A stretch of 64,000 nucleotides of DNA from Natronobacterium gregoryi SP2. GTDB lineage: Archaea > Halobacteriota > Halobacteria > Halobacteriales > Natrialbaceae. The notes under the pieces were generated by a model, which was not told the DNA's origin, ran no database searches, and saw only the letters and a program-made list of their open reading frames with translations. Shown one piece after another: positions 1 to 64,000 of the stretch (its first letter is position 1; every line of letters starts with the position of its first letter). Made by a program: the position numbers and the translations under genes. The DNA is taken from assembly GCF_000230715.2 (NCBI RefSeq), contig NC_019792.1:806001-870000 (forward strand), given 5' to 3'.

Positions 1-455
1 TTGATGACGGCGACGGTGTCGACGACTTCAGCGCCGATCCCGTCGAGGGCCTCGAGCACCGCAGCGAGGGTGCCACCGGTCGAGAGGACGTCGTCGATGA
101 CGAGGACCCGTTCGCCCTCGTAAACGTCGTTGATGTACATCTCGTTCTCGGAGTAGCCGGTTTGCTGGGAGATCTCGACTTCTCCCTCGAGGCCGTACTC
201 GCGCTTGCGAATGACCGTCACCGGAATGTCGGTCATCAACGACACTGCGGTGGAAATGTGGATTCCCATCGCGGCCGGCGTAACGATCCGGTCGACGTCC
301 TCGAGGTCGGCCTTGCGCGTGATTCGGACGACGATCTCGCGCAGGAGGTCGGACTCGAGTTTGGGGATGCCGTCGCTGATCGGATGGACGAAGTAGTGGT
401 AGCCGTTCTTCTCGATGATCGGCGCGTCGAGGAGCGACTGTTTCAGTTGATCCAT
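1..455 (-). CDS. hpt: Hypoxanthine/guanine-type phosphoribosyltransferase (3' end cut by window edge)
   Basis: Purine phosphoribosyltransferase of the type I PRTase fold, transferring ribose-5-phosphate from PRPP to a purine base for salvage in the cytoplasm. The 151 visible residues begin [20 protein letters not shown] and contain the PRPP-binding signature [12 protein letters not shown] near residue 125, preceded by the basic stretch VIRKREYGL. This is the layout of the archaeal HGPRTase-like/Apt family. The ATG at 453-455 was chosen because the family starts right before this DQLKxSLLxAPI stretch. The C-terminus lies beyond position 1, so substrate choice (adenine or hypoxanthine/guanine) cannot be judged from the hood region. 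The family assignment is firm; the exact base is inferred. Confidence 0.85.
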
Positions 456-509
456 GTCGTGGGTCGGTCGGTATCGGAGTAAAAGTTGACGATACGTCCC
501 GGTTCCGCG

Positions 510-1121
510 CTATTCGTCCCCATACCGCAGCTCCGGAGGCTGATCGCCGTGTCCCACACGCATGTTGCGTTCGTAGTAGATGTGTCCGACCGCAGTCACG
601 GTGAGCGTCACGGCGATGATCCCTGCCCACGTAACCGGTGACAGGATCGTCAGCGGGTAGATGCCTGCCCACAGCGCGGCGACGAGCGCACAGCTTACCG
701 CACCGAGCGAGAGGTACAGTTCCCGCCAGGCGAACTCACGGCTCGGAACGATCTCCAAGTAGACGCTCACGTCCCGCGTTCGCGTGGTCGGTTCGACGAT
801 CCCGCGATCCGAGTCAAACGTGAGGATGCCGGCCTCGTCCATCTTCGGCAGGTGGGTCTGCTGGAGGGTCGTGTACACTCGCTTTCGCTGTTCGGCGGTG
901 ACGCTCTCGAGAGACGTCTCGTACTCCCAGGCGGCGACCTGCTGTGCGAGATCGCCGAGTTCGACCGGGCGGTCGTCCCGTTTCAGAAAGTGAAGGACGT
1001 ATCGCCGGCGTTGATTCCGCAGCAGTTCGAAGACCTCGCCTTTCGACAGGGGCTTGCGGTCGGTAGGGCCGGCCCCGCTCTCGTCGATTTCGTGTCGCTT
1101 GTGCTGGCCCACAACGATCAC
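510..1121 (-). CDS. Winged-helix membrane protein, DUF7344-like
   Basis: A 203-residue protein with an N-terminal winged-helix region (about residues 25-115: EVFELLRNQRRRYVLHFLK, then ELGDLAQQVAAWE and YTTLQQTHLPKMDEAGI) followed by two predicted membrane helices (about 140-160 and 165-185) and a short charged tail. This architecture is common in haloarchaea (DUF7344-like) and is thought to be a membrane-tethered regulator; no target is visible. The start is ambiguous. GTG at 1119-1121 overlaps the TGA of a leader ORF in a GTGA arrangement. GTG at 1110-1112 lies just downstream of a near-perfect Shine-Dalgarno (GAGGTGATC on the minus strand). A TATA box at 1191-1199 implies a leader of about 50 nt, unusual among its leaderless neighbours. 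Confidence 0.75.
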   Translation of the reverse strand: MIVVGQHKRHEIDESGAGPTDRKPLSKGEVFELLRNQRRRYVLHFLKRDDRPVELGDLAQQVAAWEYETSLESVTAEQRKRVYTTLQQTHLPKMDEAGILTFDSDRGIVEPTTRTRDVSVYLEIVPSREFAWRELYLSLGAVSCALVAALWAGIYPLTILSPVTWAGIIAVTLTVTAVGHIYYERNMRVGHGDQPPELRYGDE

Positions 1122-1168
1122 CTCGTCGTGTCGATGCAGTGGCCGGCTGATTTCGAGAATATCGTCAT
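1118..1168 (-). CDS. Possible 16-codon leader ORF upstream of the HTH membrane gene
   Basis: On the minus strand an ATG at 1166-1168 lies about 25 nt downstream of the TATA box centred near 1195, which is where a haloarchaeal transcript is expected to start. It opens a 16-codon ORF (MTIFSKSAGHCIDTTR). Its TGA (1118-1120) lies inside the Shine-Dalgarno-like GAGGTGATC and overlaps a GTG start of the next gene. The geometry is seen directly. That it is translated and couples expression of the downstream gene is inference; it may be chance. Confidence 0.35.
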   Translation of the reverse strand: MTIFSKSAGHCIDTTR

Positions 1169-1190
1169 TAATTCGTGGGTGGAACGCATT

Positions 1191-1199
1191 CTATATAAG
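1191..1199 (-). promoter_or_regulatory. TATA box for the HTH membrane gene
   Basis: The minus strand reads CTTATATAG, a good haloarchaeal TATA element, about 25 nt upstream of the leader ORF and 70-80 nt upstream of the main start codons. Confidence 0.55.
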
Positions 1200-1301
1200 G
1201 TTCCTGGCACGCGAATCGTCGCAGCGAGTCACCACTGCCAGACGATGCACTTCCGGTCTCACGCAACCGGTGACTTCCCGTTATAAACAGTTTCAGGCGC
1301 T

Positions 1302-2498
1302 TTACTCGACCGACAGAATCGCAGCAATCGAATCGGCTATCTCGCCACCGAGTCCCGCTTTCGTGCCCTCGAACCGTGCGGCGTCTTCCGCGTGAACGAG
1401 CAGCGCCCTCGTCTCGTCTGCCCCCATCACGCTCGCGTCGTTGGCGACGACGAACGCGAGATCCGCCCGCCCGAGCGTCTCTCGAGCCTGTGCTATCATC
1501 GTACTCTCGTCGCCGGCGGTTTCGGTTTTGAACCCGACGATCGGCAGTTCGGGACGGTCAGCTCTGATTTCGTCGATGAGTTTCGCCGTCGACTCGAGTT
1601 CGAGCGTCACGTCCTGGCCCGACCGGATCTTCTCGACTCTCGACTCGAGCGTGTAGTCGCCGATTGCGGCTGCAGAGACGAGTGTATCGGCCCCAACACA
1701 GGCTTCGCGAGTCGTTTCGATCATTTCCGCTGCGGTCTCGACCTCGCGAACCGCGGCGTACGGGACGTCACCTGCCCCCGAATCCGACGAGAGCGGCCGC
1801 GGACCGACGACGCCGTGGACGAGCGTCACGTCCGCGCCTCGCACGTAACAGGCCCTCGCGACTGCCCGCCCCATCTTGCCGGACGAGCGGTTCGTGAGGA
1901 CGCGGACGGGATCGACCGATTCTGCCGTTGCGCCACTGGTGACGACGACGCGTTCGCCCTCGAGAGGAGCGGGGCCGGCCGCACGCGCGATGGCACAGAC
2001 GATCGCCTCCTCGCTTGCGATCTTCGCTTTTCCCTCTTCGATCCGTGGATCGACGAACTCGACGCCCCATTCGTCGACCGCGTCGATCGCCTCGAGGACG
2101 CCGGGATGGTCGTACATCGGTTTGTGCATCGCCGGCACGATCACGACCGGGACGTCCGTCCCCAGCGCGGTCGTCGCACAGGTCGTCACCGGCGTATCGT
2201 CGATGGCGGCGGCGATCTTGCCGACGGTGTTTGCGGTCGCCGGCGCGATCAGAAAGACATCGGCCCACCCGTCGTAGCCACAGAGGTCGACGTGTTGGAC
2301 CTCGCCCGTAATTTCGGTGACGACGTCGTTGTCGGTCGCGAACTCGACGGTCCAGGGATGGACGATCCCTCGCGCACTGTCGGTCATCACACCCCGAACC
2401 TCGGCACCACGGCGTCGCAACTCGTGGACCAGTTCGACCGTCTTTACGGCTGCGATCGATCCAGTCACCCCGAGCGCGACGTTGACTCCCTCGAGCAT
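1302..2498 (-). CDS. coaBC: Bifunctional phosphopantothenoylcysteine decarboxylase/phosphopantothenate-cysteine ligase
   Basis: Coenzyme A biosynthesis: the CoaB part joins cysteine to 4'-phosphopantothenate with CTP, and the CoaC flavoprotein part decarboxylates the product. CoaC occupies about residues 1-180 (GVTGSIAAVKTVELVHEL, the FMN-site region APATANTVGKIAAAIDDTP, and a PAMH motif where many bacteria have PAMN). CoaB follows (VVVTSGATAESVDPVRVLTN, the dimer motif SSGKMGRAVA, and the nucleotide/phosphopantothenate region TAKLIDEIRADRPELPIVGF). At 398 residues it is full length for the family. The ATG at 2496-2498 has a TATA-like CTTAAC about 28 nt upstream and is probably leaderless. 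Single gene; the neighbours are unrelated. Confidence 0.95.
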   Translation of the reverse strand: MLEGVNVALGVTGSIAAVKTVELVHELRRRGAEVRGVMTDSARGIVHPWTVEFATDNDVVTEITGEVQHVDLCGYDGWADVFLIAPATANTVGKIAAAIDDTPVTTCATTALGTDVPVVIVPAMHKPMYDHPGVLEAIDAVDEWGVEFVDPRIEEGKAKIASEEAIVCAIARAAGPAPLEGERVVVTSGATAESVDPVRVLTNRSSGKMGRAVARACYVRGADVTLVHGVVGPRPLSSDSGAGDVPYAAVREVETAAEMIETTREACVGADTLVSAAAIGDYTLESRVEKIRSGQDVTLELESTAKLIDEIRADRPELPIVGFKTETAGDESTMIAQARETLGRADLAFVVANDASVMGADETRALLVHAEDAARFEGTKAGLGGEIADSIAAILSVE

Positions 2499-2522
2499 TC
2501 GTCTCGTACTCTCGTTCGAGCC

Positions 2523-2531
2523 CTGTTAAGC
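2523..2531 (-). promoter_or_regulatory. TATA box for coaBC
   Basis: Minus-strand GCTTAACAG centred about 28 nt upstream of the coaBC ATG, consistent with a leaderless transcript. Confidence 0.45.
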
Positions 2532-2562
2532 GTAGCGAGGCCCGTCGGGTTCGAGTACTCGA

Positions 2563-3237
2563 TCAAGTGTAGCCGTCGAAAACGACCACGTCGTACGACT
2601 CGAGCGGAGTACTTCCGGCGGGTGCTCGAAACCCGTCCGAGTTAGCACCGAACTCGACCGGTTCCGTCGTATCGAGGGTGTACTTGATGTCGGTGCCAGT
2701 TCCCCGGAGCCTCCCGGCTTCGTCGTAGATCAGGGCAACGACGACGAGTCGTTCTGCCTCGTCGACGCCGACCGAGAATTCACCGGTCACGTTGAGGACG
2801 TCGCCACCAGCAGACAGGTCGGTGTTCCGTACCGTCACGTCGTCGAGTTGCGTACTCTCGACTCGCGTGTTTGCCTCGACAACGTCGTTTTCGACGGCGT
2901 CGACCGCGTCCACCTCGAACTCCGCGTCGACAAAGTACCGTAACGTCGTGTTCGCTGGAAGGTAACTCGTGACGTGTTCGCCGGTCACCATCGTCGTCCC
3001 GTCTTCCGAGCGAACTCGAGACTCGGCCTCGAGTCGGCCGTGGGGAGCGCTCGTGTCGTTCTCGATGTCGATTCGAAGCCACGACGTATCGGTACTCCCG
3101 TCTCGGGGCGGCGCGGTGAGGACGTTGGAGTCGACGAAGTCGGCAGTTGCATCGGCCTGTTCGGTTCCGTCGGTGGAGAAACACCCCGCGACGGTAGCTA
3201 CCCCACCAGTTGCCAGTAGCATCGCCCGCCTGTGCAT
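2563..3237 (-). CDS. Secreted lipoprotein of unknown function
   Basis: A 224-residue protein whose N-terminus (MHRRAMLLATGGVATVAGCF) is a twin-arginine-like signal ending in a lipobox (VAGC), so it is predicted to be anchored by a lipid on the outer face of the membrane. The mature part is acidic and rich in Thr/Val/Asp with beta-type alternation (for example DVLNVTGEFSVGVDEAERLV). It resembles the FxLYD/Ig-like lipoproteins of haloarchaea, but no specific family was recognised. The ATG at 3235-3237 was chosen over a longer in-frame extension because it places the signal peptide at the N-terminus. Function unknown; possibly a cell-surface or substrate-binding accessory protein. Confidence 0.75.
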   Translation of the reverse strand: MHRRAMLLATGGVATVAGCFSTDGTEQADATADFVDSNVLTAPPRDGSTDTSWLRIDIENDTSAPHGRLEAESRVRSEDGTTMVTGEHVTSYLPANTTLRYFVDAEFEVDAVDAVENDVVEANTRVESTQLDDVTVRNTDLSAGGDVLNVTGEFSVGVDEAERLVVVALIYDEAGRLRGTGTDIKYTLDTTEPVEFGANSDGFRAPAGSTPLESYDVVVFDGYT

Positions 3238-3363
3238 AGAACAAAACGAGCAGGGACGGTGACAAATCTTCCGGCAGCGGTCGGACAACGCAGACGGAGT
3301 GCCGTACCGATGCCCCGGCGCAACCGCTTCGGGTCGCAGGCGCGACGGAAGTGCGACCCCGTC

Positions 3364-4110
3364 TCACTCGTCTGCCATCTCGACGGCCGGGTGCAGTCTC
3401 GGCTGTTCGTCCAACGGAGCTTCGAACGCCTCGAGCAAGCGTGCCCGCGCTCGTTCGTCGCGTTCGCGCCGTTCGTCGTCGTCGATCTCTTCACAGCACG
3501 GCGGCACTGCGCGTTCTCGGCCCGTAAAGTACCCTTCCGGAACGACCCAGTCGTGATAGAAGTTGACGGCAGAGTCGTGGATTACCGCGAGGCCTACTTT
3601 CGCTCCGTGACCAGCAGCGACGATCGCCTGATGGGGTTCCCCGGCGATCCGACCCGCCGCGTAGACGCCGTCGACGGCCGTCCGACCACCGTCGCCGACT
3701 GCGACGTGATGTTTGCTCCCACGCTGCTTTCGGTCGACGCCGAGGGAGCCGAGATACTCACTGTCTGGCCAGGAGGCTGCGACCACCCGCCTAGCCTCGA
3801 TCTCCTCGCCCGACGCAGTCTCGAGGAGGAATCCGTTCTCGAGATTCGCCTCGTCGAGCGGCTCGACGCACGTGATCCGACCGTCTTCGAACTTCGCACC
3901 GGCTATTTCAGCCTGTTCGCGGCTCAACTGCAGGTATCTGCGGGCATCGACGCCGTACGGAAAACCGGGGTAGTTCTCGAGGCTGGCGTTACGTGTAAGG
4001 ATCGACTCCCGATCGTCATCGACGACGAGCGTCTCCAGTCCCGCACGTGCGGTGAAGATCGAGGCTGCGAGCCCAGCGACGCCGCCACCGACGAGACAGA
4101 CATCTCGCAT
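3364..4110 (-). CDS. FAD-dependent oxidoreductase, thioredoxin-reductase fold without the redox CxxC
   Basis: A flavoprotein of 248 residues. It begins MRDVCLVGGGVAGLAASIFT, an FAD-binding GxGxxG variant (GGGVAG), and has the second FAD contact AVDGVYAAGRIAGEPHQAIV, as in thioredoxin reductases. Compared with TrxR (about 310-330 residues) it is short: the NAD(P)H domain is reduced, and the CxxC disulfide motif is absent. A C-terminal extension carries a vicinal cysteine pair (RAVPPCCEEIDDDER). The start at 4108-4110 places the Rossmann motif at the N-terminus; longer upstream readings have no signal. It may act as a small flavoprotein oxidoreductase with an unknown electron partner. The fold is certain, the substrate is not. 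Confidence 0.85.
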   Translation of the reverse strand: MRDVCLVGGGVAGLAASIFTARAGLETLVVDDDRESILTRNASLENYPGFPYGVDARRYLQLSREQAEIAGAKFEDGRITCVEPLDEANLENGFLLETASGEEIEARRVVAASWPDSEYLGSLGVDRKQRGSKHHVAVGDGGRTAVDGVYAAGRIAGEPHQAIVAAGHGAKVGLAVIHDSAVNFYHDWVVPEGYFTGRERAVPPCCEEIDDDERRERDERARARLLEAFEAPLDEQPRLHPAVEMADE

Positions 4111-4256
4111 ACCGCACCCTTTGGAAGCGCAGTTAGAGAAGTTGTCGGGTCGAGTCGGATGCGACTCGAGGGGGCCTGCCGACGGCCAGTGTCCACCCGA
4201 TCGCACGACGGCGTTTTGAGCCCGAAGCCAGACGGTGTATCAATTACACACTGCTG

Positions 4257-4340
4257 CGGATTGCTGTCCCGACGTCCCGGTGCAACCGCAAGGCCGTTCG
4301 GGACTGGCCCGTCGACGACTTCCAGCAGTCCGTCCGAACG
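4257..4340 (+). repeat. Dispersed intergenic repeat, copy A
   Basis: An 84-bp segment starting CGGATTGCTGTCCCGACG. Aligned by eye without gaps to the reverse complement of 10523-10606, it matches at about 66 of 84 positions, including a run of 14 or more around GCCGTTCGGGACTG. It is non-coding and lies between genes, like copies B-D. A small inverted repeat (GTGTA-TCAAT-TACAC) lies just to its left. Confidence 0.65.
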
Positions 4341-4492
4341 TTCCTGGCGGCGTCCACGCGAGTTTCCCGACCTCGTTTCCAGTTCGTTCTGGCGCGGCTG
4401 TCGTCTCACGGCCACGGCAGTATATCGGCCCAGCAGCCCTACGAAGAACGATCTCGACCGGAACGGGCCGTCTGGCGAGTGTCTAGGTGATA

Positions 4493-4557
4493 ATACCGAC
4501 GATACTGAAGGACTCCCGTTATGGCTACTAACCCCTAATCACGGGTAGAGGACATTC
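4493..4557 (+). promoter_or_regulatory. Duplicated upstream region of radical SAM gene 1
   Basis: The 65 bp before the ATG (ATACCGACGATACTGAAGGA and onward to GGTAGAGGACATTC) recur almost unchanged at 6498-6564 in front of the second copy. TTATGG about 35 nt upstream of the ATG could be a weak TATA box, and AGAGG near the ATG a weak Shine-Dalgarno. Conservation between otherwise diverging copies suggests a shared promoter or operator. Confidence 0.55.
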
Positions 4558-6429
4558 ATGCGCGACTCCACTGTTCCAGGCCCCAACCCCGAGCGATCCA
4601 CGTTGCACAGCGTTCGTGAGCAGGGTCGAAACGCGGTCTCGAGAGCGGTTCCGTTTGTCTCTACGCCCGATCTCACGCTCTTTCACCCGCCGAGTGTCTA
4701 CGACTTCCGCGAGCGGTCGGAGGTGTTCGGTCCGATCAGTGACGTCATTCCCTCGTCGCCGGTGTTCGAGATGTATCCAATCGGCCTGACCAGTATCGCC
4801 GACTATCTCGAGGGAAACGGCTACGACACCCGGATCGTCAACCTCGCGAACCAGATGCTGATGGACGAAGACTACGACCCCGAAGCCGAAATTAAACACT
4901 CGAGTGCGAACTACTTCGGGATCGACCTCCACTGGCTCCCTCACTGTCACGGCGCGATCGAAATCGCGCGTCTCGTCAAAAAGCACCACCCCGATACGCC
5001 AGTCCTCTTTGGCGGTTTGAGCTCGTCGTACTTCCACGACGAACTGGTCGAGTACGACTGTGTCGACTACGTCGTTCGAGGTGACTCGACCGAAGAACCA
5101 ATCTTGCGACTGATCGAAACGCTCGAGCAGGGAGAGAAACCCCACGACGTTCCCAACGTCACGTGGGTCGACGACGGTGACGTGGTGGTCAACCCATTGG
5201 AGTGTGTGCCGACCGATCTGGACTACGCATCGCTTCCGTCCTACGAGTACGTCATCCGATCGGTGGTGAAGTACGGCAGCATCAAGAAGACGCTCCCGTA
5301 CCGCAGGTGGCTCGACGATCCCATGACGATGCTGCTTCCGTGCCGAGGCTGTGCACGGAACTGTGCGTACTGTGGCGGCTCGAGAACCGCCTACGAGACG
5401 GCGGTGAACCGTTCGTCGCCGGCATTTCGGTCCCCAGAACGGCTGCGCCAGGACATCGACGACATCACCGCGTTCTCGAAGGGGCCGATCTTCGTCATCA
5501 ACGACTTCCGCATGGGCGGCCCCGAGTTCACTGACGAGTTCCTCGACTTACTCGAGGAGGTCGACGTCGACAATCAGTTCATCTTCGAACTGTTCGGCCC
5601 CGCCGACGAGGAGTTGTTCGAGCGACTCGACCGAGCGACTGCCGACTACAGCCTCCAACTGAGCATCGAGTCTCACGCCGAGGACGTTCGGGAGCACGTC
5701 GGCAAGTTTGCAACCTCGAACGAGGAACTCGAACGCACGCTCTCGCTGGCACTGGACAACGGTTGTAATCAGATCGATCTGTTCTACATGATCGGCCTGC
5801 CCGAGCAGACCTACGACGACGCCGTCGGTGACGTGGAGTACTCCCGCCATCTGCTCGAGACCCTCGACGACGATCGAATCGCGCCGTTTACCGCACCGCT
5901 GGCACCGTTTCTGGACCCCGGCAGTCCCGGCTACGAGAACCCAGAAGAACACGGTTATCGACCGCTCTGTGATACGCTCGAGGAGCACCGCGAGCGGCTG
6001 TTGGCCCCGAGCTGGAAGCACATATTGAACTACGAGACGGAGTGGCTGTCCCGGGACGAAATCGTCGATGCGACCTACGAGGCGGGGTTCGGGATGAACG
6101 AACTCAAACACGAGTTCGACGTGATCGACGAGGACACCTACGTGGAGGTCAAGACGCGTCTCGAACGATCCTTGGAGGTGATCGACGCTGTCGACGACGT
6201 CCTCGAGGGTCCGGAAGACGAACGTCAGGAACGCCTCGAGCAACTCCAGGAAGAACTCGGTGGGACCGGCGAGTACAGTATCTGTGGCAACGACGAACTC
6301 ACTTGGAACAACGACGGGTTCCGGGATGTCTTCTCGCTCGGAAAACTCGGCATGCAGATACTGGCTGGGTCGAAGCGTAGTTCCGGAGCCGACGATCGGC
6401 GGCTCTCGAGGAGCGGCGAACGCCGATAG
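4558..6429 (+). CDS. B12-binding radical SAM protein, tandem copy 1
   Basis: A 623-residue protein with an N-terminal cobalamin-binding-type Rossmann domain (about residues 30-190; GLTSIADYLEGNGYDTRIVN, GIDLHWLPHCHG, VLFGGLSSSYF) and a radical SAM barrel with the cluster motif C265-x3-C269-x2-C272 (GCARNCAYCGGS). The C-terminal part (about 480-623) is rich in Glu/Leu helices. It resembles the archaeal B12-binding/radical SAM group typified by Thermoplasma Ta0216; the chemistry (methyl transfer or other) is unknown. A copy about 85 percent identical follows immediately. Differences cluster at the N-terminus, next to the cluster motif (LPCRGC here, LLSRGC in copy 2) and at the C-terminal tail. 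Confidence 0.85.
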   Translation: MRDSTVPGPNPERSTLHSVREQGRNAVSRAVPFVSTPDLTLFHPPSVYDFRERSEVFGPISDVIPSSPVFEMYPIGLTSIADYLEGNGYDTRIVNLANQMLMDEDYDPEAEIKHSSANYFGIDLHWLPHCHGAIEIARLVKKHHPDTPVLFGGLSSSYFHDELVEYDCVDYVVRGDSTEEPILRLIETLEQGEKPHDVPNVTWVDDGDVVVNPLECVPTDLDYASLPSYEYVIRSVVKYGSIKKTLPYRRWLDDPMTMLLPCRGCARNCAYCGGSRTAYETAVNRSSPAFRSPERLRQDIDDITAFSKGPIFVINDFRMGGPEFTDEFLDLLEEVDVDNQFIFELFGPADEELFERLDRATADYSLQLSIESHAEDVREHVGKFATSNEELERTLSLALDNGCNQIDLFYMIGLPEQTYDDAVGDVEYSRHLLETLDDDRIAPFTAPLAPFLDPGSPGYENPEEHGYRPLCDTLEEHRERLLAPSWKHILNYETEWLSRDEIVDATYEAGFGMNELKHEFDVIDEDTYVEVKTRLERSLEVIDAVDDVLEGPEDERQERLEQLQEELGGTGEYSICGNDELTWNNDGFRDVFSLGKLGMQILAGSKRSSGADDRRLSRSGERR

Positions 6430-6497
6430 GCCAAGTTGGCGGCCGGCTCTGGACTGTTCTCGACTTCCGTGCGGGCCAGTCGCCTGGGGCCGGAGCA

Positions 6498-6564
6498 TAA
6501 TACCGACGATACTGAAGGACTCTCGTTATGGCTATTAGCCCCTAACCACGGGTAGAGGACATTC
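6498..6564 (+). promoter_or_regulatory. Duplicated upstream region of radical SAM gene 2
   Basis: Near-identical to 4493-4557 with only a few substitutions. It supplies the second radical SAM gene with its own copy of the presumed promoter and leader; the duplication therefore spans regulatory region plus gene. Confidence 0.55.
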
Positions 6565-8430
6565 ATGCGCGACTCCACCTCGCCTGGTCGCAACCGATCT
6601 ATGTTGCATAGCGTCCGTAAACGGGGGCGGAACGCGGTCTCGAGGGCAGTTCCGTTTACGTCTACGCCCGATCTCACGTTCTTTCACCCGCCGAGCGTCT
6701 ACGACTTCCGCGAACGGTCGGAGGTGTTCGGTCCGATCAGCGACGTCATTCCCTCGTCGCCGGTGTTCGAGATGTATCCAATCGGCCTGACCAGTATCGC
6801 CGACTATCTCGAGGGAAACGGCTACGACGCCCGGATCGTCAACCTCGCAAATCAGATGCTGATGGACGAAGACTACGATCCCGAAGCCGAAATCAAACAC
6901 TCGAGTGCGAACTACTTCGGGATCGACCTCCACTGGCTCCCTCACTGTCACGGCGCAATCGAAATCGCACGTCTGCTGAAAGAGCACCATCCCGACACTC
7001 CCGTGATCTTCGGTGGGTTGAGCTCGTCGTACTTCCACGACGAACTGATCCAGTACGACTGCGTGGACTACGTCGTTCGAGGCGACTCGACCGAAGAGCC
7101 CATCTTACAACTGATCGAAACGCTCGAGCAGGGAGAGAAACCCCACGACGTTCCCAACGTCACGTGGGTCGACGACGGCGACGTGGTGGTCAACCCACTG
7201 GAGTGTGTGCCGACCGATTTGGACTACGTCTCGCTGCCCTCTTACGAATACGTCATCCGATCGGTAGTGAAGTACGGCAGCATCAAGAAGACGCTCCCGT
7301 ACCGAAACTGGCTCGACGACCCCGTAACGCTGTTGCTGCTATCACGGGGCTGTGCGCGGAACTGTTCGTTCTGTGGTGGTTCGAGGAGCAGCTACCAGAA
7401 AGTCGCGAACCGCTCGTCGCCCGCGCTTCGCTCCCCCGAACAGTTACTCCGGGACGTCGAAGAGATCACCGCGTTCTCGAAGGGACCGATCTTCGTCATT
7501 CACGACCTCCGAATGGGTGGGCCCGACTACGCTCACGAGTTCCTCGACCTGCTCGAGGAGGCCGACGTCGAAAACGAGTTCATCTTCGAACTGTTCGGCC
7601 CCGCAGACGAGGAACTGTTCGAGCGGTTCGATCGGGCGACTGCCGACTACAGCCTCCAACTGAGCATCGAGTCCCACGACGAGGACGTCCGAAAACGCGT
7701 CGGCAAGTTCGCGACCTCGAACGAAGAGCTCGAACGGACGCTCTCGCAGGCACTGGACCACGGCTGCAACAAGATCGACCTGTTCTTTATGGTCGGTCTG
7801 CCGGAACAGACCTACGACGACGCCGTCGGTGACGTAGCGTACTCCCGTCATCTGCTCGAGACCTTCGACGACGATCGAATCGCGCCGTTTACTGCACCGC
7901 TGGCACCGTTTCTGGACCCAGGTAGTCCCGGCTACGAGAACCCCGAAGAGTACGGCTACCGACCGTTCTGTGATACAATCGAGGAGCACCGCGAACGGCT
8001 GTTGTCCCCGAGCTGGAAGCACATGTTGAGCTACGAGACAGAGTGGATGTCCCGCGACGATATCGTCGATGCGACCTACGAGGCGGCGTTCGGGATGAAC
8101 GAACTCAAACACGAGTTCGACGTGATCGACCAGAACACCTATCAGGAAGTCAAGACGCGTCTCGAGCGATCCCAGGAGGTGATCGACGCCGTCGACGACG
8201 TCCTCGAGGGTCCGGAAGACGAACGTCAGGAACGCCTCGAGCAACTCCAGGAAGAACTCGGCGGGACCGGCGAGTACAGTATCTGTGGCAACGACGAACT
8301 CACCTGGAACAACGACGGGTTCCGGGACGTCCTCTCGCTCGGAAAACTCGGCATGCAGATACTGTTTGGCTCGAAACGCAACTCCGAAAGCGAGACTATG
8401 CGGGTGTCGCGAAGCGGCGAACGCCGCTGA
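6565..8430 (+). CDS. B12-binding radical SAM protein, tandem copy 2
   Basis: A 621-residue paralogue of the preceding gene with the same domain order: cobalamin-binding-like domain, radical SAM barrel with C263-x3-C267-x2-C270 (GCARNCSFCGGS), and a helical C-terminal region (ERLEQLQEELGGTGEYSICG is the same in both). All cluster cysteines are intact and the frame is open throughout, so it should be active. Many third-position and conservative changes show that the duplication is not recent, yet the C-terminal 150 residues are nearly invariant, consistent with gene conversion or strong constraint. The two proteins may act on different substrates or as a heteromer; this is inference. Confidence 0.85.
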   Translation: MRDSTSPGRNRSMLHSVRKRGRNAVSRAVPFTSTPDLTFFHPPSVYDFRERSEVFGPISDVIPSSPVFEMYPIGLTSIADYLEGNGYDARIVNLANQMLMDEDYDPEAEIKHSSANYFGIDLHWLPHCHGAIEIARLLKEHHPDTPVIFGGLSSSYFHDELIQYDCVDYVVRGDSTEEPILQLIETLEQGEKPHDVPNVTWVDDGDVVVNPLECVPTDLDYVSLPSYEYVIRSVVKYGSIKKTLPYRNWLDDPVTLLLLSRGCARNCSFCGGSRSSYQKVANRSSPALRSPEQLLRDVEEITAFSKGPIFVIHDLRMGGPDYAHEFLDLLEEADVENEFIFELFGPADEELFERFDRATADYSLQLSIESHDEDVRKRVGKFATSNEELERTLSQALDHGCNKIDLFFMVGLPEQTYDDAVGDVAYSRHLLETFDDDRIAPFTAPLAPFLDPGSPGYENPEEYGYRPFCDTIEEHRERLLSPSWKHMLSYETEWMSRDDIVDATYEAAFGMNELKHEFDVIDQNTYQEVKTRLERSQEVIDAVDDVLEGPEDERQERLEQLQEELGGTGEYSICGNDELTWNNDGFRDVLSLGKLGMQILFGSKRNSESETMRVSRSGERR

Positions 8431-8904
8431 TCCGTGGTAACACCTGCAACTGGGGGTGGGCAACGGTTGCATTACTGTGTCGAACCCGATCGTGCCGGCC
8501 GGTTCGCATCGGTGGTCGACGGGCGAAACGGTTACACTGGTCGCACAACAGTCGTTCGACCGCGACTGCAGTGACGACGGTGGCGTAGCGCGCGACCGGT
8601 CGAGTCGCTCCCGACGGTCCAACGGGACGCCTCCGGCCTGGCCCTGCCCCCGTGCGGTCGCTCGAGGACGCTGGTCGTCTCTTCTCCATCGGTCGGCGAC
8701 TCGAATCTGAGACAGGAGAACGCGATCCACCGGACCGTCACACAGCGCTCCGTCCCGGCCGACGTCCCGACGTACCCGCTTCGGGTCACGGGTGCGCCGT
8801 CACTGACGGAGCGGAAACCGTATCAGACGGTTTGCTGTATTCACTTACCGCCGATCGCCGACCCCGTTCTGGCGATCAGCAGTAACTAGTTACAGCAATC
8901 CGTA
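8431..8904. other. 474-bp intergenic region
   Basis: No gene could be supported on either strand. The right 90 bp hold inverted-repeat copy D, which runs into the stop codon of the ArsA-like gene. The remainder is GC-rich and unremarkable, possibly decayed sequence. Confidence 0.5.
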
Positions 8905-8908
8905 TCAG
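8818..8908. repeat. Dispersed repeat, copy D: inverted-repeat form
   Basis: Two 33-nt arms, 8827-8859 (starting ACGGTTTGCTGTATTCAC) and 8871-8903 (reverse complement starting ACGGATTGCTGTAACTAG), match at 26 of 33 positions around an 11-nt spacer. Each is flanked outside by CCGTATCAG. The core (A/T)TTGCTGT is shared with copies A-C. The right flank contains the TGA stop of the ArsA-like gene. Confidence 0.6.
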
Positions 8909-9843
8909 TCGGCCGATTCGAACAGATGATCGGAGACCGTTTCGATCGCCTCGAGTCCTTTCACTTCTCGCGGGAGTTGCGGAATCGTCGCCACACCGTA
9001 CTCCGATGCGTACCGGTCCTCGAGCACCTCGAGGTATTCGGCGTGCATCGCCGCTCGTTCGCGGTGGTGTTTACAATCGTCCGCCCCGACATCTTCGAGG
9101 ACCTTGTTCGCCACAACTCGCTGTACGCCGAGGTCGTGCCGCTCGAGGTCGTCGATAATTCGATCGGTCTCGTTGACGCCGAGCCCTTCAGCGATCGTCA
9201 CGACGACGAACGTGGTGTCTGGGCCCTGGACCATCGAGAGACAGTCAGCGGAGAGTTCGCGCCACTCTTCGAACAGCGTCGCCGGACGTTTCTTCAGGTC
9301 GCCACTCGCCAGCGACCGCAGATCCGCATAGATCTTCGGGGCCTGTCCAAGGTGGTCGTAGAACCGTTCCTGGGCTTCCAGTAGCGCGATCGTCCCGCCG
9401 GCTGGGGCGGTATCCCAGACGATTCGGTCGTAGACGTCTCCTTCGAAGTACTCGAGGATGTATCCTAGCATGAACTCGTCTGCGATGCCCGGTGCTTCGG
9501 CGACGTAGTCGATCACCTCCTCACCGACCGAGACGAACGACGAGAACACCCGATAGATGTCTTCACCATACGTTTCTTTCCACTTTTCCCGGATAGCGTC
9601 GTAGTCCATTTCCACGGCATCGAGACCGTCGACACCGTCGACCGACGTAATCTCGCCGAAGACATCGGTCTCGAGAATGTCCGACAGCGACGGCGACCGA
9701 TCGGTCGACAGCAGCAGTGTCCGCTGGCCGGTTTCGGCGAGGTGAACCGCCGTCGCCGCAGAACAGGTCGTCTTTCCGACGCCGCCTTTGCCCGTGACTG
9801 CAACCATTCGCGGCCCGGACTCGAGGTCGCACAGTTCGCCCAT
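8905..9843 (-). CDS. ArsA/Get3 (TRC40)-family ATPase
   Basis: A 312-residue soluble P-loop ATPase with the deviant Walker A of this family (VAVTGKGGVGKTTCS, residues 18-25 for GKGGVGKT), the switch region LLLSTDRSPSLSDILE (family DPAH-type loop, here TDRSPS) and the later nucleotide motif IVWDTAPAGGTIALLE. Length fits a single-domain archaeal Get3/ArsA homologue. Family members energise arsenite export or target tail-anchored membrane proteins. No ArsB or ArsR gene is nearby, so a chaperone/targeting role is at least as likely. The C-terminal stop lies within the flank of repeat copy D. Divergent from the SRPBCC gene at 9957. Confidence 0.85.
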   Translation of the reverse strand: MGELCDLESGPRMVAVTGKGGVGKTTCSAATAVHLAETGQRTLLLSTDRSPSLSDILETDVFGEITSVDGVDGLDAVEMDYDAIREKWKETYGEDIYRVFSSFVSVGEEVIDYVAEAPGIADEFMLGYILEYFEGDVYDRIVWDTAPAGGTIALLEAQERFYDHLGQAPKIYADLRSLASGDLKKRPATLFEEWRELSADCLSMVQGPDTTFVVVTIAEGLGVNETDRIIDDLERHDLGVQRVVANKVLEDVGADDCKHHRERAAMHAEYLEVLEDRYASEYGVATIPQLPREVKGLEAIETVSDHLFESAD

Positions 9844-9956
9844 ATAGACAGATTCGAGAACTGATCTATGGCTGCTTCGACAATTCCCACGAGATCGTAA
9901 TCGATGAGACCACCCCGGATGGCAAACCTTACTTTCGAACCTGTCCTACGGCAGGT

Positions 9957-10502
9957 GTGGACAAGATTCTCCTCAGTACCGTCGCATACCGTCCGCCCGA
10001 GGAGGTCTTTCCGTACGTGCGGTCGTTCACCGAGTACCCGCGTTACACTGACCACCTGAAAGCCGTCGACGTACACGGTGACGGTGGCGTCGGCTCGATC
10101 TACGACCTGCGTCTCGCGTGGTGGAAACTCGGCTACACCGCCCGCTCGAAGGTTGTCGACGTCTCTCCACCGACGTCGCTCGAGTGGCAACTCGTCAAAG
10201 ACGTCGATGCACGTGGCGAGTGGCGTATCGAGCCTGAACCCGACGCCGTCTCCGACGGCGGTGTGGTCGACGACGAGATCGAGTCGGCGAGTCGGATCTA
10301 CTTCGAGGCCGTGTACGACCCTTACTCCGCGGATACGACCGCCATCTCACTTCCACGATTCGTCTCACTGGATCGCGTCGTCGACAAGGTCGAGCCACGA
10401 CTCGTGAGTGAAGCCGAAAGCGTCGTCCAGCGGTTAGTGATGGACATCGAGGGGCGAACGGAGCCTCGAGACGTGGAACTGACGATTCACGAATTGCCCT
10501 GA
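9957..10502 (+). CDS. SRPBCC (START/coenzyme-Q-binding-like) family protein
   Basis: A 181-residue single-domain protein with the helix-grip fold of the SRPBCC superfamily: VAYRPPEEVFPYVRSFTEYP, then alternating strands (KVVDVSPPTSLEWQLVKDV, YFEAVYDPYSADT) and a long C-terminal helix (LDRVVDKVEPRLVSEAES). Haloarchaeal members are thought to bind hydrophobic ligands; no catalytic residue can be named. It starts at GTG 9957-9959, about 27 nt downstream of a TATA-like CTTACTTTCG, consistent with a leaderless mRNA. Likely single gene, divergent from the ArsA-like ATPase. Confidence 0.75.
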   Translation: MDKILLSTVAYRPPEEVFPYVRSFTEYPRYTDHLKAVDVHGDGGVGSIYDLRLAWWKLGYTARSKVVDVSPPTSLEWQLVKDVDARGEWRIEPEPDAVSDGGVVDDEIESASRIYFEAVYDPYSADTTAISLPRFVSLDRVVDKVEPRLVSEAESVVQRLVMDIEGRTEPRDVELTIHELP

Positions 10503-10522
10503 CTCGCGTGTCGGCTGTCGAC

Positions 10523-10606
10523 GGTTCGCACCGACCGCTGGAAGTCAGCGACGGGACAGTCCCGAACGGCGTTGCGATCGCGCCGGAACTGACTGACAGC
10601 AAACCG
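10523..10606 (-). repeat. Dispersed intergenic repeat, copy B
   Basis: Reverse orientation relative to copy A and about 79 percent identical to it without gaps. Its plus-strand right end, CCGGAACTGACTGACAGCAA followed by ACCG, is identical over 26 nt to the right end of copy C at 25359-25384. It lies directly behind the stop of the SRPBCC gene. Confidence 0.65.
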
Positions 10607-10680
10607 GATCACTCGACGCCGATCCGGCCTCGCATCGTCATCCGTTTGCTGGAGCGACTGATGAGAGAGTCGAATTGGCA

Positions 10681-10712
10681 TCCTCTTCCGCCTGAGGGCG
10701 GGGGAATCCCGA
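10681..10712 (-). mobile_element. IS200/IS605-type end-like hairpin (remnant)
   Basis: The minus strand reads GGGATTCCC then CCGCC-CTCA-GGCGG then AAGAGG: a 5-bp stem with a CTCA loop set between GATTCC and GAAGAG. This resembles right-end hairpins of haloarchaeal IS200/IS605 (IS1341-type) elements. It marks the left border of the AT-rich island. No transposase ORF is attached. Identity inferred from pattern only. Confidence 0.4.
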
Positions 10713-10813
10713 CCGCGTTTGGGATAGTAACAGTAGTTGGTAGTACAGTTTCTTTATTCAGTATAGGGTGTGAAACTCGCGTTCAGTACAGATACTAAAC
10801 TGAACGAGAATAA

Positions 10814-11038
10814 CTACAGTCGATTTCCGTAGACTGAATCGAAGCGAGTGTACACCGCCGCAAATGCGATAAAGACAGCAATTGCTCCGACACCGACACC
10901 AATCCATTCTCCGTATGGCACGCCGTATTCTAACAGAGCAATAGCAAGCCGTTCTCCGATAAATGCCATCATCATGATGACGCCTAATCCGAGGAGAAAA
11001 CTCACGACGAAGTTCCGTTCGATGATGTTCTGTTCCAT
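10814..11038 (-). CDS. Small two-helix membrane protein in an AT-rich island
   Basis: A 74-residue protein beginning MEQNIIERNFVVSFLLGLGV with two hydrophobic segments (about residues 10-37 and 46-64) and a short basic tail. Its DNA is clearly less GC-rich than all neighbours (AT-type codons such as ATA, TTA, AAT) and it lies between IS200/IS605-like hairpins, so it was probably acquired. A GAGG lies about 12 nt before the ATG, and a TATA-like TATTACTC lies further up. Not recognised as a family member. It could be an immunity or toxin-like small membrane protein, but nothing in the sequence proves this. Confidence 0.55.
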   Translation of the reverse strand: MEQNIIERNFVVSFLLGLGVIMMMAFIGERLAIALLEYGVPYGEWIGVGVGAIAVFIAFAAVYTRFDSVYGNRL

Positions 11039-11404
11039 ATATGGAATTCCTCGTAAAGAGTAATAGGCTTTCCGCGCTTCTAACCCTCAGTCCGCACACG
11101 TAGTTACCGAATTGCTTGTTTCAGTTTCAGACACGATTCTGAATAAAGAAATCGTGCTATCTCCACCCAAATCGGGTGCAGACTCGGGGTTACTTTCGTT
11201 GCTGTCGAGACGGATATTCTCCGCCTCGGAGGGGAAGCCCCGTCGTCGTCGGACTACGCCCGACTGCTTGAGAGAGCTTCGGTCTCTCTCCGTTCACGAC
11301 GGGGAAAATATCACTTCTGGCGTCTGATTACCGGGAGTACACATCAAAGCCCCTACGTTCAAGAACCGAGGCGCGTATGCGCCGAGGGAGTAGGGCGGGG
11401 TAGT
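11039..11404. other. 366-bp gap holding two structured, IS-end-like segments
   Basis: No gene. The left part is AT-rich. The right part carries a three-way-junction fold (11238-11304) and an IS right-end-like segment (11345-11408) that touches the M42 peptidase stop codon. Confidence 0.5.
11238..11304 (+). ncRNA. Three-way-junction structure resembling an IS605 end hairpin with an insertion
   Basis: The outer 9-bp stem CCCCGTCGT (11238-11246) pairs perfectly with ACGACGGGG (11296-11304). Inside are two more stems: GTCGG/CCGAC (11248-11252 and 11260-11264) and a perfect 7-bp GAGAGAG/CTCTCTC (11270-11276 and 11284-11290). It is preceded by GGGGAAG, like the IS-end hairpin near 36.9 kb (GGGAAG then stem). 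The closing TTCA before CGACGGGG also matches that hairpin, as if about 48 nt had been inserted in its loop. Transcription unknown. Confidence 0.4.
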
Positions 11405-11408
11405 TTAC
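11345..11408 (+). mobile_element. Right-end remnant of an IS200/IS605 (IS1341-type) element
   Basis: TCAAAGCCCCTACGTTCAAG through GGCGC-GTAT-GCGCC to GAGTAGGGCGGGGTAGTTTA forms nested stems (CCCTAC with GTAGGG; GGCGC with GCGCC). As I recall them, the 3' ends of haloarchaeal tnpB elements, which double as the omega-RNA scaffold, look like this. No tnpB or tnpA ORF is present. The segment ends inside the stop codon of the convergent M42 peptidase gene. Confidence 0.5.
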
Positions 11409-12472
11409 AGCGTGTACTCGTGTGCTCCGTCCTCGCTCTCGAGAAACGCCTCGAGGAGGTCGATGGTCGCTGCCACGTCGTCGACGTGTGCCGTCTCGGT
11501 GACGGTGTGGAGGTACCGCGTCGGGATCGAGATTGCGCCGACGGGCTTCGCGCCGGCGGTGTTCTGGAAGCCGGCCGTGTCGGTGCCGCCGGCAGGAAGG
11601 ATCTCGAGTTGGTAGTCGATCTCCGCGTCGTCGGCGACCGACTGCATGCGCTTGTGGACCTTCGGGTTCGTGATTACGCTCGAGTCTTTGAGTTTGATCG
11701 CCGTCCCCTCGCCGAGCTGGGTGACGTATTCGCCGGCGTCGAAGCCGGGGACGTCGTTGGCGACGGTGACGTCCAGTGCGATCGCCAGGTCGGGGTCGAC
11801 GTCGACGCCGAGTGCGTGAGCACCCCGTAGGCCGACTTCCTCCTGGACGGTCGCACAGAAGTGGATCGTCGCGTCGGGCTTTTCGAGTCGGCGGGCCGCC
11901 TCGAGCATCGCGAACAGGCAGACGCGGTCGTCGAGTGCCTTGCCCGTCACCGTCTCGCCGACGCGTTCGGTCGTCTGGTCCATCGTCACGAGGTCGCCCG
12001 GCGAGACCCGCTCCTCGAGTTCCTCGTAGGGGAGGCCGACGTCGACGAAGACGTCCTCGACTTTCGGCGTCTTCTCGCGTTCTTCCTCGTCTAAGGTGTG
12101 TGGTGGCGGCGAGCCGATGACGCCCGGCAGGTCGCCCTCGTCGGTGTGGATCGTCACGCGCTGGGCTTTGAGGACGCGGGCGTCCCAGCCACCGAGTGCG
12201 TCCAGTTCGACGAACCCGTCGCCGTCTTCGTCGCCTGCGACGTGTCGGACCATGAAACCGATTTCGTCCATGTGGGCCGCAACGGCGACCGAGTGGTCGC
12301 CCGAGCCCTCGAGCGTTCCGACGACGTTGCCCATCGGATCGGTCCGTACGCGATCGACCGTCGCTTCTAGTTCGTCGACGACGAGATCACGAATCCGGTC
12401 TTCGTAACCCGGGACGCCGCTCGTTTCGGTCAGTTCGCATAGTAACTCGAAGTCGAATGCGGTGGATGGCAC
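11405..12472 (-). CDS. M42-family (glutamyl aminopeptidase/endoglucanase-type) metallopeptidase
   Basis: A cytoplasmic dinuclear metallo-aminopeptidase of 355 residues, typical for M42 (TET-type) enzymes. Visible metal and catalytic motifs are AVAAHMDEIGFMV (first His ligand), GKALDDRVCLFAMLEAA (bridging Asp), CATVQEEVGLRGAHAL (catalytic/metal Glu pair), AIALDVTVANDVPGF (Asp ligand) and the last His region IPTRYLHTVTETAHVDD. GTG at 12470-12472 was chosen: a TATA box (minus CTTATATGG, 12496-12502) lies about 27 nt upstream, predicting a leaderless mRNA, whereas an extended N-terminus would run through the promoter. An IS-like remnant ends at its stop codon. Confidence 0.9.
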   Translation of the reverse strand: MPSTAFDFELLCELTETSGVPGYEDRIRDLVVDELEATVDRVRTDPMGNVVGTLEGSGDHSVAVAAHMDEIGFMVRHVAGDEDGDGFVELDALGGWDARVLKAQRVTIHTDEGDLPGVIGSPPPHTLDEEEREKTPKVEDVFVDVGLPYEELEERVSPGDLVTMDQTTERVGETVTGKALDDRVCLFAMLEAARRLEKPDATIHFCATVQEEVGLRGAHALGVDVDPDLAIALDVTVANDVPGFDAGEYVTQLGEGTAIKLKDSSVITNPKVHKRMQSVADDAEIDYQLEILPAGGTDTAGFQNTAGAKPVGAISIPTRYLHTVTETAHVDDVAATIDLLEAFLESEDGAHEYTL

Positions 12473-12495
12473 GTTTAGTCGTGGGTACGACTCCC

Positions 12496-12502
12496 ATATA
12501 AG
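12496..12502 (-). promoter_or_regulatory. TATA box for the M42 peptidase gene
   Basis: Minus-strand CTTATAT centred about 27 nt upstream of GTG 12472, which decides this start over longer alternatives. Confidence 0.55.
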
Positions 12503-12629
12503 AACGTGGAAACGAGACAGTTGCAACTGGCGAACCGCCGGACAGGCCGTCGACCCCGCTACGAAACTGGCACAAACGGTTGCGATGTTAACCACGGGGT
12601 ATTAACAGTTCCATCAGGTATATCGGGGT

Positions 12630-13802
12630 ATGAGCCACGTGCGCGTTGCAGGGTCTGGGTTGACCGCCTTCGGGAACACTCCCGAACGGACGAGTCGAGA
12701 CCTCTTCGCCGAGGCGACCGTCGAAGCGTTCGAAGACAGCGGCGTCCCTCGAGCCGACGTCGACGCCGTCTTCTATGGCAACTTCATGGGCGAACTGTCC
12801 GAACACCAGGGTCACCAGGGGCCACTGATGGCCGAAGCGGCAGGCGTGCAGGCACCTGCAACGCGCTACGAGTCGGCGTGTGCCTCGAGTGGGACGGCCG
12901 TTCGGGACGCTGTCGTTCGACTTCGAAACGGCGAGGCCGATGTCGTGCTGGTCGGCGGCGCTGAGCGAATGACTAATCTCGGTACTGCGGGCGCGACCGA
13001 GGCACTCGCCATCGCGGCCGACGACCTCTGGGAAGTACGGGCTGGAACGACGTTCCCCGGGGCCTACGCGCTGATGGCACAGGCCTACTTCGATCGGTTC
13101 GGCGGCAAACGCGAGGATCTCGCACACGTCGCGGTCAAGAACCACGACAACGCTCTCTCGAACGAGAAAGCCCAGTACCAGAGCGCGATCGAAGTCGACG
13201 ACGTCCTCGAGGCCCCGACGGTCTCCACACCGCTTGGCCTGTACGACTCCTGTCCGCTCTCCGATGGCGCGGCCGCGCTCGTCCTCACGAGTGAGTCCTA
13301 CGCCGAAGAACACGATCTCGAGGCACCTATCTCGATCACGGGCACCGGCCAGGGCGGCGACCGGATGGCACTGCACGACCGCGACCACCTCGCCCGGTCG
13401 CCGGCCGCACGCGAGGCCGGCAAAGAGGCGTACGCCGACGCCGGCATCGACGCAGACGACATCGATCTCGCCGAGGTCCACGACTGCTTTACGATCGCCG
13501 AAGTGCTCGCACTCGAGGCACTCGACCTCGAACAGGCCGGGGAGGGGATCTCCGCCGCTCGAGACGGGCGGACGACCGCCGACGGCGAGACGCCGGTCAA
13601 CCTCTCGGGCGGACTGAAAGCGAAGGGGCATCCGGTCGGGGCGACCGGTGCGTCCCAGATCGCGGAGGTGACGAAGCTCCTCGCAGGCGATCACCCCAAC
13701 AGCGCCCACGTCCCCGACGCGACGACGGGCGTCGCACACAACGCGGGTGGCACGGTCGCCAGTGCGACAGTTCACGTGCTCGAGGAGGTGAGCGACCGAT
13801 GA
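12630..13802 (+). CDS. Thiolase (acetyl-CoA C-acyltransferase, SCP-x-like archaeal type)
   Basis: A 390-residue thiolase catalysing acetyl-CoA condensation or acyl-CoA cleavage. Nucleophile cysteine in RYESACASSGTAVRDAV (about residue 84), the HDCF-type motif AEVHDCFTIAEVLALEALDL replacing NEAF, and the GHP motif GGLKAKGHPVGATGASQI. It overlaps by 4 bp (ATGA) with a small OB-fold/zinc-ribbon gene, the standard archaeal arrangement in which that protein bridges acetoacetyl-CoA thiolase and HMG-CoA synthase for the mevalonate pathway. A TATA-like GGTATTAAC lies about 28 nt before the ATG. HMG-CoA synthase itself is not in the window, so a fatty-acid degradation role remains possible. Confidence 0.9.
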   Translation: MSHVRVAGSGLTAFGNTPERTSRDLFAEATVEAFEDSGVPRADVDAVFYGNFMGELSEHQGHQGPLMAEAAGVQAPATRYESACASSGTAVRDAVVRLRNGEADVVLVGGAERMTNLGTAGATEALAIAADDLWEVRAGTTFPGAYALMAQAYFDRFGGKREDLAHVAVKNHDNALSNEKAQYQSAIEVDDVLEAPTVSTPLGLYDSCPLSDGAAALVLTSESYAEEHDLEAPISITGTGQGGDRMALHDRDHLARSPAAREAGKEAYADAGIDADDIDLAEVHDCFTIAEVLALEALDLEQAGEGISAARDGRTTADGETPVNLSGGLKAKGHPVGATGASQIAEVTKLLAGDHPNSAHVPDATTGVAHNAGGTVASATVHVLEEVSDR

Positions 13803-14188
13803 GCGACGACGAAGTCCAGGACGCTGGTTTCGACGACTGGGTAGACGCTGCCGAGGCGGGCGAAGCCTACTACCTCGAGTGTCCCGCTGGCCACGGCTCC
13901 CTGCCACCGCGGCGGGTCTGCCCGGAGTGTGGCGCGACAGCACTCGAGAAACAGCAACTCCCCGAGACGGGCGAGATAGCGACGGTCACCGTCACGCACG
14001 TCCCCACGCCAGCCTTCGAAGACGACGCGCCGTACGCGACCGCGATCGCCGGCTTCGGGCCGGTTCGGCTCACCGGACAGGTCGTCGATATCGACCTCGA
14101 GGCGGTAGCGACCGGATTGGAAGTCGAGATCGACGTGACGATTTCGGAGACGAGCGGCGAACGAGTGGTCTCGTTCAGACCGGTCTAG
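13799..14188 (+). CDS. Zinc-ribbon/OB-fold (DUF35-type) thiolase partner
   Basis: A 129-residue protein with an N-terminal rubredoxin-like zinc ribbon (YYLECPAGHGSLPPRRVCPE followed by CGA; Cys pairs in the first 50 residues) and a C-terminal OB-fold (VTVTHVPTPAFEDDAPYATA and IAGFGPVRLTGQVVDIDLEA). DUF35 proteins form a complex with thiolases and bind CoA. The 4-bp ATGA overlap with the thiolase gene indicates translational coupling and stoichiometric synthesis. Its stop codon (TAG 14186-14188) overlaps the convergent stop of the hydrolase gene in a CTAG. Confidence 0.9.
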   Translation: MSDDEVQDAGFDDWVDAAEAGEAYYLECPAGHGSLPPRRVCPECGATALEKQQLPETGEIATVTVTHVPTPAFEDDAPYATAIAGFGPVRLTGQVVDIDLEAVATGLEVEIDVTISETSGERVVSFRPV

Positions 14189-15132
14189 GATTCGTCGATA
14201 CCGGCGTCGGCGTGTAACAGTTCTGCAGTCAGGTACTCGAGGAACGTCTCGGGGTGTTCGGCGTGGGGCAACAGCGTCGAGTAATCGACGACGACCAGCT
14301 CGAGGTCTGCGGCCTCGGCGAGGTTTCGTCCCGTCCGCAGCGGGACGAGTTCCGCGTCCCGACCCCAGACGAGCGTCGTCGGCGTCTCGAGGGCGGCCAG
14401 TGCGGCCGTCAGGTCGAACGCCGGATCGAGCGTTCCGGACGCGAACGAGGCGGGTGCGTACCGTGCGCCGGGCTGGTGGGCACTGTCCCAGGCGTAGTCG
14501 AGTTCTTTCTCGTCGAGCCGGCCGGCGTCGTAGTAGCCGTCCCGGCTGTAGAAGTGTCGGATTGCCGGTTTGGTCGCAAGGACGTTGAAAAGCGTCGTGC
14601 CGACGACTGGCGATCGAAGTAGCGTTCGGAGCCACGGCCGTTCCGCCGCGGTTTCCTCGATCGGACAGATCAGGACCAGATGTTCGAACTCGGTCTCGTC
14701 TGCGGCGTCGACGGCGAAGGACCCAGCCAGCGACGACGCGACGACGATCGGTTCGTCGGTGACGGCCACCGTGAAGTCACGGAGGAACTCGGCGTACAGC
14801 GTCGGCGAGTAGACCAGCGGCGGCCGCTCGGAGCGACCGAACCCGGGCAGGTCGACCGCGATGACGCGATAGTCTTCGGCCAGCCGTTCGAAGATTGGCT
14901 CGAACTCGTGGCTGCTTGCGCCTGTATAGATGCCGTGACAGAGCAAGACCTCGGGGTCCTGCGGGTCACCGGCGACGGTGTAGGTCGTCTCTATCCCCCG
15001 CCATCGGTACGTGCGTTCGATACCGGGAAGCGGGTTCTCGAGGTCACCTGCGCGCTTGGTGAGCAGTCGGTTCCCGACGACGGCTGCGCCGACGGTGCCG
15101 ATTGCCGTACCGAGGACTGTCCGGGCTTTCAT
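14185..15132 (-). CDS. Alpha/beta hydrolase with an N-terminal membrane segment
   Basis: A 315-residue alpha/beta-hydrolase-fold protein. An N-terminal hydrophobic segment (MKARTVLGTAIGTVGAAVVG) may anchor it. The oxyanion region is EVLLCHGIYTGASSHEFEPI; the nucleophile elbow reads VVASSLAGSFAVDAAD (S-x-x-G type with Ser in ASSLAG); the acid is around TTLVWGRDAELVPL; the catalytic His is in YSTLLPHAEHPETFLEYL. Such proteins are esterases or lipases of broad specificity; the substrate is not predictable. ATG 15130-15132 was chosen; a GTG five codons upstream is possible. Convergent with the OB-fold gene. Confidence 0.85.
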   Translation of the reverse strand: MKARTVLGTAIGTVGAAVVGNRLLTKRAGDLENPLPGIERTYRWRGIETTYTVAGDPQDPEVLLCHGIYTGASSHEFEPIFERLAEDYRVIAVDLPGFGRSERPPLVYSPTLYAEFLRDFTVAVTDEPIVVASSLAGSFAVDAADETEFEHLVLICPIEETAAERPWLRTLLRSPVVGTTLFNVLATKPAIRHFYSRDGYYDAGRLDEKELDYAWDSAHQPGARYAPASFASGTLDPAFDLTAALAALETPTTLVWGRDAELVPLRTGRNLAEAADLELVVVDYSTLLPHAEHPETFLEYLTAELLHADAGIDES

Positions 15133-15195
15133 ACGGAGTCGTACCACGGCAACGGTCTTAGAACTGCGGTCGGAGTTCGGAAACTGGGAACCAGG

Positions 15196-16293
15196 CTACT
15201 CGCCCGTCTCGAGTTCGTCGAGACAGTCCGCGACCGGCGCGAGCAACTCGTCGGCGATCGAGTACGGGCTAGTCTCGCCAGTTCGGACGTTCTCTGCGAG
15301 GTCGTCGATCCCACCGGCCGCCGCGAGTTCGTCCTCGAGCAGATCGTGGACGTCTTCCCGCAGGAGAGTCCTGATCTCCTCGGCGTATCGCTTTCGAGCC
15401 ATCTCCGCGCGGGTGCCGGAATCGATGAGGTAGGACTGGTGAGTCTCGAGTTCGCCGATGAACTCCTCGACGCCCTCGGCGCGTGTGGCGACGGTTTCGA
15501 CGATCGGTGGGACCCACTCGTCGGCGTCGGCGTCGGCGTCGGCGTCTTCTGCCCACTCGGCGTGAGCGTCGTCGTGGTCGTCCATCGTCGCTAGTGCGTC
15601 GGCACCGTGGTGGCCGCCACCGCCGGCCATGCTGACACCGTCGCCGGCTCCCATGGCGACCATGTCCTGGAGTTCGTGGACGGTCCGGTCAGCACCGTCG
15701 CGGTCAGCCTTGTTGACGACGAAGACGTCGGCGATCTCTAAGATGCCGGCTTTCAGCGTCTGGACGTCGTCGCCCGACCCCGGCGGGACGAGGACGGCGA
15801 CGGTGTCGGCGGTTCGGACGATGTCGATCTCGTTCTGTCCGGCACCGACGGTCTCGATGATTATCTTGTCCTTGCCGAACGCGTCCATCGCTTTCACGGC
15901 GTCCGTCGTCGCCGTCGAGAGCCCACCCAGCGTTCCGCGGGCACTCATCGAACGAACGAAGACGTCCATGTCGCCGATCGTCGACCCCATTCGGATGCGG
16001 TCGCCCAGGACGGCACCACCGGAAAACGGCGAAGACGGGTCGATCGCGATGATGCCGACCGTCTCGTCGCGTTCGCGGTAGGTTTCTGCGAGTTTGTCGA
16101 CGAGCGTCGACTTCCCTGCCCCGGGGCTGCCCGTGATTCCGATTACGTCCGCCTCGCCGGTGTGTGCGTACAGCTCCGAGACGAGGTCGCGGTACCCCGG
16201 TGCCCGGTCCTCGATCTTCGAGATAACTCGGGCCAGTGCGCGGTGTTTCCCCTCGAGGAGGTCCTCGAGCAGTCGTTCGTCGTCGGCGTTCAT
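15196..16293 (-). CDS. meaB: Methylmalonyl-CoA mutase-associated GTPase MeaB (ArgK)
   Basis: A G3E-family GTPase that loads and protects adenosylcobalamin in methylmalonyl-CoA mutase. Walker A GITGSPGAGKSTLVDKLA, switch region IDPSSPFSGGAVLGDRIRM, ETVGAGQNEIDI (Walker B/switch II), and NKADRDGAD for guanine recognition. 365 residues, longer than usual because of a Gly/His/Asp-rich insertion after the NKAD motif (about residues 227-267). The start ATG (16291-16293) overlaps the TGA of the B12-binding subunit gene (ATGA), so the two are translationally coupled and act together in the propionyl-CoA/methylmalonyl-CoA route. Confidence 0.95.
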   Translation of the reverse strand: MNADDERLLEDLLEGKHRALARVISKIEDRAPGYRDLVSELYAHTGEADVIGITGSPGAGKSTLVDKLAETYRERDETVGIIAIDPSSPFSGGAVLGDRIRMGSTIGDMDVFVRSMSARGTLGGLSTATTDAVKAMDAFGKDKIIIETVGAGQNEIDIVRTADTVAVLVPPGSGDDVQTLKAGILEIADVFVVNKADRDGADRTVHELQDMVAMGAGDGVSMAGGGGHHGADALATMDDHDDAHAEWAEDADADADADEWVPPIVETVATRAEGVEEFIGELETHQSYLIDSGTRAEMARKRYAEEIRTLLREDVHDLLEDELAAAGGIDDLAENVRTGETSPYSIADELLAPVADCLDELETGE

Positions 16294-16706
16294 CGATCGG
16301 GTGCGTTTTCGCGGACGAATTCGACGGTTTCCTCGATCGACGTTCCGGGACCGAAGATGGCCGCGACGCCGTCTTCTTTGAGCCCGGGTCGATCCTCCTC
16401 GGGGATGACTCCACCGACGAGGACGAGGGTGTCGTCGGCGGCGTCGTACTCCCGGAGGCCGTCCATGACTTTCGGGACGAGCGTATCGTGAGCACCCGAG
16501 AGAATGGAGATGCCGAGGACGTCGACGTCTTCCTGGACTGCTGCCTGGACGATGTCTTCCGGGGCTTTGTGGAGGCCGGAGTAGATCACTTCGAAGCCGG
16601 CGTCGCGGAACGCACGCGAGATAACGTGTGCACCACGGTCGTGACCGTCGAGTCCGACTTTGGCGACGAGACACCGGATCGACTGCCCTTCCTGTTCGCT
16701 ACTCAT
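16290..16706 (-). CDS. Methylmalonyl-CoA mutase, small (B12-binding) subunit
   Basis: A 138-residue stand-alone cobalamin-binding domain. The hallmark D-x-H-x-x-G lower-ligand motif is present as AKVGLDGHDRGAHVISRAF, followed by the nucleotide-tail motifs VDVLGISILSGAHDTLVPKV and LVLVGGVIPEEDRPGLKEDG. In archaea methylmalonyl-CoA mutase is commonly split into a large catalytic subunit and this small one; the large subunit is not in the window. The ATG at 16704-16706 (MSSEQEG) was chosen over an ATG two codons upstream. First gene of a two-gene operon with meaB. Confidence 0.93.
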   Translation of the reverse strand: MSSEQEGQSIRCLVAKVGLDGHDRGAHVISRAFRDAGFEVIYSGLHKAPEDIVQAAVQEDVDVLGISILSGAHDTLVPKVMDGLREYDAADDTLVLVGGVIPEEDRPGLKEDGVAAIFGPGTSIEETVEFVRENAPDR

Positions 16707-16928
16707 ACACATCCTTTCCCGGGCCGTATGTTTGACTTTAACGGAAGGTGTTGAACGTTGTAGCGACGAAGTGCGGACGAAACTATCGTAGTACGAGTAA
16801 ACGACGGTATCCGTTCACAGTCTGTGAGGGTCTTCGAAGTCGTCACTATTCCGAACCAAAGGCTAAAGAGCGAAACTACCGAACAATCTGCCAATGACTA
16901 TCGTTCGTCTACTGCGGAGGGATCTCTC

Positions 16929-17606
16929 GTGGGCGTCGAGATAAAAGAAAACAGGGTGTCCGACGCGGAGTTCGAGGAGATGAAGCAGTTCGTCTTCGAG
17001 TATCTCGCTGCAAGCGTCGAGAAAGAAGAGGAAGGCGGCCGTATGCGCTGGTACCCCTGGCACTCCGCCGAGTACCGGCACAACCACATCCTCAACGTGG
17101 TCGAACTCTCCGAAGAGATCGCCCGGAAAGAAGGCGCTGACGTCGACGTCACACGCGTCGCCGCTCTCTTTCACGACGTCGCAAAACTCGAGACCGACCA
17201 AGAACTCCACGCCGAGGCAGGGGCTCGCGTCGCTCGCGAGTATCTCGAGTCGCGTTCGGACTACCCCGAATCGTTCATCAAACAGGTCTGTCGCGCCATC
17301 GAGCACCACTCCTACCAGGGTGATCTAACCGATCTGGCACTCGAGACCCAGTGTCTCATCGAGGCCGACCTCCTCGATAAGGTCGGAGCCAACGGCACCG
17401 CGCTCATGCTGTTGCGGATGGGCTACGAGGCACGAACACACATGGACGCCGACGAGATGGTCGACCGCGTCCTCGAGCGGGGTTACGATGCGGCCTCCCG
17501 TGTCCAGAGTGGCACTGCCGAAGGCATCGCTCACCAGCGACTCAAGCGCGTGAAGTGGTTTAGCGAGTGGCTCGAAGACGAAATCGCAGCACTCGGCGAC
17601 GAATAG
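16929..17606 (+). CDS. HD-domain phosphohydrolase
   Basis: A 225-residue HD-superfamily hydrolase. The metal-binding ligands are in RHNHILNVVELSEEIAR (first His), VAALFHDVAKLETD (HD) and a further His in VCRAIEHHSYQGDL, with a late Asp in CLIEADLLDKVGANG. Members cleave phosphoester bonds of nucleotides or signalling molecules; the substrate is unknown. GTG 16929-16931 was chosen because GGAGG lies 9 nt upstream, a good Shine-Dalgarno; a longer frame upstream lacks HD-family character. The upstream region is shared with the divergent B12-subunit gene. Confidence 0.85.
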   Translation: MGVEIKENRVSDAEFEEMKQFVFEYLAASVEKEEEGGRMRWYPWHSAEYRHNHILNVVELSEEIARKEGADVDVTRVAALFHDVAKLETDQELHAEAGARVAREYLESRSDYPESFIKQVCRAIEHHSYQGDLTDLALETQCLIEADLLDKVGANGTALMLLRMGYEARTHMDADEMVDRVLERGYDAASRVQSGTAEGIAHQRLKRVKWFSEWLEDEIAALGDE

Positions 17607-17666
17607 TCGGCTGTGCTCTCGATCCAGTCGGTACGTTCTTGCTGCTGTGCGTGAAAGTCTCGACTG

Positions 17667-18182
17667 ATGAGACGCGTCTGCCGACCGGGGACCGCAGTTG
17701 CACTCGTCTTCGTCTGTTTCGTGGTTCTCACAGCGGGGCCCGTCGTCGCCGAGACGGGTCACGGTGATCGAGCAGCCGGAGTCGACGCCGACTCGGCGGT
17801 CGGGGAGGGCTGTCTGGGTGCTGGTGGCACCGCGTTCACGATCGGGTCCGACGACAGCGCTACGATCTGGGTTCGACTCCACTTCGGCCTGCTCACCGAC
17901 TCGGGAGGATCGATCGGTGCCGAACTGGTCGGGGCGACCACGGACGGCAATATCGTCGAGATCGTCGCCGGCGTCGACTACGTCGCCGACGACTTCGACG
18001 AGTTCACCGACGCACCGCTCGAGGCCTTCGCCGTCGTCACCGGCTACGAGTTCCAGTTACCGATGTTCGACGACCTCGAGTCGGCAGGGCTCGACGAAGA
18101 TCATCCGCCACACTTCGACGAGGACGATCCCGATGCTGGCGAGGAGTTGCTCGACGGACCGTTCGAGCACATCGAGTGTTGA
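17667..18182 (+). CDS. Secreted acidic protein, DUF7332-like
   Basis: A 171-residue protein with a clear Sec-type signal (TAVALVFVCFVVLTAGPVVA followed by ET, cleavage near residue 28). The mature part contains Cys near both ends (EGCLGAG and the final HIEC, which may form a disulfide) and a very acidic C-terminus (DEDHPPHFDEDDPDAGEEL). I recall this as a haloarchaeal family of unknown function (DUF7332). The start ATG follows closely after the HD gene. Function not predictable. Confidence 0.75.
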   Translation: MRRVCRPGTAVALVFVCFVVLTAGPVVAETGHGDRAAGVDADSAVGEGCLGAGGTAFTIGSDDSATIWVRLHFGLLTDSGGSIGAELVGATTDGNIVEIVAGVDYVADDFDEFTDAPLEAFAVVTGYEFQLPMFDDLESAGLDEDHPPHFDEDDPDAGEELLDGPFEHIEC

Positions 18183-18185
18183 CTT

Positions 18186-18863
18186 CTAGAACAGTCCCAT
18201 CGTCCCCATCGCGAGAAAGAGGACACCGAATCCGGCCAGCACCGCAGCACTGAGCGCGGCGATAACCGGCGCGAGGGCGTCGACGCGTCGACCTGCCGAA
18301 GACAGCGCCGCGGGATAGCCGACGACCCAGACCGCGATCCCACCGAAGAAGCCGAGCAACAGCGCCGGCGATCCGGTCTCGACCAGTAGACTCCCCGCGA
18401 GCAGGTCGCCGACGCCGGGGACGTGTGCGAACACGTCGAGGGTACCCGACTCGAGTAGTCCGACGCCGACGGTGAGCCAGAAGCCGATCTGGTAGGGGTT
18501 GGTAAGCGAGAGCGCGAACGTCTTCCGGAACCCTTTCGACCCGACTTCGCCGCTGTCGGTGAAGGAGGTGGCGGCTCTTGTTTCCCCGATCGCACCGACC
18601 GCGAAGTACAGCATGAGGAGCCCGCCGGCGAGATAGAGCGCGGGCCGAACCGCGGGATAGTGATCGATCACCGCGACGACGCCGAGCAGCGCCAGCACGA
18701 AAAAGAGGACGTCGGCGAGCATCGCCCCGAGACCGGCCCAAAAGCCCGCGGACCAGCCACGGACGACACTCTCCTCGGCGATAATTGCGTTCATCGGACC
18801 TGGCGGTGCAGCCAGCGCCAGCCCGAAGACGACGCCTGCGAGTGTCGTAGCGAGTAGCGTCAC
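18186..18863 (-). CDS. LysE-family amino acid/metabolite exporter
   Basis: A 225-residue integral membrane protein with six predicted helices. The N-terminus has the family signature GLALAAPPGPMNAIIAEESV, then ADVLFFVLALLGVVAVID, and the conserved SLTNPYQIGFWLTVG in the middle helix region. LysE/RhtB transporters export amino acids or related solutes. The GTG at 18861-18863 is preferred to an in-frame TTG ten codons upstream because the signature follows at the usual distance and a TTTT-containing TATA-like element lies about 28 nt upstream. Convergent with the secreted protein gene (3-bp gap). Confidence 0.88.
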   Translation of the reverse strand: MTLLATTLAGVVFGLALAAPPGPMNAIIAEESVVRGWSAGFWAGLGAMLADVLFFVLALLGVVAVIDHYPAVRPALYLAGGLLMLYFAVGAIGETRAATSFTDSGEVGSKGFRKTFALSLTNPYQIGFWLTVGVGLLESGTLDVFAHVPGVGDLLAGSLLVETGSPALLLGFFGGIAVWVVGYPAALSSAGRRVDALAPVIAALSAAVLAGFGVLFLAMGTMGLF

Positions 18864-18916
18864 GTCGGTCTCGAGTCGGCTGCCAGCGGGCAAAAGAGTA
18901 GTGACTCGCGTCGACG

Positions 18917-19537
18917 TTACGACGGTTCGTCGAATTCGGCTTTGTTCGGATACGGCTGCGTGCCTCCCTGCGAGTTGCGCGCCACGAGCGTCACGACCGC
19001 GGCCGTTCCACCGATGACCTCGCGTCGCCGCTCATCGTAAGAGAGGACTGTCAGATCCAGACACGCGTGGAGCAGATCGTTCGCCCGGTATCGGTAGCGG
19101 TCTTCCGAAGGACCGACGTCGATTTCGTCGCTCGAGCGGAGGTGATGTTCGTAGACGAGGACCCCACCCGGTGCGAGCGCCTCCTTGAGCACCGGCAGAT
19201 GCTCGAGAGCGGCGAAGAAACTCATCGTGATGACGTCGTACTCTTCGTCGAAGTCGAACTCCGCGAGGTCGGCGCGGACCCAGTCGACCTCGACCCCGTG
19301 TTCGTCGGCCCGTCGCCGGGCACGCTCGAGGGCTTCGTCGGAGACGTCGATCGCGTCCACGTCGTAGCCGTGCTCGGCGAGAAAGACGGCATTCCGGCCG
19401 GTCCCGGTCGCGACGTCGAGCGCACGACCGTCCGGTAACGTCTCGACTCGTCGCTCGAGTTCGGGGATCGGATAGTCGGGAAGGTCGAAGTCGGGGTCGC
19501 TGTACTTCTCGTTCCAACAGGTGCGGTCGTCGGTCAC
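18917..19537 (-). CDS. Class I SAM-dependent methyltransferase (TehB/TPMT-like)
   Basis: A 206-residue Rossmann-fold methyltransferase. Motif I ALDVATGTGRNAVFLAEHGY, motif II acidic VDAIDVSDEALERAR, motif IV VITMSFFAALEHLPVLKEA, and post-motif LAPGGVLVYEHHLRS. The N-terminal WNEKYSDPDF is typical of TehB-like/thiopurine-type enzymes that methylate small molecules, including oxyanions such as tellurite. Substrate unknown. ATG at 19535-19537. Divergently oriented from the thioredoxin-like pair. Confidence 0.85.
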   Translation of the reverse strand: MTDDRTCWNEKYSDPDFDLPDYPIPELERRVETLPDGRALDVATGTGRNAVFLAEHGYDVDAIDVSDEALERARRRADEHGVEVDWVRADLAEFDFDEEYDVITMSFFAALEHLPVLKEALAPGGVLVYEHHLRSSDEIDVGPSEDRYRYRANDLLHACLDLTVLSYDERRREVIGGTAAVVTLVARNSQGGTQPYPNKAEFDEPS

Positions 19538-19684
19538 GGTTTCGAGAACGAACTGCCGCGTCTTGTAGATTGGTGGCTGGGATTTCTCTCGGAGACGGTC
19601 ACAGACGGGTCGTTTGACCCCTGATTATTTTCCTGTCGGCACCGAACGTCCATCGGTGATTCCGGGACTCGAGGTGACGGGCCG

Positions 19685-20263
19685 GTGAACCGCCGCGAAC
19701 TCGTCGCCGGCGTCGCGAGCCTGGGCGCGCTCGGCGGCGGACTCGTCGCGTTGCGGAGGGGCATGCCGTTCCAGGGCGAGGAGTCCGCTGAATCGGACGG
19801 AACAGACGACAACGAAGCGGACGACGGCCCGATCGAAGTCCAGACGATCGACGCGCCGGGAAGCGAGGCCGGCACCCTGGCAATCCCGAACGACGGCGTC
19901 ACGTTCGTCACGTTCTTCTCCCCCGCCTGTCACCGCTGTCGGTCGCTGATGCCACACCTCGTCGAAGCCACGGACCGACTCGCCGCCGAGGACGGGCTGA
20001 CCCGCGTCTCGGTCACTACCCAGCAGTCACCCGAACAACTTCGTGACTGGTGGGCGGAACACGACGGCCACTGGACGCTCGCACACGACGACGATCGGGC
20101 GCTCTCTGACGCGTACGCGGTTATCTCCCACCCCGTGCTCCTCGCGATCGACGCCGACGGGACCGTTCGCTGGACGGACGAGGGCGTTCTCGAGTCCGAT
20201 CGGATCGTGCGAAACGTCGACCGGGTTCTCGAGGAAACTGGCGGGCCGGACGGCGACGAGTGA
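19685..20263 (+). CDS. Membrane-anchored thioredoxin-like (TlpA-type) protein, copy 1
   Basis: A 192-residue protein with a short RR-containing hydrophobic N-terminus (MNRRELVAGVASLGALGG), an acidic linker, then a thioredoxin-like domain with redox motif C-H-R-C (FFSPACHRCRSLMPHLVEA) and the cis-Pro region VISHPVLLAIDADGTV. It probably acts outside the membrane in thiol-disulfide exchange. GTG 19685 is used as start because the paralogue at 20506 has ATG at the corresponding codon (NRRELVAGV follows in both). About half the residues are identical to the downstream paralogue. Confidence 0.83.
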   Translation: MNRRELVAGVASLGALGGGLVALRRGMPFQGEESAESDGTDDNEADDGPIEVQTIDAPGSEAGTLAIPNDGVTFVTFFSPACHRCRSLMPHLVEATDRLAAEDGLTRVSVTTQQSPEQLRDWWAEHDGHWTLAHDDDRALSDAYAVISHPVLLAIDADGTVRWTDEGVLESDRIVRNVDRVLEETGGPDGDE

Positions 20264-20505
20264 TCGGTCGCCGACTGCGAGCCACAGGAAAGTGCCGGCT
20301 CCAGCAGATCGTTTTCGACGATCGAACCCGGGCATCTTTTCTTCGGGCTCGACTAGTTCCGACCGTGAACGAATACGCCCGCTGGACTCGGGTGCGACTG
20401 CGGCTGTCACGGTCTGCTGTACCGGTGGCTCCGTGCAGCTGCGACCAGTCCTGTCGTTGCATCGTCACCGACTGGCAGTGGCCCGTCAGAACGTAAGATG
20501 CATCT

Positions 20506-21090
20506 ATGAATCGTCGAGAACTCGTCGCCGGCGTCGTGAGCCTGGGCGTACTCGGTGGCGCGGCCACCGCCCTGTGGCGTGGGCTGCCTGCGGCAGACGG
20601 GGTGGACTCCGCGGCCAAACCGGAGGTCGACGAGTCCGTCGACGATGGGCCACTCGAGATCGAGACGATCGACGCCCGCGGCAGCGAGGGCGGCACTCTG
20701 ACCGTGCCGACGGACGGCATCACGGTCGTGACGTCGTTCTCGGTCACGTGCACCCAGTGCCAGCGGATGATGCCACCGCTTTCAGACGCCTACGAACGAC
20801 TCGAGGACGACGACGGCGACGCCGTGACGTTCGTCTCGATCTTTCCGCCGACGGACGAGTCCGAACTCCGGGAGTGGTGGCGCGAACACGACGGAAACTG
20901 GCCTGTCGGCTTCGACCCGGGAAGGCGGTTCAGGACGCAGTATGGCGTCATGGGGACCGATCTCCTCGTGATCGATGCGAACGGCGAAAAACGGTGGCAG
21001 ACGGATAGAGTCTTGGAGAGCCACCGGTACGCTCGCAACGTCGAACGGGTGCTCGAGGAGACCGAAGTGAACGACGAAGAGAGCGGGTAA
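20506..21090 (+). CDS. Membrane-anchored thioredoxin-like (TlpA-type) protein, copy 2
   Basis: A 194-residue paralogue of the preceding gene: the same N-terminal signal (MNRRELVAGVVSLGVLGG), an acidic linker, redox motif C-T-Q-C (FSVTCTQCQRMMPPLSDAY), and closing helix ARNVERVLEETEVNDEE. In this copy the residue pair before the strand after the active site is GT (VMGTDLLVID) where copy 1 has HP (ISHPVLLAID), so the canonical cis-proline is missing here. That may change substrate binding. Separate promoter likely: 242 bp lie between the two. Confidence 0.83.
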   Translation: MNRRELVAGVVSLGVLGGAATALWRGLPAADGVDSAAKPEVDESVDDGPLEIETIDARGSEGGTLTVPTDGITVVTSFSVTCTQCQRMMPPLSDAYERLEDDDGDAVTFVSIFPPTDESELREWWREHDGNWPVGFDPGRRFRTQYGVMGTDLLVIDANGEKRWQTDRVLESHRYARNVERVLEETEVNDEESG

Positions 21091-21244
21091 CTGATCGCAA
21101 CTCTCTGACCGAGCAGTAGCACTTGCTGTCGCACTCGCGGCGGCCGACCGGTCGATCGGTGGCTATCTCGCGACGGCGGCTACATCGGCCGACCGCGAGA
21201 TCGAGCCGCCCGATGGCGACGAAAGCGGGACTGCCGCCAGACGG

Positions 21245-23728
21245 TCAGGCCTCTGCCTGCCAGTTCCGTATCCGGTCTGCGGAAACACCGTCGACGTCTT
21301 CGGCGACGGCGTCCGGATCGGCGTCGGTCAGATCGTCGATGTCCTCGATTCCTGCAGCGGCGAGTTTCTCGACTGTCTTCGCACCGATCCCATCGAGCGC
21401 CTCGAGATCGGAGCCACTCTCGCTCTCTCGAGCCTGGAACTCCTGGTAGTTACAGATCGGACAGCCAAGTTCCCAGGGCTCGTCGCCACTGTGGACGACG
21501 AGTTCGGGGAGGCCGTGTTCCTCGCAGTGGTCGTCGGTGACCTCGATATCGCCGCGCCGTGGCAGCGGCAGCGAGTACTCGCAGTCGGGATAGCGTGTAC
21601 AGCCGACGAGCCGCGAACCGCTCGGGAGGGTCTTGACCGCTAACTCGCCGTCGTGTTCGTCTCCGCAGTCGGGACACGTCCCGAGGACGGGGCCTTCGCC
21701 CGCGTCCTCGGACTTGCAGAGCGGACAGCCGTGGACGAACGTCTGTCGGCCGGCGAGCATCTTGACCTCGTTCAGGTCGTGGTCCTCACACTCCTGATCG
21801 AGAATCAGCGGCTTGCCCGTCGAGGGCAACGGCAGCGTAAACTCGCAGTCGGGGTAGCCGTCACAGCCGACGAAATAGGAGCCGTGACGACTGCTGCGGA
21901 CCAGCAGGTCCTCGCCACACTCGGGACACGGCCCCAGCCGCTTGTCGTCTTTGAGCGACTTCCGCAGGTGGTCGCCGATCTCCTCGCGTGAATCCGCGAG
22001 GTTCGTGAAGATTTCCTCCAGCATCTCGCGGGACTCGTCAGTGACGTCCTCGAGGGTCGCCTCGCCGGAGGCGATGGCGTCCATGTCGTCCTCGAGTTGT
22101 GCGGTCATCGCCTCGCTGACGACGCGGTCGGCGTAGCTCTCGGCGGCGTCGACGACCGCCATCGCGAGTTTCGTCGGTCGCGGCGGGTCGCTCTCGATGT
22201 AGCCCCGGTCGTACAGTTTCTCGAGCGTGTTGTGTCTCGTGGACTTGGTTCCAAGCCCCTGATCCTCCATGGTCTCGATGAGCCGCGACTGGCCGTACCT
22301 GCGGGGCGGCTGGGTCTCTTTTGCCTCGAGTTCGACCTCGGTCAGGCAGAGTTCCTCGCCTTCGTCGACATCGGGGACGTAGTTCTCGGCGGTGCTGAAG
22401 TACGGGTAGACGTCGTGGTAGCCGGGTTCGACGAGGCGTTTGCCGTTCGCTTTGAGTCGGTAGTCGTCGACCTCGGCGACGACCTTGAGGTGTTCCCAGA
22501 CCGCGGCCTCGGCGACCGTCGCGTAGAAGCGTCGGACGACGAGTTCGTAGATTTCCCACTCGTCGTCGTTCACGTCGCCGCCGCGGGCCGGAATCTCTCC
22601 CGTCGGGTGGATGGGCGGGTGGTCGGTCGTCTCCTCGTCGCCGCGAGTTGGTTCGATGTCGTCGCCCTCGAGCAACGCCTCTGCGGACTCGCCGAGCGTC
22701 GAGTGACCGACGAACTCGTCGAGCAGTTCCTCCGGGTCGAGGTCGTCGGGGTAGACGGTGTTGTCCGTCCGCGGATAGGTGATGTAACCCGCAGTGTAGA
22801 GGTCCTCGGCGATCGACATCGCCCGCTGTGCGGAGTAGCCGAGCGCGCCGGCCGCACGGATGAACTGGGTCGTGCTGAACGGGGCCGGCGGCGCATCGGT
22901 CCGGGTTCGGCGGTTGACGTCGACCACAGTGGCCGCGTCACGACTCGAGAGGGTGTCGTAGACCTCTTCGGCGGTCACTTCCTCCCAGACGCGTTCGGCC
23001 TCGTTGTCGTCCTCGTCGCGGTAGAAGTACTGGGCCTCGAAGGTCGTCTCGTCTTTCTCGAGGGCCGCGAAAAGTTCCCAGTAGTCCTCGGGATCGAACG
23101 CCTGAATTTCGCGTTCGCGGTCGACGATCAACTTCAGCGTCGGCGACTGGACTCGACCGACGGAGATGAAGTCATCGCCGAGTTGGCCGGCCGACAGCGA
23201 GAGAAAGCGGGTGAGTGCGGCACCCCAGACGAGGTCGATGATCTGGCGAGCCTCGCCAGCGGCCGCGAGGTCGAAGTCGAGGTCTTCGGGTTCGTCGAAG
23301 GCGTTTTCCACCTCGTTTTCGGTGATCGAGGAGAACCGGACACGACGGATCGGGACCGCTTCGTTGACCTCCCGGACGATCTCGTAGGCCTCCTTGCCGA
23401 TGAGTTCGCCCTCGCGGTCGTAGTCGGTCGCGATCGTCACCGTGTTCGCCTTGCGGGCGAGAATCCGCAGCGTCGCAACGATGTTCTCCTTCGTCGCGGT
23501 CTTCTCGACGTCGGCGTCGATCAACTCGACGGGTTCGACGTCCCGCCAGTCTGAGTACTCCGGTGGGAAGTCGACGCCGACGACGTGGCCCGACAGCCCC
23601 ACGCAACGTTTTCCACCCCACTCGTAGACGTTGACGCCGTTCTCCCGACTCGAGTCGTACGTCCCCCCAGAAAGGATGTCGGCGATCCGCCGGGCCGCGT
23701 TGTCTTTCTCGGTGATTATCAGTTCCAC
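21245..23728 (-). CDS. topA: DNA topoisomerase I (type IA)
   Basis: A type IA topoisomerase of 827 residues that relaxes negative supercoils by a 5'-phosphotyrosine intermediate. An N-terminal TOPRIM domain (MELIITEKDNAARRIADIL; acidic triad in VTIATDYDREGELIGKEAY) precedes the catalytic region with active-site Tyr in AGYITYPRTDNTVYP (about residue 320). The C-terminal third carries two zinc-ribbon repeats (GPCPECGEDLLVRSSRHGSY; GTCPDCGDEHDG and further Cys pairs) and ends in a helix-hairpin-helix-like domain (ALDGIGAKTVEKLAAAGIED). Complete. The ATG at 23726-23728 fits the family N-terminus exactly. Confidence 0.96.
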   Translation of the reverse strand: MELIITEKDNAARRIADILSGGTYDSSRENGVNVYEWGGKRCVGLSGHVVGVDFPPEYSDWRDVEPVELIDADVEKTATKENIVATLRILARKANTVTIATDYDREGELIGKEAYEIVREVNEAVPIRRVRFSSITENEVENAFDEPEDLDFDLAAAGEARQIIDLVWGAALTRFLSLSAGQLGDDFISVGRVQSPTLKLIVDREREIQAFDPEDYWELFAALEKDETTFEAQYFYRDEDDNEAERVWEEVTAEEVYDTLSSRDAATVVDVNRRTRTDAPPAPFSTTQFIRAAGALGYSAQRAMSIAEDLYTAGYITYPRTDNTVYPDDLDPEELLDEFVGHSTLGESAEALLEGDDIEPTRGDEETTDHPPIHPTGEIPARGGDVNDDEWEIYELVVRRFYATVAEAAVWEHLKVVAEVDDYRLKANGKRLVEPGYHDVYPYFSTAENYVPDVDEGEELCLTEVELEAKETQPPRRYGQSRLIETMEDQGLGTKSTRHNTLEKLYDRGYIESDPPRPTKLAMAVVDAAESYADRVVSEAMTAQLEDDMDAIASGEATLEDVTDESREMLEEIFTNLADSREEIGDHLRKSLKDDKRLGPCPECGEDLLVRSSRHGSYFVGCDGYPDCEFTLPLPSTGKPLILDQECEDHDLNEVKMLAGRQTFVHGCPLCKSEDAGEGPVLGTCPDCGDEHDGELAVKTLPSGSRLVGCTRYPDCEYSLPLPRRGDIEVTDDHCEEHGLPELVVHSGDEPWELGCPICNYQEFQARESESGSDLEALDGIGAKTVEKLAAAGIEDIDDLTDADPDAVAEDVDGVSADRIRNWQAEA

Positions 23729-23870
23729 GACGGATCACCCCCGTCGCGAGCCGCCGACTCCGGCAGACGAATGACGCTCATGATCGATCGCTACGATGGA
23801 GAATCTGATAACCCTTTCGCAGAAAACCGGCCGACAGCGCGGGTGTGCGTGCGCTGCGCGCGTGTATGGC

Positions 23871-25253
23871 TTACTGCTGGTGGAGCCGCCAGCGATCGAC
23901 GTACAGACTCAGGTCGTCCCCGTCGCGTTCGAACCGAACGGGCTGGCGGTTCCCGGCCATCGTCGGCGCGTAGAACTCGCCAGCCTCGAGGTCGACCGGC
24001 ACGAGCGGCGTCCAGGACCCCTCCTCGATGGGGCCGCCGACGCGCAGTCGAAGTGTCCCGCCTTCGACCTGCACCTTGGCTTCCGTGATGCCACGGTAGG
24101 TCTCGTACTCGCCTGCCAGTTCCTCGAGTCGGCGCTTGCGAGCGAAAAACGAGACCTCTCGCGGGTCTTCGCCGACGAGTGCCGCGAAGACGCCCTTGCC
24201 GAGTTCCGCGAGACCGTACCCCGGCGAGGCGTTCGCCAGTAGCGCGACGCCGACCCCGTCCTCGGGAGCGAACCCGGCATAGGCCGTCGAGACGACGATC
24301 GATCCGCCGTGGCCGATCAGTTCTCGACCTGCGACCTCGCGGGTACGCCAGCCGTAGCCGTACGGCCCCGACGGTGTCTCTGCGTATGCACCGTAACAGG
24401 CCTCGAGCGCGTCCTCGCCGACCAGTTGCCGTTCGTCTCCGTCGACGGCGACGCCCTCGTTTATGTGGAGCCGAAGGTAGTTCGCGAGGTCCGTCACGGG
24501 TGCGAGCAGGCCGCCGGCGGCGGCGCTTTGCTCGCGGATCGGGAGCGCAGCGGGCTCGAGGTCGGCGTCGCCGCCGTCGTCTTCCTCCTCCGGGAAGTAC
24601 GGCGTCATCCGGTCCTCGAACGACTCGAAGACATCGCCGTCGTAGGTCGAACGATCCATCCCCAGTGGCTCGAGGATGTCGTCGGTGACATACTCCGTAT
24701 ACGACCGGCCCGTGACCGCCGCGATCACTTCACCGACCAGCGTGTAGCCGGTGTTACAGTACATCCAGCGGTCGCCCGGCTCCCCGGCGATCTCCTCGCG
24801 TGCGCCCTCGACGTGGGCGTAGACGTCCGCGAGCGATCCCAGGGGTACACCCGACTCGCCGACCTCGAGCTGGCGGGCGATCAGCGCCTCGCTGACGGCC
24901 AGCGAGGGGTAGCCGGCGGTGTGACTGAGCAGGTGATGGATCGACACGTCGTCGGGGATGTCGACCTCGAGGTAGTCGGTGACGCGGTCGTCGTAGGAGA
25001 GATCGCCGGAGTCGACCAGCCGTGCGGTCGCGAGCGCGGCGAACGATTTCGAGACAGAGCCGATCCCGTAGACGGTTTCGGGCGTCGCGGGCGCGTTCGA
25101 CGCGAGGTCCCGCGAACCGTAGCCACGGGCGTAGACGACATCGTCACCGTCGGTAACGGCGAGACTCAGCCCCGGGAGATCGTCTTCGTACATCCGTTCT
25201 CGAAGTAGGGAGTCGATCCGATCGATCGTCGTCGACTCGAGCGTGTCTGTCAT
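23871..25253 (-). CDS. Serine hydrolase, class C beta-lactamase/esterase family
   Basis: A 460-residue penicillin-binding-protein-like hydrolase. Catalytic S66-x-x-K69 in YGIGSVSKSFAALA, the second motif Y165-x-N167 in DRWMYCNTGYTLVGE, and a KTG-equivalent HGG in ELIGHGGSIVVSTAY, followed by a C-terminal beta-rich extension (about 370-460) typical of this subgroup. No signal peptide, so it is probably cytoplasmic. Archaeal members act as esterases or D-peptidases; archaea lack peptidoglycan, so an esterase/peptidase role is likelier than antibiotic resistance. ATG 25251-25253. Confidence 0.87.
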   Translation of the reverse strand: MTDTLESTTIDRIDSLLRERMYEDDLPGLSLAVTDGDDVVYARGYGSRDLASNAPATPETVYGIGSVSKSFAALATARLVDSGDLSYDDRVTDYLEVDIPDDVSIHHLLSHTAGYPSLAVSEALIARQLEVGESGVPLGSLADVYAHVEGAREEIAGEPGDRWMYCNTGYTLVGEVIAAVTGRSYTEYVTDDILEPLGMDRSTYDGDVFESFEDRMTPYFPEEEDDGGDADLEPAALPIREQSAAAGGLLAPVTDLANYLRLHINEGVAVDGDERQLVGEDALEACYGAYAETPSGPYGYGWRTREVAGRELIGHGGSIVVSTAYAGFAPEDGVGVALLANASPGYGLAELGKGVFAALVGEDPREVSFFARKRRLEELAGEYETYRGITEAKVQVEGGTLRLRVGGPIEEGSWTPLVPVDLEAGEFYAPTMAGNRQPVRFERDGDDLSLYVDRWRLHQQ

Positions 25254-25598
25254 AGTGAATCGCTCTCACTCCCCATACATCAATGTTGATCTGCCGATAG
25301 CAGTCGTCCGGACTGCTTTCCCGCTGTCCCGGCGCAACTGCAGGCGGACTCGCGGGCCCGCCGGAACTGACTGACAGCAAACCGTATCAGTGATACTGCC
25401 GAACAGAAGTCGATACGAAGCCGGTCACGAATTCGCGGCCGTCGTCTCGAGACGATCGGAGTCGGGCGACTGTCTCCGACCAGTGCCGGTCACCGCGACG
25501 ACGACTGGTGTTCCGTTCGTTTTCCCGAAGGCGGCAACCGGACGACGGGAGCCGAGCCCTTTTTACCCGTCCGGGCGACCGACCAACGTGTAGCACAC
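25254..25598. other. 345-bp intergenic region with repeat copy C
   Basis: No gene supported. It holds repeat copy C (25311-25392) and the divergent promoters of the serine hydrolase and MATE genes. A pyrimidine-rich CCTTTTTACC about 35 nt before the MATE GTG may be its TATA-type element. Confidence 0.5.
25311..25392. repeat. Dispersed repeat, copy C: two ends in inverted arrangement
   Basis: The left end GGACTGCTTTCCCGCTGTCC resembles copy A. The right end (25359-25384) is identical over 26 nt to copy B in the same plus-strand orientation (CGCCGGAACTGACTGACAGC then AAACCG). The two ends are imperfect inverted repeats of each other (about 16 of 24), so copy C looks like a shortened element with terminal inverted repeats. 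Confidence 0.6.
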
Positions 25599-27122
25599 GT
25601 GGGAGAGACGGAGACTGAACGCAAACGCGTCGATATGACGACGGGGGCGATTCCCCCGAAACTCCTCCAGTTGGCCTGGCCGCTCGTCCTCGGGAACCTC
25701 CTCCAGACGTTTTACAACCTCGCGGACATGTTCTGGGTCGGCCGGGTGAGTAGCGACGCCGTCGCCGCAGTCTCGCTGATGTTTCCGCTCTCGTGGATGT
25801 TCGTCTCGACCGCGATGGGACTCACCGCGGCGACGATCGCGCTAGTCTCCCAGTACGTCGGTGCCGACAACGATCGGATGGCCGACAAGGTCGTCGCCCA
25901 GACGATATTGCTAGCGGTTGCGATTTCGTCGGTGCTTGCAGCCGTCGGCCTCTACTTCCGTGAACCGCTACTGTGGCTAATCGGTGCACGCGACCAGGTG
26001 TTCGTCGCGGCACTGGCCTACATCGAGGTCATCTTTCTCGCGTTGCCGCTCACGTTTCTCTTTTTTGCCTTCCGTGCCTCGTTGCAGGGTGCAGGCGACA
26101 CCAAGACGGCGATGTGGCTCGTGTTCATCTCGGCGGGGATCAACGTCGTCATCGATCCTTTCTTCATCCTCGGCTGGGGGCCGGTCCCCGAGATGGGGAC
26201 CCGCGGCGCGGCCGTCGCGACGTTCATCTCGAGAGCAATCGCCGCCGTCGCGGGCGTCTACATCCTGCCCGACGGCCGGTTCGGCGTGCGGCTCCGACCA
26301 CAGGACCTGATGCCGAACCTCGAGATTCAGCGGCAGTTGATCGATGTCGGCTACCCCTCGACGATCGACGGCTGGGCCCGAAGTTTCGCGTCGGTTGCGA
26401 TGGCCGGTTTCGTCGCGCGCTTCGGTGCCGCGCCGACCGCAGCGTACGGGATCGGCGTCCGATACATGTCGGTTACGTGGTCGGTCGCTGGCGCTGTCGG
26501 CAACGCGACCGCGACCGGCGTCGGGCAAAACCTCGGCGCGCAGACGCCCGACCGCGCCGCCGCGGTGACGAAAACGGCGACCGCCGGAACGATGGCGGCA
26601 ATCTTCGGTGTCGCCGTCCTGCTCGTTGCGTTCCCCGCACAGGCGATGACCGTCTTCGTCGACGATCCTGCCGTGATCGCCGAAGGCGTCGTCTTCCTAC
26701 GAATCGTCGGGCCGTTCTGGGCACTGTTCGCCGGCGTCATGGTCGTTCAGGGTGCGTTCCGCGGTGCCGGCAACACCCGGGAGGCGATGGTGCTTTCGTT
26801 CCTCTCGCGGTGGATCTTCCGCGTCCCCGTGGCACTCGTGCTCGCCTTTACGGCCGTGACGATCCCGATTCTCGAGGTGACGATCCCGACGGTTTCGGCA
26901 ATCGACCTCGGAATCGAAGGGATCTGGTGGGCGTTTTCCTTCGGGATGGTCGCCTCCTTCGTCGTCGCGGTCGCGTGGTTCCGGCTGGGAACCTGGCGCG
27001 AGCAGGTGATCGACGAGGGCGCGGACGCCGACGAACCATCCGGTGAGGAATCGACGGAACGGCCGGGCGTCCGCGCCGACGGCGAGCAGGAGCCAGTCGA
27101 CGACTGGTCATCTGACCGGTAG
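25599..27122 (+). CDS. MATE-family multidrug/toxin efflux protein
   Basis: A 507-residue transporter with twelve predicted helices, exporting cationic drugs or metabolites in exchange for Na+ or H+. Signatures: QLAWPLVLGNLLQTFYNLAD with MFWVGRVSS in helix 1, FRASLQGAGDTKTAMWLV in the first half and AFRGAGNTREAMVLSFLS in the pseudo-repeat of the second half. The C-terminal tail (about 470-507) is acidic and disordered. GTG 25599-25601 is used; ATG at 25635 (MTTGAIPPK) is an alternative. The last 15 bp overlap the convergent flippase gene. Confidence 0.9.
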   Translation: MGETETERKRVDMTTGAIPPKLLQLAWPLVLGNLLQTFYNLADMFWVGRVSSDAVAAVSLMFPLSWMFVSTAMGLTAATIALVSQYVGADNDRMADKVVAQTILLAVAISSVLAAVGLYFREPLLWLIGARDQVFVAALAYIEVIFLALPLTFLFFAFRASLQGAGDTKTAMWLVFISAGINVVIDPFFILGWGPVPEMGTRGAAVATFISRAIAAVAGVYILPDGRFGVRLRPQDLMPNLEIQRQLIDVGYPSTIDGWARSFASVAMAGFVARFGAAPTAAYGIGVRYMSVTWSVAGAVGNATATGVGQNLGAQTPDRAAAVTKTATAGTMAAIFGVAVLLVAFPAQAMTVFVDDPAVIAEGVVFLRIVGPFWALFAGVMVVQGAFRGAGNTREAMVLSFLSRWIFRVPVALVLAFTAVTIPILEVTIPTVSAIDLGIEGIWWAFSFGMVASFVVAVAWFRLGTWREQVIDEGADADEPSGEESTERPGVRADGEQEPVDDWSSDR

Positions 27123-28619
27123 CCACTCCTCGAGTCGTGGGCTGAACTCCCCGAGCATGCGGGCGTCTTCCTCGGTGAACGCGTCGGTCACGAGCAACGC
27201 GAGCAGGTAGACGCCGATTATGACGACGGGGAGTGCGACCACGATGGCGACGTCGCTCTCGATCAGGGAGACGACTGGAACGCCGGCGATCGTCGCTGGG
27301 ACGCCGGCGCCGACGATCTTCGCGAAGTCGCGGGTGAACGGGTGGATGCCGTCGAGGTGGTAAATCTCGACGAGCGTGAGCGTGCCCACGAGGAAGAGTG
27401 CCGTCGCGGAACCGATTGCCGCCCCCTCGATCCCGAAGATCGGGACGAGCGCCATCGAGAGCACGAAGTTCGCGCCGAAGAGGACGAGCGTGTTGACGAA
27501 GACCATCCGCGAGTAGCCAAGTCCCTGGAGCAGGGACCCGTCGGGGCCGCCAAAGGTGACGTTGAAGAGGAACGCGCCGGCAAGCAGCACCACGACGGCG
27601 CTGGCCTCGGCATACTGTGGCGTGTACAGCACCGCGAGGTACGAACTCGCGCCAAGCGAGAGGACGATCGCGATCGGGAGCGTGATACCGGCGATCCAGC
27701 GGACCATCGTCCGGAACCGTGACTGGACTAACTCTATGTCGTCGCGTTTCTCGGCGATGAGCGGCTTGAACACTGGCGACAACGAGTTGAAGATGATCAT
27801 CAGGCCGGAACCGAGCATGTAACCGACGCGGTAGATGCCGACATCGTCGGACGAGAGAAAGTAGCCGAGAACGAAGTAGTCGACGTGGCCCATCAGAACG
27901 AAGACGACGCTGGTCATCGCCAACGGGACGGAGTAGGCAACGAGCGGCCGCGCCGGGACGAGTTCGACATCGGTTGCCAGCAGGTCCCAGGCCTTGTAGG
28001 TGAAGACGATCGCACCGACCGTGATCGCAACCGCGAGCCCGACGACATAGCCGACGATGAGCCCGAGCAGGCCGTATCCCACCAGCAAGAGGCCGGCCGT
28101 GACCGTAAACCGGACGATCGGACGGACGAGGTCGCGCATGATGACCCGGTACTGGAGTTTCTTGATGCTGTAGTAGGAGGTGAGCAACACGTTGTAAATC
28201 GCCAACATCGGGATCGTGACTGACAGCAAGAGCAGCGCGATTTCCATCGCTGGCTCCTGAAAAAACGCGCTGACCGTCGCCGCGCTCACTGCGAGCGCGA
28301 ACGCCACCAGCGACGAGGTTACGAGGACGGTCGCGGTTACCTGGAGGATCACACCCTTCGCTTTCCCGCGCTCGTCGGCCTCGAGGTACTGTGGGACGAA
28401 GTAGTCGATCGCGAGCGGGAGCCCAAGATTCGCAAACACCTGCATGAAGAGGATAACCGAGGTCGCGAGAACGAACAGCCCGTAGACCGATGGACTGACG
28501 AACCGGGTCATCAGTACGACGATAGCAAACCCCAGGACCCCGTTGATCACGTTCCCGACGAACGTGATACTGCCCTGCTTGGCCAGCGTCGAGACGCCGT
28601 CGTCGTCGTGGTCGGTCAT
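27108..28619 (-). CDS. Polysaccharide/lipid-oligosaccharide flippase (MOP superfamily, Wzx-like)
   Basis: A 503-residue membrane protein with about fourteen predicted helices. The N-terminus LAKQGSITFVGNVINGVLGF and FVSPSVYGLFVLATSVILF are characteristic of Wzx/RfbX-type flippases, which move lipid-linked glycans across the membrane (in haloarchaea for S-layer or exopolysaccharide glycosylation). No glycosyltransferases are adjacent, so its glycan is unknown. ATG 28617-28619. The C-terminus overlaps the MATE gene tail to tail by 15 bp. Confidence 0.88.
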   Translation of the reverse strand: MTDHDDDGVSTLAKQGSITFVGNVINGVLGFAIVVLMTRFVSPSVYGLFVLATSVILFMQVFANLGLPLAIDYFVPQYLEADERGKAKGVILQVTATVLVTSSLVAFALAVSAATVSAFFQEPAMEIALLLLSVTIPMLAIYNVLLTSYYSIKKLQYRVIMRDLVRPIVRFTVTAGLLLVGYGLLGLIVGYVVGLAVAITVGAIVFTYKAWDLLATDVELVPARPLVAYSVPLAMTSVVFVLMGHVDYFVLGYFLSSDDVGIYRVGYMLGSGLMIIFNSLSPVFKPLIAEKRDDIELVQSRFRTMVRWIAGITLPIAIVLSLGASSYLAVLYTPQYAEASAVVVLLAGAFLFNVTFGGPDGSLLQGLGYSRMVFVNTLVLFGANFVLSMALVPIFGIEGAAIGSATALFLVGTLTLVEIYHLDGIHPFTRDFAKIVGAGVPATIAGVPVVSLIESDVAIVVALPVVIIGVYLLALLVTDAFTEEDARMLGEFSPRLEEWLPVR

Positions 28620-28719
28620 CTGCCCTCGTGTGGTCTCCCGCTCGTTCGTGGCGCACTAGTCGATCCGGCACCGTCTACACTCACCGGTCACACTCCCAGA
28701 ACGGCGGCTCCCGGCGTCG

Positions 28720-29112
28720 TCAGACCCCTGTCGCTGGCTCGAGTTCGTACTCCTCGACTTCCGCCGCGCGCTCCCCGAAGTGTGGGAACTCGACCTGGAA
28801 CGGCCACTCTTCGCCGGAGCTTACGTCCTGATCGACGTTCTCGATGACGCTCTCGAGTTGGTCGCCCGCTGCGTCGAAAAACGTCGCTCGGATCTCGACG
28901 TAGGTAAGTGTTCTGCCGCCGACATTTCTGACGATGCCCCAGACGACGATCCGTTCGTCTTCGGTGCCGGGATCGTCCCGAACGAGGTCGTCCCAGACGA
29001 TTTCGACGTCGCCGGGGTCGGTGATCTCCTCGTTCTCGCCGAGATACTCGAAGCAGCCGGCCCCCGACGCCAGTGTAACGGGGACGAGCGAGAGGAGTGC
29101 GCGGCGGTGCAT
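28720..29112 (-). CDS. Small lipoprotein with FxLYD-like domain
   Basis: A 130-residue protein beginning MHRRALLSLVPVTLASGAGC, an RR-type signal ending in a lipobox cysteine, so it is probably lipid-anchored outside the cell. The mature domain has the FxLYD-like pattern WGIVRNVGGRTLTYVEIRAT followed by FFDAAGDQLESVIENV and a closing WPFQVEFPHF, as in small beta-sandwich surface lipoproteins. ATG 29110-29112 was chosen to place the signal peptide first. Its role is unknown. Its signal closely resembles that of the lipoprotein at 2563-3237. Confidence 0.78.
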   Translation of the reverse strand: MHRRALLSLVPVTLASGAGCFEYLGENEEITDPGDVEIVWDDLVRDDPGTEDERIVVWGIVRNVGGRTLTYVEIRATFFDAAGDQLESVIENVDQDVSSGEEWPFQVEFPHFGERAAEVEEYELEPATGV

Positions 29113-29207
29113 CCATCGCGTGTTCGCGTCGGCGAGTCTTGAGCGTTCGGGACCAATGCACACGGCGGACGGACACGCATATTTTCTCTGCCAACAAATA
29201 GGAGCAC

Positions 29208-30056
29208 ATGGACGAATCGCCGGAGATCGTGTTGACGAACGACGACGGGATCGACGCACCGGGCCTCCGGGCGCTGTTCGAAGCGCTCTCTGCGATCGGC
29301 TCGGTCACAGTCGTCGCCCCCAATCGCAACCGAAGTGCAGTCGGCCGGGCACTCTCCTACGGGCGGACGAGTACGGACGATACGACAATAGACGAACTGA
29401 CGGTGGACTTTTCGGAAGGCGCGTTCACCAGCCCGGTCCCTCACGCGGACCACGAACTCGGCTACGCGATCGACGGCACGCCCTGTGACTGTGCCATCGT
29501 CGGCGTCAACGCCCTCGAGCCAGACGTTCTCGTCTCGGGCTGTAACGCCGGTGCGAACCTGGGGGCGTACTCTCTCTCTCGGTCGGGGACGGTTAGTGCC
29601 GCCATGGAAGCAGCGTTTCACGACGTTCCGTCGATTGCGGTGTCGATGGACACGCTCGGCTACGAGAGCGAGGACGGCGAACTCTCGGCAGTCGACTTCG
29701 AGCGGGCCGCAGCGATCGTCGCCTCGATCGTCGAAGAATACCCCGGGACTGGCCTCTTCGATCGCATCGACTACCTCAACATCAACGTGCCCCGACCCGA
29801 CCGGCCGATCGAGAGCGTCGAAATTACCCGGCCGACGGAGGTCTACGAAATGGATGCGACAATGGAGGACGGCACGTTCCAACTGACAAACCGTCTCTGG
29901 CAGCAGATGGCCAACCGCGACATTCCCGATCCACCGGATACGGATCGATACGTGCTGCTCGAGGACGGACTCTCGGTTTCGCCGCTGGCCGTTCCCCACG
30001 ACGCCGTCGACACCGAACCCGTCCAGGCCGTGCTGGAAGACATCGTCGCTGTCTGA
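29208..30056 (+). CDS. surE: 5'/3'-nucleotidase SurE
   Basis: A divalent-metal nucleoside monophosphate phosphatase of 282 residues. The N-terminal metal site NDDGIDAPGLRAL, the SxxS loop APNRNRSAVGRALSYG, the conserved NAGANLGAYSLSRSGTVSAA near the middle (metal-binding Asn), and the C-terminal PRPDRPIESVEITRP. Full length for SurE. The start MDESPEIVLTNDDG fits the family. The gene is divergent from the small lipoprotein and followed 50 bp later by the DUF2103 gene. Confidence 0.93.
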   Translation: MDESPEIVLTNDDGIDAPGLRALFEALSAIGSVTVVAPNRNRSAVGRALSYGRTSTDDTTIDELTVDFSEGAFTSPVPHADHELGYAIDGTPCDCAIVGVNALEPDVLVSGCNAGANLGAYSLSRSGTVSAAMEAAFHDVPSIAVSMDTLGYESEDGELSAVDFERAAAIVASIVEEYPGTGLFDRIDYLNINVPRPDRPIESVEITRPTEVYEMDATMEDGTFQLTNRLWQQMANRDIPDPPDTDRYVLLEDGLSVSPLAVPHDAVDTEPVQAVLEDIVAV

Positions 30057-30106
30057 CCGGGCGAGGAAAACACGTTCATTTTACACGCTCGAGCGCAACG
30101 GGGAGT

Positions 30107-30835
30107 ATGGAGTGTCGCCACTGCGCGTCGCCGCTCGAGAAACCCGGCGACTTCTGTCTCGTCTGCCGGGAGGCCAACACGGAGGCCGTCGTTCTCGAAG
30201 CGGGCCGCGAGCGGGCGACATTGTCGATGCTCGGTCCCGAAGATCTGCGGGAACCCGTCCTCGGGCAGACGACGATTACGACGACACCGGAAGACGGTGA
30301 GAACGAACCGGTCGAACTGCGGAACTTCGCGGGCCTGATCGGCGACGAGATACGGCGCAAGCGGCCGGACGAGGTCTACGCCGGCGGTGAACGGCTCGTG
30401 ATCCGTGCCGTCCGCGAGGACGTCCACTATCCGTTCTACCGCGTCGACGACGACGAACCCGTCCACGCGGTTCGTAACCGACGTGGCAACCGCGCCCTGG
30501 AAGTCGTCGAAACCCCACCGGCCGAGAAGATCGGCGGCAGTCACTCGACGCTAATCGGCGGCCGCACCGGAATGCGGGCAATTCAGGCCGTTGCCGGCCA
30601 CCCACACGTCAAGAAAGTCATTCCTGGCCCCATCGACGCCGGCGGCAAGGGCTCCCAGTCGGGCCTGCGGGCGAAAGTGACCCGCGCCGACGACGGCGGC
30701 AACGTCCGCATGCTCATTCGCAACGGCTCGAGCGTCCAAGAGAATCGCGTCGTAACGACCGCTCGAGACCGCGAGATGGGCGAGCGAATCCGTGAGGATT
30801 TAAACGAAGTGCTCTCGGAGGCAGAGTTTCAGTAG
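30107..30835 (+). CDS. DUF2103-like metal-binding protein
   Basis: A 242-residue protein with an N-terminal zinc-ribbon-like motif (MECRHCASPLEKPGDFCLVC: two C-x2-C pairs within 20 residues) and a C-terminal conserved region (KIGGSHSTLIGGRTGMRAIQ, IPGPIDAGGKGSQSGLRAKV) that I recognise as DUF2103, a family conserved in euryarchaea. It is basic for a haloarchaeal protein in the C-terminal half (RNGSSVQENRVVTTARDREM), so nucleic acid binding is possible. Function not established. Likely co-directional with surE. Confidence 0.78.
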   Translation: MECRHCASPLEKPGDFCLVCREANTEAVVLEAGRERATLSMLGPEDLREPVLGQTTITTTPEDGENEPVELRNFAGLIGDEIRRKRPDEVYAGGERLVIRAVREDVHYPFYRVDDDEPVHAVRNRRGNRALEVVETPPAEKIGGSHSTLIGGRTGMRAIQAVAGHPHVKKVIPGPIDAGGKGSQSGLRAKVTRADDGGNVRMLIRNGSSVQENRVVTTARDREMGERIREDLNEVLSEAEFQ

Positions 30836-30897
30836 TTCCGGGCTCGAAACGACAGTTTTTCGCGGTGGGCGAACGACCTGCGTCGAGGGGGGGGGCG

Positions 30898-33800
30898 CTA
30901 CCGGCGACCGGTCGTTTCGTCTTCAGTTTCGGCCCCGGTTCCGTCGTCGCCCTCGTCGTCTTCGTCTCCGGGGTCGTCCTCCACTTCGTCCCCGGGATCG
31001 TCCGGCGGGTCTGGCGGTTGCTCGTCAGGCGTCTCCTCGGGTGGGTCGTCCGGTTCCGGCTCTTCTCCTACCGTGTCGTCCTCTTCTCCCGGCTCTTCCG
31101 GCAGGTCTAGTTCGTCCACCGTCACCTGCACCGAGTCGCTGTCGTCGTCGGTACTCACCGTCACGGTTCGGTCGCCGGCGTCCGCCGGCGTCGCAGGGGA
31201 CGACAGGACGACGGTCTCGGCGTCACTCCCCTCGAGTGACAGCCACGTCGCGTCGACGGTTCCTCGTCTCTCGAGAGTCAACTCGGCGAGCCCTTCTCCG
31301 GGGTCGTCGCCGACGTTTTCGATCTCGGCTGTCACCTCGATCGAGTCGCCGACCGCGACGACGTCCGTCGCCTGAACGACCACCACCTCGAAGAACGCGG
31401 GCTCTGGGGCGTCCTCGACGGTGACCTCGGCCGTCGCCTCGTCGTCCCCACTGCGAACGACGACCTCGAGGACGCCGACCTCGTCTGGCCGAGGTTGGGC
31501 CGTCAGCGTCAGCGTGTCGTCGGCCCCGCCGTCGAGGTCGACGGTCGCCGCGTCCGCGATCCGGCCGCCGACCTCGAGTTCGATCTCTCCGGTTCCAGCG
31601 GCGTCACCCACGTTCTCGACGGCGACCGTCACCACGAGGGCGTCGCCGACCGCGACGGGATCGGTCGCCTCGAGAATCGAGACAGCGAACTCGGGGTCGG
31701 CGGGTGCGTACGCCTCGGCCGGCTCCGTCTCCGCCCGGCGCGTCTCGTCGTAGTGGTAGTCCCCGAGATCGACCTCCCAGACGAGTCGTTCGGCGGGCGA
31801 TTCGGGCGTCCACTCGACGGTAAACGAGTCCGTACCGGGCTCGAGGTCGGCCGGCTCGTCGGGAGTCATCCCCGAGACGAACTCGCCGCCGGACAGCGGG
31901 AGGTCGTTTGGGTTCTCGTAGTCGAAGGTGACAGCATGAGTCCCGTACTCGCCATCGTCTTCCTCGAGCGTGACCGCCTCGAGCGCAATCGTCGGTCGCT
32001 CGGGCCGGCGCTCGTCGACGCAGTCTTCCGGGTTGCTCTCGGTGCTCTCGTCCGGACCGGTCCAGTTGACGGCGACCAGGTGAATCGTCGATCCGAACCC
32101 CTCGTCGGGTAGCTCGACGACGATTTCGTCGTCCGTTTCCGCGACGACTGTGGTCTCTAGCACGTCGGCGACCTGGAACCGAACCGTTCCCGAGAACGAT
32201 GCCTCGAGGTCGTCGCCGAACGCGACCGAGAAGTGGGCGTTGCCCGGGCCTGCGGAGTCGACGAACAGCGTCTCGACGGTCAGGTCGTCGCCCTCCCCGA
32301 ACACGCCCGAGGCCTCGGCCGTCGTGCAGTCGACGAACTCGAACTCGACTTCCTCGTCGTCCTCGTCTCCCGTGCCACGCACCGTCACCGTCCGCTCGTC
32401 CGCGACGGTCGCGCTCTCGACGCGCACCGGGAACTCTTGGTCTCGCTCGACGACCGCCGTCTCGAAGCCGAGTTCGATCGTCTCGCGTTCGCCAGGGTCG
32501 AGCCGAACGACGGCGCTGTCCTCGACCGTCGGATCGTGACCGACGAGGAGTTCGAACTCCCTCTCGATCGCACTCTCGCCCTCGTTCTCGACGGCGGCCG
32601 TCACCTCGAGAAGCTCCCCGGCGTCGACGGGGTCGTTCGTCTCCGTGATCGTCACGGAGACGTCGAGGGCCTCGGTGCCGATAACCTCGACAGCTCGAAC
32701 GTCCGCGTCGGTCTCGCCCTCGACTCGCGCAGGGAACGTCTGCGTGTGCCGGACGACCGCCGTCTCGAACTCGAAGGCGACCGTCTCGCTCTCGCCGGCA
32801 CCGACGGTAACGGAGTCCGAGTCGACGCGCTGAGGATCGTGACCGACGACGAGGTCGACGTCCTGACTCACCTCGGCGTCGCCCGTGTTCTCGAGTTCGG
32901 CCGTCACCTCGAGGACATCGCCCGTGGCGACGGGAGCGTTCGTCTCAACGATCGACACCAGCATCGGCGGTTCGTCGACGTAGACGAAGACCGGAACCTC
33001 GTCAGCGTCGCCCTCGGTTTCGACCCGGACAGGGAACTCCTGATCGCGCTCGACGACCGCCGTCTCGTAGCCCACCGTCACCGTCTCGCTCTCGCCCGAC
33101 TCGAGTTTCAGTGCCCGCGTGTCTACCACGTCGGGGTCGTGACCGACCACGAGCTGTACCTCCCGCGAGAACGCCGAGTCGCGACGGTTCTCCACTTCGG
33201 CAGCCACCTCGAGGAACTCGCCGGTCCTGACTGGCGAGTTCGTCTCGATGATCGTCACGTCCGGGCCGACATCTTCAGTGCCGATCACCATCACCGTCCG
33301 CTCGTCCACGCTCTCCTCGGTTTCGACGCGGACGGGGAACGTCTGGGTGCGCCCCACCTCAGCCGTCTCGAACTCGAGGGCGACCGTCTCGGCGGCGTCG
33401 GGGCCGACCGTTACCGACCGGCTGTCGACCAGTTCCGGATCGTGCCCGACGATCAGCTCCACCTCTCGGAGCACCTCGTCGTCGGTCAGGTTCTCGAGTT
33501 CGGCCGTCACCTCGAGAACCCCGCCGGCGTCGACGGGGTCGTTCGTCCCCGTGAGCGCCACCTGTGGCTCCGCGTCGGGAGCGTCGCCGACCTCGTCGAG
33601 CACCCACGGGCTCTCCACAGTGACGGTCCCGTTCTCGCCGACCACCCACACGACGATCGGACAACCGTGGCAGTACCGCTCTAACTCGAGCGTCACCGTC
33701 TCTTCGGCCCCGCTCACCGACGTAACCTCGAGGACGACATCCGCGTGACCGAGCCACCAGACGACCCGGTCCAGTGTGCCGCCCGGATGGGCGACATCCA

Positions 33801-34596
33801 GTTCCAGTTCGATCGGCTCGCCCTCGACCACCCCGAGTGATTCGTCGGCCGGCCGAGCAGCCTCGATCGTCGGTGCCGCGACACCGCCTTCCGTCACGTC
33901 GACCGTCCACGTCGCCCGACTGCGGTCGTCCCGGCCCACGACCGCAGCGACCTCTCGAGTACCCGTCTCCTCGAGTGTCGTCAGCCAGAAGTCGGCACCC
34001 CGGTGGTCGTAGTAGGCGCTGTACCAGGGACCCATCGACTGGCCCGCGTGCTCGCCATCGACGAACCACTGCGTTCGACCGCCGTGCTCCCCGACGCCCG
34101 CGACCTCGAAGAGCAACGACGTGTCAGGCTGGATCGAGAGCGCTCGATCGGGGCTGGTCCGGTCGGAGTCTAGTTCCGGGACGGCGAGCACCGCCACGGT
34201 CTGCTCGTCGATACTCCCGTCGGCTTCGACGCGAACGGTCGCCTCCCCGTCCGTCTCCATCGGAGCCGTTCGAACGCTGACGTACTCGAGCGTCTCGACT
34301 TCGCCGGCCGCAACCGGCGTTTCGACCGTCCACCGGTTTTCACCGTCGTACTCGACGTGAACCGCCACTCTCACTGGCTCGTTGCCCTCGTTTTCGACCT
34401 CGATCGGCACATCGAGCAACGATCCCCCTCTGACTGGTGCGTTCGTCTCGAGAATCCGAACCGTGATTTCGCTTTCCTCCTGCTCCCCGAGAACGCCGCG
34501 TACCCGTCTCGAAAGTTCGTGCTCGATCGCTTCCACGCTTCCCGAAAGCCCCGCCACTAGCGTTCCCCCAGCGGCGAGATAGTGTCTGCGCCGCAT
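30898..34596 (-). CDS. Giant secreted CARDB-repeat protein
   Basis: A 1232-residue exported protein. A twin-arginine signal (MRRRHYLAAGGTLVAGLSGS) precedes about seven CARDB/Ig-like modules. One follows the signal. Four are in tandem in the middle, each starting like VTIIETNSPVRTGEFLEV with an internal LVVGHDPDVVDTRAL-type loop and ending FPVRVETE. Two more lie near the C-terminus. Two unrelated beta domains are interspersed (around residues 150-335 and 735-960), one with a CTT...EDC cysteine pair. The last 70 residues are an Asp/Glu/Pro tail without a membrane anchor. CARDB domains mediate cell-surface adhesion; function unknown. Monocistronic. Confidence 0.85.
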   Translation of the reverse strand: MRRRHYLAAGGTLVAGLSGSVEAIEHELSRRVRGVLGEQEESEITVRILETNAPVRGGSLLDVPIEVENEGNEPVRVAVHVEYDGENRWTVETPVAAGEVETLEYVSVRTAPMETDGEATVRVEADGSIDEQTVAVLAVPELDSDRTSPDRALSIQPDTSLLFEVAGVGEHGGRTQWFVDGEHAGQSMGPWYSAYYDHRGADFWLTTLEETGTREVAAVVGRDDRSRATWTVDVTEGGVAAPTIEAARPADESLGVVEGEPIELELDVAHPGGTLDRVVWWLGHADVVLEVTSVSGAEETVTLELERYCHGCPIVVWVVGENGTVTVESPWVLDEVGDAPDAEPQVALTGTNDPVDAGGVLEVTAELENLTDDEVLREVELIVGHDPELVDSRSVTVGPDAAETVALEFETAEVGRTQTFPVRVETEESVDERTVMVIGTEDVGPDVTIIETNSPVRTGEFLEVAAEVENRRDSAFSREVQLVVGHDPDVVDTRALKLESGESETVTVGYETAVVERDQEFPVRVETEGDADEVPVFVYVDEPPMLVSIVETNAPVATGDVLEVTAELENTGDAEVSQDVDLVVGHDPQRVDSDSVTVGAGESETVAFEFETAVVRHTQTFPARVEGETDADVRAVEVIGTEALDVSVTITETNDPVDAGELLEVTAAVENEGESAIEREFELLVGHDPTVEDSAVVRLDPGERETIELGFETAVVERDQEFPVRVESATVADERTVTVRGTGDEDDEEVEFEFVDCTTAEASGVFGEGDDLTVETLFVDSAGPGNAHFSVAFGDDLEASFSGTVRFQVADVLETTVVAETDDEIVVELPDEGFGSTIHLVAVNWTGPDESTESNPEDCVDERRPERPTIALEAVTLEEDDGEYGTHAVTFDYENPNDLPLSGGEFVSGMTPDEPADLEPGTDSFTVEWTPESPAERLVWEVDLGDYHYDETRRAETEPAEAYAPADPEFAVSILEATDPVAVGDALVVTVAVENVGDAAGTGEIELEVGGRIADAATVDLDGGADDTLTLTAQPRPDEVGVLEVVVRSGDDEATAEVTVEDAPEPAFFEVVVVQATDVVAVGDSIEVTAEIENVGDDPGEGLAELTLERRGTVDATWLSLEGSDAETVVLSSPATPADAGDRTVTVSTDDDSDSVQVTVDELDLPEEPGEEDDTVGEEPEPDDPPEETPDEQPPDPPDDPGDEVEDDPGDEDDEGDDGTGAETEDETTGRR

Positions 34597-34834
34597 AGCG
34601 AACGTACCGGCGAGGGCATCTTAATATCGTATCCCGAATTGACACGAATGTCGTTTGTTACCACCAGACGTTTTCGATAACGAACGACTGCAAGAGGTCG
34701 ACAGGACGAGGGGAGTCGACGTCTACGAACTCCGGACCAGTCACCGTCGATGGCTGTCACGGCCTCGTGGAAGAGACACGCTCTGCTGGTTGTCGGCCCC
34801 TTTTCCGGCAGACAGTAATTACATCTAATTAGCC

Positions 34835-35035
34835 ATGCTCGAGCGACCGGACGCCGTCCTGGCTGCGATCCCCGTACTCGCCGTGAGTGGTCTCGCCCTG
34901 CGCTCGCTGATCGCGACGACCGGCGTCGCGACGGGGTTGCTCGCCGCACCGCTCGCCCCCGCGGGCTACCTCGCCGCGCTCGGGCTCGTTTTCAGGGAGT
35001 TGCTCGTCGGCCCGGTCGCGAAGCGGGCCTCATAG
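34835..35035 (+). CDS. Small two-helix membrane protein
   Basis: A 66-residue protein ([20 protein letters not shown] onward) with two hydrophobic segments rich in Ala/Leu/Gly, the turn including TTGVATG and APAGYL, and a basic end (GPVAKRAS). Codon use is normal for the genome. An AT-rich TAATTACATCTAATTAG sits just upstream. Conserved small membrane proteins of this type occur next to the L37Ae cluster in related archaea as far as I recall; function unknown. Confidence 0.65.
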
Positions 35036-35054
35036 AGCGGCGCGACTCAACAGG

Positions 35055-35061
35055 TTTAATA
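35055..35061 (+). promoter_or_regulatory. TATA box for rpl37ae-rpoP-pcc1
   Basis: TTTAATA about 30 nt upstream of the rpl37ae ATG, the only AT-rich element in this 52-bp gap; a short or absent leader is expected. Confidence 0.55.
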
Positions 35062-35087
35062 ATCCGCTGGGGATAGCTATCCCTACT

Positions 35088-35351
35088 ATGTCCGAAAAAG
35101 GAACCGTCGGTAGCGCGGGCCGCTTCGGCGCACGCTACGGCCGCGTCGCTCGACGTCGCGTCAGCGAGATCGAAGACGACATGCGAAACGCCCAGGTCGA
35201 CGGTGACGACGTCACCCGCGTCGGCACCGGCATCTGGAAGAACGAAGAGACCGGCGAAGTCTTTACCGGTGGTGCCTACCGCCCCGAGACCCCCGCCGGC
35301 CGTACTGTAAAGCGCTCGATCCGCGCCGCACTGACCGAAGACGACGAATAA
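35088..35351 (+). CDS. rpl37ae: 50S ribosomal protein L37Ae, cysteine-free form
   Basis: Archaeal/eukaryotic-type large-subunit protein L37Ae (eL43), 87 residues. The family features are clear: [20 protein letters not shown] at the N-terminus, [20 protein letters not shown] and [20 protein letters not shown] at the C-terminus. The zinc ribbon that normally separates these blocks has no cysteine at all: the CPxC and CxxC positions are replaced by polar residues ([16 protein letters not shown] and KNEETG). The protein probably folds without zinc. First gene of a conserved cluster with rpoP and pcc1. Confidence 0.92.
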
Positions 35352-35372
35352 CCTCTTCCCCCTGATATACGC

Positions 35373-35507
35373 ATGAGCTACAAGTGCTCTCGCTGCAAAC
35401 GCGACGTCCAGCTCGACGAGTACGGTGGCGTCCGCTGTCCGTACTGTGGACACCGCGTCCTCCTGAAAGAACGCAGTCGCGACGTCAAGGAAGTCGACGT
35501 CCGGTAA
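35373..35507 (+). CDS. rpoP: DNA-directed RNA polymerase subunit P
   Basis: A 44-residue zinc-ribbon subunit (Rpb12/RpoP) of archaeal RNA polymerase: [20 protein letters not shown] then [20 protein letters not shown]. The two C-x2-C pairs bind zinc, and the RVLLK block is the family hallmark. ATG 35373-35375, stop TAA 35505-35507. It lies 21 bp after rpl37ae and 1 bp before pcc1, the standard archaeal order. Confidence 0.95.
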
Positions 35508-35508
35508 C

Positions 35509-35766
35509 GTGTCCTCTCACGACGCGACCGTCGAGTTCGAGTACGACTCGACCGCTCGAGCGCGTCTCGTCGCAGACAGCGTCGCCCGCGAAATCGGCGA
35601 GATAGACGACGATCGATCCCAAACCACGATCGGCCGAACGGAATCGACCGTCCGACTCGAGATCGACGCCAACGACACCGTCGCGTTACGCGCAGCGCTC
35701 AACACCTGGTTCTCGCTGGTCGACGTCGCCGAACAGACGGCAGACCTCGCAGACGCCACGCCCTGA
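35509..35766 (+). CDS. pcc1: KEOPS complex subunit Pcc1
   Basis: An 85-residue Pcc1 homologue. Pcc1 dimerises and supports Kae1 in making the tRNA t6A modification. The fold pattern is visible: HDATVEFEYDSTARARLVAD, then RTESTVRLEIDANDTVALRA and LNTWFSLVDVAEQ. GTG 35509-35511 starts one base after the rpoP stop. The cluster rpl37ae-rpoP-pcc1 links translation, transcription and tRNA modification. The stop TGA is directly followed by the convergent stop of the DUF2797 gene. Confidence 0.93.
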   Translation: MSSHDATVEFEYDSTARARLVADSVAREIGEIDDDRSQTTIGRTESTVRLEIDANDTVALRAALNTWFSLVDVAEQTADLADATP

Positions 35767-36630
35767 TCACCCGAATGAACCGAGCGACGACTGTAGATTT
35801 CGATCCGTCGTCCCGTCGTCGAGTTCGTATCCCACCAGGTCACGCATGTCGACGGCGTAGGTCGTTCCGCCGTTCTCGAGGACGAGCAATCGGCCCTTGA
35901 CGCCGACGACCGTCCCGCTCGCAACCGTCTCCCGAACGGGCCGGGTCTCGAGGTCGATCCCGTAGTCGAACGCGTATCGGTCGCGGACGCCGCACTCGAG
36001 GTCCTCGGCGGCGGGATCGAACTCGAACTCGAACTCGAACTCGAACTCGAGGTCGGCGTCGGCGACGAACCCCTCGAGGTCCGCGAGCGTCTCCTCCCAG
36101 GCCGTCTCGTCGACGTCGCTCGCGAGCGCGGCGACTTTCGGCCCGGTTCGGACCCTGTCCGTGAGTCGGCGGGCAATTTCGGCCTCGATCTCGCGGGCGA
36201 TCCGGCCGTCCGAGACGGTGTAGAGGCGGACAGCGCGGTCGGCTCCCTGCTCGCGGAGTCGGGTCTCGAGTCGCCACTCGCGGGTGACGCCGATCTTGAA
36301 CGTATCGGGAGCGAAGGCAGCGACGTAGACTGCGTGGGGTTCGTGACAGTCCATCTCGGGCTTCAGGCAGGTGCCCGTACAGCGAGCGCAGACCCACGTA
36401 CTCGTGTGGAACTCGCAGTAAGGCGTCCCGGATCGATCGCAGGCGACGTGCTCGCCGTCGCCGATCGCTCCCGCACAGCGTCGTTCCCCTAGCGAGTAGG
36501 AGAGGACGTCGCCGGGCTCGAGGTCGCGTCGCTCGACGGACCCGCCGTCGCCGAGCAACAGCGCCGAGCCCCGACCGCTCGGTTCGTAGCCGACAAGTTG
36601 CACGCGTTCGGGTTCGGGCGCAGTTTCCAT
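35767..36630 (-). CDS. DUF2797 protein with an (EF)n insertion
   Basis: A 287-residue DUF2797-like protein. A Cys/His-rich N-terminal module (ERRCAGAIGDGEHVACDRSG, YCEFHTSTWVCARCTGTCLK, EMDCHEPH) is followed by a GIY-YIG-like segment (HAVYVAAFAPDTFKIGVTRE with EWRLETRLREQGADRAVRLY). The C-terminal domain ends LLVLENGGTTYAVDMRDLVG. Between them the protein has EFEFEFEFEF, encoded by five exact GAACTC hexamers. The family's function is unknown; the Cys/His cluster suggests metal binding and the middle part a nuclease-like fold. Convergent with pcc1. Confidence 0.82.
   Translation of the reverse strand: METAPEPERVQLVGYEPSGRGSALLLGDGGSVERRDLEPGDVLSYSLGERRCAGAIGDGEHVACDRSGTPYCEFHTSTWVCARCTGTCLKPEMDCHEPHAVYVAAFAPDTFKIGVTREWRLETRLREQGADRAVRLYTVSDGRIAREIEAEIARRLTDRVRTGPKVAALASDVDETAWEETLADLEGFVADADLEFEFEFEFEFDPAAEDLECGVRDRYAFDYGIDLETRPVRETVASGTVVGVKGRLLVLENGGTTYAVDMRDLVGYELDDGTTDRNLQSSLGSFG
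36019..36048. repeat. (GAACTC)5 coding microsatellite
   Basis: Five perfect tandem GAACTC units within the DUF2797 gene, read on the minus strand as Glu-Phe repeats. A further GAGGTC continues the pattern. Confidence 0.85.
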
Positions 36631-36734
36631 ATAGCGTTCGCTGTGCGACGAGTCCGTGTTTCACAAGAACACGAGGCGTTCTATCACATGCTCCCGGCGA
36701 GACGACGTGAGTAGCGTTAGATCAGTTTGTGCAG

Positions 36735-36889
36735 TCAGTTACGAATTCCGGCCGCCAATTGGGCTTCCAGAGATTGAACACGCTCTTCGAACTGTTCAGC
36801 TCTATCTACCCGCCTTCCGACGTAAATCCCAAATGCCACCACGAAAAGTAGCCCAACGACCGGATGTGATACGAAAAGAACGATACTCA
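36735..36889 (-). pseudogene. C-terminal fragment of a small membrane/coiled-coil protein
   Basis: The minus-strand frame ends with SIVLFVSHPVVGLLFVVAFG then IYVGRRVDRAEQFEERVQSL and EAQLAAGIRN: one membrane helix followed by a short coiled coil. No start codon or promoter lies upstream in native sequence; the frame runs directly into the IS-like hairpin at 36900. An insertion therefore probably removed the N-terminus. A GTG inside the helix (GTGGTGGCATTT) could give a shorter product. Confidence 0.4.
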
Positions 36890-37320
36890 GTGACCTCTTC
36901 CTCGCCGTGAACGGCGAGGCTTCCCACGGCACCGTACCGCTGGGTTGGGATATTTGCTGGTTTGCGACTCGTCGGTATGACGGGCCGATGGCGTTCACGA
37001 GAACGGCGTTCTCGTGCAGTCCATCAGAAATCAATGATTTCTGAGGACGGGGCCACACCGCCGTTACTCCTATCCCGGCAGGGGACTCGGAGTTATCTTG
37101 ACCGAGACACCACAGCGGTTCGAGAGTGTTTCGAACGTTCTGGGCCTCGGAGTCCCGATATTGTCCGATTAGGTGGGCGGTCATGCCGCCTCGGTGTACG
37201 TCATACTACGAGACGATTCGACTTAAATATCCGTATAGCTGCTGAACGTGGTCTGTGTCGGCGGTGTCGGATTCACGCCCGTCGTAAACGGCGGGATTCT
37301 CTCCTTGGAAGAAGATAGAA
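36889..37320 (-). mobile_element. Decayed IS200/IS605-like element with omega-RNA-like hairpins
   Basis: Read on the minus strand, hairpins follow one another: GAATCCCGCCG-TTTA-CGACGGG type (near 37275-37297), GGCGG-CATGA-CCGCC (37177-37191), the perfect palindrome TCAGAAATCA-T-TGATTTCTGA (37024-37044), the perfect palindrome CACGAGAACG-C-CGTTCTCGTG (36996-37016), and a final 8-bp stem CCTCGCCG-TTCA-CGGCGAGG (36900-36919) after GGGAAG. Stem-loops ending in such a hairpin are the layout of the tnpB right end/omega RNA of IS605-family elements. No tnpB or tnpA coding sequence remains. The family identity is inference from pattern. Confidence 0.45.
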
Positions 37321-37742
37321 ACAAGCTAGTACTCCGCCGAGCGTCGACTGCTGAGTGAACCCAGACGACCGCATTCGGTTTCACTCATCCGTTCAGGCTT
37401 GCCAAAGCACTAGTACCGTCCCAACCGTCGACTGACGGGTCGAATCGAGCCACACCGCCAGATTCGACCCATCAGTTCAGGCGTGGCCCGCCTAGTGAGA
37501 TATACGGAGGCGGTGATCCATTTCTTACTATCGCCCACACAACAACAGAACATTTGATAGTATTAGGGTATTTACCTTCGCTGAACCTACAGATTCACTC
37601 GATCGTGAGAGCACTCGAGTATTGGAAACGCACAGTTTTCGCTCGACGGCAAGGTTCTGATGGGATGGCGACCGAACACGCCTCGAGTATCTAGCCAGGG
37701 GCTCCGGAAAAAAGCTATCCGGGAGACCGTCGAAAGGCCGGT

Positions 37743-38093
37743 ATGGCACTCGAGGGGACGCTCGACGCGACCGTATCGACGGACGGAATAGACGACAGCG
37801 TGACGTTCGAGTTTACGGTCACGAACACCGACTCGAGCGCGGCGGAACTGCAGTTCCCGGACGCGGCGAAAGCGGAGTTCGTCGTCGAGGACGAAGGTCG
37901 GGAGGTGTGGCGCTTCTCGGACGGCCGGATGTTCGCTCAGGTGGTCAGTTCCGAACGGCTCGCACCCGACGAATCGGCGACCTACGAGGCCGAGTGGTCC
38001 GATCCCCAGCCCGGGGAGTTCACCGTCGCCGCGGAGCTACGGGCGCGAGAAATGACGTGTGAGGCCCGGATGTCGGTCACCGTCCCGGAGTGA
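37743..38093 (+). CDS. BsuPI-type intracellular proteinase inhibitor domain protein
   Basis: A 116-residue beta-sandwich protein. TVSTDGIDDSVTFEFTVTNT and DSSAAELQFPDAAKAEFVVE, then REVWRFSDGRMFAQVVSSER with the conserved aromatic WR(W/F)S and APDESATYEAEW are the BsuPI (PF12690-like) pattern. There is no signal peptide, so it is cytoplasmic. In Bacillus this fold inhibits the major intracellular protease; in archaea the target is unknown. The ATG at 37743 has AAAAAAG about 30 nt upstream as the possible TATA-type element. Confidence 0.85.
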   Translation: MALEGTLDATVSTDGIDDSVTFEFTVTNTDSSAAELQFPDAAKAEFVVEDEGREVWRFSDGRMFAQVVSSERLAPDESATYEAEWSDPQPGEFTVAAELRAREMTCEARMSVTVPE

Positions 38094-38100
38094 CTCGTCA

Positions 38101-38694
38101 CTACCGAACGAGAAGCAACCCAGCAACGGCGACGCCGACGATAACTGCCCCGAGCCCGACCAGCGCGGCCGGGCTGGCGATCGTCATCGCAGTCATCGTC
38201 GCGATAGCGATCGCGAACAGGCCGAGCGCACCGACGGCGAGCGTGCCGGGATCGACTTGGGCCGCGGACGACACTCGCTCGAGAACCGGGGGCTCGGGCT
38301 CGTCGCGTGACGGCTCCGCGAGGGACTCGTCGACGTCGATCCTGGCCGACCCGGGCGTGACGATGACCTCGACCGTCACCGATTCTGACCCGTAGCCCGT
38401 CAGCACTTCGAGTTGCCCCTCGACGAGTGCATCGACGCCGTCGGCGTCGATTTCGACCGGAACCGACGTGACATCACCAGGTCCGACGTAGTAGTTGGGG
38501 TGATCGATCGATGCGATGTGACTGAGGCCACCGTCGAGCCGGCAGTGGACGTGTGCCGGCGTCTCGTGTCCCCGAAGCGTCAGCCTAAAGGAGCGACTGA
38601 CCTCGAGGTCGAGCCGATCGCCGTCGGCGGACTCGAGTTCGAGGGTGTCGCTTTCCCCGCGGTTGACGTGGACGGTAACCTCGTTCGACAGCAC
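38101..38694 (-). CDS. Membrane protein with N-terminal beta domain, DUF7524-like
   Basis: A 197-residue protein. An N-terminal beta-rich region of about 115 residues (NEVTVHVNRGESDTLELESA, LTLRGHETPAHVHCRLDGGL, GSESVTVEVIVTPGSARIDV), a disordered linker (SLAEPSRDEPEPPVLERV) and two C-terminal membrane helices (TLAVGALGLFAIAIATMTAM and ALVGLGAVIVGVAVAGLLLV). I recall it as a haloarchaeal family (DUF7524). Function unknown. Adjacent to, and possibly cotranscribed with, the Trm112-like gene upstream. Confidence 0.72.
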   Translation of the reverse strand: MLSNEVTVHVNRGESDTLELESADGDRLDLEVSRSFRLTLRGHETPAHVHCRLDGGLSHIASIDHPNYYVGPGDVTSVPVEIDADGVDALVEGQLEVLTGYGSESVTVEVIVTPGSARIDVDESLAEPSRDEPEPPVLERVSSAAQVDPGTLAVGALGLFAIAIATMTAMTIASPAALVGLGAVIVGVAVAGLLLVR

Positions 38695-38706
38695 GGTAGA
38701 TCGAAC

Positions 38707-38901
38707 TTACGCAGGCGTTTCGTCTCGCATGTCCGGTGGTAGCAGGTTCGGGATGCCGTCTTCGATTGGGTACCGTTCGCCACACTCCGAACAGACGAGC
38801 ACGCCGTCGACGACTTCGTCACCGTCGTACTCGGCGTCCTCGAGTTCGAGTTCGTGTTTGTCCAGCGGACAGCGGAGGATCTCCAGCAACGACTCCTTCA
38901 T
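38707..38901 (-). CDS. Trm112-family methyltransferase activator
   Basis: A 64-residue zinc-ribbon-like protein: MKESLLEILRCPLDKHELEL then DGVLVCSECGERYPIEDGIP with final NLLP, the Trm112/YcaR pattern. Archaeal Trm112 binds and activates several RNA and protein methyltransferases. Three of the usual four cysteines are present (CP near residue 11 and the CSEC pair), as in many archaeal members. ATG 38899-38901 chosen. Function inferred from family. Confidence 0.87.
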   Translation of the reverse strand: MKESLLEILRCPLDKHELELEDAEYDGDEVVDGVLVCSECGERYPIEDGIPNLLPPDMRDETPA

Positions 38902-39042
38902 AGTAGGTACGCTGACCGCATCCAGCAAAAGGCTTCGGGAATATTCGCCCCGCCTCTGGAACCCCCTGGAGACGGCGGAATCGGCGTCCGGAAATCGCCT
39001 CGAGGTCAGGCCCGCGGGCACTCTCGTTGTCTCCCTGTCGAC

Positions 39043-40422
39043 CTATTCGTACGGGTCCTCGAGAACGACGGTCTCCTCGCGGCCGGGACCGACGCCGACC
39101 GCGTAGATCGGAACGTCGAGTTCGTCGCTTACGTACTCGAGGTAGGTCCGAGCGTTCTCGGGGATCGCGTCGTATCCGTCTTCGGCGACTTTCTCCCAGT
39201 CGACCTCGGGCCAGCCGTCGAAGGTCTCGAACGTCGCCTCACAGCGAGCCCACTGTTCGGTCGTCGCGGGCATCGTGTACAGTTTCTCGCCGTCGAGTTC
39301 GTAGGTGTGGCCGACCTTCACTTCGTCGAGTCCAGCCAGGACGTCGACGTGGTTGATCGCCAGCCCGGTAAAGCCGTTCGTTCTGGCCGAGTGGCGAAGC
39401 ATTGGCATGTCGAGCCAGCCGACCCGGCGCGGACGACCAGTGACGGTGCCGTACTCGCCACCTTCGTCGCGGATGTACGTTGCAAGTTCCTCGTCAGGCC
39501 CGTCGGCGTCCTCGTCGTATCCGGGCGTATCGCCGACGACACCACCGAGTTCGGTCGGCAGCGGACCGCTCCCGACGCGAGTGAGGTAGGCCTTGATGAT
39601 ACCGATAACTTCGCCGTTGCCGACCACCGTCGGGCTGATCCCCGAGCCAGTCGCGGCACCGCCTGCGGTCGGGTTCGAGGACGTGACGTAGGGGTAGTTC
39701 CCGTAGTCGATGTCGATGATCGTCCCCTGTGCACCCTCGAGCATGACGGTCTTGCCGTCGTCCATCGCCTCGGCGAGGAACGCGCCAGCGTTGACAGCCA
39801 TGTCCTCTGTCGCGAGACGCTCACCAAACTCCCGGAACTCCTCGAAGAGTGCGTCGATGTCGAACGCATCGGGGTCCTCGAGCGCTTCGATGTCGACGTC
39901 GTAGACGTCCTCGACGAGCGCGCGTTTCTGGGGGACGACGTACTCGAGACGCTCTCGGAGCACGTCCGGTTCCAGAAGGTCGCCGACGCGGACGCCGCGT
40001 CGACCCGCCTTGTCTTCGTAGGTCGGTCCGATGCCGCGGCCGGTGGTGCCGACCTCTTGGTCGGATTCGCTCTTGACGTCTTCCTCGATACCGTCGAGAA
40101 CGCGGTGGAACGGAAGGATGACGTGTGCTCGCTCCGCGATTCGGACGTCGGGATCGAGCCCCTTCTCCCGGAGGGTGTTGATCTCGTCGAACAGTGTTCT
40201 CGGATTGACGACGCAACCGTTCCCGAGGACGCCGATCTTTCCTCGGACGGCCCCCGAGGGAACGAGAGAAAGCTTGTACTCCGTACCATCGTAAACGACA
40301 GTGTGTCCGGCGTTGTCGCCGCCCTGATAGCGGACGACGACGTCAGCAGCGTCGCCATAGAGGTCGACGACGCCGCCTTTGCCTTCGTCGCCGAGTTGCG
40401 ACCCGACGATTGTGACGGTCAT
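39043..40422 (-). CDS. purA: Adenylosuccinate synthetase
   Basis: The first committed step from IMP to AMP (GTP-dependent ligation of aspartate). 459 residues. Motifs: MTVTIVGSQLGDEGKGGVVD (P-loop-type GDEGKG), YQGGDNAGHTVVYDGTEYKL (IMP/catalytic His), TTGRGIGPTYEDKAGRRGVR, MLEGAQGTIIDIDYGNYPYV and TGRPRRVGWLDMPMLRHSAR. ATG 40420-40422 was chosen because it fits the family start and a TATA box (minus GTTTATC) is 29 nt upstream; the long upstream frame is non-coding. A residue run LTRVGSGPLPTELGG is the GTP/aspartate loop. Confidence 0.96.
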   Translation of the reverse strand: MTVTIVGSQLGDEGKGGVVDLYGDAADVVVRYQGGDNAGHTVVYDGTEYKLSLVPSGAVRGKIGVLGNGCVVNPRTLFDEINTLREKGLDPDVRIAERAHVILPFHRVLDGIEEDVKSESDQEVGTTGRGIGPTYEDKAGRRGVRVGDLLEPDVLRERLEYVVPQKRALVEDVYDVDIEALEDPDAFDIDALFEEFREFGERLATEDMAVNAGAFLAEAMDDGKTVMLEGAQGTIIDIDYGNYPYVTSSNPTAGGAATGSGISPTVVGNGEVIGIIKAYLTRVGSGPLPTELGGVVGDTPGYDEDADGPDEELATYIRDEGGEYGTVTGRPRRVGWLDMPMLRHSARTNGFTGLAINHVDVLAGLDEVKVGHTYELDGEKLYTMPATTEQWARCEATFETFDGWPEVDWEKVAEDGYDAIPENARTYLEYVSDELDVPIYAVGVGPGREETVVLEDPYE

Positions 40423-40723
40423 AACAGCGACGGGTTCTTCCCGGGCCGATAAACAGATTTCGGTATTGGCGGTCGCCATCGTCGCCGCCGACCGATCGGC
40501 GGTCGGTATCCGGAATCGGTCGCGCTCGACAGTGCCAGGCCAGCGCCGTCCTGCCGGTCGTCCGGCCGGAAACGCACTGTTTTCGCCCGGACGACCGTCG
40601 TCTATCACCGTCCCACAACCCGAAGCGTTAACTACTCTCAAGAGCTATTTCCTACGTTGGCAGTCGACGTTCCGGTTCTCGAGAGTAACCTTTAAAGGGC
40701 ACAAAGACAAGTTAACAAATGCC
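40423..40723. promoter_or_regulatory. 301-bp divergent promoter region between purA and the wHTH gene
   Basis: No gene. TATA boxes sit at both ends: GTTTATC on the minus strand (40448-40454) for purA and TTTAAAG on the plus strand (40691-40697), 30 nt before the wHTH gene ATG. The middle is GC-rich with no repeat or hairpin that stood out. Confidence 0.55.
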
Positions 40724-41029
40724 ATGATAGATAGACTTGAGAAAGAAGTTGATATGCTGGAACGACATCTACAGGTCCTGAAGATGGTCATCGAAAACGA
40801 ACCGATCGGGATCGTCAAGATGTCGAACGAAACCGGATACCCCCACCACAAGGTTCGCTACTCCCTTCGCGTTCTCGAGGAGGAAAATCTAATCGAGCCC
40901 TCCAGTCAGGGAGCGATCAAGACAGAACGTACAGTCGAGTTCGTCGACGAACTCGACGGTAAACTCGACGACATCATGAACAAACTCGACGGGATGAAAA
41001 TCGAAGACGTCCCCGAAGCCGAAAACTAA
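40724..41029 (+). CDS. Small winged-helix DNA-binding protein
   Basis: A 101-residue protein beginning MIDRLEKEVDMLERHLQVLK, a coiled-coil-like helix, followed by a winged-helix core (MVIENEPIGIVKMSNETGYP; HHKVRYSLRVLEEENLIEPS with recognition-helix pattern) and a wing/C-terminal part (TERTVEFVDELDGKLDDIMN). Its size and composition fit a conserved archaeal transcription regulator of unknown target. ATG 40724 is favoured over longer frames by the TATA box 30 nt upstream. Codons are normal. Divergent from purA. Confidence 0.75.
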   Translation: MIDRLEKEVDMLERHLQVLKMVIENEPIGIVKMSNETGYPHHKVRYSLRVLEEENLIEPSSQGAIKTERTVEFVDELDGKLDDIMNKLDGMKIEDVPEAEN

Positions 41030-41182
41030 CTTCCTACCGCGACGAACTTCTCCGCTCGACGGCGCTTTCTGCCCAGAGAGCCCACACCAACGCTTTCCTG
41101 CAGTCCGTCGCTCGTCTCGAGCAGAGCGACCGGAACGCACGACAAGGAACGCACGACCAGTACCGTCGGAGGTCAGGGACGG

Positions 41183-43573
41183 CTACAGCTCGGGAACGTT
41201 CATGTGGAACCCTTCCGACCGCGATTCGACGAGACAGAGATGATACCCCGCCTTTCGCGAGAGGTTGACGTAGCTCATCTTCGACCCACGGCTGAGGAAG
41301 CCGCTGGTAGTCGCCGTCTCGGTCACCTCGAGTGCACCGGGCTCGAAGTAACTCGAGGTAACTGCGATCGCGGCCCCGAGATCCGCGTAGTTGGCTTTGA
41401 CCGCGGAAGCTTTCTCCTCGAGGTCGGTGAGCGTCTCCTCGGTGATCGGCGTTCGCGAGTCGTTCAGCGTCGCGAGCACGAGCGGATTACCGCGTTTGTC
41501 GAACGCAACGACGTCGAACGTGACCGAGTCGGGGACATCCTCGGTGTCGTCGTCTTCTAGCGAAATCGTCGCGTCGAGTTCCGCCCGGTCGATCCGCGGA
41601 ATCGCGTCGTAGAAGTCTGCCAATCCGTTCGCGTTCCCGGTGTCTCGGATTTCATACAGTGCGTGCCCAGTGAGCCACTCGACGAACTGATAGGCCATCG
41701 ACGAGGTGAGAAACGACTCGTAGGTCTTCCCGTCGACCGAAACCTCGTTCGCGTCGAACTCCGTGTGATGCTCGAGTCGCAAGTTCGTCGCGACGTCACT
41801 TCGGCCCGCGTCGCCAGCGTGTGCCGTTTCGAGGGTCGGCTTGCTCTTGGATTCGTACCGGACGAAGAGGTTCGTCCGAGAGAGTGCCTGGTCGGGCGAC
41901 ATCGGCGTCCCCGAAGCCCGGCCACCAGCGCCGCCGTCGCTTCCATCACCCTGACGTTCGCTCTCGAGTTCGTCGATACGAGACTGGAGGCGTTCGACCG
42001 TCGCGGATAGCTCCTGGTTCTCCTCACGAAGCTTGTCGCGTTCGGACGCCAGTTCGGTAGCCTTCGCCTCGAGCGCGTCCCGTTTCTCCTCGAGACGTTC
42101 GACGCGCTCTGCGAGTTGCTTCGCCCGGCCCTGGGATCGGTCGGCGGTCGAACCTGCACTCGCGGCCTGGCCGGTGTTCGTCGTCTCTCCTGCGGTGTGC
42201 TGGTCGGCCGTTCCGTCAGTACCGGTGCTGGCCTCACTCGAGTTCGAGTTCGAGTTCGAGTTCGAGGTCGAGGTCGAGGTCGAGGTCGAGGTCGAGGTCG
42301 AGTCCGAAGTCGAGGCTCGACTCGGGTTGCTCGACCGGGTTTCCCGAGACGATCCAGATTTCGCCTTCGCCTTCGACCCCGTCGAACTACTCGCCGTCTT
42401 CTCCGGATCGATCGAGGGAATACTCCGCGTCTCACGCCACTGTTCTTCCTCCTCGAACCGCTCGTCGACCGGCTCTTCGTCGTCGTCTTCGGTAGACCAA
42501 GTAATATCGCTTTGATCGAGCTGTTCGGCGGCGGCCTCGATCTCTTCTGGATCTGGATCGGGCGACAGCGCGGTCGGTCCGGAACCGTCTCTCGCTTCGA
42601 CCTGCTGGTTCGACGGTTTTTGACTCGAGTTGGTTGTTTCGGCGCTGGTGTTTGCAGCCGAGGTACTGACTTCCTCTTCGGCGCTGGTGTTTGCAGCCGA
42701 GGTACTGACTTCCTCTTCGGCGCTGGCGTTCGCGGCCGAGGTACTGGTTTCTCCTCCGACGCCATCGCTCGGGGCCGTCGCACTCTCGTCTGCGGTGGTC
42801 TCGGTTCCGTTGGCCGTCTGTTCGTCGAAGCTTTCGAAGTCGACTTCCTCGCCGACGTTCCCAGGGCCAGCGTCGGAGACGTTGATCGGATCGATCGAAT
42901 CGTCGCCGAGATCTATTTCCGGTCCAGCGGCGTCGGCTGATTCCGTTTCCGCACTCCCGGTGGCACTTACATCGGTCGGCCCGGTCGATGCGCTGTGATC
43001 AGACGCCGAACTAGCTCCCGACGTGTCTTGCTCTGTCCCCGGAACGTCGACGACATCGATGTCGACGTTCGTGACAGTGTAGATCCCGACCTCGTCGGAA
43101 GCGCGTTCGTACGCCTCGTCGCCGGTTATCAACCGTTCGGCGTTGCCAATGTAGGCAGCGGCCATCCGGCGACCCCCGTAGTAGACGAGGTAGTAGTCGC
43201 CACTGAGAACGTTCTCGCTCAGTTCGACGTAGCCGGTAAAACTCCCGTCCTGCAGCGTCTCGTCGACTTCCTCGATCGGGGTATCGTTCGTGTAGTATTT
43301 GGCGCGCGTTTCGCCGCCGTGTTCTTCCATCGAGCAGAGCAACGGAACGGACGGATGAGGGGCCTGATAGAGCGTCCCCGATGCGTTCCGGAAGTCCTCG
43401 ATGTCGCCGTCGAAGACGCCGATGATGCGGCCGTTGAGCAGAAAGAGACAGGTTCCGTTCGCCGTGACGGCCCCCGAAAATCCGTCGTCGGCAAGGTCGG
43501 AAAGGCCGTCGTAACCCCCGCCGAACGGGCGGGAATCCCACTGCTCGACGCGCTCTTGCGTGCGTGGGTCCAT
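41183..43573 (-). CDS. Long low-complexity coiled-coil protein, DUF7527-like
   Basis: A 796-residue protein with three parts. The N-terminal globular domain (about 1-165: GFSGAVTANGTCLFLLNGRI, DGSFTGYVELSENVLSGDYY) looks like a sensory or binding domain. A 350-residue Ser/Thr/Glu-rich disordered middle contains tandem 13-residue repeats (AANTSAEEEVSTS) and (TS)n/(NS)n runs. A coiled coil (RAKQLAERVERLEEKRDALE to about ELESERQ) leads to a C-terminal domain (FVRYESKSKPTLETAHAGDA; TSGFLSRGSKMSYVNLSRKA). I recall the termini from a haloarchaeal family (DUF7527). No enzymatic motif. A 22-bp palindrome overlaps the likely core promoter. Confidence 0.75.
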   Translation of the reverse strand: MDPRTQERVEQWDSRPFGGGYDGLSDLADDGFSGAVTANGTCLFLLNGRIIGVFDGDIEDFRNASGTLYQAPHPSVPLLCSMEEHGGETRAKYYTNDTPIEEVDETLQDGSFTGYVELSENVLSGDYYLVYYGGRRMAAAYIGNAERLITGDEAYERASDEVGIYTVTNVDIDVVDVPGTEQDTSGASSASDHSASTGPTDVSATGSAETESADAAGPEIDLGDDSIDPINVSDAGPGNVGEEVDFESFDEQTANGTETTADESATAPSDGVGGETSTSAANASAEEEVSTSAANTSAEEEVSTSAANTSAETTNSSQKPSNQQVEARDGSGPTALSPDPDPEEIEAAAEQLDQSDITWSTEDDDEEPVDERFEEEEQWRETRSIPSIDPEKTASSSTGSKAKAKSGSSRETRSSNPSRASTSDSTSTSTSTSTSTSNSNSNSNSSEASTGTDGTADQHTAGETTNTGQAASAGSTADRSQGRAKQLAERVERLEEKRDALEAKATELASERDKLREENQELSATVERLQSRIDELESERQGDGSDGGAGGRASGTPMSPDQALSRTNLFVRYESKSKPTLETAHAGDAGRSDVATNLRLEHHTEFDANEVSVDGKTYESFLTSSMAYQFVEWLTGHALYEIRDTGNANGLADFYDAIPRIDRAELDATISLEDDDTEDVPDSVTFDVVAFDKRGNPLVLATLNDSRTPITEETLTDLEEKASAVKANYADLGAAIAVTSSYFEPGALEVTETATTSGFLSRGSKMSYVNLSRKAGYHLCLVESRSEGFHMNVPEL
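42240..42299. repeat. (GAGTTC)4(GAGGTC)6 coding microsatellite
   Basis: Ten perfect hexamers in two blocks within the DUF7527-like gene, translated on the minus strand as alternating Thr-Ser then Asn-Ser. Confidence 0.85.
42643..42738. repeat. 39-bp tandem repeat within the DUF7527-like gene
   Basis: Two and a half copies of a 39-bp unit (TCGGCGCTGGTGTTTGCAGC then CGAGGTACTGACTTCCTCT), the first two essentially identical. They encode 13-residue units AANTSAEEEVSTS on the minus strand. Confidence 0.8.
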
Positions 43574-43586
43574 AATTTAACAAGCA

Positions 43587-43608
43587 GTAACCTACCCAAA
43601 TAGGTTAC
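43587..43608. promoter_or_regulatory. Palindromic operator-like element over a core promoter
   Basis: A perfect 8-bp inverted repeat GTAACCTA-CCCAAA-TAGGTTAC, 14-35 bp upstream of the DUF7527-like ATG. On the minus strand its centre reads CTATTTGGG about 25 nt before the start, where a TATA box would be expected. It may be a repressor site, or alternatively a terminator-like hairpin behind the upstream UPF0058 gene. Confidence 0.5.
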
Positions 43609-43610
43609 GC

Positions 43611-43889
43611 CTAGATTTTGGACTCGGTGTCCTCTGCGAGTTCTTTCATTCGTTTGCCAATTCGGCCCGCGCTCGAGAACTCGTCTTCGCTCATCCCCTT
43701 TGCGAGTGCGTTGCCGAGGACGAAGACGGCGTGTTTGTGTTCGCTCTTGGACTTGTGGACGTGCGATGGATCGACGTCGAGTTCGTGGTACGGTTCGAAC
43801 AGTTCCTCGTCGACTTCTTCGCGCTCGGAGAAGTACTCCATGATGATGACGAGTTCTTCATGGAGTTCGAGAAGTTCGTCTTTGTGCAT
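43611..43889 (-). CDS. UPF0058 family protein
   Basis: A 92-residue all-helical protein: MHKDELLELHEELVIIMEYF, then LDVDPSHVHKSKSEHKHAVF and LGNALAKGMSEDEFSSAGRI. The order and His-rich middle match UPF0058, a small archaeal family of unknown function. ATG 43887-43889 was chosen because the family begins HKDELLxLH and a TATA-like CCTTAAGCC lies about 27 nt upstream. Same strand as the DUF7527-like gene, separated from it by the palindrome. Confidence 0.88.
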   Translation of the reverse strand: MHKDELLELHEELVIIMEYFSEREEVDEELFEPYHELDVDPSHVHKSKSEHKHAVFVLGNALAKGMSEDEFSSAGRIGKRMKELAEDTESKI

Positions 43890-44056
43890 AGCCAGTCGTA
43901 CGGACGGTTTCGGCTTAAGGATTGTGTGGACACCGCTCGCAAAACGAGCACATAACAGCCTCACGGAGAAACGGCAGCTTCGAGGAGTCGAGACGAAAAA
44001 CGTCAGGGTTGAAACGGCGAGACGAAAGCGAGATCGACCTCACCTCCCGTCAGGAG

Positions 44057-45274
44057 TTACGCGAACGTTTTCGAGACGTCCTCGGCATCTTCGGAGTCAG
44101 CCTGAACCTTGTCCCAGGCGTTGTAGAAGTCCGCCATCCGGATCTCGGTTCGGTCGTCGCGGATGGCGAACATACCTGCCTCGGTGCAGACCGCCTTGAT
44201 GTCGGCACCGGAGGCGTCCTCGACTTCCACGGCCAGTTCGCCGAAGTCGACCCCATCGGCGACGTTCATGCCGCGGGTGTGGATGTCGAAGATGATCTCG
44301 CGGCCCTCCTCGTTGGGCTTGGGAACCTCGATGAGACGGTCGAAACGACCTGGGCGGAGAATCGCGCGGTCGAGCATGTCGAAGCGATTGGTCGCCGCGA
44401 TAATACGAATCTCGCCGCGTTCCTCGAAGCCGTCCATCTCGCTCAGAAGCTGCATCATCGTCCGCTGAACCTCGGCGTCACCGGAGGTCTTCGACTCCGT
44501 CCGCTTGGCGGCGATAGCGTCGATTTCGTCGATGAAGATGACGGCTGGCTCGTGCTCGCGAGCGACCTCGAAGAGGTCACGAACCAACTTCGCACCCTCA
44601 CCGATGAACTTGTGGACGAGTTCTGACCCAGCCATCTTGATAAACGTCGCGTCCGTCTGGTTGGCGACGGCTTTCGCGAGCATCGTCTTGCCAGTCCCCG
44701 GCGGACCATAGAGGAGAACGCCACTCGGCGGATCGATCCCCACGTCGTCGAACATCTCTGGCTTCTCGAGTGGCATCTCGACGGTCTCGCGAACCTCCTG
44801 CATCTGGTCTTCGAGGCCGCCGATATCCTCGTAACTGACCTCGGGGCTCTCGGTGACTTCCATCACGCGGGCGCGGACGTCGGTCTCGCTGGAGAGGGTT
44901 TTGACGATCGACAGCGAGTTGTTGACCGCCACCCGAGCGTCGGGCTCGAGTTCCTCGAGCAGTTCCTCGGTGACTTCGGTCAGGGCTTCCTGGTTGTTGC
45001 CGTGTTGTTTGATGATGACGCCTTCGTCCGTGATCTCCTGGACGGTGGCGACGAACAGCGGTGACTGCTTTAATTTCTTGTTCTCGTGGGTCAGTCGCTC
45101 GAGTTTCTGCTGGTACTTGTTGTTCTCGGCGTTCGCGTCGAGGAGTTTGTCGCGCATCTCCTCGTTTTGCGCCTCGAGGACTTCGAGTCGTTCCTCGAGC
45201 GCCTGAATTTTCTCCTGTTGGGACGCCTCGTCCTCGTCGTATGGGAGGTCGACGTCGTCCACAGTGTCGGTCAT
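44057..45274 (-). CDS. pan: Proteasome-activating nucleotidase (PAN)
   Basis: The hexameric AAA+ unfoldase that feeds substrates to the archaeal 20S proteasome. 405 residues: an N-terminal coiled coil (QQEKIQALEERLEVLEAQNE), an OB domain (KQSPLFVATVQEITDEGVII), then the AAA module with Walker A GPPGTGKTMLAKAVA, Walker B AVIFIDEIDAIAAKR, and arginine-finger region NRFDMLDRAILRPGRFDRLI. The C-terminus ends DVSKTFA, so the usual HbYX (hydrophobic-Tyr-any) docking tripeptide is T-F-A here. ATG at 45272-45274, or the ATG one codon earlier. A minus-strand CTTATGA about 27 nt upstream is the likely TATA box. Confidence 0.95.
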   Translation of the reverse strand: MTDTVDDVDLPYDEDEASQQEKIQALEERLEVLEAQNEEMRDKLLDANAENNKYQQKLERLTHENKKLKQSPLFVATVQEITDEGVIIKQHGNNQEALTEVTEELLEELEPDARVAVNNSLSIVKTLSSETDVRARVMEVTESPEVSYEDIGGLEDQMQEVRETVEMPLEKPEMFDDVGIDPPSGVLLYGPPGTGKTMLAKAVANQTDATFIKMAGSELVHKFIGEGAKLVRDLFEVAREHEPAVIFIDEIDAIAAKRTESKTSGDAEVQRTMMQLLSEMDGFEERGEIRIIAATNRFDMLDRAILRPGRFDRLIEVPKPNEEGREIIFDIHTRGMNVADGVDFGELAVEVEDASGADIKAVCTEAGMFAIRDDRTEIRMADFYNAWDKVQADSEDAEDVSKTFA

Positions 45275-45368
45275 CATCGTTGCTTTGGGGGCTGGTTCAT
45301 AAGAGACTTCGGGTCGGAACGCCCGGCGCGTCACGATCGGTTCCTAACCGTGCGGGCGTCAGTGACGC

Positions 45369-45557
45369 TTACGGAAGAGAATTCGCGTTCGTCACCGCGG
45401 GTCGTGACGCTTCGGAGTGGTCGACGAACCACGGAACGACGTCCGCGGCCAGTCGACAATGTGTCTCGTCGTCCGACAGCGACGCTGGCTGGTCGCCGCG
45501 CTGTCCGTGGCACGCTCCGAACTGCGTGTGGTTTATTCCAGACCACAACAAAATCAC
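45369..45557 (-). CDS. Possible small protein of unknown function
   Basis: A 62-codon frame starting GTG (ILLWSGINHTQFGACHGQRG onward) between the PAN promoter and the DHH gene. The middle (SLSDDETHCRLAADVVPWFV) has genome-like GC-rich third positions, but no ribosome-binding site and no recognisable family. It could be a remnant. Listed only because the 229-bp gap holds nothing else. Confidence 0.25.
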   Translation of the reverse strand: MILLWSGINHTQFGACHGQRGDQPASLSDDETHCRLAADVVPWFVDHSEASRPAVTNANSLP

Positions 45558-45563
45558 TGAACC

Positions 45564-47078
45564 TCACTCGTGGCTTTCGTCCTCGAGTTCGTCGCCGGGC
45601 GGAGAGAATGTAAACAGCCACTCGCTCGTCCGGTCGTAGGTCCCGACCGGAACGCCGGGTCGAGTCCGAATCCCTTCGAAAAAGCGGTTCCTGATCACTT
45701 CTTCGACGACGCTGACGATCGAATCGGCCTCGGCGCAATCGTCGACCTCCGTCAGAATCCCAACCTCGAGTTGTGCACCGGCCATGTCGGCGTGGCCGCC
45801 GGCACTGCCGATCTGATCGAACGCGTCCCGAAGTGTTTCTCCGAGGTCGATGTCGTTCGCACGAGACCGGGCCGAGAGGTACGCAGTCTCGTCCCGAAAG
45901 CCGAACACGAGCGTCGTCTCGACGTCTTCCATCGCGAGCAACTGCTCGGCAGCCTGGGGCAGTGCGTCCCGGTTGGTGATTCTGCCGACGCTTGCGACCG
46001 CCGCGGAGTCGCGCAGTTCTCTGTTCTTGATCGCTCGAGCGATCGTTTCGAGGGTTTCACCTTCGATCGTCGGCTGTTCGATCTGGCGTAGGACGGAGAC
46101 GTCGGCGTGTGGGCGAAGGATCGACGCGGCCTCGAAGTCCGCCGACGACACTTCCCGGGAGAAGTCGTTCGTATCGACGCGGATGCCATAGAGCAATGCC
46201 GTTGCAGTTGCCGAATCGAACGGGAGGCTAAAGCGGTCGACGTACTCGGTCAACACTGTACTCGTCGCGCCGACTCCTTCCCGAAGGTCGACGAACTCGC
46301 CGGGGACTGGTCCACGGGGCGGATGGTGGTCGATGACGATGTCGGCTTGGAGGTCTGCAGGAAGATCGTCGTTGACGCCCGGACGAGAGTGATCGACCAG
46401 TGCGAACGCGTCGTACTCCTCGAGTGAGTCTGCCGAGTCCAGATTCCGCAGGTCCAGATCGAGCAAGTTGACCATCGCCCGGTTCTCCTGGTGGGAAATC
46501 TCGCCGAAATAACAGGGGTCGACCTCGAGCGCGACCGATTCGGCGATGTCGACCAGCGCAACGGCGCTACCGATCGCGTCCGGGTCGGGGTTGTTGTGCA
46601 TCACGACTGCGAGGCGTCCGTCGATCGACTCGAGTTGGCGGCGAAGTTGGATCACTCGCTTTGCAACCGGCGTCGTCGTCCGCTCGAGAACCGCGTCGAC
46701 GATCGGCGCTTCGGTGTCGACGACGCAGTCGGCGGCGGTGTCGAACGCTGCCCGATCGCCCGGCGTCGGATTGCCACCGAGGTAAGCGACGATCTCGGCG
46801 TCCGAAAACTGCTCGCGTGCCGTCTCGAGCGTCGTCCGGTTGACGTCGGTTCGATCCCCGCCGACGAAGACGACGTCCGGCGGCTCGACGTTCTCGAGAG
46901 CGTCGGGAGCGTTCGGCGTAGCCTGGCGTGCGGGGATGCTCTCGTCTCTGAGCGTCTCGACGACGCTTTCGTCGTCAGTCACGACGAGAAGTCGGTCGTC
47001 CACGCTGTCACGTTCGGCCAGTCGCGTGACGACGTGGCGACCGACGGTCCCGCACCCGAGTACGAGCCGGAAAACCAT
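45564..47078 (-). CDS. TrkA-N/DHH-DHHA1 phosphoesterase
   Basis: A 504-residue fusion. The N-terminal Rossmann NAD-binding TrkA-N-like domain (MVFRLVLGCGTVGRHVVTRL, residues 1-130) is followed by a DHH phosphoesterase (AVVMHNNPDPDAIGSAVALV; metal Asp in ALVDHSRPG; DIVIDHHPPRGPVPG) and a DHHA1 domain ending in the substrate motif GSAGGHADMAGAQLE. DHH-DHHA1 enzymes hydrolyse oligonucleotides or cyclic dinucleotides. The NAD-type sensor domain and absence of nuclease accessories make a nanoRNA or c-di-AMP phosphodiesterase role plausible but unproven. TATA-like ACCTTTTCC lies about 30 nt upstream. Confidence 0.87.
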   Translation of the reverse strand: MVFRLVLGCGTVGRHVVTRLAERDSVDDRLLVVTDDESVVETLRDESIPARQATPNAPDALENVEPPDVVFVGGDRTDVNRTTLETAREQFSDAEIVAYLGGNPTPGDRAAFDTAADCVVDTEAPIVDAVLERTTTPVAKRVIQLRRQLESIDGRLAVVMHNNPDPDAIGSAVALVDIAESVALEVDPCYFGEISHQENRAMVNLLDLDLRNLDSADSLEEYDAFALVDHSRPGVNDDLPADLQADIVIDHHPPRGPVPGEFVDLREGVGATSTVLTEYVDRFSLPFDSATATALLYGIRVDTNDFSREVSSADFEAASILRPHADVSVLRQIEQPTIEGETLETIARAIKNRELRDSAAVASVGRITNRDALPQAAEQLLAMEDVETTLVFGFRDETAYLSARSRANDIDLGETLRDAFDQIGSAGGHADMAGAQLEVGILTEVDDCAEADSIVSVVEEVIRNRFFEGIRTRPGVPVGTYDRTSEWLFTFSPPGDELEDESHE

Positions 47079-47189
47079 TTGTCCGGGGTTACAATCGCTG
47101 CGTGGAAAAGGTACCGGTCGACTCGTGGGGAGAGTTGGCGACGGGGAGACGGACTCGTCCCGTCGGTCCTCGCTCGAGAGAAAAGGTGA

Positions 47190-48722
47190 TCAGATCACGT
47201 ACGCTGCCGCGTCGATCGCCGTCTCGACGACGGGACCGAAACCAGGCAGCAAGACGACCGTCATCACGGCCGCGAAGACGATCGCGGCGTAGAGGCCGGT
47301 CGGCTGTGCCAGGGCGTCGCGTTCGACGATCGGCTCTTCGATCCAGACGGCCTTGACCAGCCGCGAGTAGTAATACAGCGAGAGTGCGCTGTTTACCACG
47401 AGTGCAGCCGCGACTGCAAGCATCGCGGCGCTACCGACGCTGATCGCACCGGTAAAGAGGAAGTACTTGCTCCAGAACCCACCGAGCGGCGGGATGCCTG
47501 CGAGGCTGAACATGAAGATCGCCAGGGCGACGCAGGCGACCGGTGCGCGTTGTCCGAGGCCGTTGTAGTCCTCGAAGGTGCGACCGACGCCCCAGTGTTC
47601 CGCGAGTGCGACGAACAGGAACGCACCCGTGTTCATGAAGCCATAGACCAGCAGGTGCATCATCGCCGCACCCATGACGAGTTCACCACCGTCGGCGGTG
47701 AGGCCCGCGAGACCTATCAGTGCGTAGCCAGCGTGGCCGATCGACGAGTACGCGAGCATCCGCTTGACCTTGTCCTGTGTCGCGGCGGCGAAGTTCCCGA
47801 CAGTCATCGTCACGATCGCGAGGATGACGAACGCGACCGTCCAGTCGACGCCGATCAGTGCGGCGGTTGGCTCGAGCGGGAACGCCGTCGTGAACACGCG
47901 GAACGCGATCACGAAGCCGGCAGCCTTCGACGCCGAGGAGAGAAAGGCACTGATCGGAGCGGGCGCGCCCTCGTAAGCTTCCGGAGCCCAGAAGTGAAAC
48001 GGGACGCTCGCGGTCTTGAACGCGAACCCGCCGATGAGCAGCAGGATACCGAGCCCGAGCAGGCCACCGTAGCCGGCACCCTCGCCGGCGAGAACGACGA
48101 TTTCTTCGGCGATCAGGTCGAGTTGCAGATGACCGGTCACACCGTAGACGAGCGAGATCCCGTAGACGAAAATCGCCGACGACAGCGCGCCGATGAGGAA
48201 GTACTTCAGGCCGGCCTCGACGCTACCGCGGTTGTCTTTCAGGATCGAAACGAGTGCGTACGACGGCAGGCTCGCCAACTCGAGTGCGATGAAGATCGTC
48301 ACGAGGCTGTTAGCGGCTGCCATCAGCGACATCCCGGTTGCGGCGAGTACCATCAGCGAGTAGTACTCGGCCTGGTAGGCGTGGCCGTCCATGTAGTCGT
48401 AGCTCGCGACGGCTACCAGGGCGGTGACGATTGCGACGACGATCATGAAGAACAACGCCATCCCGTCGACGACGAACTGGCCGTCGAACAGCGTGATGAC
48501 GCCACGACCGCCGTCCATGCCCGGCGTGCCGACGCCTGCGGCGGTAAACCAGACGGCGACGGCAAGCGACACGAGCGAGCCGGCAACTGTCGTGCCCGCG
48601 AGCAAGCTACGGCTCGACGAACGGGGCGAGATGCTGTCTACGAGGAACAACACGAGCGCCGTCGCCGCGAGTAACAGCGGCGGCGCGAGTGCCGTCCATC
48701 CGGCGAGTTCGATGGGAAACAT
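47190..48722 (-). CDS. nuoN: NADH-quinone oxidoreductase subunit N
   Basis: Last gene of the Nuo operon. A proton-pumping antiporter-like subunit of 510 residues with about fourteen helices. Signature KTASVPFHFWAPEAYEGAPA, with TM7-type Lys in KVKRMLAYSSIGHAGYALIG. A stop-start overlap (1 bp) with nuoM shows translational coupling. The C-terminus ends DAAAYVI. Confidence 0.93.
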   Translation of the reverse strand: MFPIELAGWTALAPPLLLAATALVLFLVDSISPRSSSRSLLAGTTVAGSLVSLAVAVWFTAAGVGTPGMDGGRGVITLFDGQFVVDGMALFFMIVVAIVTALVAVASYDYMDGHAYQAEYYSLMVLAATGMSLMAAANSLVTIFIALELASLPSYALVSILKDNRGSVEAGLKYFLIGALSSAIFVYGISLVYGVTGHLQLDLIAEEIVVLAGEGAGYGGLLGLGILLLIGGFAFKTASVPFHFWAPEAYEGAPAPISAFLSSASKAAGFVIAFRVFTTAFPLEPTAALIGVDWTVAFVILAIVTMTVGNFAAATQDKVKRMLAYSSIGHAGYALIGLAGLTADGGELVMGAAMMHLLVYGFMNTGAFLFVALAEHWGVGRTFEDYNGLGQRAPVACVALAIFMFSLAGIPPLGGFWSKYFLFTGAISVGSAAMLAVAAALVVNSALSLYYYSRLVKAVWIEEPIVERDALAQPTGLYAAIVFAAVMTVVLLPGFGPVVETAIDAAAYVI

Positions 48723-50245
48723 TACAGTTCACCTCCGTTCTCGAGGATCGGATCGACTGCGTCGGTTATCATCTCGAATATCAGGTCGGGGGCGACCCCA
48801 AGTGCGATGATGAGTCCGAGCAGCACGAACATCGGTACGACATCGTGCAGTGGTGCCGGACTCACCTCGTAGTCGGTTTCTAGGTTATACGGTCCGAAGA
48901 CGGCACGCTGCATGGCAAACAGCAGGTAGCCTGCGACTAGTACGATGCCGAACATCGCGAGTGCCGTGAGGATCGGCGCGTACGGGAAGTCAGCACCGAA
49001 CGAGCCGAAGAAGATGAAGTACTCGGCCGCAAAGCCACTCATCAGCGGCAGTCCCATGTAGCCGAACGCGCCGGCCACGAGAATGCCGACGGCGACGGGC
49101 ATTCGGTCTGCCATCCCGGACATGTCCGTGACCATCCGGGTGTGAGTGGCGTTGTAGAGGACGCCGACCGCCATGAACATCAGCCCGGAGATCAGACCGT
49201 GGCTGACCATCTGGAAGGTCGCACCACCGACCCCGAACTGGGTGTACGCGATCAGCCCGAGGATGACGTAGCCCATCGACGAGACCGACGAGTAGGCGAC
49301 GATCCGCTTGAGGTCCGTCTGTGCTAACGCGAGCAAGGCCCCGTAGATGACGCTGATGACGGCGATTGCCGCGATCGGCACGGCGTAGGCTTCGACCTGG
49401 TCCGGGAACATGGTGAAGTTGAACCGGAGCAGGGCGTAGGTCCCCATCTTCAGCAGGACGCCAGCCAGCAGCACCGACGCCGGGGTCGGTGCCTCGACGT
49501 GGGCGTCCGGCAGCCACGTGTGGAACGGAACGACAGGTACCTTCACCGCGAAGCCGACGAACATCGCAACGAACACCAGCGACGCGAGCGTCGTGCCGGC
49601 GACGCCGAACAGCGACTCCGGCCCGCCGTTCAACATCGCCGTCGCGACCTCGGGCAGCGCAAACGTCGTGACCTCGGGCAGCGCAAACACCAGCGCAATA
49701 AAGGCACCGAACATCAGTAGCGAGGCGACGTTCGTGTAGACGAAGAACTTGATCGCCGCGTACTTCCGGCGTGGGCCGCCCCAGATACCGATCAGCAGGT
49801 ACATCGGGATGAGGACAGCCTCCCAGAAGATGAACCAGACGAAAAAGTCCAGTGCGGCGAAGACGCCGATCAGATTCGCCTCGATAAAGAGCACGAGCCC
49901 GTAAAACTGGGACTCGCGCTCGTCGATCGGCGTCCACGAACTCACGATCGCAAGCGTCGTCAGGATCGTCGTCAGCACGACCAGTGGCAGACTGATGCCG
50001 TCTACGCCGACGAACCACGAAATCGTGTACTCGCTCAGCTGGAGCCACTCCATCTGGGACTCGAAGGCGAGATCGCCCTCGAGCAAGGCGTTGCCACTGC
50101 CGTCGAACGCCGAGAACAGCCACAGGCTGAGCGTGGCAGGCACCAGGCTGATCGCGAACGCGAGTTTGCCAGCGACCCGGTTCGGTGCGACGAACGTAAC
50201 TGCTGCGCCGATCAGCGTGACCGCGATCAGTGTTTCGATCATCAT
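48722..50245 (-). CDS. nuoM: NADH-quinone oxidoreductase subunit M
   Basis: A proton-pumping antiporter-like subunit of about 507 residues. It contains VKVPVVPFHTWLPDAHVEAP and ASVLLAGVLLKMGTYALLRF, then DLKRIVAYSSVSSMGYVILG, the hallmark NuoM motifs, and Glu in the fifth helix (FFVWFIFWEAVLIPMYLLIG). The start at ATG 50243-50245 overlaps the nuoL stop (ATGA); a GTG further upstream is less likely. Confidence 0.94.
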   Translation of the reverse strand: MMIETLIAVTLIGAAVTFVAPNRVAGKLAFAISLVPATLSLWLFSAFDGSGNALLEGDLAFESQMEWLQLSEYTISWFVGVDGISLPLVVLTTILTTLAIVSSWTPIDERESQFYGLVLFIEANLIGVFAALDFFVWFIFWEAVLIPMYLLIGIWGGPRRKYAAIKFFVYTNVASLLMFGAFIALVFALPEVTTFALPEVATAMLNGGPESLFGVAGTTLASLVFVAMFVGFAVKVPVVPFHTWLPDAHVEAPTPASVLLAGVLLKMGTYALLRFNFTMFPDQVEAYAVPIAAIAVISVIYGALLALAQTDLKRIVAYSSVSSMGYVILGLIAYTQFGVGGATFQMVSHGLISGLMFMAVGVLYNATHTRMVTDMSGMADRMPVAVGILVAGAFGYMGLPLMSGFAAEYFIFFGSFGADFPYAPILTALAMFGIVLVAGYLLFAMQRAVFGPYNLETDYEVSPAPLHDVVPMFVLLGLIIALGVAPDLIFEMITDAVDPILENGGEL

Positions 50246-52281
50246 AGGAACCACCCTCCGTAGAGTCCGAGAACGACCAGTAAGGCGATGAATCCGCCAA
50301 CGAGCAGGGCCGCGTAGTTCGTCACGAGACCGGTCTGGATGCGTTTCACCCGATCACCGCCGAAGAGACTCGCCGTCGAAACGCCGTCGACGACGCCGTC
50401 GATGACGGTCTGATCGAAGCGATCGGCCGCTCGAGAGAACGGCAGTGTTAGTCCTTCCGCGAGCCAGACCTGGTACTCGTCTTGGTAGTAGTTGTCTTCG
50501 ACGAGGTCACCGACCGAGCCGAGTTTCTCCTTGTGTGCGGTCGGTTCGGGGACGTTGTACAGCTTCCAGGCGACGCCAGCACCGGAGAAGGCAAGCAGCA
50601 GGGAGAGCCCGGCCGCGAGCGCGACCGTGAGCTGTTCGGAGCCGACGACGCCGGTTTCGTAGGCGAGCAGTTCACCGTAGGCGCTGTAGGTCAGCCCCTC
50701 GACGGCACCGTACTCGCCGTCGAGCCAGAACTCGAGGAACGTGATGTCCAGTCCGGTGAGCTTGGCGACCGGCGCGAGGTTGGCGATCCCCGCGACGAGT
50801 GCGAGTACGCCGAGTACAATCAGTGGCGCCTTGATCGACCAGCCGACCGGGTGTGGGTCCTCGGCAGTCTCGGATCGCGGTTCACCGTGGAAGGTCAGGA
50901 AGACCATCCGGAACGTGTAGAAGCCAGTGAAAAAGACCGCGAGCAGTCCCATCGCGTAGGCGGCCATGATCACTGGCTCCTCGAGGCCGACGATCATCGC
51001 GTCGAACAGGATCTCGTCTTTGGACCAAAAGCCCGAGAACGGGATAATTCCTGCAAGCGCGAGCGCGCCGGCGAGGAACGTGTAGTAGGTGACGGGGGCC
51101 TTGTCTTTCAGGCCGCCCATCTTCCACATGTCCTGTTCGTGGTGCATGATGACGATGACGGAGCCGGCACCCAGGAACAACAAGGCCTTGAAGAAGGCGT
51201 GGTTCATCAGGTGGAAGACTCCGGCGACGTAGCCGCCGACGCCGAGACCGAGCATCATGTAGCCGTACTGGCTAATCGTCGAGTAGGCGAGCACCTGCTT
51301 GATATCGTCTTTGACGACGCCCATCGTCGCCGCGAACAGGGCGGTAAAGCCACCGACGAAGGCGATGATCGCGAGTGCAGTCGGTGACAGTGCGTAGTAG
51401 CCGAACATTCGGGCGACCAGGTAGACGCCGGCCGCGACCATCGTCGCCGCGTGGATGAGCGCGGAGACGGTGGTCGGCCCTTCCATCGCGTCGGGGAGCC
51501 AGGTGTGCAGCGGGAACTGTGCGGATTTACCGATGACGCCCCCGAGCACGAGGAGTCCGGTGAGGGTCACCCAGTTTTCGATCCCGATTCCGGCAGGCGT
51601 CCAGGCCTCGCCGGTGCCGTCGAGAGCGGCTTCGGCGGCCGCGACGAACGATCCGTCACCGGCGAACTGCAGCGTGCCGAACGTGGCCGCGATTGCGACG
51701 ACCCCGATCAGGAAGAAGTAGTCCCCGAAGCGAGTGACCAGGAACGCCTTCTTCGCTGCCGAGGGGGCCGAACGGGTGCGGAACCAGAACCCGATCAACA
51801 GGAACGAACACAGTCCCACCAGTTCGAAGAACATGAACGCCATCAGCAGGTTGTCCGCGAAGACGAACGCGAGCATGCTGAACGTAAAGAGGCCGAGCCC
51901 GGCGTAGTACCGCGGCAGCCCGGTCTCGCCCTCGGCGTTCATGTACCCGAGGCTGAAGACGTGGACCAGGAAGGCGACCAACGAGACGATTACGAGCATC
52001 AGGGCCGACAGCGGATCGATCAGGATGCCGAACGTGAACTCGATCCCGCCGACTCCCGACGGGGTCTCGCCGATCGCCCACTCGTAGAGCGTCTCGTGAT
52101 ACACTTCGCCGCTCGCGACGGCAACCAGCATCAACGCGGACAGCACGAGTGAGCCAAGCGTCGCGAAGATGCCCGCGAGCGCCCCTTTCTTCGGCAGAGA
52201 CTTGCCAAAGGCCAGGGCAATCACGAACGCCACGAGCGGGAACGCCGCTATCGCCGGAGCGTAGCTGAATACACCTTCCAT
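50242..52281 (-). CDS. nuoL: NADH-quinone oxidoreductase subunit L
   Basis: The largest antiporter-like subunit, 679 residues with about sixteen helices. GKSAQFPLHTWLPDAMEGPT and TVSALIHAATMVAAGVYLVA are NuoL-specific, and DDIKQVLAYSTISQYGYMML carries the TM8 Lys. The C-terminal extension (about 480-679) corresponds to the lateral helix that spans NuoM/N in known complex I structures. It starts 1 bp before the nuoK stop. Confidence 0.94.
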   Translation of the reverse strand: MEGVFSYAPAIAAFPLVAFVIALAFGKSLPKKGALAGIFATLGSLVLSALMLVAVASGEVYHETLYEWAIGETPSGVGGIEFTFGILIDPLSALMLVIVSLVAFLVHVFSLGYMNAEGETGLPRYYAGLGLFTFSMLAFVFADNLLMAFMFFELVGLCSFLLIGFWFRTRSAPSAAKKAFLVTRFGDYFFLIGVVAIAATFGTLQFAGDGSFVAAAEAALDGTGEAWTPAGIGIENWVTLTGLLVLGGVIGKSAQFPLHTWLPDAMEGPTTVSALIHAATMVAAGVYLVARMFGYYALSPTALAIIAFVGGFTALFAATMGVVKDDIKQVLAYSTISQYGYMMLGLGVGGYVAGVFHLMNHAFFKALLFLGAGSVIVIMHHEQDMWKMGGLKDKAPVTYYTFLAGALALAGIIPFSGFWSKDEILFDAMIVGLEEPVIMAAYAMGLLAVFFTGFYTFRMVFLTFHGEPRSETAEDPHPVGWSIKAPLIVLGVLALVAGIANLAPVAKLTGLDITFLEFWLDGEYGAVEGLTYSAYGELLAYETGVVGSEQLTVALAAGLSLLLAFSGAGVAWKLYNVPEPTAHKEKLGSVGDLVEDNYYQDEYQVWLAEGLTLPFSRAADRFDQTVIDGVVDGVSTASLFGGDRVKRIQTGLVTNYAALLVGGFIALLVVLGLYGGWFL

Positions 52282-52282
52282 C

Positions 52283-52594
52283 TTACCACCTCATCGTCGT
52301 CGGAACCGTGACATCGACGTCACGGAAGTTGCGATACAGCACCAGGATGATCCCGAGTCCGACGGCGACCTCGGCGGCAGCGAGCCCGATCACGAAAAGC
52401 GAGAACACCTGACCGGTGAGATTGCCGTGATAGAGCGCGAACGCGATCAGGTTGATGTTAGCCGCGTTCAACATCAACTCGACGGACATCAGGAACATCA
52501 GTGCGTTGCGACGCGTCAAGATGCCAAAGAGGCCGATACAGAACAGCCCCATCGACAGCAACACGTAGTACTCGATCCCCACGCCGACGCTCAT
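52283..52594 (-). CDS. nuoK: NADH-quinone oxidoreductase subunit K
   Basis: A 103-residue three-helix subunit. Conserved LTRRNALMFLMSVELMLNAA with the membrane Glu (in SVELMLNA), and LAAAEVAVGLGIILVLYRNF with the second Glu (AAAEVAVG), both needed for proton transfer in known complexes. It overlaps nuoJ2 by 4 bp. Confidence 0.94.
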   Translation of the reverse strand: MSVGVGIEYYVLLSMGLFCIGLFGILTRRNALMFLMSVELMLNAANINLIAFALYHGNLTGQVFSLFVIGLAAAEVAVGLGIILVLYRNFRDVDVTVPTTMRW

Positions 52595-53034
52595 CGCGTC
52601 TCACCTCCCCCTTCCGCTTCGACGTCATCACCGCCGTCGGCGACGGTCGTTCGATCGGCTGGCGGAGTCAGCGACCTCGATTCGGCACCCCGACTCGAGA
52701 GCGCAGCGACCGGTTCGCCTTCCTCTTCGCGTTTCGCAAGCACGAGCGACGCGTCGAGTGCGGCGTCGAGCGTGAGTGCGATCAGCAGGAACGCTGCGAG
52801 GAACGACTCGGTTTCTGGAATCGCCAACTGGCCGGACTGGAGCGCGCCGAGATCGAACAGCGCGTAGCCGATTTCGGAGACGATTGCGATGTCCTCCGGA
52901 AAGCCGACCGGCCGATCGCCGACGGTTCCAAAGGGCGTGTTCAACACGATTAGCGCCATCAGTCCGAAGAGGGCAACGGCGAGCAGGCCGGGAACGAGCG
53001 TCTTCCCGGTGCGAAGTTCCGGTCCGGTCGTCAT
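52591..53034 (-). CDS. nuoJ2: NADH-quinone oxidoreductase subunit J, C-terminal part
   Basis: A 147-residue protein equivalent to the C-terminal half of NuoJ: helices LVPGLLAVALFGLMALIVLN and ETESFLAAFLLIALTLDAAL, followed by a long hydrophilic Glu/Asp-rich tail (about 105-147) that standard NuoJ lacks. It overlaps nuoJ1 and nuoK by 4 bp each. The split of NuoJ into two genes is normal in haloarchaea. Confidence 0.88.
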   Translation of the reverse strand: MTTGPELRTGKTLVPGLLAVALFGLMALIVLNTPFGTVGDRPVGFPEDIAIVSEIGYALFDLGALQSGQLAIPETESFLAAFLLIALTLDAALDASLVLAKREEEGEPVAALSSRGAESRSLTPPADRTTVADGGDDVEAEGGGETR

Positions 53035-53324
53035 GGCTGTACCACCTCGTCGGCGTTCGAATCCGTCGGACTCGTGCTCTCTGGCTCGTTACGCTGGACG
53101 AGCATCACGGCGAACGTGATGAGAATGAGGACCCCGCCCACGTAGACGAGGACCTGCATCATGGCGACGAACTCTGCCGCCAGCATCACGTAGTGGACCG
53201 CGATGCTGAGCAACGCCACGCCCAGCATGAGCGCCGAGTGCCAGGGGTCTTTTAGCAACACGACCCCGCCAGCACTGGCGAGGGTCACGAACGCAAACAG
53301 CGCGAACGCGAGTGTGTCCATCAT
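53031..53324 (-). CDS. nuoJ1: NADH-quinone oxidoreductase subunit J, N-terminal part
   Basis: A 97-residue protein equal to the N-terminal half of NuoJ: LAFALFAFVTLASAGGVVLL and the hallmark KDPWHSALMLGVALLSIAVH, then FVAMMQVLVYVGGVLILITF (TM3 region with the pi-bulge Gly-Gly). ATG 53322-53324 overlaps the nuoI stop (ATGA). Confidence 0.9.
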   Translation of the reverse strand: MMDTLAFALFAFVTLASAGGVVLLKDPWHSALMLGVALLSIAVHYVMLAAEFVAMMQVLVYVGGVLILITFAVMLVQRNEPESTSPTDSNADEVVQP

Positions 53325-53782
53325 TGGTAGTCCACCTCTCCTTTCCCCTCACCGATCCACGCACCCCGATCGGGTTCGCGTGACTCGAGCGGATCGATGT
53401 CTTTGTACCACGGTACCGACTTCAGTTGCTCTTTGTTGTAGACCAGATCGTGTTTGGTGTCACCAGTGAATTCGAAGTTCTGTGTCAGTAGAATAGCGTC
53501 GACGGGACAGACCTCCTCACAGAGCCGACAGTAGATACACTGTCCGATGTGGAGGTTGTACTGTTCGCCGTTTCGCTTGTCGTCCATCACGATCTGAATC
53601 GTATCGTTCGGACAGACGTTTTCACATTGCCGACACCAGATACACCGTTCCTGGCTGAACTTGTGGACGCCACGGAACCGTGGCGAGACATCCGGTGCGG
53701 TCTTCGGGTACTCTACCGTAAAGGTAGAGCCGTCCAATGCGTGTTTCATCGTGGTTGCCATCGACTTGAGTAGTCCGATCAT
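53321..53782 (-). CDS. nuoI: NADH-quinone oxidoreductase subunit I
   Basis: A 153-residue peripheral-arm subunit with two [4Fe-4S] clusters (N6a/N6b) ligated by CIWCRQCENVCPND and CIYCRLCEEVCPVD. It passes electrons to NuoB. The N-terminal amphipathic helix (MIGLLKSMATTMKHALDG) lies along the membrane. It overlaps nuoH and nuoJ1 by 4 bp. Confidence 0.95.
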   Translation of the reverse strand: MIGLLKSMATTMKHALDGSTFTVEYPKTAPDVSPRFRGVHKFSQERCIWCRQCENVCPNDTIQIVMDDKRNGEQYNLHIGQCIYCRLCEEVCPVDAILLTQNFEFTGDTKHDLVYNKEQLKSVPWYKDIDPLESREPDRGAWIGEGKGEVDYQ

Positions 53783-54867
53783 GCGATCACCCCAACGATT
53801 GCCGCGGTCAGGAAGAGGTTAGCAAACGACAGGACGAGCAACCCCTTCCAGCCGATTTCGATTAGTTGGTCGATTCTGACCCGTGGCACTGCCGAGCGGA
53901 GCCACTGGGTCAGGAAGAACACCGCCCAGATCTTGATGATAAACCAGACGATCTCCGGCAGGACGGGACCCGCGGGACCGCCGAGGAAAATCGTCGCGAT
54001 GATCGCGCCCCCGAGAAAGATGTGGAGGAACTCCCCGAGATAGATCAGCACGAAGTAGACCGAGGAGTACTCGGTCTGGTAGCCGGCGACGAGTTCCGCC
54101 GGCGCTTCGGGCATGTCGAAGGGGTTCCGTCCGACCTCGGCGAAGTTCGCGATCAGGAACAACACGAACGCGAACGGGTTCACTAGCGCGAACCACGCTG
54201 GGATCGCCCACTCGAGGCCGGGGATCGTAAACAGGGTCGTCTCGTTTTGGACGGCGACGATCTCGCTCATTTGGAGCGATCCCGCAAAGAGCACGACCGA
54301 CATCCCGGTGACGACCAGCGGAATCTCGTAAGCGACGTTCTGTGCGACCGCACGAAGGCCACCCAGCAGCGAGTACTTGTTACCCGATGCGTAGCCGGCC
54401 ATCACCAGACCGATCGACGCGATACCGGCAACCGCAAAGACGTACACGAGGCCGACCTCGGGGTCGGCGAGGTGGACGCCACTCCCCATCGGGATGACGG
54501 CGAAGCCAAGCAGTGCAGAACCCGCAACCACGATCGGTGCGAGGTCGTAGGCCGGTCGGTCGGCGTTCTCGGGAATGATGTTCTCTTTCGAGAGGAGTCG
54601 AACCGCGTCGGCGACGATAATCAGAATGCCACCCGGCCCGAGATGGTTGACCGCGATCCGGTCGGTGAACGTGGCCGTGATCTTTCGTTTTGCCCAGGGG
54701 CCGGCGACGCCAGTCATCGCGAGCATCAGGTTGCCGACGATGAAGGCAGCAATAAATGCCGCGAGGAACTCGCCGGCGACGCCGAACTCGCTCAGTCCGA
54801 GCAGGTCGTCGACGAGTTCGGGTAGCAACACCGTGTCGTTTTGCAGTGGGATCGTCGTTCCGGTCAT
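53779..54867 (-). CDS. nuoH: NADH-quinone oxidoreductase subunit H
   Basis: A 362-residue membrane subunit forming the quinone tunnel. GPWAKRKITATFTDRIAVNH (first loop with Arg/Lys), LGPGGILIIVADAVRLLSKE, and the conserved glutamates around NFAEVGRNPFDMPEAPAELV with AGYQTEYSSVYFVLIYLGEF are all present. About eight helices. Overlaps nuoCD and nuoI by 4 bp. Confidence 0.95.
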   Translation of the reverse strand: MTGTTIPLQNDTVLLPELVDDLLGLSEFGVAGEFLAAFIAAFIVGNLMLAMTGVAGPWAKRKITATFTDRIAVNHLGPGGILIIVADAVRLLSKENIIPENADRPAYDLAPIVVAGSALLGFAVIPMGSGVHLADPEVGLVYVFAVAGIASIGLVMAGYASGNKYSLLGGLRAVAQNVAYEIPLVVTGMSVVLFAGSLQMSEIVAVQNETTLFTIPGLEWAIPAWFALVNPFAFVLFLIANFAEVGRNPFDMPEAPAELVAGYQTEYSSVYFVLIYLGEFLHIFLGGAIIATIFLGGPAGPVLPEIVWFIIKIWAVFFLTQWLRSAVPRVRIDQLIEIGWKGLLVLSFANLFLTAAIVGVIA

Positions 54868-56513
54868 CGATCCACCTCCCCGAGCACGATGTCGAGGCTA
54901 CCCAGCGACGCGATCAGGTCGGGAATGTACTCCCCTTCGGTCATCTCCGGTAGTGCCTGTAGGTTCGAGAAGCACGGGCTCCGGATCTTGAACCGACCGG
55001 GCTTGTCGGTGCCGTCCGAGCGGATGTAGATCCCGAGTTCGCCTTTCGCAGCCTCGACTGCACGGTAGATCTCCGCGTCGGCGTCCGGCTTCAGCGTCCG
55101 GGGGACGTTTGCCTGTACCGTCCGTTCGTCCTCGGGCCAGTCCTCGAGCAAATCGAGACACTGCTCGATGATCTTGGCCGACTCTTCGACCTCCTCCATC
55201 CGCGTGAGAACGCGTGCGTAGTTGTCACAGCCATCTCGAGTGACGACGTCCCACTCTACGTTCTCGTAGTGGCCGTACGGGTCGTCCCGCCGGAGGTCGT
55301 AGTCGACACCCGAGCCGCGAGCGACCGGTCCCGTAACGCCGTAGTCTTTGGCCACCTCGGGTTCTAGGACGCCGGTGTCGATACACCGGGCCTGGAAGAT
55401 TTCGTTCGAGGTGACCATGTCGTTGTACTCGGCGACCTTCGCCGGGAGTTCGTCGAGGAAGTCTCGCGCCTGCTCGATGAACTCCTCGCGGGGTTCGGGC
55501 AGATCCCAGGCGACGCCGCCGACGCGGAAGTAGTTGAACATCATCCGCTGCCCGGTCAGCTCCTCTAGGATGTCCTGGACGATCTCTCGATCGCGGAACG
55601 TGTACATAAATATCGCGGTGAACTCGCCGTAGACGTCCAGCGCGAAGGTTCCGAGCGCGAGCATGTGCGAGGCGATCCGGCAGAGTTCGGCCCCCATCGT
55701 CCGGATGACCTGTGCGTACTCGGGAACCTCGATGTCCGCCAGATCTTCGATTGCCCGCGCGTACGCCCACTCGTTGAGCAGTCCGGCCGAGACGTAGTCC
55801 CACCGGTCAGGGTAGGGCATGATCTGGTGACGGTAGGTCCCCTGCTGGCACATCTGTTCCTCACAGCGATGGAGGTAGCCGATGTCGGGCTCGATGTCGG
55901 CGATCGTCTCGCCGTCGAGAACCGTCTTGACGTGGAGCACACCGTGGGTCGCCGGGTGGTGTGGACCGACGTTCAGGAACATCGTGTCCGACTCGGCGTC
56001 GTGGTGGTCGTCCTGGAGCGGGTTCTCGTGTTCTGCCAGCGTGACGATCTGTGGTTTGTTCTGGTCGTAGTCGTCCGACAGCGGATGGCCCTGCCAGGTT
56101 TCGGGCAGGAGAATACGCCGTAGATCTGGGTGATCGGCGTACTCGATACCGACCAGGTCGTAGGCCTCTCGCTCGTGCCAGTCCGCGGTCCGGAACACCG
56201 GGTCCGCGCTCTCGCTTACCGGGTCCTCACGGGTCGTCGGCACGACGACGCTGACCTCGTCGCTTGCGTCGTCGTACTTCTTGAGGTGGTAGATCGACTC
56301 GTACCGGTCCTCGTACTGCTGTGCGGTGACACAAGAGAGATGATCGTAGCCGGCCTCCTCTTTGAGATCCGAGAGGACACTCTGGACTTCGTCAGGATTG
56401 ACGACGAATCCGGGTGCGTTCTCGTGGTCGTCTCGCGCGAGTATGCGGTCCCCAATCACGGATTCGAGGGCCCTAACGTCTTCGGCATCCGGCGTCTCCT
56501 CTAGCGTGCTCAT
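54864..56513 (-). CDS. nuoCD: NADH-quinone oxidoreductase, fused subunits C and D
   Basis: A 549-residue fusion. NuoC is about residues 1-165 (GYDHLSCVTAQQYEDRYESI, PVSESADPVFRTADWHEREA, DLVGIEYADHPDLRRILLPE). NuoD is about 170-549, with the quinone-site His motif NVGPHHPATHGVLHVKTVLD, then IDIEPDIGYLHRCEEQMCQQ-type region, and the C-terminus ALPEMTEGEYIPDLIASLGS followed by LDIVLGEVDR. Together they line the quinone cavity. Overlap with nuoB and nuoH is 4 bp each. Confidence 0.95.
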   Translation of the reverse strand: MSTLEETPDAEDVRALESVIGDRILARDDHENAPGFVVNPDEVQSVLSDLKEEAGYDHLSCVTAQQYEDRYESIYHLKKYDDASDEVSVVVPTTREDPVSESADPVFRTADWHEREAYDLVGIEYADHPDLRRILLPETWQGHPLSDDYDQNKPQIVTLAEHENPLQDDHHDAESDTMFLNVGPHHPATHGVLHVKTVLDGETIADIEPDIGYLHRCEEQMCQQGTYRHQIMPYPDRWDYVSAGLLNEWAYARAIEDLADIEVPEYAQVIRTMGAELCRIASHMLALGTFALDVYGEFTAIFMYTFRDREIVQDILEELTGQRMMFNYFRVGGVAWDLPEPREEFIEQARDFLDELPAKVAEYNDMVTSNEIFQARCIDTGVLEPEVAKDYGVTGPVARGSGVDYDLRRDDPYGHYENVEWDVVTRDGCDNYARVLTRMEEVEESAKIIEQCLDLLEDWPEDERTVQANVPRTLKPDADAEIYRAVEAAKGELGIYIRSDGTDKPGRFKIRSPCFSNLQALPEMTEGEYIPDLIASLGSLDIVLGEVDR

Positions 56514-57217
56514 GGCGAATCAGCCCAGTTGTACCGCATGACGAGGTCGTCCTCGTCGATCTCTGCTGCAAGCTTCTGTACCAGTTCGTCCTGTTCGAGG
56601 TCGCCAAAGCGCTCGAGTTCGTAGGGCTTGACGACGACGGGCGCTGATTCACCGTTCTGGATTCGTTCTTGCAGTTTGAGGATTCCGTAGATAAGCGCCT
56701 CGGGTCGTGGCGGACAGCCCGGGACGTGGATGTCGATCGGGATGATCTCCTCGGCCCCCTTGACGACGTTGTACCCCTCCTGAAACGGACCGCCAGAGAT
56801 CGTACACGACCCCATTCCGACGACGAACTTGGGTTCGGGCATCTGATCGTAGACGCGTTTCATGCGCGGCCCGAACTTCGAGACGATCGTTCCGGGGACG
56901 ATCATGACGTCAGCCTGTCGCGGCGAGGCACGCGGCACACCAGCCCCGTAGCGGTCGACGTCGTGTTTGATCGCGTACGTGTGAATCATCTCGATGCTGC
57001 AGCAAGCGATCCCGAACTGCAGCATGAACATCGAGTTTCCACGCACCCAGTTCATGAACTGGTCGAACTTGGTGAGGATAAAGGGTGACGCGCCGAACGC
57101 TTCCCGAAGCTTCGAGTTGAAGCGATCGTCGACGCCCTCGCCGATCCGTGAGTCGCGGGTGTCCGTCGACGGCGCTGTGCTGCCGTGTATCGTCTGTCGT
57201 GGTTCGTCGCTACTCAT
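56510..57217 (-). CDS. nuoB: NADH-quinone oxidoreductase subunit B
   Basis: A 235-residue subunit carrying the terminal [4Fe-4S] cluster N2. Vicinal cysteines in FGIACCSIEMIHTYAIKHDV, then GSCTISGGPFQEGYNVVKGA and VPGCPPRPEALIYGILKLQE. The N-terminus (about 40 residues, MSSDEPRQTIHGSTAPSTDT) is longer than in bacteria and probably disordered. Overlaps nuoA by 4 bp. Confidence 0.95.
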   Translation of the reverse strand: MSSDEPRQTIHGSTAPSTDTRDSRIGEGVDDRFNSKLREAFGASPFILTKFDQFMNWVRGNSMFMLQFGIACCSIEMIHTYAIKHDVDRYGAGVPRASPRQADVMIVPGTIVSKFGPRMKRVYDQMPEPKFVVGMGSCTISGGPFQEGYNVVKGAEEIIPIDIHVPGCPPRPEALIYGILKLQERIQNGESAPVVVKPYELERFGDLEQDELVQKLAAEIDEDDLVMRYNWADSP

Positions 57218-57624
57218 AGTTCACGCTCCGTGTCCACCTGTCGTGGTGTTTTTGCCCACTGTACTGCGCCGTTACGCCACGCCCACGCGAGTCCGACGAG
57301 CAGGATGGCAACGAACGCCGCCATCGGTCCGAGGATCTCGAGTAGCGAAACGGCGTCCGATTCGACCGCATCCAGGTACACGACCGCCCACGGGAACAGC
57401 AGGACGGTCTCGATATCGAAGACGAGAAACAAAAGCGCAACCATGTAGTACTGGATGTTAAACCGGACGCGCGTTCCGCCGGTCGGAACCTCGCCACTCT
57501 CGTAGGTGGCACGTTTGTTCGTCTCGGGCACACTCGGGCGCAGAAGGTACGACACCACCATCATACCGAGGGGTATCAGTAGTCCCACGAGCGCGAGCGC
57601 CCCGATTGCTATCCAGTCGTTCAT
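57214..57624 (-). CDS. nuoA: NADH-quinone oxidoreductase subunit A
   Basis: A 136-residue three-helix membrane subunit, first gene of the operon. ATYESGEVPTGGTRVRFNIQ and YYMVALLFLVFDIETVLLFP (conserved Asp-x-Glu) are the NuoA hallmarks. ATG 57622-57624. A TATA box lies 32-39 bp upstream, so a short leader is expected. NuoE, F and G (the NADH dehydrogenase module) are absent, as in other archaea; the electron donor is not NADH via NuoF. Confidence 0.94.
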   Translation of the reverse strand: MNDWIAIGALALVGLLIPLGMMVVSYLLRPSVPETNKRATYESGEVPTGGTRVRFNIQYYMVALLFLVFDIETVLLFPWAVVYLDAVESDAVSLLEILGPMAAFVAILLVGLAWAWRNGAVQWAKTPRQVDTEREL

Positions 57625-57655
57625 CTCCGTAACGTTCGGGGGTTCTTACCGCACG

Positions 57656-57663
57656 CATATAAG
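57656..57663 (-). promoter_or_regulatory. TATA box of the nuo operon
   Basis: The minus strand reads CTTATATG, 32-39 nt upstream of nuoA ATG. From 57690 to 57780 the flank is AT-rich (CACATTATATAATAGT), unlike most of the window, and may hold further control elements. Confidence 0.55.
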
Positions 57664-57793
57664 GGTTGATTGTTCGTATTACGGCTTAATACGGGTCGAG
57701 ACTCGTCTTCAGCGACGAGAAAAAGACGATTAATAACCACACATTATATAATAGTCCAAAAAGGAAGAAAATTAGCTCTAGGGGCGTGAGACG

Positions 57794-58429
57794 CTACTTA
57801 CGCTCACTGAACGCGAGTGTTCCCTCGTCGTGTAACTGTCGTGATACTGTGGCAACTTCCTCGCGAAGTCCATCGTGAGAAGCGACGAGTCGCTCGCGAA
57901 CCTCGTCGTGTTGGCGCGCAAGAATCTGGGCGGCCGAGAGCGCGGCGTTGAACGACTTGCCGGCGTCGACGGCGACCAGCGGCGCGCCCGTAGGCATCCC
58001 GATCACGCTGTCGACGGACTTCTCCTGGACCGGGACGCCGATCACCGGTAGCGGATACGCGATCGAAGCCGCCATGTTCGGCAGGTCGGCGGACTTCCCG
58101 CCCGCACCCGCGATGACGACCTCGAGGCCACGATCCTCGGCCGTCTCGGCGTAGGCCGTCATCAGATCCGGCGTCCGATGTGCCGAAGTGACGTACGTCT
58201 CGAACGTAAACCGCTCCGCTGGCGGGTCAGCGTAGTCGGTCTGTTCGACGAAGTCGAGTTCGTCCACGAATGCGTCGTAGGCCCCGCGGCGTTTCCCGCC
58301 AGTCAGCATCGTCTCGAGGTCCGAATCGCTGCCCATGACGATCCCGATGTCGGGCGTCTCCTCGTCGGGCCGATCCTGGTCTGCCTCGCGATACAGTCGA
58401 TCAGTGAGGTCGCTGACGCTCTCGCTCAT
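57794..58429 (-). CDS. purE: N5-carboxyaminoimidazole ribonucleotide mutase
   Basis: Class I PurE, converting N5-CAIR to CAIR in purine synthesis; works with PurK. 211 residues. IGIVMGSDSDLETMLTGGKR, YVTSAHRTPDLMTAYAETAE (catalytic SAHR His), VVIAGAGGKSADLPNMAASI and LPVIGVPVQEKSVDSVIGMP are present. There is an insertion of about 20 residues between the N-terminal SDSD motif and SAHR (around ELDFVEQTDYADPPAERF), a haloarchaeal feature. 49 bp downstream of purK, likely cotranscribed. Confidence 0.94.
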   Translation of the reverse strand: MSESVSDLTDRLYREADQDRPDEETPDIGIVMGSDSDLETMLTGGKRRGAYDAFVDELDFVEQTDYADPPAERFTFETYVTSAHRTPDLMTAYAETAEDRGLEVVIAGAGGKSADLPNMAASIAYPLPVIGVPVQEKSVDSVIGMPTGAPLVAVDAGKSFNAALSAAQILARQHDEVRERLVASHDGLREEVATVSRQLHDEGTLAFSERK

Positions 58430-58478
58430 GGCTGGTGGTGCTCCGGCAAACGACTTGAAACGCTAGTAAACGCCGCGA

Positions 58479-59639
58479 CTACGACCGGAACGTGACGGCG
58501 TCCTCGAGGTCGCGTGCGGTCTCGAGCAGGTCTTCGACATCGGCGTCGATATCGCCAGTAACCGTCACGTGGCCCATCTTTCGCAGCGGTCGTGCCTGTC
58601 GTTTCCCGTACCAGTGGAGGTTCCCACCGCGCGTCTCGAGAATCCGATCGAGATCGCCCAGTTCGGCCTCCCGCTCGTCGTCGACATCGCCGAGCAAGTT
58701 CGTCATCACGGTCGGCGACCGCAGGTCGGTGGCTGCAAGCGGCCAGCCCAGTACCGCACGGACGTGCTGTTCGAACTGCGAGGACCGTGCCCCCTCGATC
58801 GTCCAGTGACCGGAGTTGTGGGGGCGGGGAGCGATCTCGTTGAGCAGGATCTCACCGGCACTCGTCTCGAACAACTCGATCCCGTAGACGCCACGCCCCG
58901 CCATCACCTCGAGCACGTCCGCCGCGACCTCCCGAGCGCGCTCCTCGACGGCGTCGCTCGAGCGTGCCGGAACGATCGTTTCCCGGAGAATTTCGTCGAC
59001 GTGGACGTTCTCACCGATGGGGAAGGTCGCGATTTCTCCCTCGCCCTCGACGGCGATAACAGACACCTCGCGTTCGAACTCGACGAACGACTCGACCATT
59101 GCGGGGCCGGCGACCGACTCGAGTGCCGCCTCGGCCTCCCCTTTCGACTCGACGGGGACGTTTCCACGGCCGTCGTAACCACCAGTCCGGGCCTTCAACA
59201 TGACCGGCGCGCCGTAGTCGTCGATCGCCGCGCGGACATCGTCGGCGCCCTCGACCTCGCGGAAGGGCGGGACCGGAACACCCGCGGCTTCGAGTTCACG
59301 TTTCTGGACGAGTTTGTCGTGAATCGTCTCGAGGGTCGCGGGATCGGGGTGGACGGGCGTCCCCGAATCCTCGCTAACACGCTCGAGTACGTCCTGATCT
59401 GCGAGTTCGATCTCGAACGTGAGAACGTCCGCGCGCGCAGCCAGTTCCCGGATGCCGGCCTCGTCGTCGAAGTCGGCGACGATCTGGTCGCGTGCCACGA
59501 GCGCGGCCGGACAGTCCGGCGTCGGGTCCAGAACGACGACCTCGACACCCAGCGGTGCAGCCGCCTCGGCGAGCATTCGACCGAGCTGTCCGCCACCGAC
59601 GACCCCGACCGTCGGACCTGGCGTCCGTAGCGTTGTCAT
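58479..59639 (-). CDS. purK: N5-carboxyaminoimidazole ribonucleotide synthase
   Basis: An ATP-grasp enzyme making N5-CAIR from AIR, bicarbonate and ATP. 386 residues. N-terminal TVGVVGGGQLGRMLAEAAAP, ATP-grasp APVMLKARTGGYDGRGNVPV, FVEFEREVSVIAVEGEGEIA and NEIAPRPHNSGHWTIEGARS. The ATG has TATA-like CTTAAAC 28 nt upstream. Upstream partner of purE in the same direction. Confidence 0.95.
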   Translation of the reverse strand: MTTLRTPGPTVGVVGGGQLGRMLAEAAAPLGVEVVVLDPTPDCPAALVARDQIVADFDDEAGIRELAARADVLTFEIELADQDVLERVSEDSGTPVHPDPATLETIHDKLVQKRELEAAGVPVPPFREVEGADDVRAAIDDYGAPVMLKARTGGYDGRGNVPVESKGEAEAALESVAGPAMVESFVEFEREVSVIAVEGEGEIATFPIGENVHVDEILRETIVPARSSDAVEERAREVAADVLEVMAGRGVYGIELFETSAGEILLNEIAPRPHNSGHWTIEGARSSQFEQHVRAVLGWPLAATDLRSPTVMTNLLGDVDDEREAELGDLDRILETRGGNLHWYGKRQARPLRKMGHVTVTGDIDADVEDLLETARDLEDAVTFRS

Positions 59640-59663
59640 CGCCCGGTGATTGGCCCCGTTGGC

Positions 59664-59670
59664 GTTTAAG
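59664..59670 (-). promoter_or_regulatory. TATA box for purK-purE
   Basis: Minus-strand CTTAAAC centred 28 nt before the purK ATG; leaderless transcript expected. Confidence 0.5.
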
Positions 59671-59812
59671 TATTCTCAATCCTGGTCATCTTGGAGTCGT
59701 ATGAAGGCCCGAATGTACACGTTCGTGTTTATAGAGTCTTTCACGGTGAGTCGACACTGGTCGGCGCTTCGACCCCGCCACAGCCGGCTCGCAGCGTCCA
59801 TCGAGAACGGTA

Positions 59813-59821
59813 CCTCTTTTA
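59813..59821 (+). promoter_or_regulatory. TATA-type element for ribH
   Basis: CCTCTTTTA centred about 28 nt upstream of the ribH ATG at 59845, favouring that start over longer upstream readings. Confidence 0.45.
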
Positions 59822-59844
59822 CTCGTCCTCTCTACCGCTCGAGT

Positions 59845-60258
59845 ATGACCACGCTCGGACTGGTGGTCGCCGAGTTCAACAGACCGATCACCGAGCAGAT
59901 GGAAGAAGTCGCCCTCGAGGCCGCCACCGACGCGGACGCCGAGGTGTACGAGACCGTCCACGTCCCCGGCGTCTACGACGCGCCGCTGGCTGCCGATCGA
60001 CTCGCCCGCCTCGAGGCAGTCGACGCGGTCGTCGTCGTCGGAACGGTCATCACCGGCGACACGGATCACGATCAGGTGATCACCGACGCCGCCACACAGC
60101 GGTTCGCCGACATCAGTCTCGAGCGTGACACCCCCGTGACCCTCGGCGTGACGGGTCCCGGTATGTCCGCCGCCGAGTCACGCGAGCGCATCGAGAACGC
60201 GGCGAAAGCCGTCGACGGTGCGCTCGACCTCGTCGAGCAACTCCCCGATCCACAGTAA
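59845..60258 (+). CDS. ribH: 6,7-dimethyl-8-ribityllumazine synthase
   Basis: The penultimate step of riboflavin synthesis, in a 137-residue archaeal-length protein. LGLVVAEFNRPITEQMEEVA, then VPGVYDAPLAADRLARLEAV, VVVVGTVITGDTDHDQVITD and VTLGVTGPGMSAAESRERIE match the family (catalytic His in GDTDHDQ). ATG 59845-59847. It is followed after 6 bp by the aminotransferase gene, so the two are probably one operon. Confidence 0.94.
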   Translation: MTTLGLVVAEFNRPITEQMEEVALEAATDADAEVYETVHVPGVYDAPLAADRLARLEAVDAVVVVGTVITGDTDHDQVITDAATQRFADISLERDTPVTLGVTGPGMSAAESRERIENAAKAVDGALDLVEQLPDPQ

Positions 60259-60264
60259 CAGACC

Positions 60265-61455
60265 ATGTCCATGGAATTCACCGATCGCCTGACTCGAGTC
60301 GAACCGTCCGCGACGCTTGCCATCTCCGCGCTCGCGACCGAACTGGAAAACGAGGGAGAAGACGTCGTCGACCTCTCGGTCGGCGAACCCGACTTCCCCA
60401 CGCCCGAGAACGTCGTCGAAGCGGGCAAGGACGCGATGGACGCCGGCCACACCGGCTACACCACCTCCGCGGGCATCCTCGACCTCCGCGAAGCCATCGT
60501 CGACAAACTCGCCGCCGACGGACTCGAACACACCACCGACGAGATCATCGTCACGCCCGGCGCGAAGCAGGCCCTGTACGAGATCGTCCACGCCCTGGTC
60601 GGTCCTGACGGGCAAAGCCCGTCGGACAGCGAGACGTCGTCCCACGCAGGCGACGAGGTCGTCCTCCTCGATCCCGCCTGGGTCTCCTACGAGGCGATGG
60701 TCAAGATGGCCGGCGGCGACCTCACCCGCGTCGACCTCTCTCCCTACGACTTCCAGCTCGAGCCCGCACTCGAGGACCTCGCCGAGGCAGTGTCGGACGA
60801 GACCGAACTCCTGATCGTCAACTCGCCGTCGAACCCCACCGGCGCGGTCTATTCCGACGACGCACTCGAGGGCGTCCGGGATCTGGCCGTCGAACACGAC
60901 GTCACCGTCATCTCCGACGAGATCTACAAGGAAGTCACCTACGGCGTCGAGCCGACGAGCCTCGGGACGTTCGACGGCATGGAAGACCGCACCGTGACGG
61001 TCAACGGCTTCTCGAAGGCCTACTCGATGACCGGCTGGCGGCTCGGTTACTTCGCTGGCCCCGAGGACCTAATCGATCAGGCCGGAAAACTCCACAGCCA
61101 CTCCGTCTCGTCGGCCGTCAACTTCGTCCAGCACGCCGGCATCGAGGCGCTCGAGAACACCGACGACGCCGTCGAAGAGATGGTCGACGCCTTCGAGGAG
61201 CGTCGCGATCTGCTCGTGGAACTGCTCGCGGAACACGACGTCGACGTCGCGGTTCCCGACGGCGCGTTCTACATGATGCTACCGGTCGACGAAGACGACC
61301 AGGCCTGGTGTGAGGGTGCACTCGAGGACGCCCACGTCGCGACCGTTCCCGGCACCGCGTTCGGCACGCCGGGCTACGCACGGATTTCGTATGCAGCGAG
61401 CGAGGAACGACTCGAGGAAGGGGTCGAACGGCTGGCTGAGGAAGGCTACCTGTAG
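60265..61455 (+). CDS. PLP-dependent aminotransferase (aspartate/aromatic type, class I)
   Basis: A fold-type I aminotransferase of 396 residues. LSVGEPDFPTPENVVEAGKD, TTSAGILDLREAIVDKLAAD, VTPGAKQALYEIVHALVG, NSPSNPTGAVYSDDALEG, ISDEIYKEVTYG and the PLP lysine in NGFSKAYSMTGWRLGYFAG are present, as is the substrate Arg near GTPGYARISYAAS. Between LVG and EVVLLDPAW it carries an in-frame insertion (GPDGQSPSDSETSSHAGD) built on a perfect DNA hairpin. Likely an aspartate:2-oxoglutarate transaminase; specificity not proven. ATG 60265 or, less likely, the ATG two codons later. Confidence 0.92.
   Translation: MSMEFTDRLTRVEPSATLAISALATELENEGEDVVDLSVGEPDFPTPENVVEAGKDAMDAGHTGYTTSAGILDLREAIVDKLAADGLEHTTDEIIVTPGAKQALYEIVHALVGPDGQSPSDSETSSHAGDEVVLLDPAWVSYEAMVKMAGGDLTRVDLSPYDFQLEPALEDLAEAVSDETELLIVNSPSNPTGAVYSDDALEGVRDLAVEHDVTVISDEIYKEVTYGVEPTSLGTFDGMEDRTVTVNGFSKAYSMTGWRLGYFAGPEDLIDQAGKLHSHSVSSAVNFVQHAGIEALENTDDAVEEMVDAFEERRDLLVELLAEHDVDVAVPDGAFYMMLPVDEDDQAWCEGALEDAHVATVPGTAFGTPGYARISYAASEERLEEGVERLAEEGYL
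60607..60623. repeat. Perfect hairpin within the aminotransferase gene
   Basis: GACGGGC-AAA-GCCCGTC: a 7-bp perfect stem with a 3-nt loop, inside an insertion of about 15 codons that homologues as I recall them do not have. Insertion edges cannot be fixed without an alignment. Confidence 0.6.
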
Positions 61456-61599
61456 TCGGGACGGCGACCCGTACTCGAATCGAACTCAGAACGTCCTTTC
61501 CTGCTGATCTGACGCGAGCGGTGATGGCCGAGTCCCCGTGAGCGATCGAGCAGTCGTCGTGGCACATACTGTCCCGACAGCAGACGGTCGGTGTCCGGT

Positions 61600-62361
61600 T
61601 CAGTCGTCGCCTGCGGAGCCGATCTCGAAGTCCGAATCCACGCGACCGGACGTCCTGTCGGGCGAGACCGACCGTTCGTTCCCGTCTCGGCCCGCTAGCT
61701 GGTCCAGTGCGGTCGGACTCCGGAGAACGAGCGCGCCGACGCCGACGAACAAGATGAGATCCAGATATGTCCCCATGAAGATCCCGGCGAACGACGTCAA
61801 GATCGCGAGGTTCTGTTCCGACATGACGCCGACGATCGGCAGGACGATCCAGACGGTCACCGAGAGATTGCGAAGTTTGCCGTAGAGCAACCGCCGTTCC
61901 CCGCTGACACGCGTTGCCGCCCGGTCGATCGGTCCGACGAGCAAGGCGGCGGCGATCACGATCGAGACAAACACCAGCACGGAGGCGACGGTCGCAGCCG
62001 GCTCCGGGAGGTTCCAACTCGCCAGGACGCTTCCCGGAAGCGCGTTCACTGCGAGGATCAACAACACGGTCAGGTTTCGACTGGCACCCGCGATCGCCCC
62101 GAGTAGCCACGAGACCACCGTAAAGGAGACGAAGTAGCCGAGGAATCTCGCGTGTGGGTACGCCGCTCCGTCCGCCGTCGTGGTCAGGATCTCGTTTGCC
62201 ATCATGGTATTTGCGACCGCCATCACGAGACAGGCACCGGCGACGGCGAGCCCGTACCGTCGTCGCCCCGACGGATGCTGGAAGCTCCAGCCGAGGAACC
62301 CGATCGTCGCCAGACCGAACAGCCCGGCAAACGTCCAGTACAAGACGAGACCGTCGATCAT
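61600..62361 (-). CDS. Sensory-rhodopsin-II-like seven-helix protein lacking the retinal lysine
   Basis: A 253-residue seven-TM opsin-family protein, collinear with Natronomonas pharaonis sensory rhodopsin II up to helix G (numbers coincide). Conserved are Arg72 (HARFLGYF), the E-F loop/helix F region YGKLRNLSVTVWIVLP (Trp171, Pro175), Thr189, and helix G Tyr199/Asp201 (GTYLDLILFVGVG). The Schiff-base lysine position 205 is Phe (codon TTC), position 75 (counter-ion Asp) is Gly, 76 (Trp) is Tyr, 178 (Trp) is Gly and 174 (Tyr) is Leu. Retinal therefore cannot be bound in the normal way. An acidic cytoplasmic tail follows helix G. It overlaps the transducer gene (ATGA), so the two are coupled. 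Confidence 0.88.
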   Translation of the reverse strand: MIDGLVLYWTFAGLFGLATIGFLGWSFQHPSGRRRYGLAVAGACLVMAVANTMMANEILTTTADGAAYPHARFLGYFVSFTVVSWLLGAIAGASRNLTVLLILAVNALPGSVLASWNLPEPAATVASVLVFVSIVIAAALLVGPIDRAATRVSGERRLLYGKLRNLSVTVWIVLPIVGVMSEQNLAILTSFAGIFMGTYLDLILFVGVGALVLRSPTALDQLAGRDGNERSVSPDRTSGRVDSDFEIGSAGDD

Positions 62362-63947
62362 GCACCACCACCCCCACTCGGCGACTCGAGGACATCTGGC
62401 GTCGTCTCATCCTCGGCGGCGAAGACGTCGAGCGTACTCGTGAGTTGCTGTGCCTGCTGGTCGAGTGCGCGTGACTTGTCCGACACCTGTACCGCGGTCG
62501 CGGCCGTCTCCTCTGCGGCGGCAGCAACCTCCTGGGAGTGTTGGGTCGTCTCCGCCGAGACCGTCGTGACCTCGTCGACGATCGTCGCGATCTCGGCCGC
62601 AGAGTCGGCCTGGTCGCCTGTCGCGTCGTCGATCGACTTGAGCCCGTCGTTGACCCAGTTGATCCCGGTCGTGATCTCCTCGAGTTGGTCCTGGAGATCG
62701 TCGATCGTCGCTGCAGTGTCGGTGATTCGCTCGTCGACGGCTTCGATCTCGTCGGCGCTCGTTACCGCTCGCTGCTGAATCGACTGGAGGGTCGTCTCGA
62801 CATCCTCGACGGCGTTTTGTGTCTCCTGTGAGAGGTCCTTGACCTCCTGGGCGACGGCACCGAAACCGGAACTGTTTCCGCCCGCGCCCGCAGACCGGGA
62901 CGCCTCGATCGCCGCGTTGACGGCGAGCATGTTGGTCTGCTGTGCGATTTCGTCGATGAGCGTGATTATCTCCTCGATCCGTTCGGCTTCCTCGTTGAGT
63001 CGATCGATCGTCTCGACGACCGCTTCGGTCGTCGACACCGACTGCTGGATCTGTGACTGTGCCTCGGCTGCAGCGTCTCGTCCGTCGTCGGCGCGGGCCA
63101 CGACACGGTCGGACCGATCGGCAATCTCGGACGTCGTCGACGCCACCTCCTCAGTCGTCGACGACAGCGACGTGACTTCGTCCGAGGCGAGTTCGAGAGC
63201 GTCCGTCTGTCGGCTCGAGCCGTCCGTGATCTCCTGTATGCCCTCGGAGACGTCGGCGTTTGCCTCCTGGATCTCGTTGGCCGAGAGCTGTAGTTCGGTC
63301 GAAGTTTCGTCCAGCGTTCGTGCGACCGTCTGGCCCTGTGCGACGAGCGCCTCTATCTGGTCGACCATCTCGTTGAACGAGTCGGCGATCGCTGCCATTG
63401 CCTCGTCGTCGGTCTCGGGCTCGAGCCGTCGCGTGAGGTCGCCACTCGCACAGACGGCCATCACGTCGGAGAACCGGTCGGCTTCCGCGAGCAACTGCTC
63501 GTTTTGTCGTTCGGCCGTTTGCTGGGCCTCGCGAGCACGTTCTCGTTCCCGGTCGAGGTCCGTAAGCGTCGTCTCGAGCGAGTCGCGCATCTCCGCAACC
63601 GACCCGTACAGCGTCCCCACCTCGTCGATCCGTCCGGTCTCGAGGTCGACCTCGAACTCGCCGTCGCCGATACGTTCGGTCTTCGTGCTCAACTGCCGGA
63701 GTGCCAGTGCGATGTTTCCGCCGATCACGATTCCGACGATCGCGAGATGGACGACGAAGATGACGAGCAACGACGCGATCGCCGCGATCGCCCGGTCTTC
63801 CAGTGTCTCACCAGTTCCATGAACGACGTGTCCAGCGAAAAACGCCCCCAGGCCGAGTGTCAACGCGATCACGAACACGAGGATCGAGGCCGTCTTGACG
63901 CTAAACCGGCGGCGTATCCTATCTGGAACGAATACTCTTCCTTTCAT
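62358..63947 (-). CDS. HtrII-like two-TM methyl-accepting transducer
   Basis: A 529-residue signal transducer. TM1 (SILVFVIALTLGLGAFFAGH), a very short outer loop and TM2 (LLVIFVVHLAIVGIVIGGNI) resemble the short HtrII of N. pharaonis. Two HAMP-like segments follow (TERIGDGEFEVDLETGRIDE; FSDVMAVCASGDLTRRLEPE), then a long coiled coil with the signalling tip EIAQQTNMLAVNAAIEASRS. At positions matching HtrII Glu43 and Asn74 this protein has His40 and His67. No ligand-binding outer domain exists, so input should come from the opsin-like partner. The ATG at 63945-63947 follows a TATA-like GTATAC by about 22 nt. Confidence 0.9.
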   Translation of the reverse strand: MKGRVFVPDRIRRRFSVKTASILVFVIALTLGLGAFFAGHVVHGTGETLEDRAIAAIASLLVIFVVHLAIVGIVIGGNIALALRQLSTKTERIGDGEFEVDLETGRIDEVGTLYGSVAEMRDSLETTLTDLDRERERAREAQQTAERQNEQLLAEADRFSDVMAVCASGDLTRRLEPETDDEAMAAIADSFNEMVDQIEALVAQGQTVARTLDETSTELQLSANEIQEANADVSEGIQEITDGSSRQTDALELASDEVTSLSSTTEEVASTTSEIADRSDRVVARADDGRDAAAEAQSQIQQSVSTTEAVVETIDRLNEEAERIEEIITLIDEIAQQTNMLAVNAAIEASRSAGAGGNSSGFGAVAQEVKDLSQETQNAVEDVETTLQSIQQRAVTSADEIEAVDERITDTAATIDDLQDQLEEITTGINWVNDGLKSIDDATGDQADSAAEIATIVDEVTTVSAETTQHSQEVAAAAEETAATAVQVSDKSRALDQQAQQLTSTLDVFAAEDETTPDVLESPSGGGGA

Positions 63948-63965
63948 TTATTGCGTCGAACGTTT

Positions 63966-63973
63966 GTATACAG
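63966..63973 (-). promoter_or_regulatory. TATA box of the transducer-opsin operon
   Basis: Minus-strand CTGTATAC, about 22 nt upstream of the transducer ATG in an AT-rich stretch (63948-64000); leaderless transcription expected. Confidence 0.5.
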
Positions 63974-64000
63974 AACAGATAATAGTTACTGTTATAAATA

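Follow-up and report, generated by a model that had tools for sequence, protein, structure and literature searches.

The window, a stretch of 64,000 nucleotides from Natronobacterium gregoryi SP2 (NC_019792.1, positions 806,001 to 870,000), carries two minus-strand genes for an HtrII-like transducer and an opsin-like receptor (Table 1). The ATG of the receptor gene overlaps the stop codon of the transducer gene by four bases (ATGA). The pair is flanked by an aminotransferase gene and, at its other end, by a gene for an alpha/beta hydrolase; neither is a chemotaxis gene. The transducer matches the Pfam families HAMP (1.4e-13) and MCPsignal (1.9e-30), and with its two transmembrane helices and its homology to NpHtrII of Natronomonas pharaonis it qualifies as HtrII-type. 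The Htr2 transmembrane domain (PF17909) is not listed for it at E values up to 1; its phmmer match to NpHtrII is strong. The receptor matches Bac_rhodopsin (E 1.5e-7, 31.5 bits versus a cut-off of 24.6) and aligns with NpSRII in a single register through helix G (E 1.8e-12). Its AF2 model, built from eight sequences, has seven helices and a pLDDT of 79.9, being weak near residues 181-200, and the best PDB match of this model is NpSRII 3qap, with a TM-score of 0.87 normalised to the target.

Table 1. Genes, domains and interface residues of the receptor-transducer pair; coordinates are positions in the window.
Feature	Position	Strand	Basis or detail
HtrII-like transducer, 529 aa	62358..63947	minus	ORF; Pfam; NpHtrII match
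Transducer architecture			two TM helices; HAMP residues 75-125; MCP signalling domain 291-463
Lys-less opsin (ORP), 253 aa	61600..62361	minus	Pfam; NpSRII match
Transducer His40 (NpHtrII Glu43), TM1	63828..63830	minus	codon CAC
Transducer His67 (NpHtrII Asn74), TM2	63747..63749	minus	codon CAT
Transducer Gly76-Gly77 (NpHtrII Gly83-Gly84)	63717..63722	minus	kink before HAMP
Receptor Thr189	61795..61797	minus	identical in NpSRII
Receptor Tyr199	61765..61767	minus	
Receptor Phe205	61747..61749	minus	replaces the retinal lysine (K205F)

In the SRII/HtrII complex, receptor Tyr199 contacts transducer Asn74, and Thr189 contacts Glu43 and Ser62 (PMC3274258, PMC6798134). The double change T189V/Y199F lowers NpSRII/HtrII binding about 100-fold, and the equivalent Thr and Tyr substitutions enable BR and HR to bind HtrII (PMC3274258). 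A preliminary description of the window had placed His40 and His67 at the positions of Glu43 and Asn74 and had taken the following Gly-Gly to be conserved. Both assignments are confirmed. A phmmer search against the PDB aligns the N-terminus of the transducer with NpHtrII (4gyc_B, E 1.3e-22), with gaps confined to the extracellular loop and none inside TM1 or TM2, and a MAFFT alignment of 38 short-transducer rows gives the same correspondence for His40, His67 and Gly76-Gly77. The alignments thus support a location of the histidines at the mapped contacts. The window pair shares with the N. pharaonis pair its fold, Thr189, Tyr199, the order TM1-TM2-HAMP-MCP, the Gly-Gly kink and the arrangement in one operon, but has His/Ala/His in place of Glu/Ser/Asn at positions 43, 62 and 74 (NpHtrII numbering), and its receptor lacks the retinal lysine, the counterion and the Tyr174-Thr204 relay. 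The description had also read the histidines as a coordinated change to titratable residues at the receptor interface. In this pair, however, only the transducer side is altered, as Thr189 and Tyr199 are retained.

The same description held that the receptor cannot use light, and this view is borne out by the absence of the retinal lysine and of most of the pocket. The counterion is lost (D75G), as are most pocket residues (W76Y, F127S, W178G) and both partners of the relay (Y174L, T204L). One might still imagine a photoreceptor that holds another, non-covalent chromophore, with an interface adapted to that photocycle, in a genome that possesses both a canonical Lys-bearing SRII/HtrII pair (Glu43/Asn74) and a retinal-forming BCD (brp/blh-like) gene. 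This is highly improbable, as these substitutions and K205F together abolish lysine, counterion, pocket and relay, and the two related opsin-related proteins tested bound no retinal (PMC4915679).

The window receptor and its transducer belong to a class published in 2016, the opsin-related proteins (ORPs) (PMC4915679). The receptor is a type 1 opsin homologue without the retinal-binding lysine, and it groups with Lys-less rather than Lys-bearing haloarchaeal opsins. Becker et al. described 48 ORPs, which made up close to 30% of the haloarchaeal opsins in their survey, and proposed that they sense something other than light; many of the genes lie beside HAMP/MCP genes, and most of those tested are transcribed (PMC4915679). 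A non-light stimulus, already proposed family-wide in that work, is possible for the window receptor too. The authors reported four unique ORP genes in N. gregoryi SP2, and the window genome likewise carries four Lys-less opsins. With group B of that paper the window receptor shares its descent as a Lys-less relative of the sensory opsins, a hydrophobic residue in place of the lysine, the residues Tyr199, Leu174 and Gly178, and an adjoining transducer gene. Asp189 and Tyr199 are described as conserved in ORPs (PMC4915679); the window receptor keeps Tyr199, but it has Thr189 where most ORPs have Asp, and also Asn51. Since Thr189 occurs in 6 of the 61 ORP pairs surveyed below, Asp189 is widespread among ORPs but does not define them. 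In its main text, the 2016 paper treats receptor residues, not the transducer contacts 43 and 74.

These contacts were compared across 391 genomes from the class and 125 from the family. A genome scan with the receptor alone as query recovered no relatives; a 13-row alignment was too diverse as a query, and a 5-row alignment gave 7 loci. Altogether, 96 opsins could be paired with adjacent transducers, 61 of them Lys-less and 35 Lys-bearing, with one weak TM1 assignment among the latter (L115). Position 43 is His (44), Tyr (13) or Asn (4) beside Lys-less receptors, and Arg (17), Glu (11), Gln (4), Asp (2) or Thr (1) beside Lys-bearing ones, so that the two residue sets do not overlap in any of the 96 pairs. 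As His, Tyr or Asn occupies this position in every Lys-less pair and in no Lys-bearing pair, His40 is a family signature. Receptor position 189 is Asp in 49 Lys-less pairs, Thr in 6, Gly in 4 and Asn in 2, and is Thr in the majority of Lys-bearing pairs. The commonest ORP combination is accordingly Asp189/His43, which replaces the Thr189/Glu43 of SRII; one Lys-bearing receptor combines Asp189 with Glu43, and all four Asn43 transducers face Gly189. His74 is found in 18 of 61 Lys-less pairs and 0 of 35 Lys-bearing pairs, Asn being the residue at 74 in most pairs, while Tyr199 is Tyr in 96 of 96. The idea that the histidines are special to the window pair is contradicted by these counts: His43 and His74 occur together in 12 pairs, and solely the triple combination His43-Thr189-His74 is confined to the window pair within the set.

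The placement of the histidines is not due to chance. In the transmembrane columns of 58 distinct ORP-linked transducers, His occurs at column 43 (41 sequences), column 74 (18) and column 45 (1) and nowhere else, and columns 43 and 74 hold nearly all polar residues of these helices. In 34 transducers beside Lys-bearing opsins, His is absent from both columns. The closest relative of the window pair, and the only close one, is in Halopiger goleimassiliensis (receptor 71% and transducer 65% identical). Conservation of the histidines in this one orthologous pair is divided, as His74 is kept but position 43 is Tyr; the receptor has Thr189. Other species of the window's genus among the searched genomes hold no equally close receptor copy, the best reaching 45% identity.

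Three further groups of pairs were observed in the survey. The Natrinema/Haloterrigena type (L046-L076, L125-L129) comprises Arg205 ORPs that mostly keep Asp75, Tyr174 and Thr204. Its HtrII-type transducers have a periplasmic domain and share His43, often His74, and Gly-Gly with the window transducer, but they differ by about 220 extra extracellular residues, and the receptors by Arg205 and, mostly, Asp75 and Asp189. No Pfam domain was found in this insert in the two tested. The loci L083, L099, L101 and L102 hold Lys-less opsins with His205 and long transducers downstream of the receptor, with Asn43 facing Gly189; this group fits neither the group A nor the group B description of the 2016 paper, and L211 (Halorientalis marina) appears to belong to it. 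Lastly, L134-L142 and L156-L162, of the same order, are Lys-bearing sensory rhodopsins whose transducers carry Arg43, Gly74 and Gly-Ser at 83-84, and these transducers represent a third interface type.

In a FastTree phylogeny of 131 opsins the Lys-less receptors form one branch, inside which the window receptor and its 71% relative are sister to a group-B-like clade (0.998). Because these receptors form a single branch, the perfect split at position 43 may amount to one or two events, possibly a single early change, and does not count as many independent cases. The transducer tree shows 8 changes at residue 43, among His, Tyr and Asn, and 4 at residue 74, between His and Asn. A single clade of His74 carriers was rejected (AU p 4e-35); a scenario of one early gain and two subsequent losses needs no more steps than one of three gains. 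In APC-corrected mutual information over all pairs, 43-189 ranks 30 of 11,970 inter-protein pairs, and no transducer column scores higher with receptor 189 than 43 does. Within ORPs the rank falls to 388 of 11,856, and low-power tests on independent pairs are not significant for 43 versus 189. The independent-pair test for 74/51 likewise has low power. Receptor positions 188, 192, 195 and 203 track His74, in a manner inseparable from shared ancestry. The exchange of Thr189/Glu43 for Asp189/His43 is therefore strong as a pattern, yet the statistics give only weak proof that the residues compensate for each other. That the loss of light sensing led to a contact rewritten as a reversed hydrogen-bond or charge pair, serving as a docking code that tells blind from seeing receptors within one cell, with a proton-sensitive His74 added in the window lineage, is an unlikely combination.

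The exchanges of His, Tyr and Asn at 43 (8 changes) and of His and Asn at 74 (4 changes), together with the many ORPs without an adjacent transducer, might also be taken as drift, in which the loss of light sensing freed both positions from any special role and left a complex that is marginal or non-functional. We consider this unlikely. The set of residues accepted at two transmembrane positions is narrow and hydrogen-bonding, Tyr199 and the Gly-Gly motif are invariant in ORP pairs, and both reading frames are intact and 65-71% conserved in the ortholog.

The preliminary description had further suggested a pH- or ligand-gated coupling, a reading that is weak. In its pH form, protonation of His40, His67 or both would alter the coupling between receptor and transducer and produce a pH-sensitive chemoreceptor. 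His40 and His67 are indeed the sole titratable residues in the transmembrane bodies of the window transducer, and a proton link is conceivable within the Asp189-His43 pair that many ORPs have. However, 13 of 61 ORP pairs have Tyr instead of His43, as does the nearest ortholog, and most pairs have Asn74. Carriers of His43/His74 include Natrinema, which belongs to the neutral-pH genera, as well as Natronosalvus, so the histidines are not tied to alkaline habitats, and their presence in Natrinema argues against a switch for alkaline lakes. Moreover, an outward-facing histidine with an ordinary pKa should stay uncharged at soda-lake pH at all times. As His43 is the common ORP-linked state and the facing receptor residues are unchanged, the proposal lacks support, and we regard a pH gate as very unlikely.

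Of the six opsins encoded in the genome, four lack the lysine. Its three HtrII-type transducers have different residue pairs: Glu43/Asn74 in the SRII partner, His/His in the window and Tyr43/Asn74 in an orphan. The orphan, an ORP-type transducer (L166:274-1902, on the minus strand of contig C1, with its end at about 3,107,150), has Gly-Gly, is 55% identical in its N-terminus and lacks a neighboring opsin gene. The three further Lys-less opsins, without adjacent transducers, lie at L010:4212-6414 (C1 2,432,298-2,434,218) and L009:3702-4571; two are neighbors on one strand, and residue 189 is Gly, Ser and Gly. The orphan transducer is a possible partner of these unlinked ORPs. The genome also encodes two CheA proteins, CheW and CheY, which could receive a signal. 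A broken CheA had been suspected from a stop inside the CheW match; this was rejected, as the CheA frame is intact.

On balance, we favor, with a probability of roughly 0.6, the reading that SRII/HtrII-type docking is retained through different hydrogen-bonding residues, which would serve stability and partner specificity in a system that probably responds to a stimulus other than light. The two genes would encode an SRII/HtrII-type complex, as predicted from their homology, whose receptor no longer binds retinal covalently. Docking very probably still involves helix G of the receptor and TM1 and TM2 of the transducer, and helix movement would travel along TM2 and across the Gly-Gly kink into HAMP and on to CheA; the stimulus is probably not light. 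Residue 43 would have become His (or Tyr or Asn) early in the ORP-linked transducers, with Asp189 in place of Thr189 in most receptors, so that one hydrogen-bonding pair may have been swapped for a pair with the polarity reversed. The receptor of the window lineage has Thr189, and in this lineage His74 could still hydrogen-bond to Tyr199. We infer that the histidines most likely stabilise the complex and keep it separate from the other transducers of the cell, a role for which a pH switch would not be required. Three co-resident transducers with three residue pairs would fit such partner specificity.

Judged from sequence comparison, the histidines are mostly family traits, more suggestive of a re-tuned docking code than of a dedicated pH switch. 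Neither the signature of the transducer at position 43 nor its association with Asp189 appears to have been described in the literature searched. The signature (His, Tyr or Asn versus Glu, Asp, Arg, Gln or Thr) provides a simple marker of ORP-type transducers, orphans included, and helps to assign receptors to them. It further points to the residues with which to ask whether ORPs signal through the SRII docking site.
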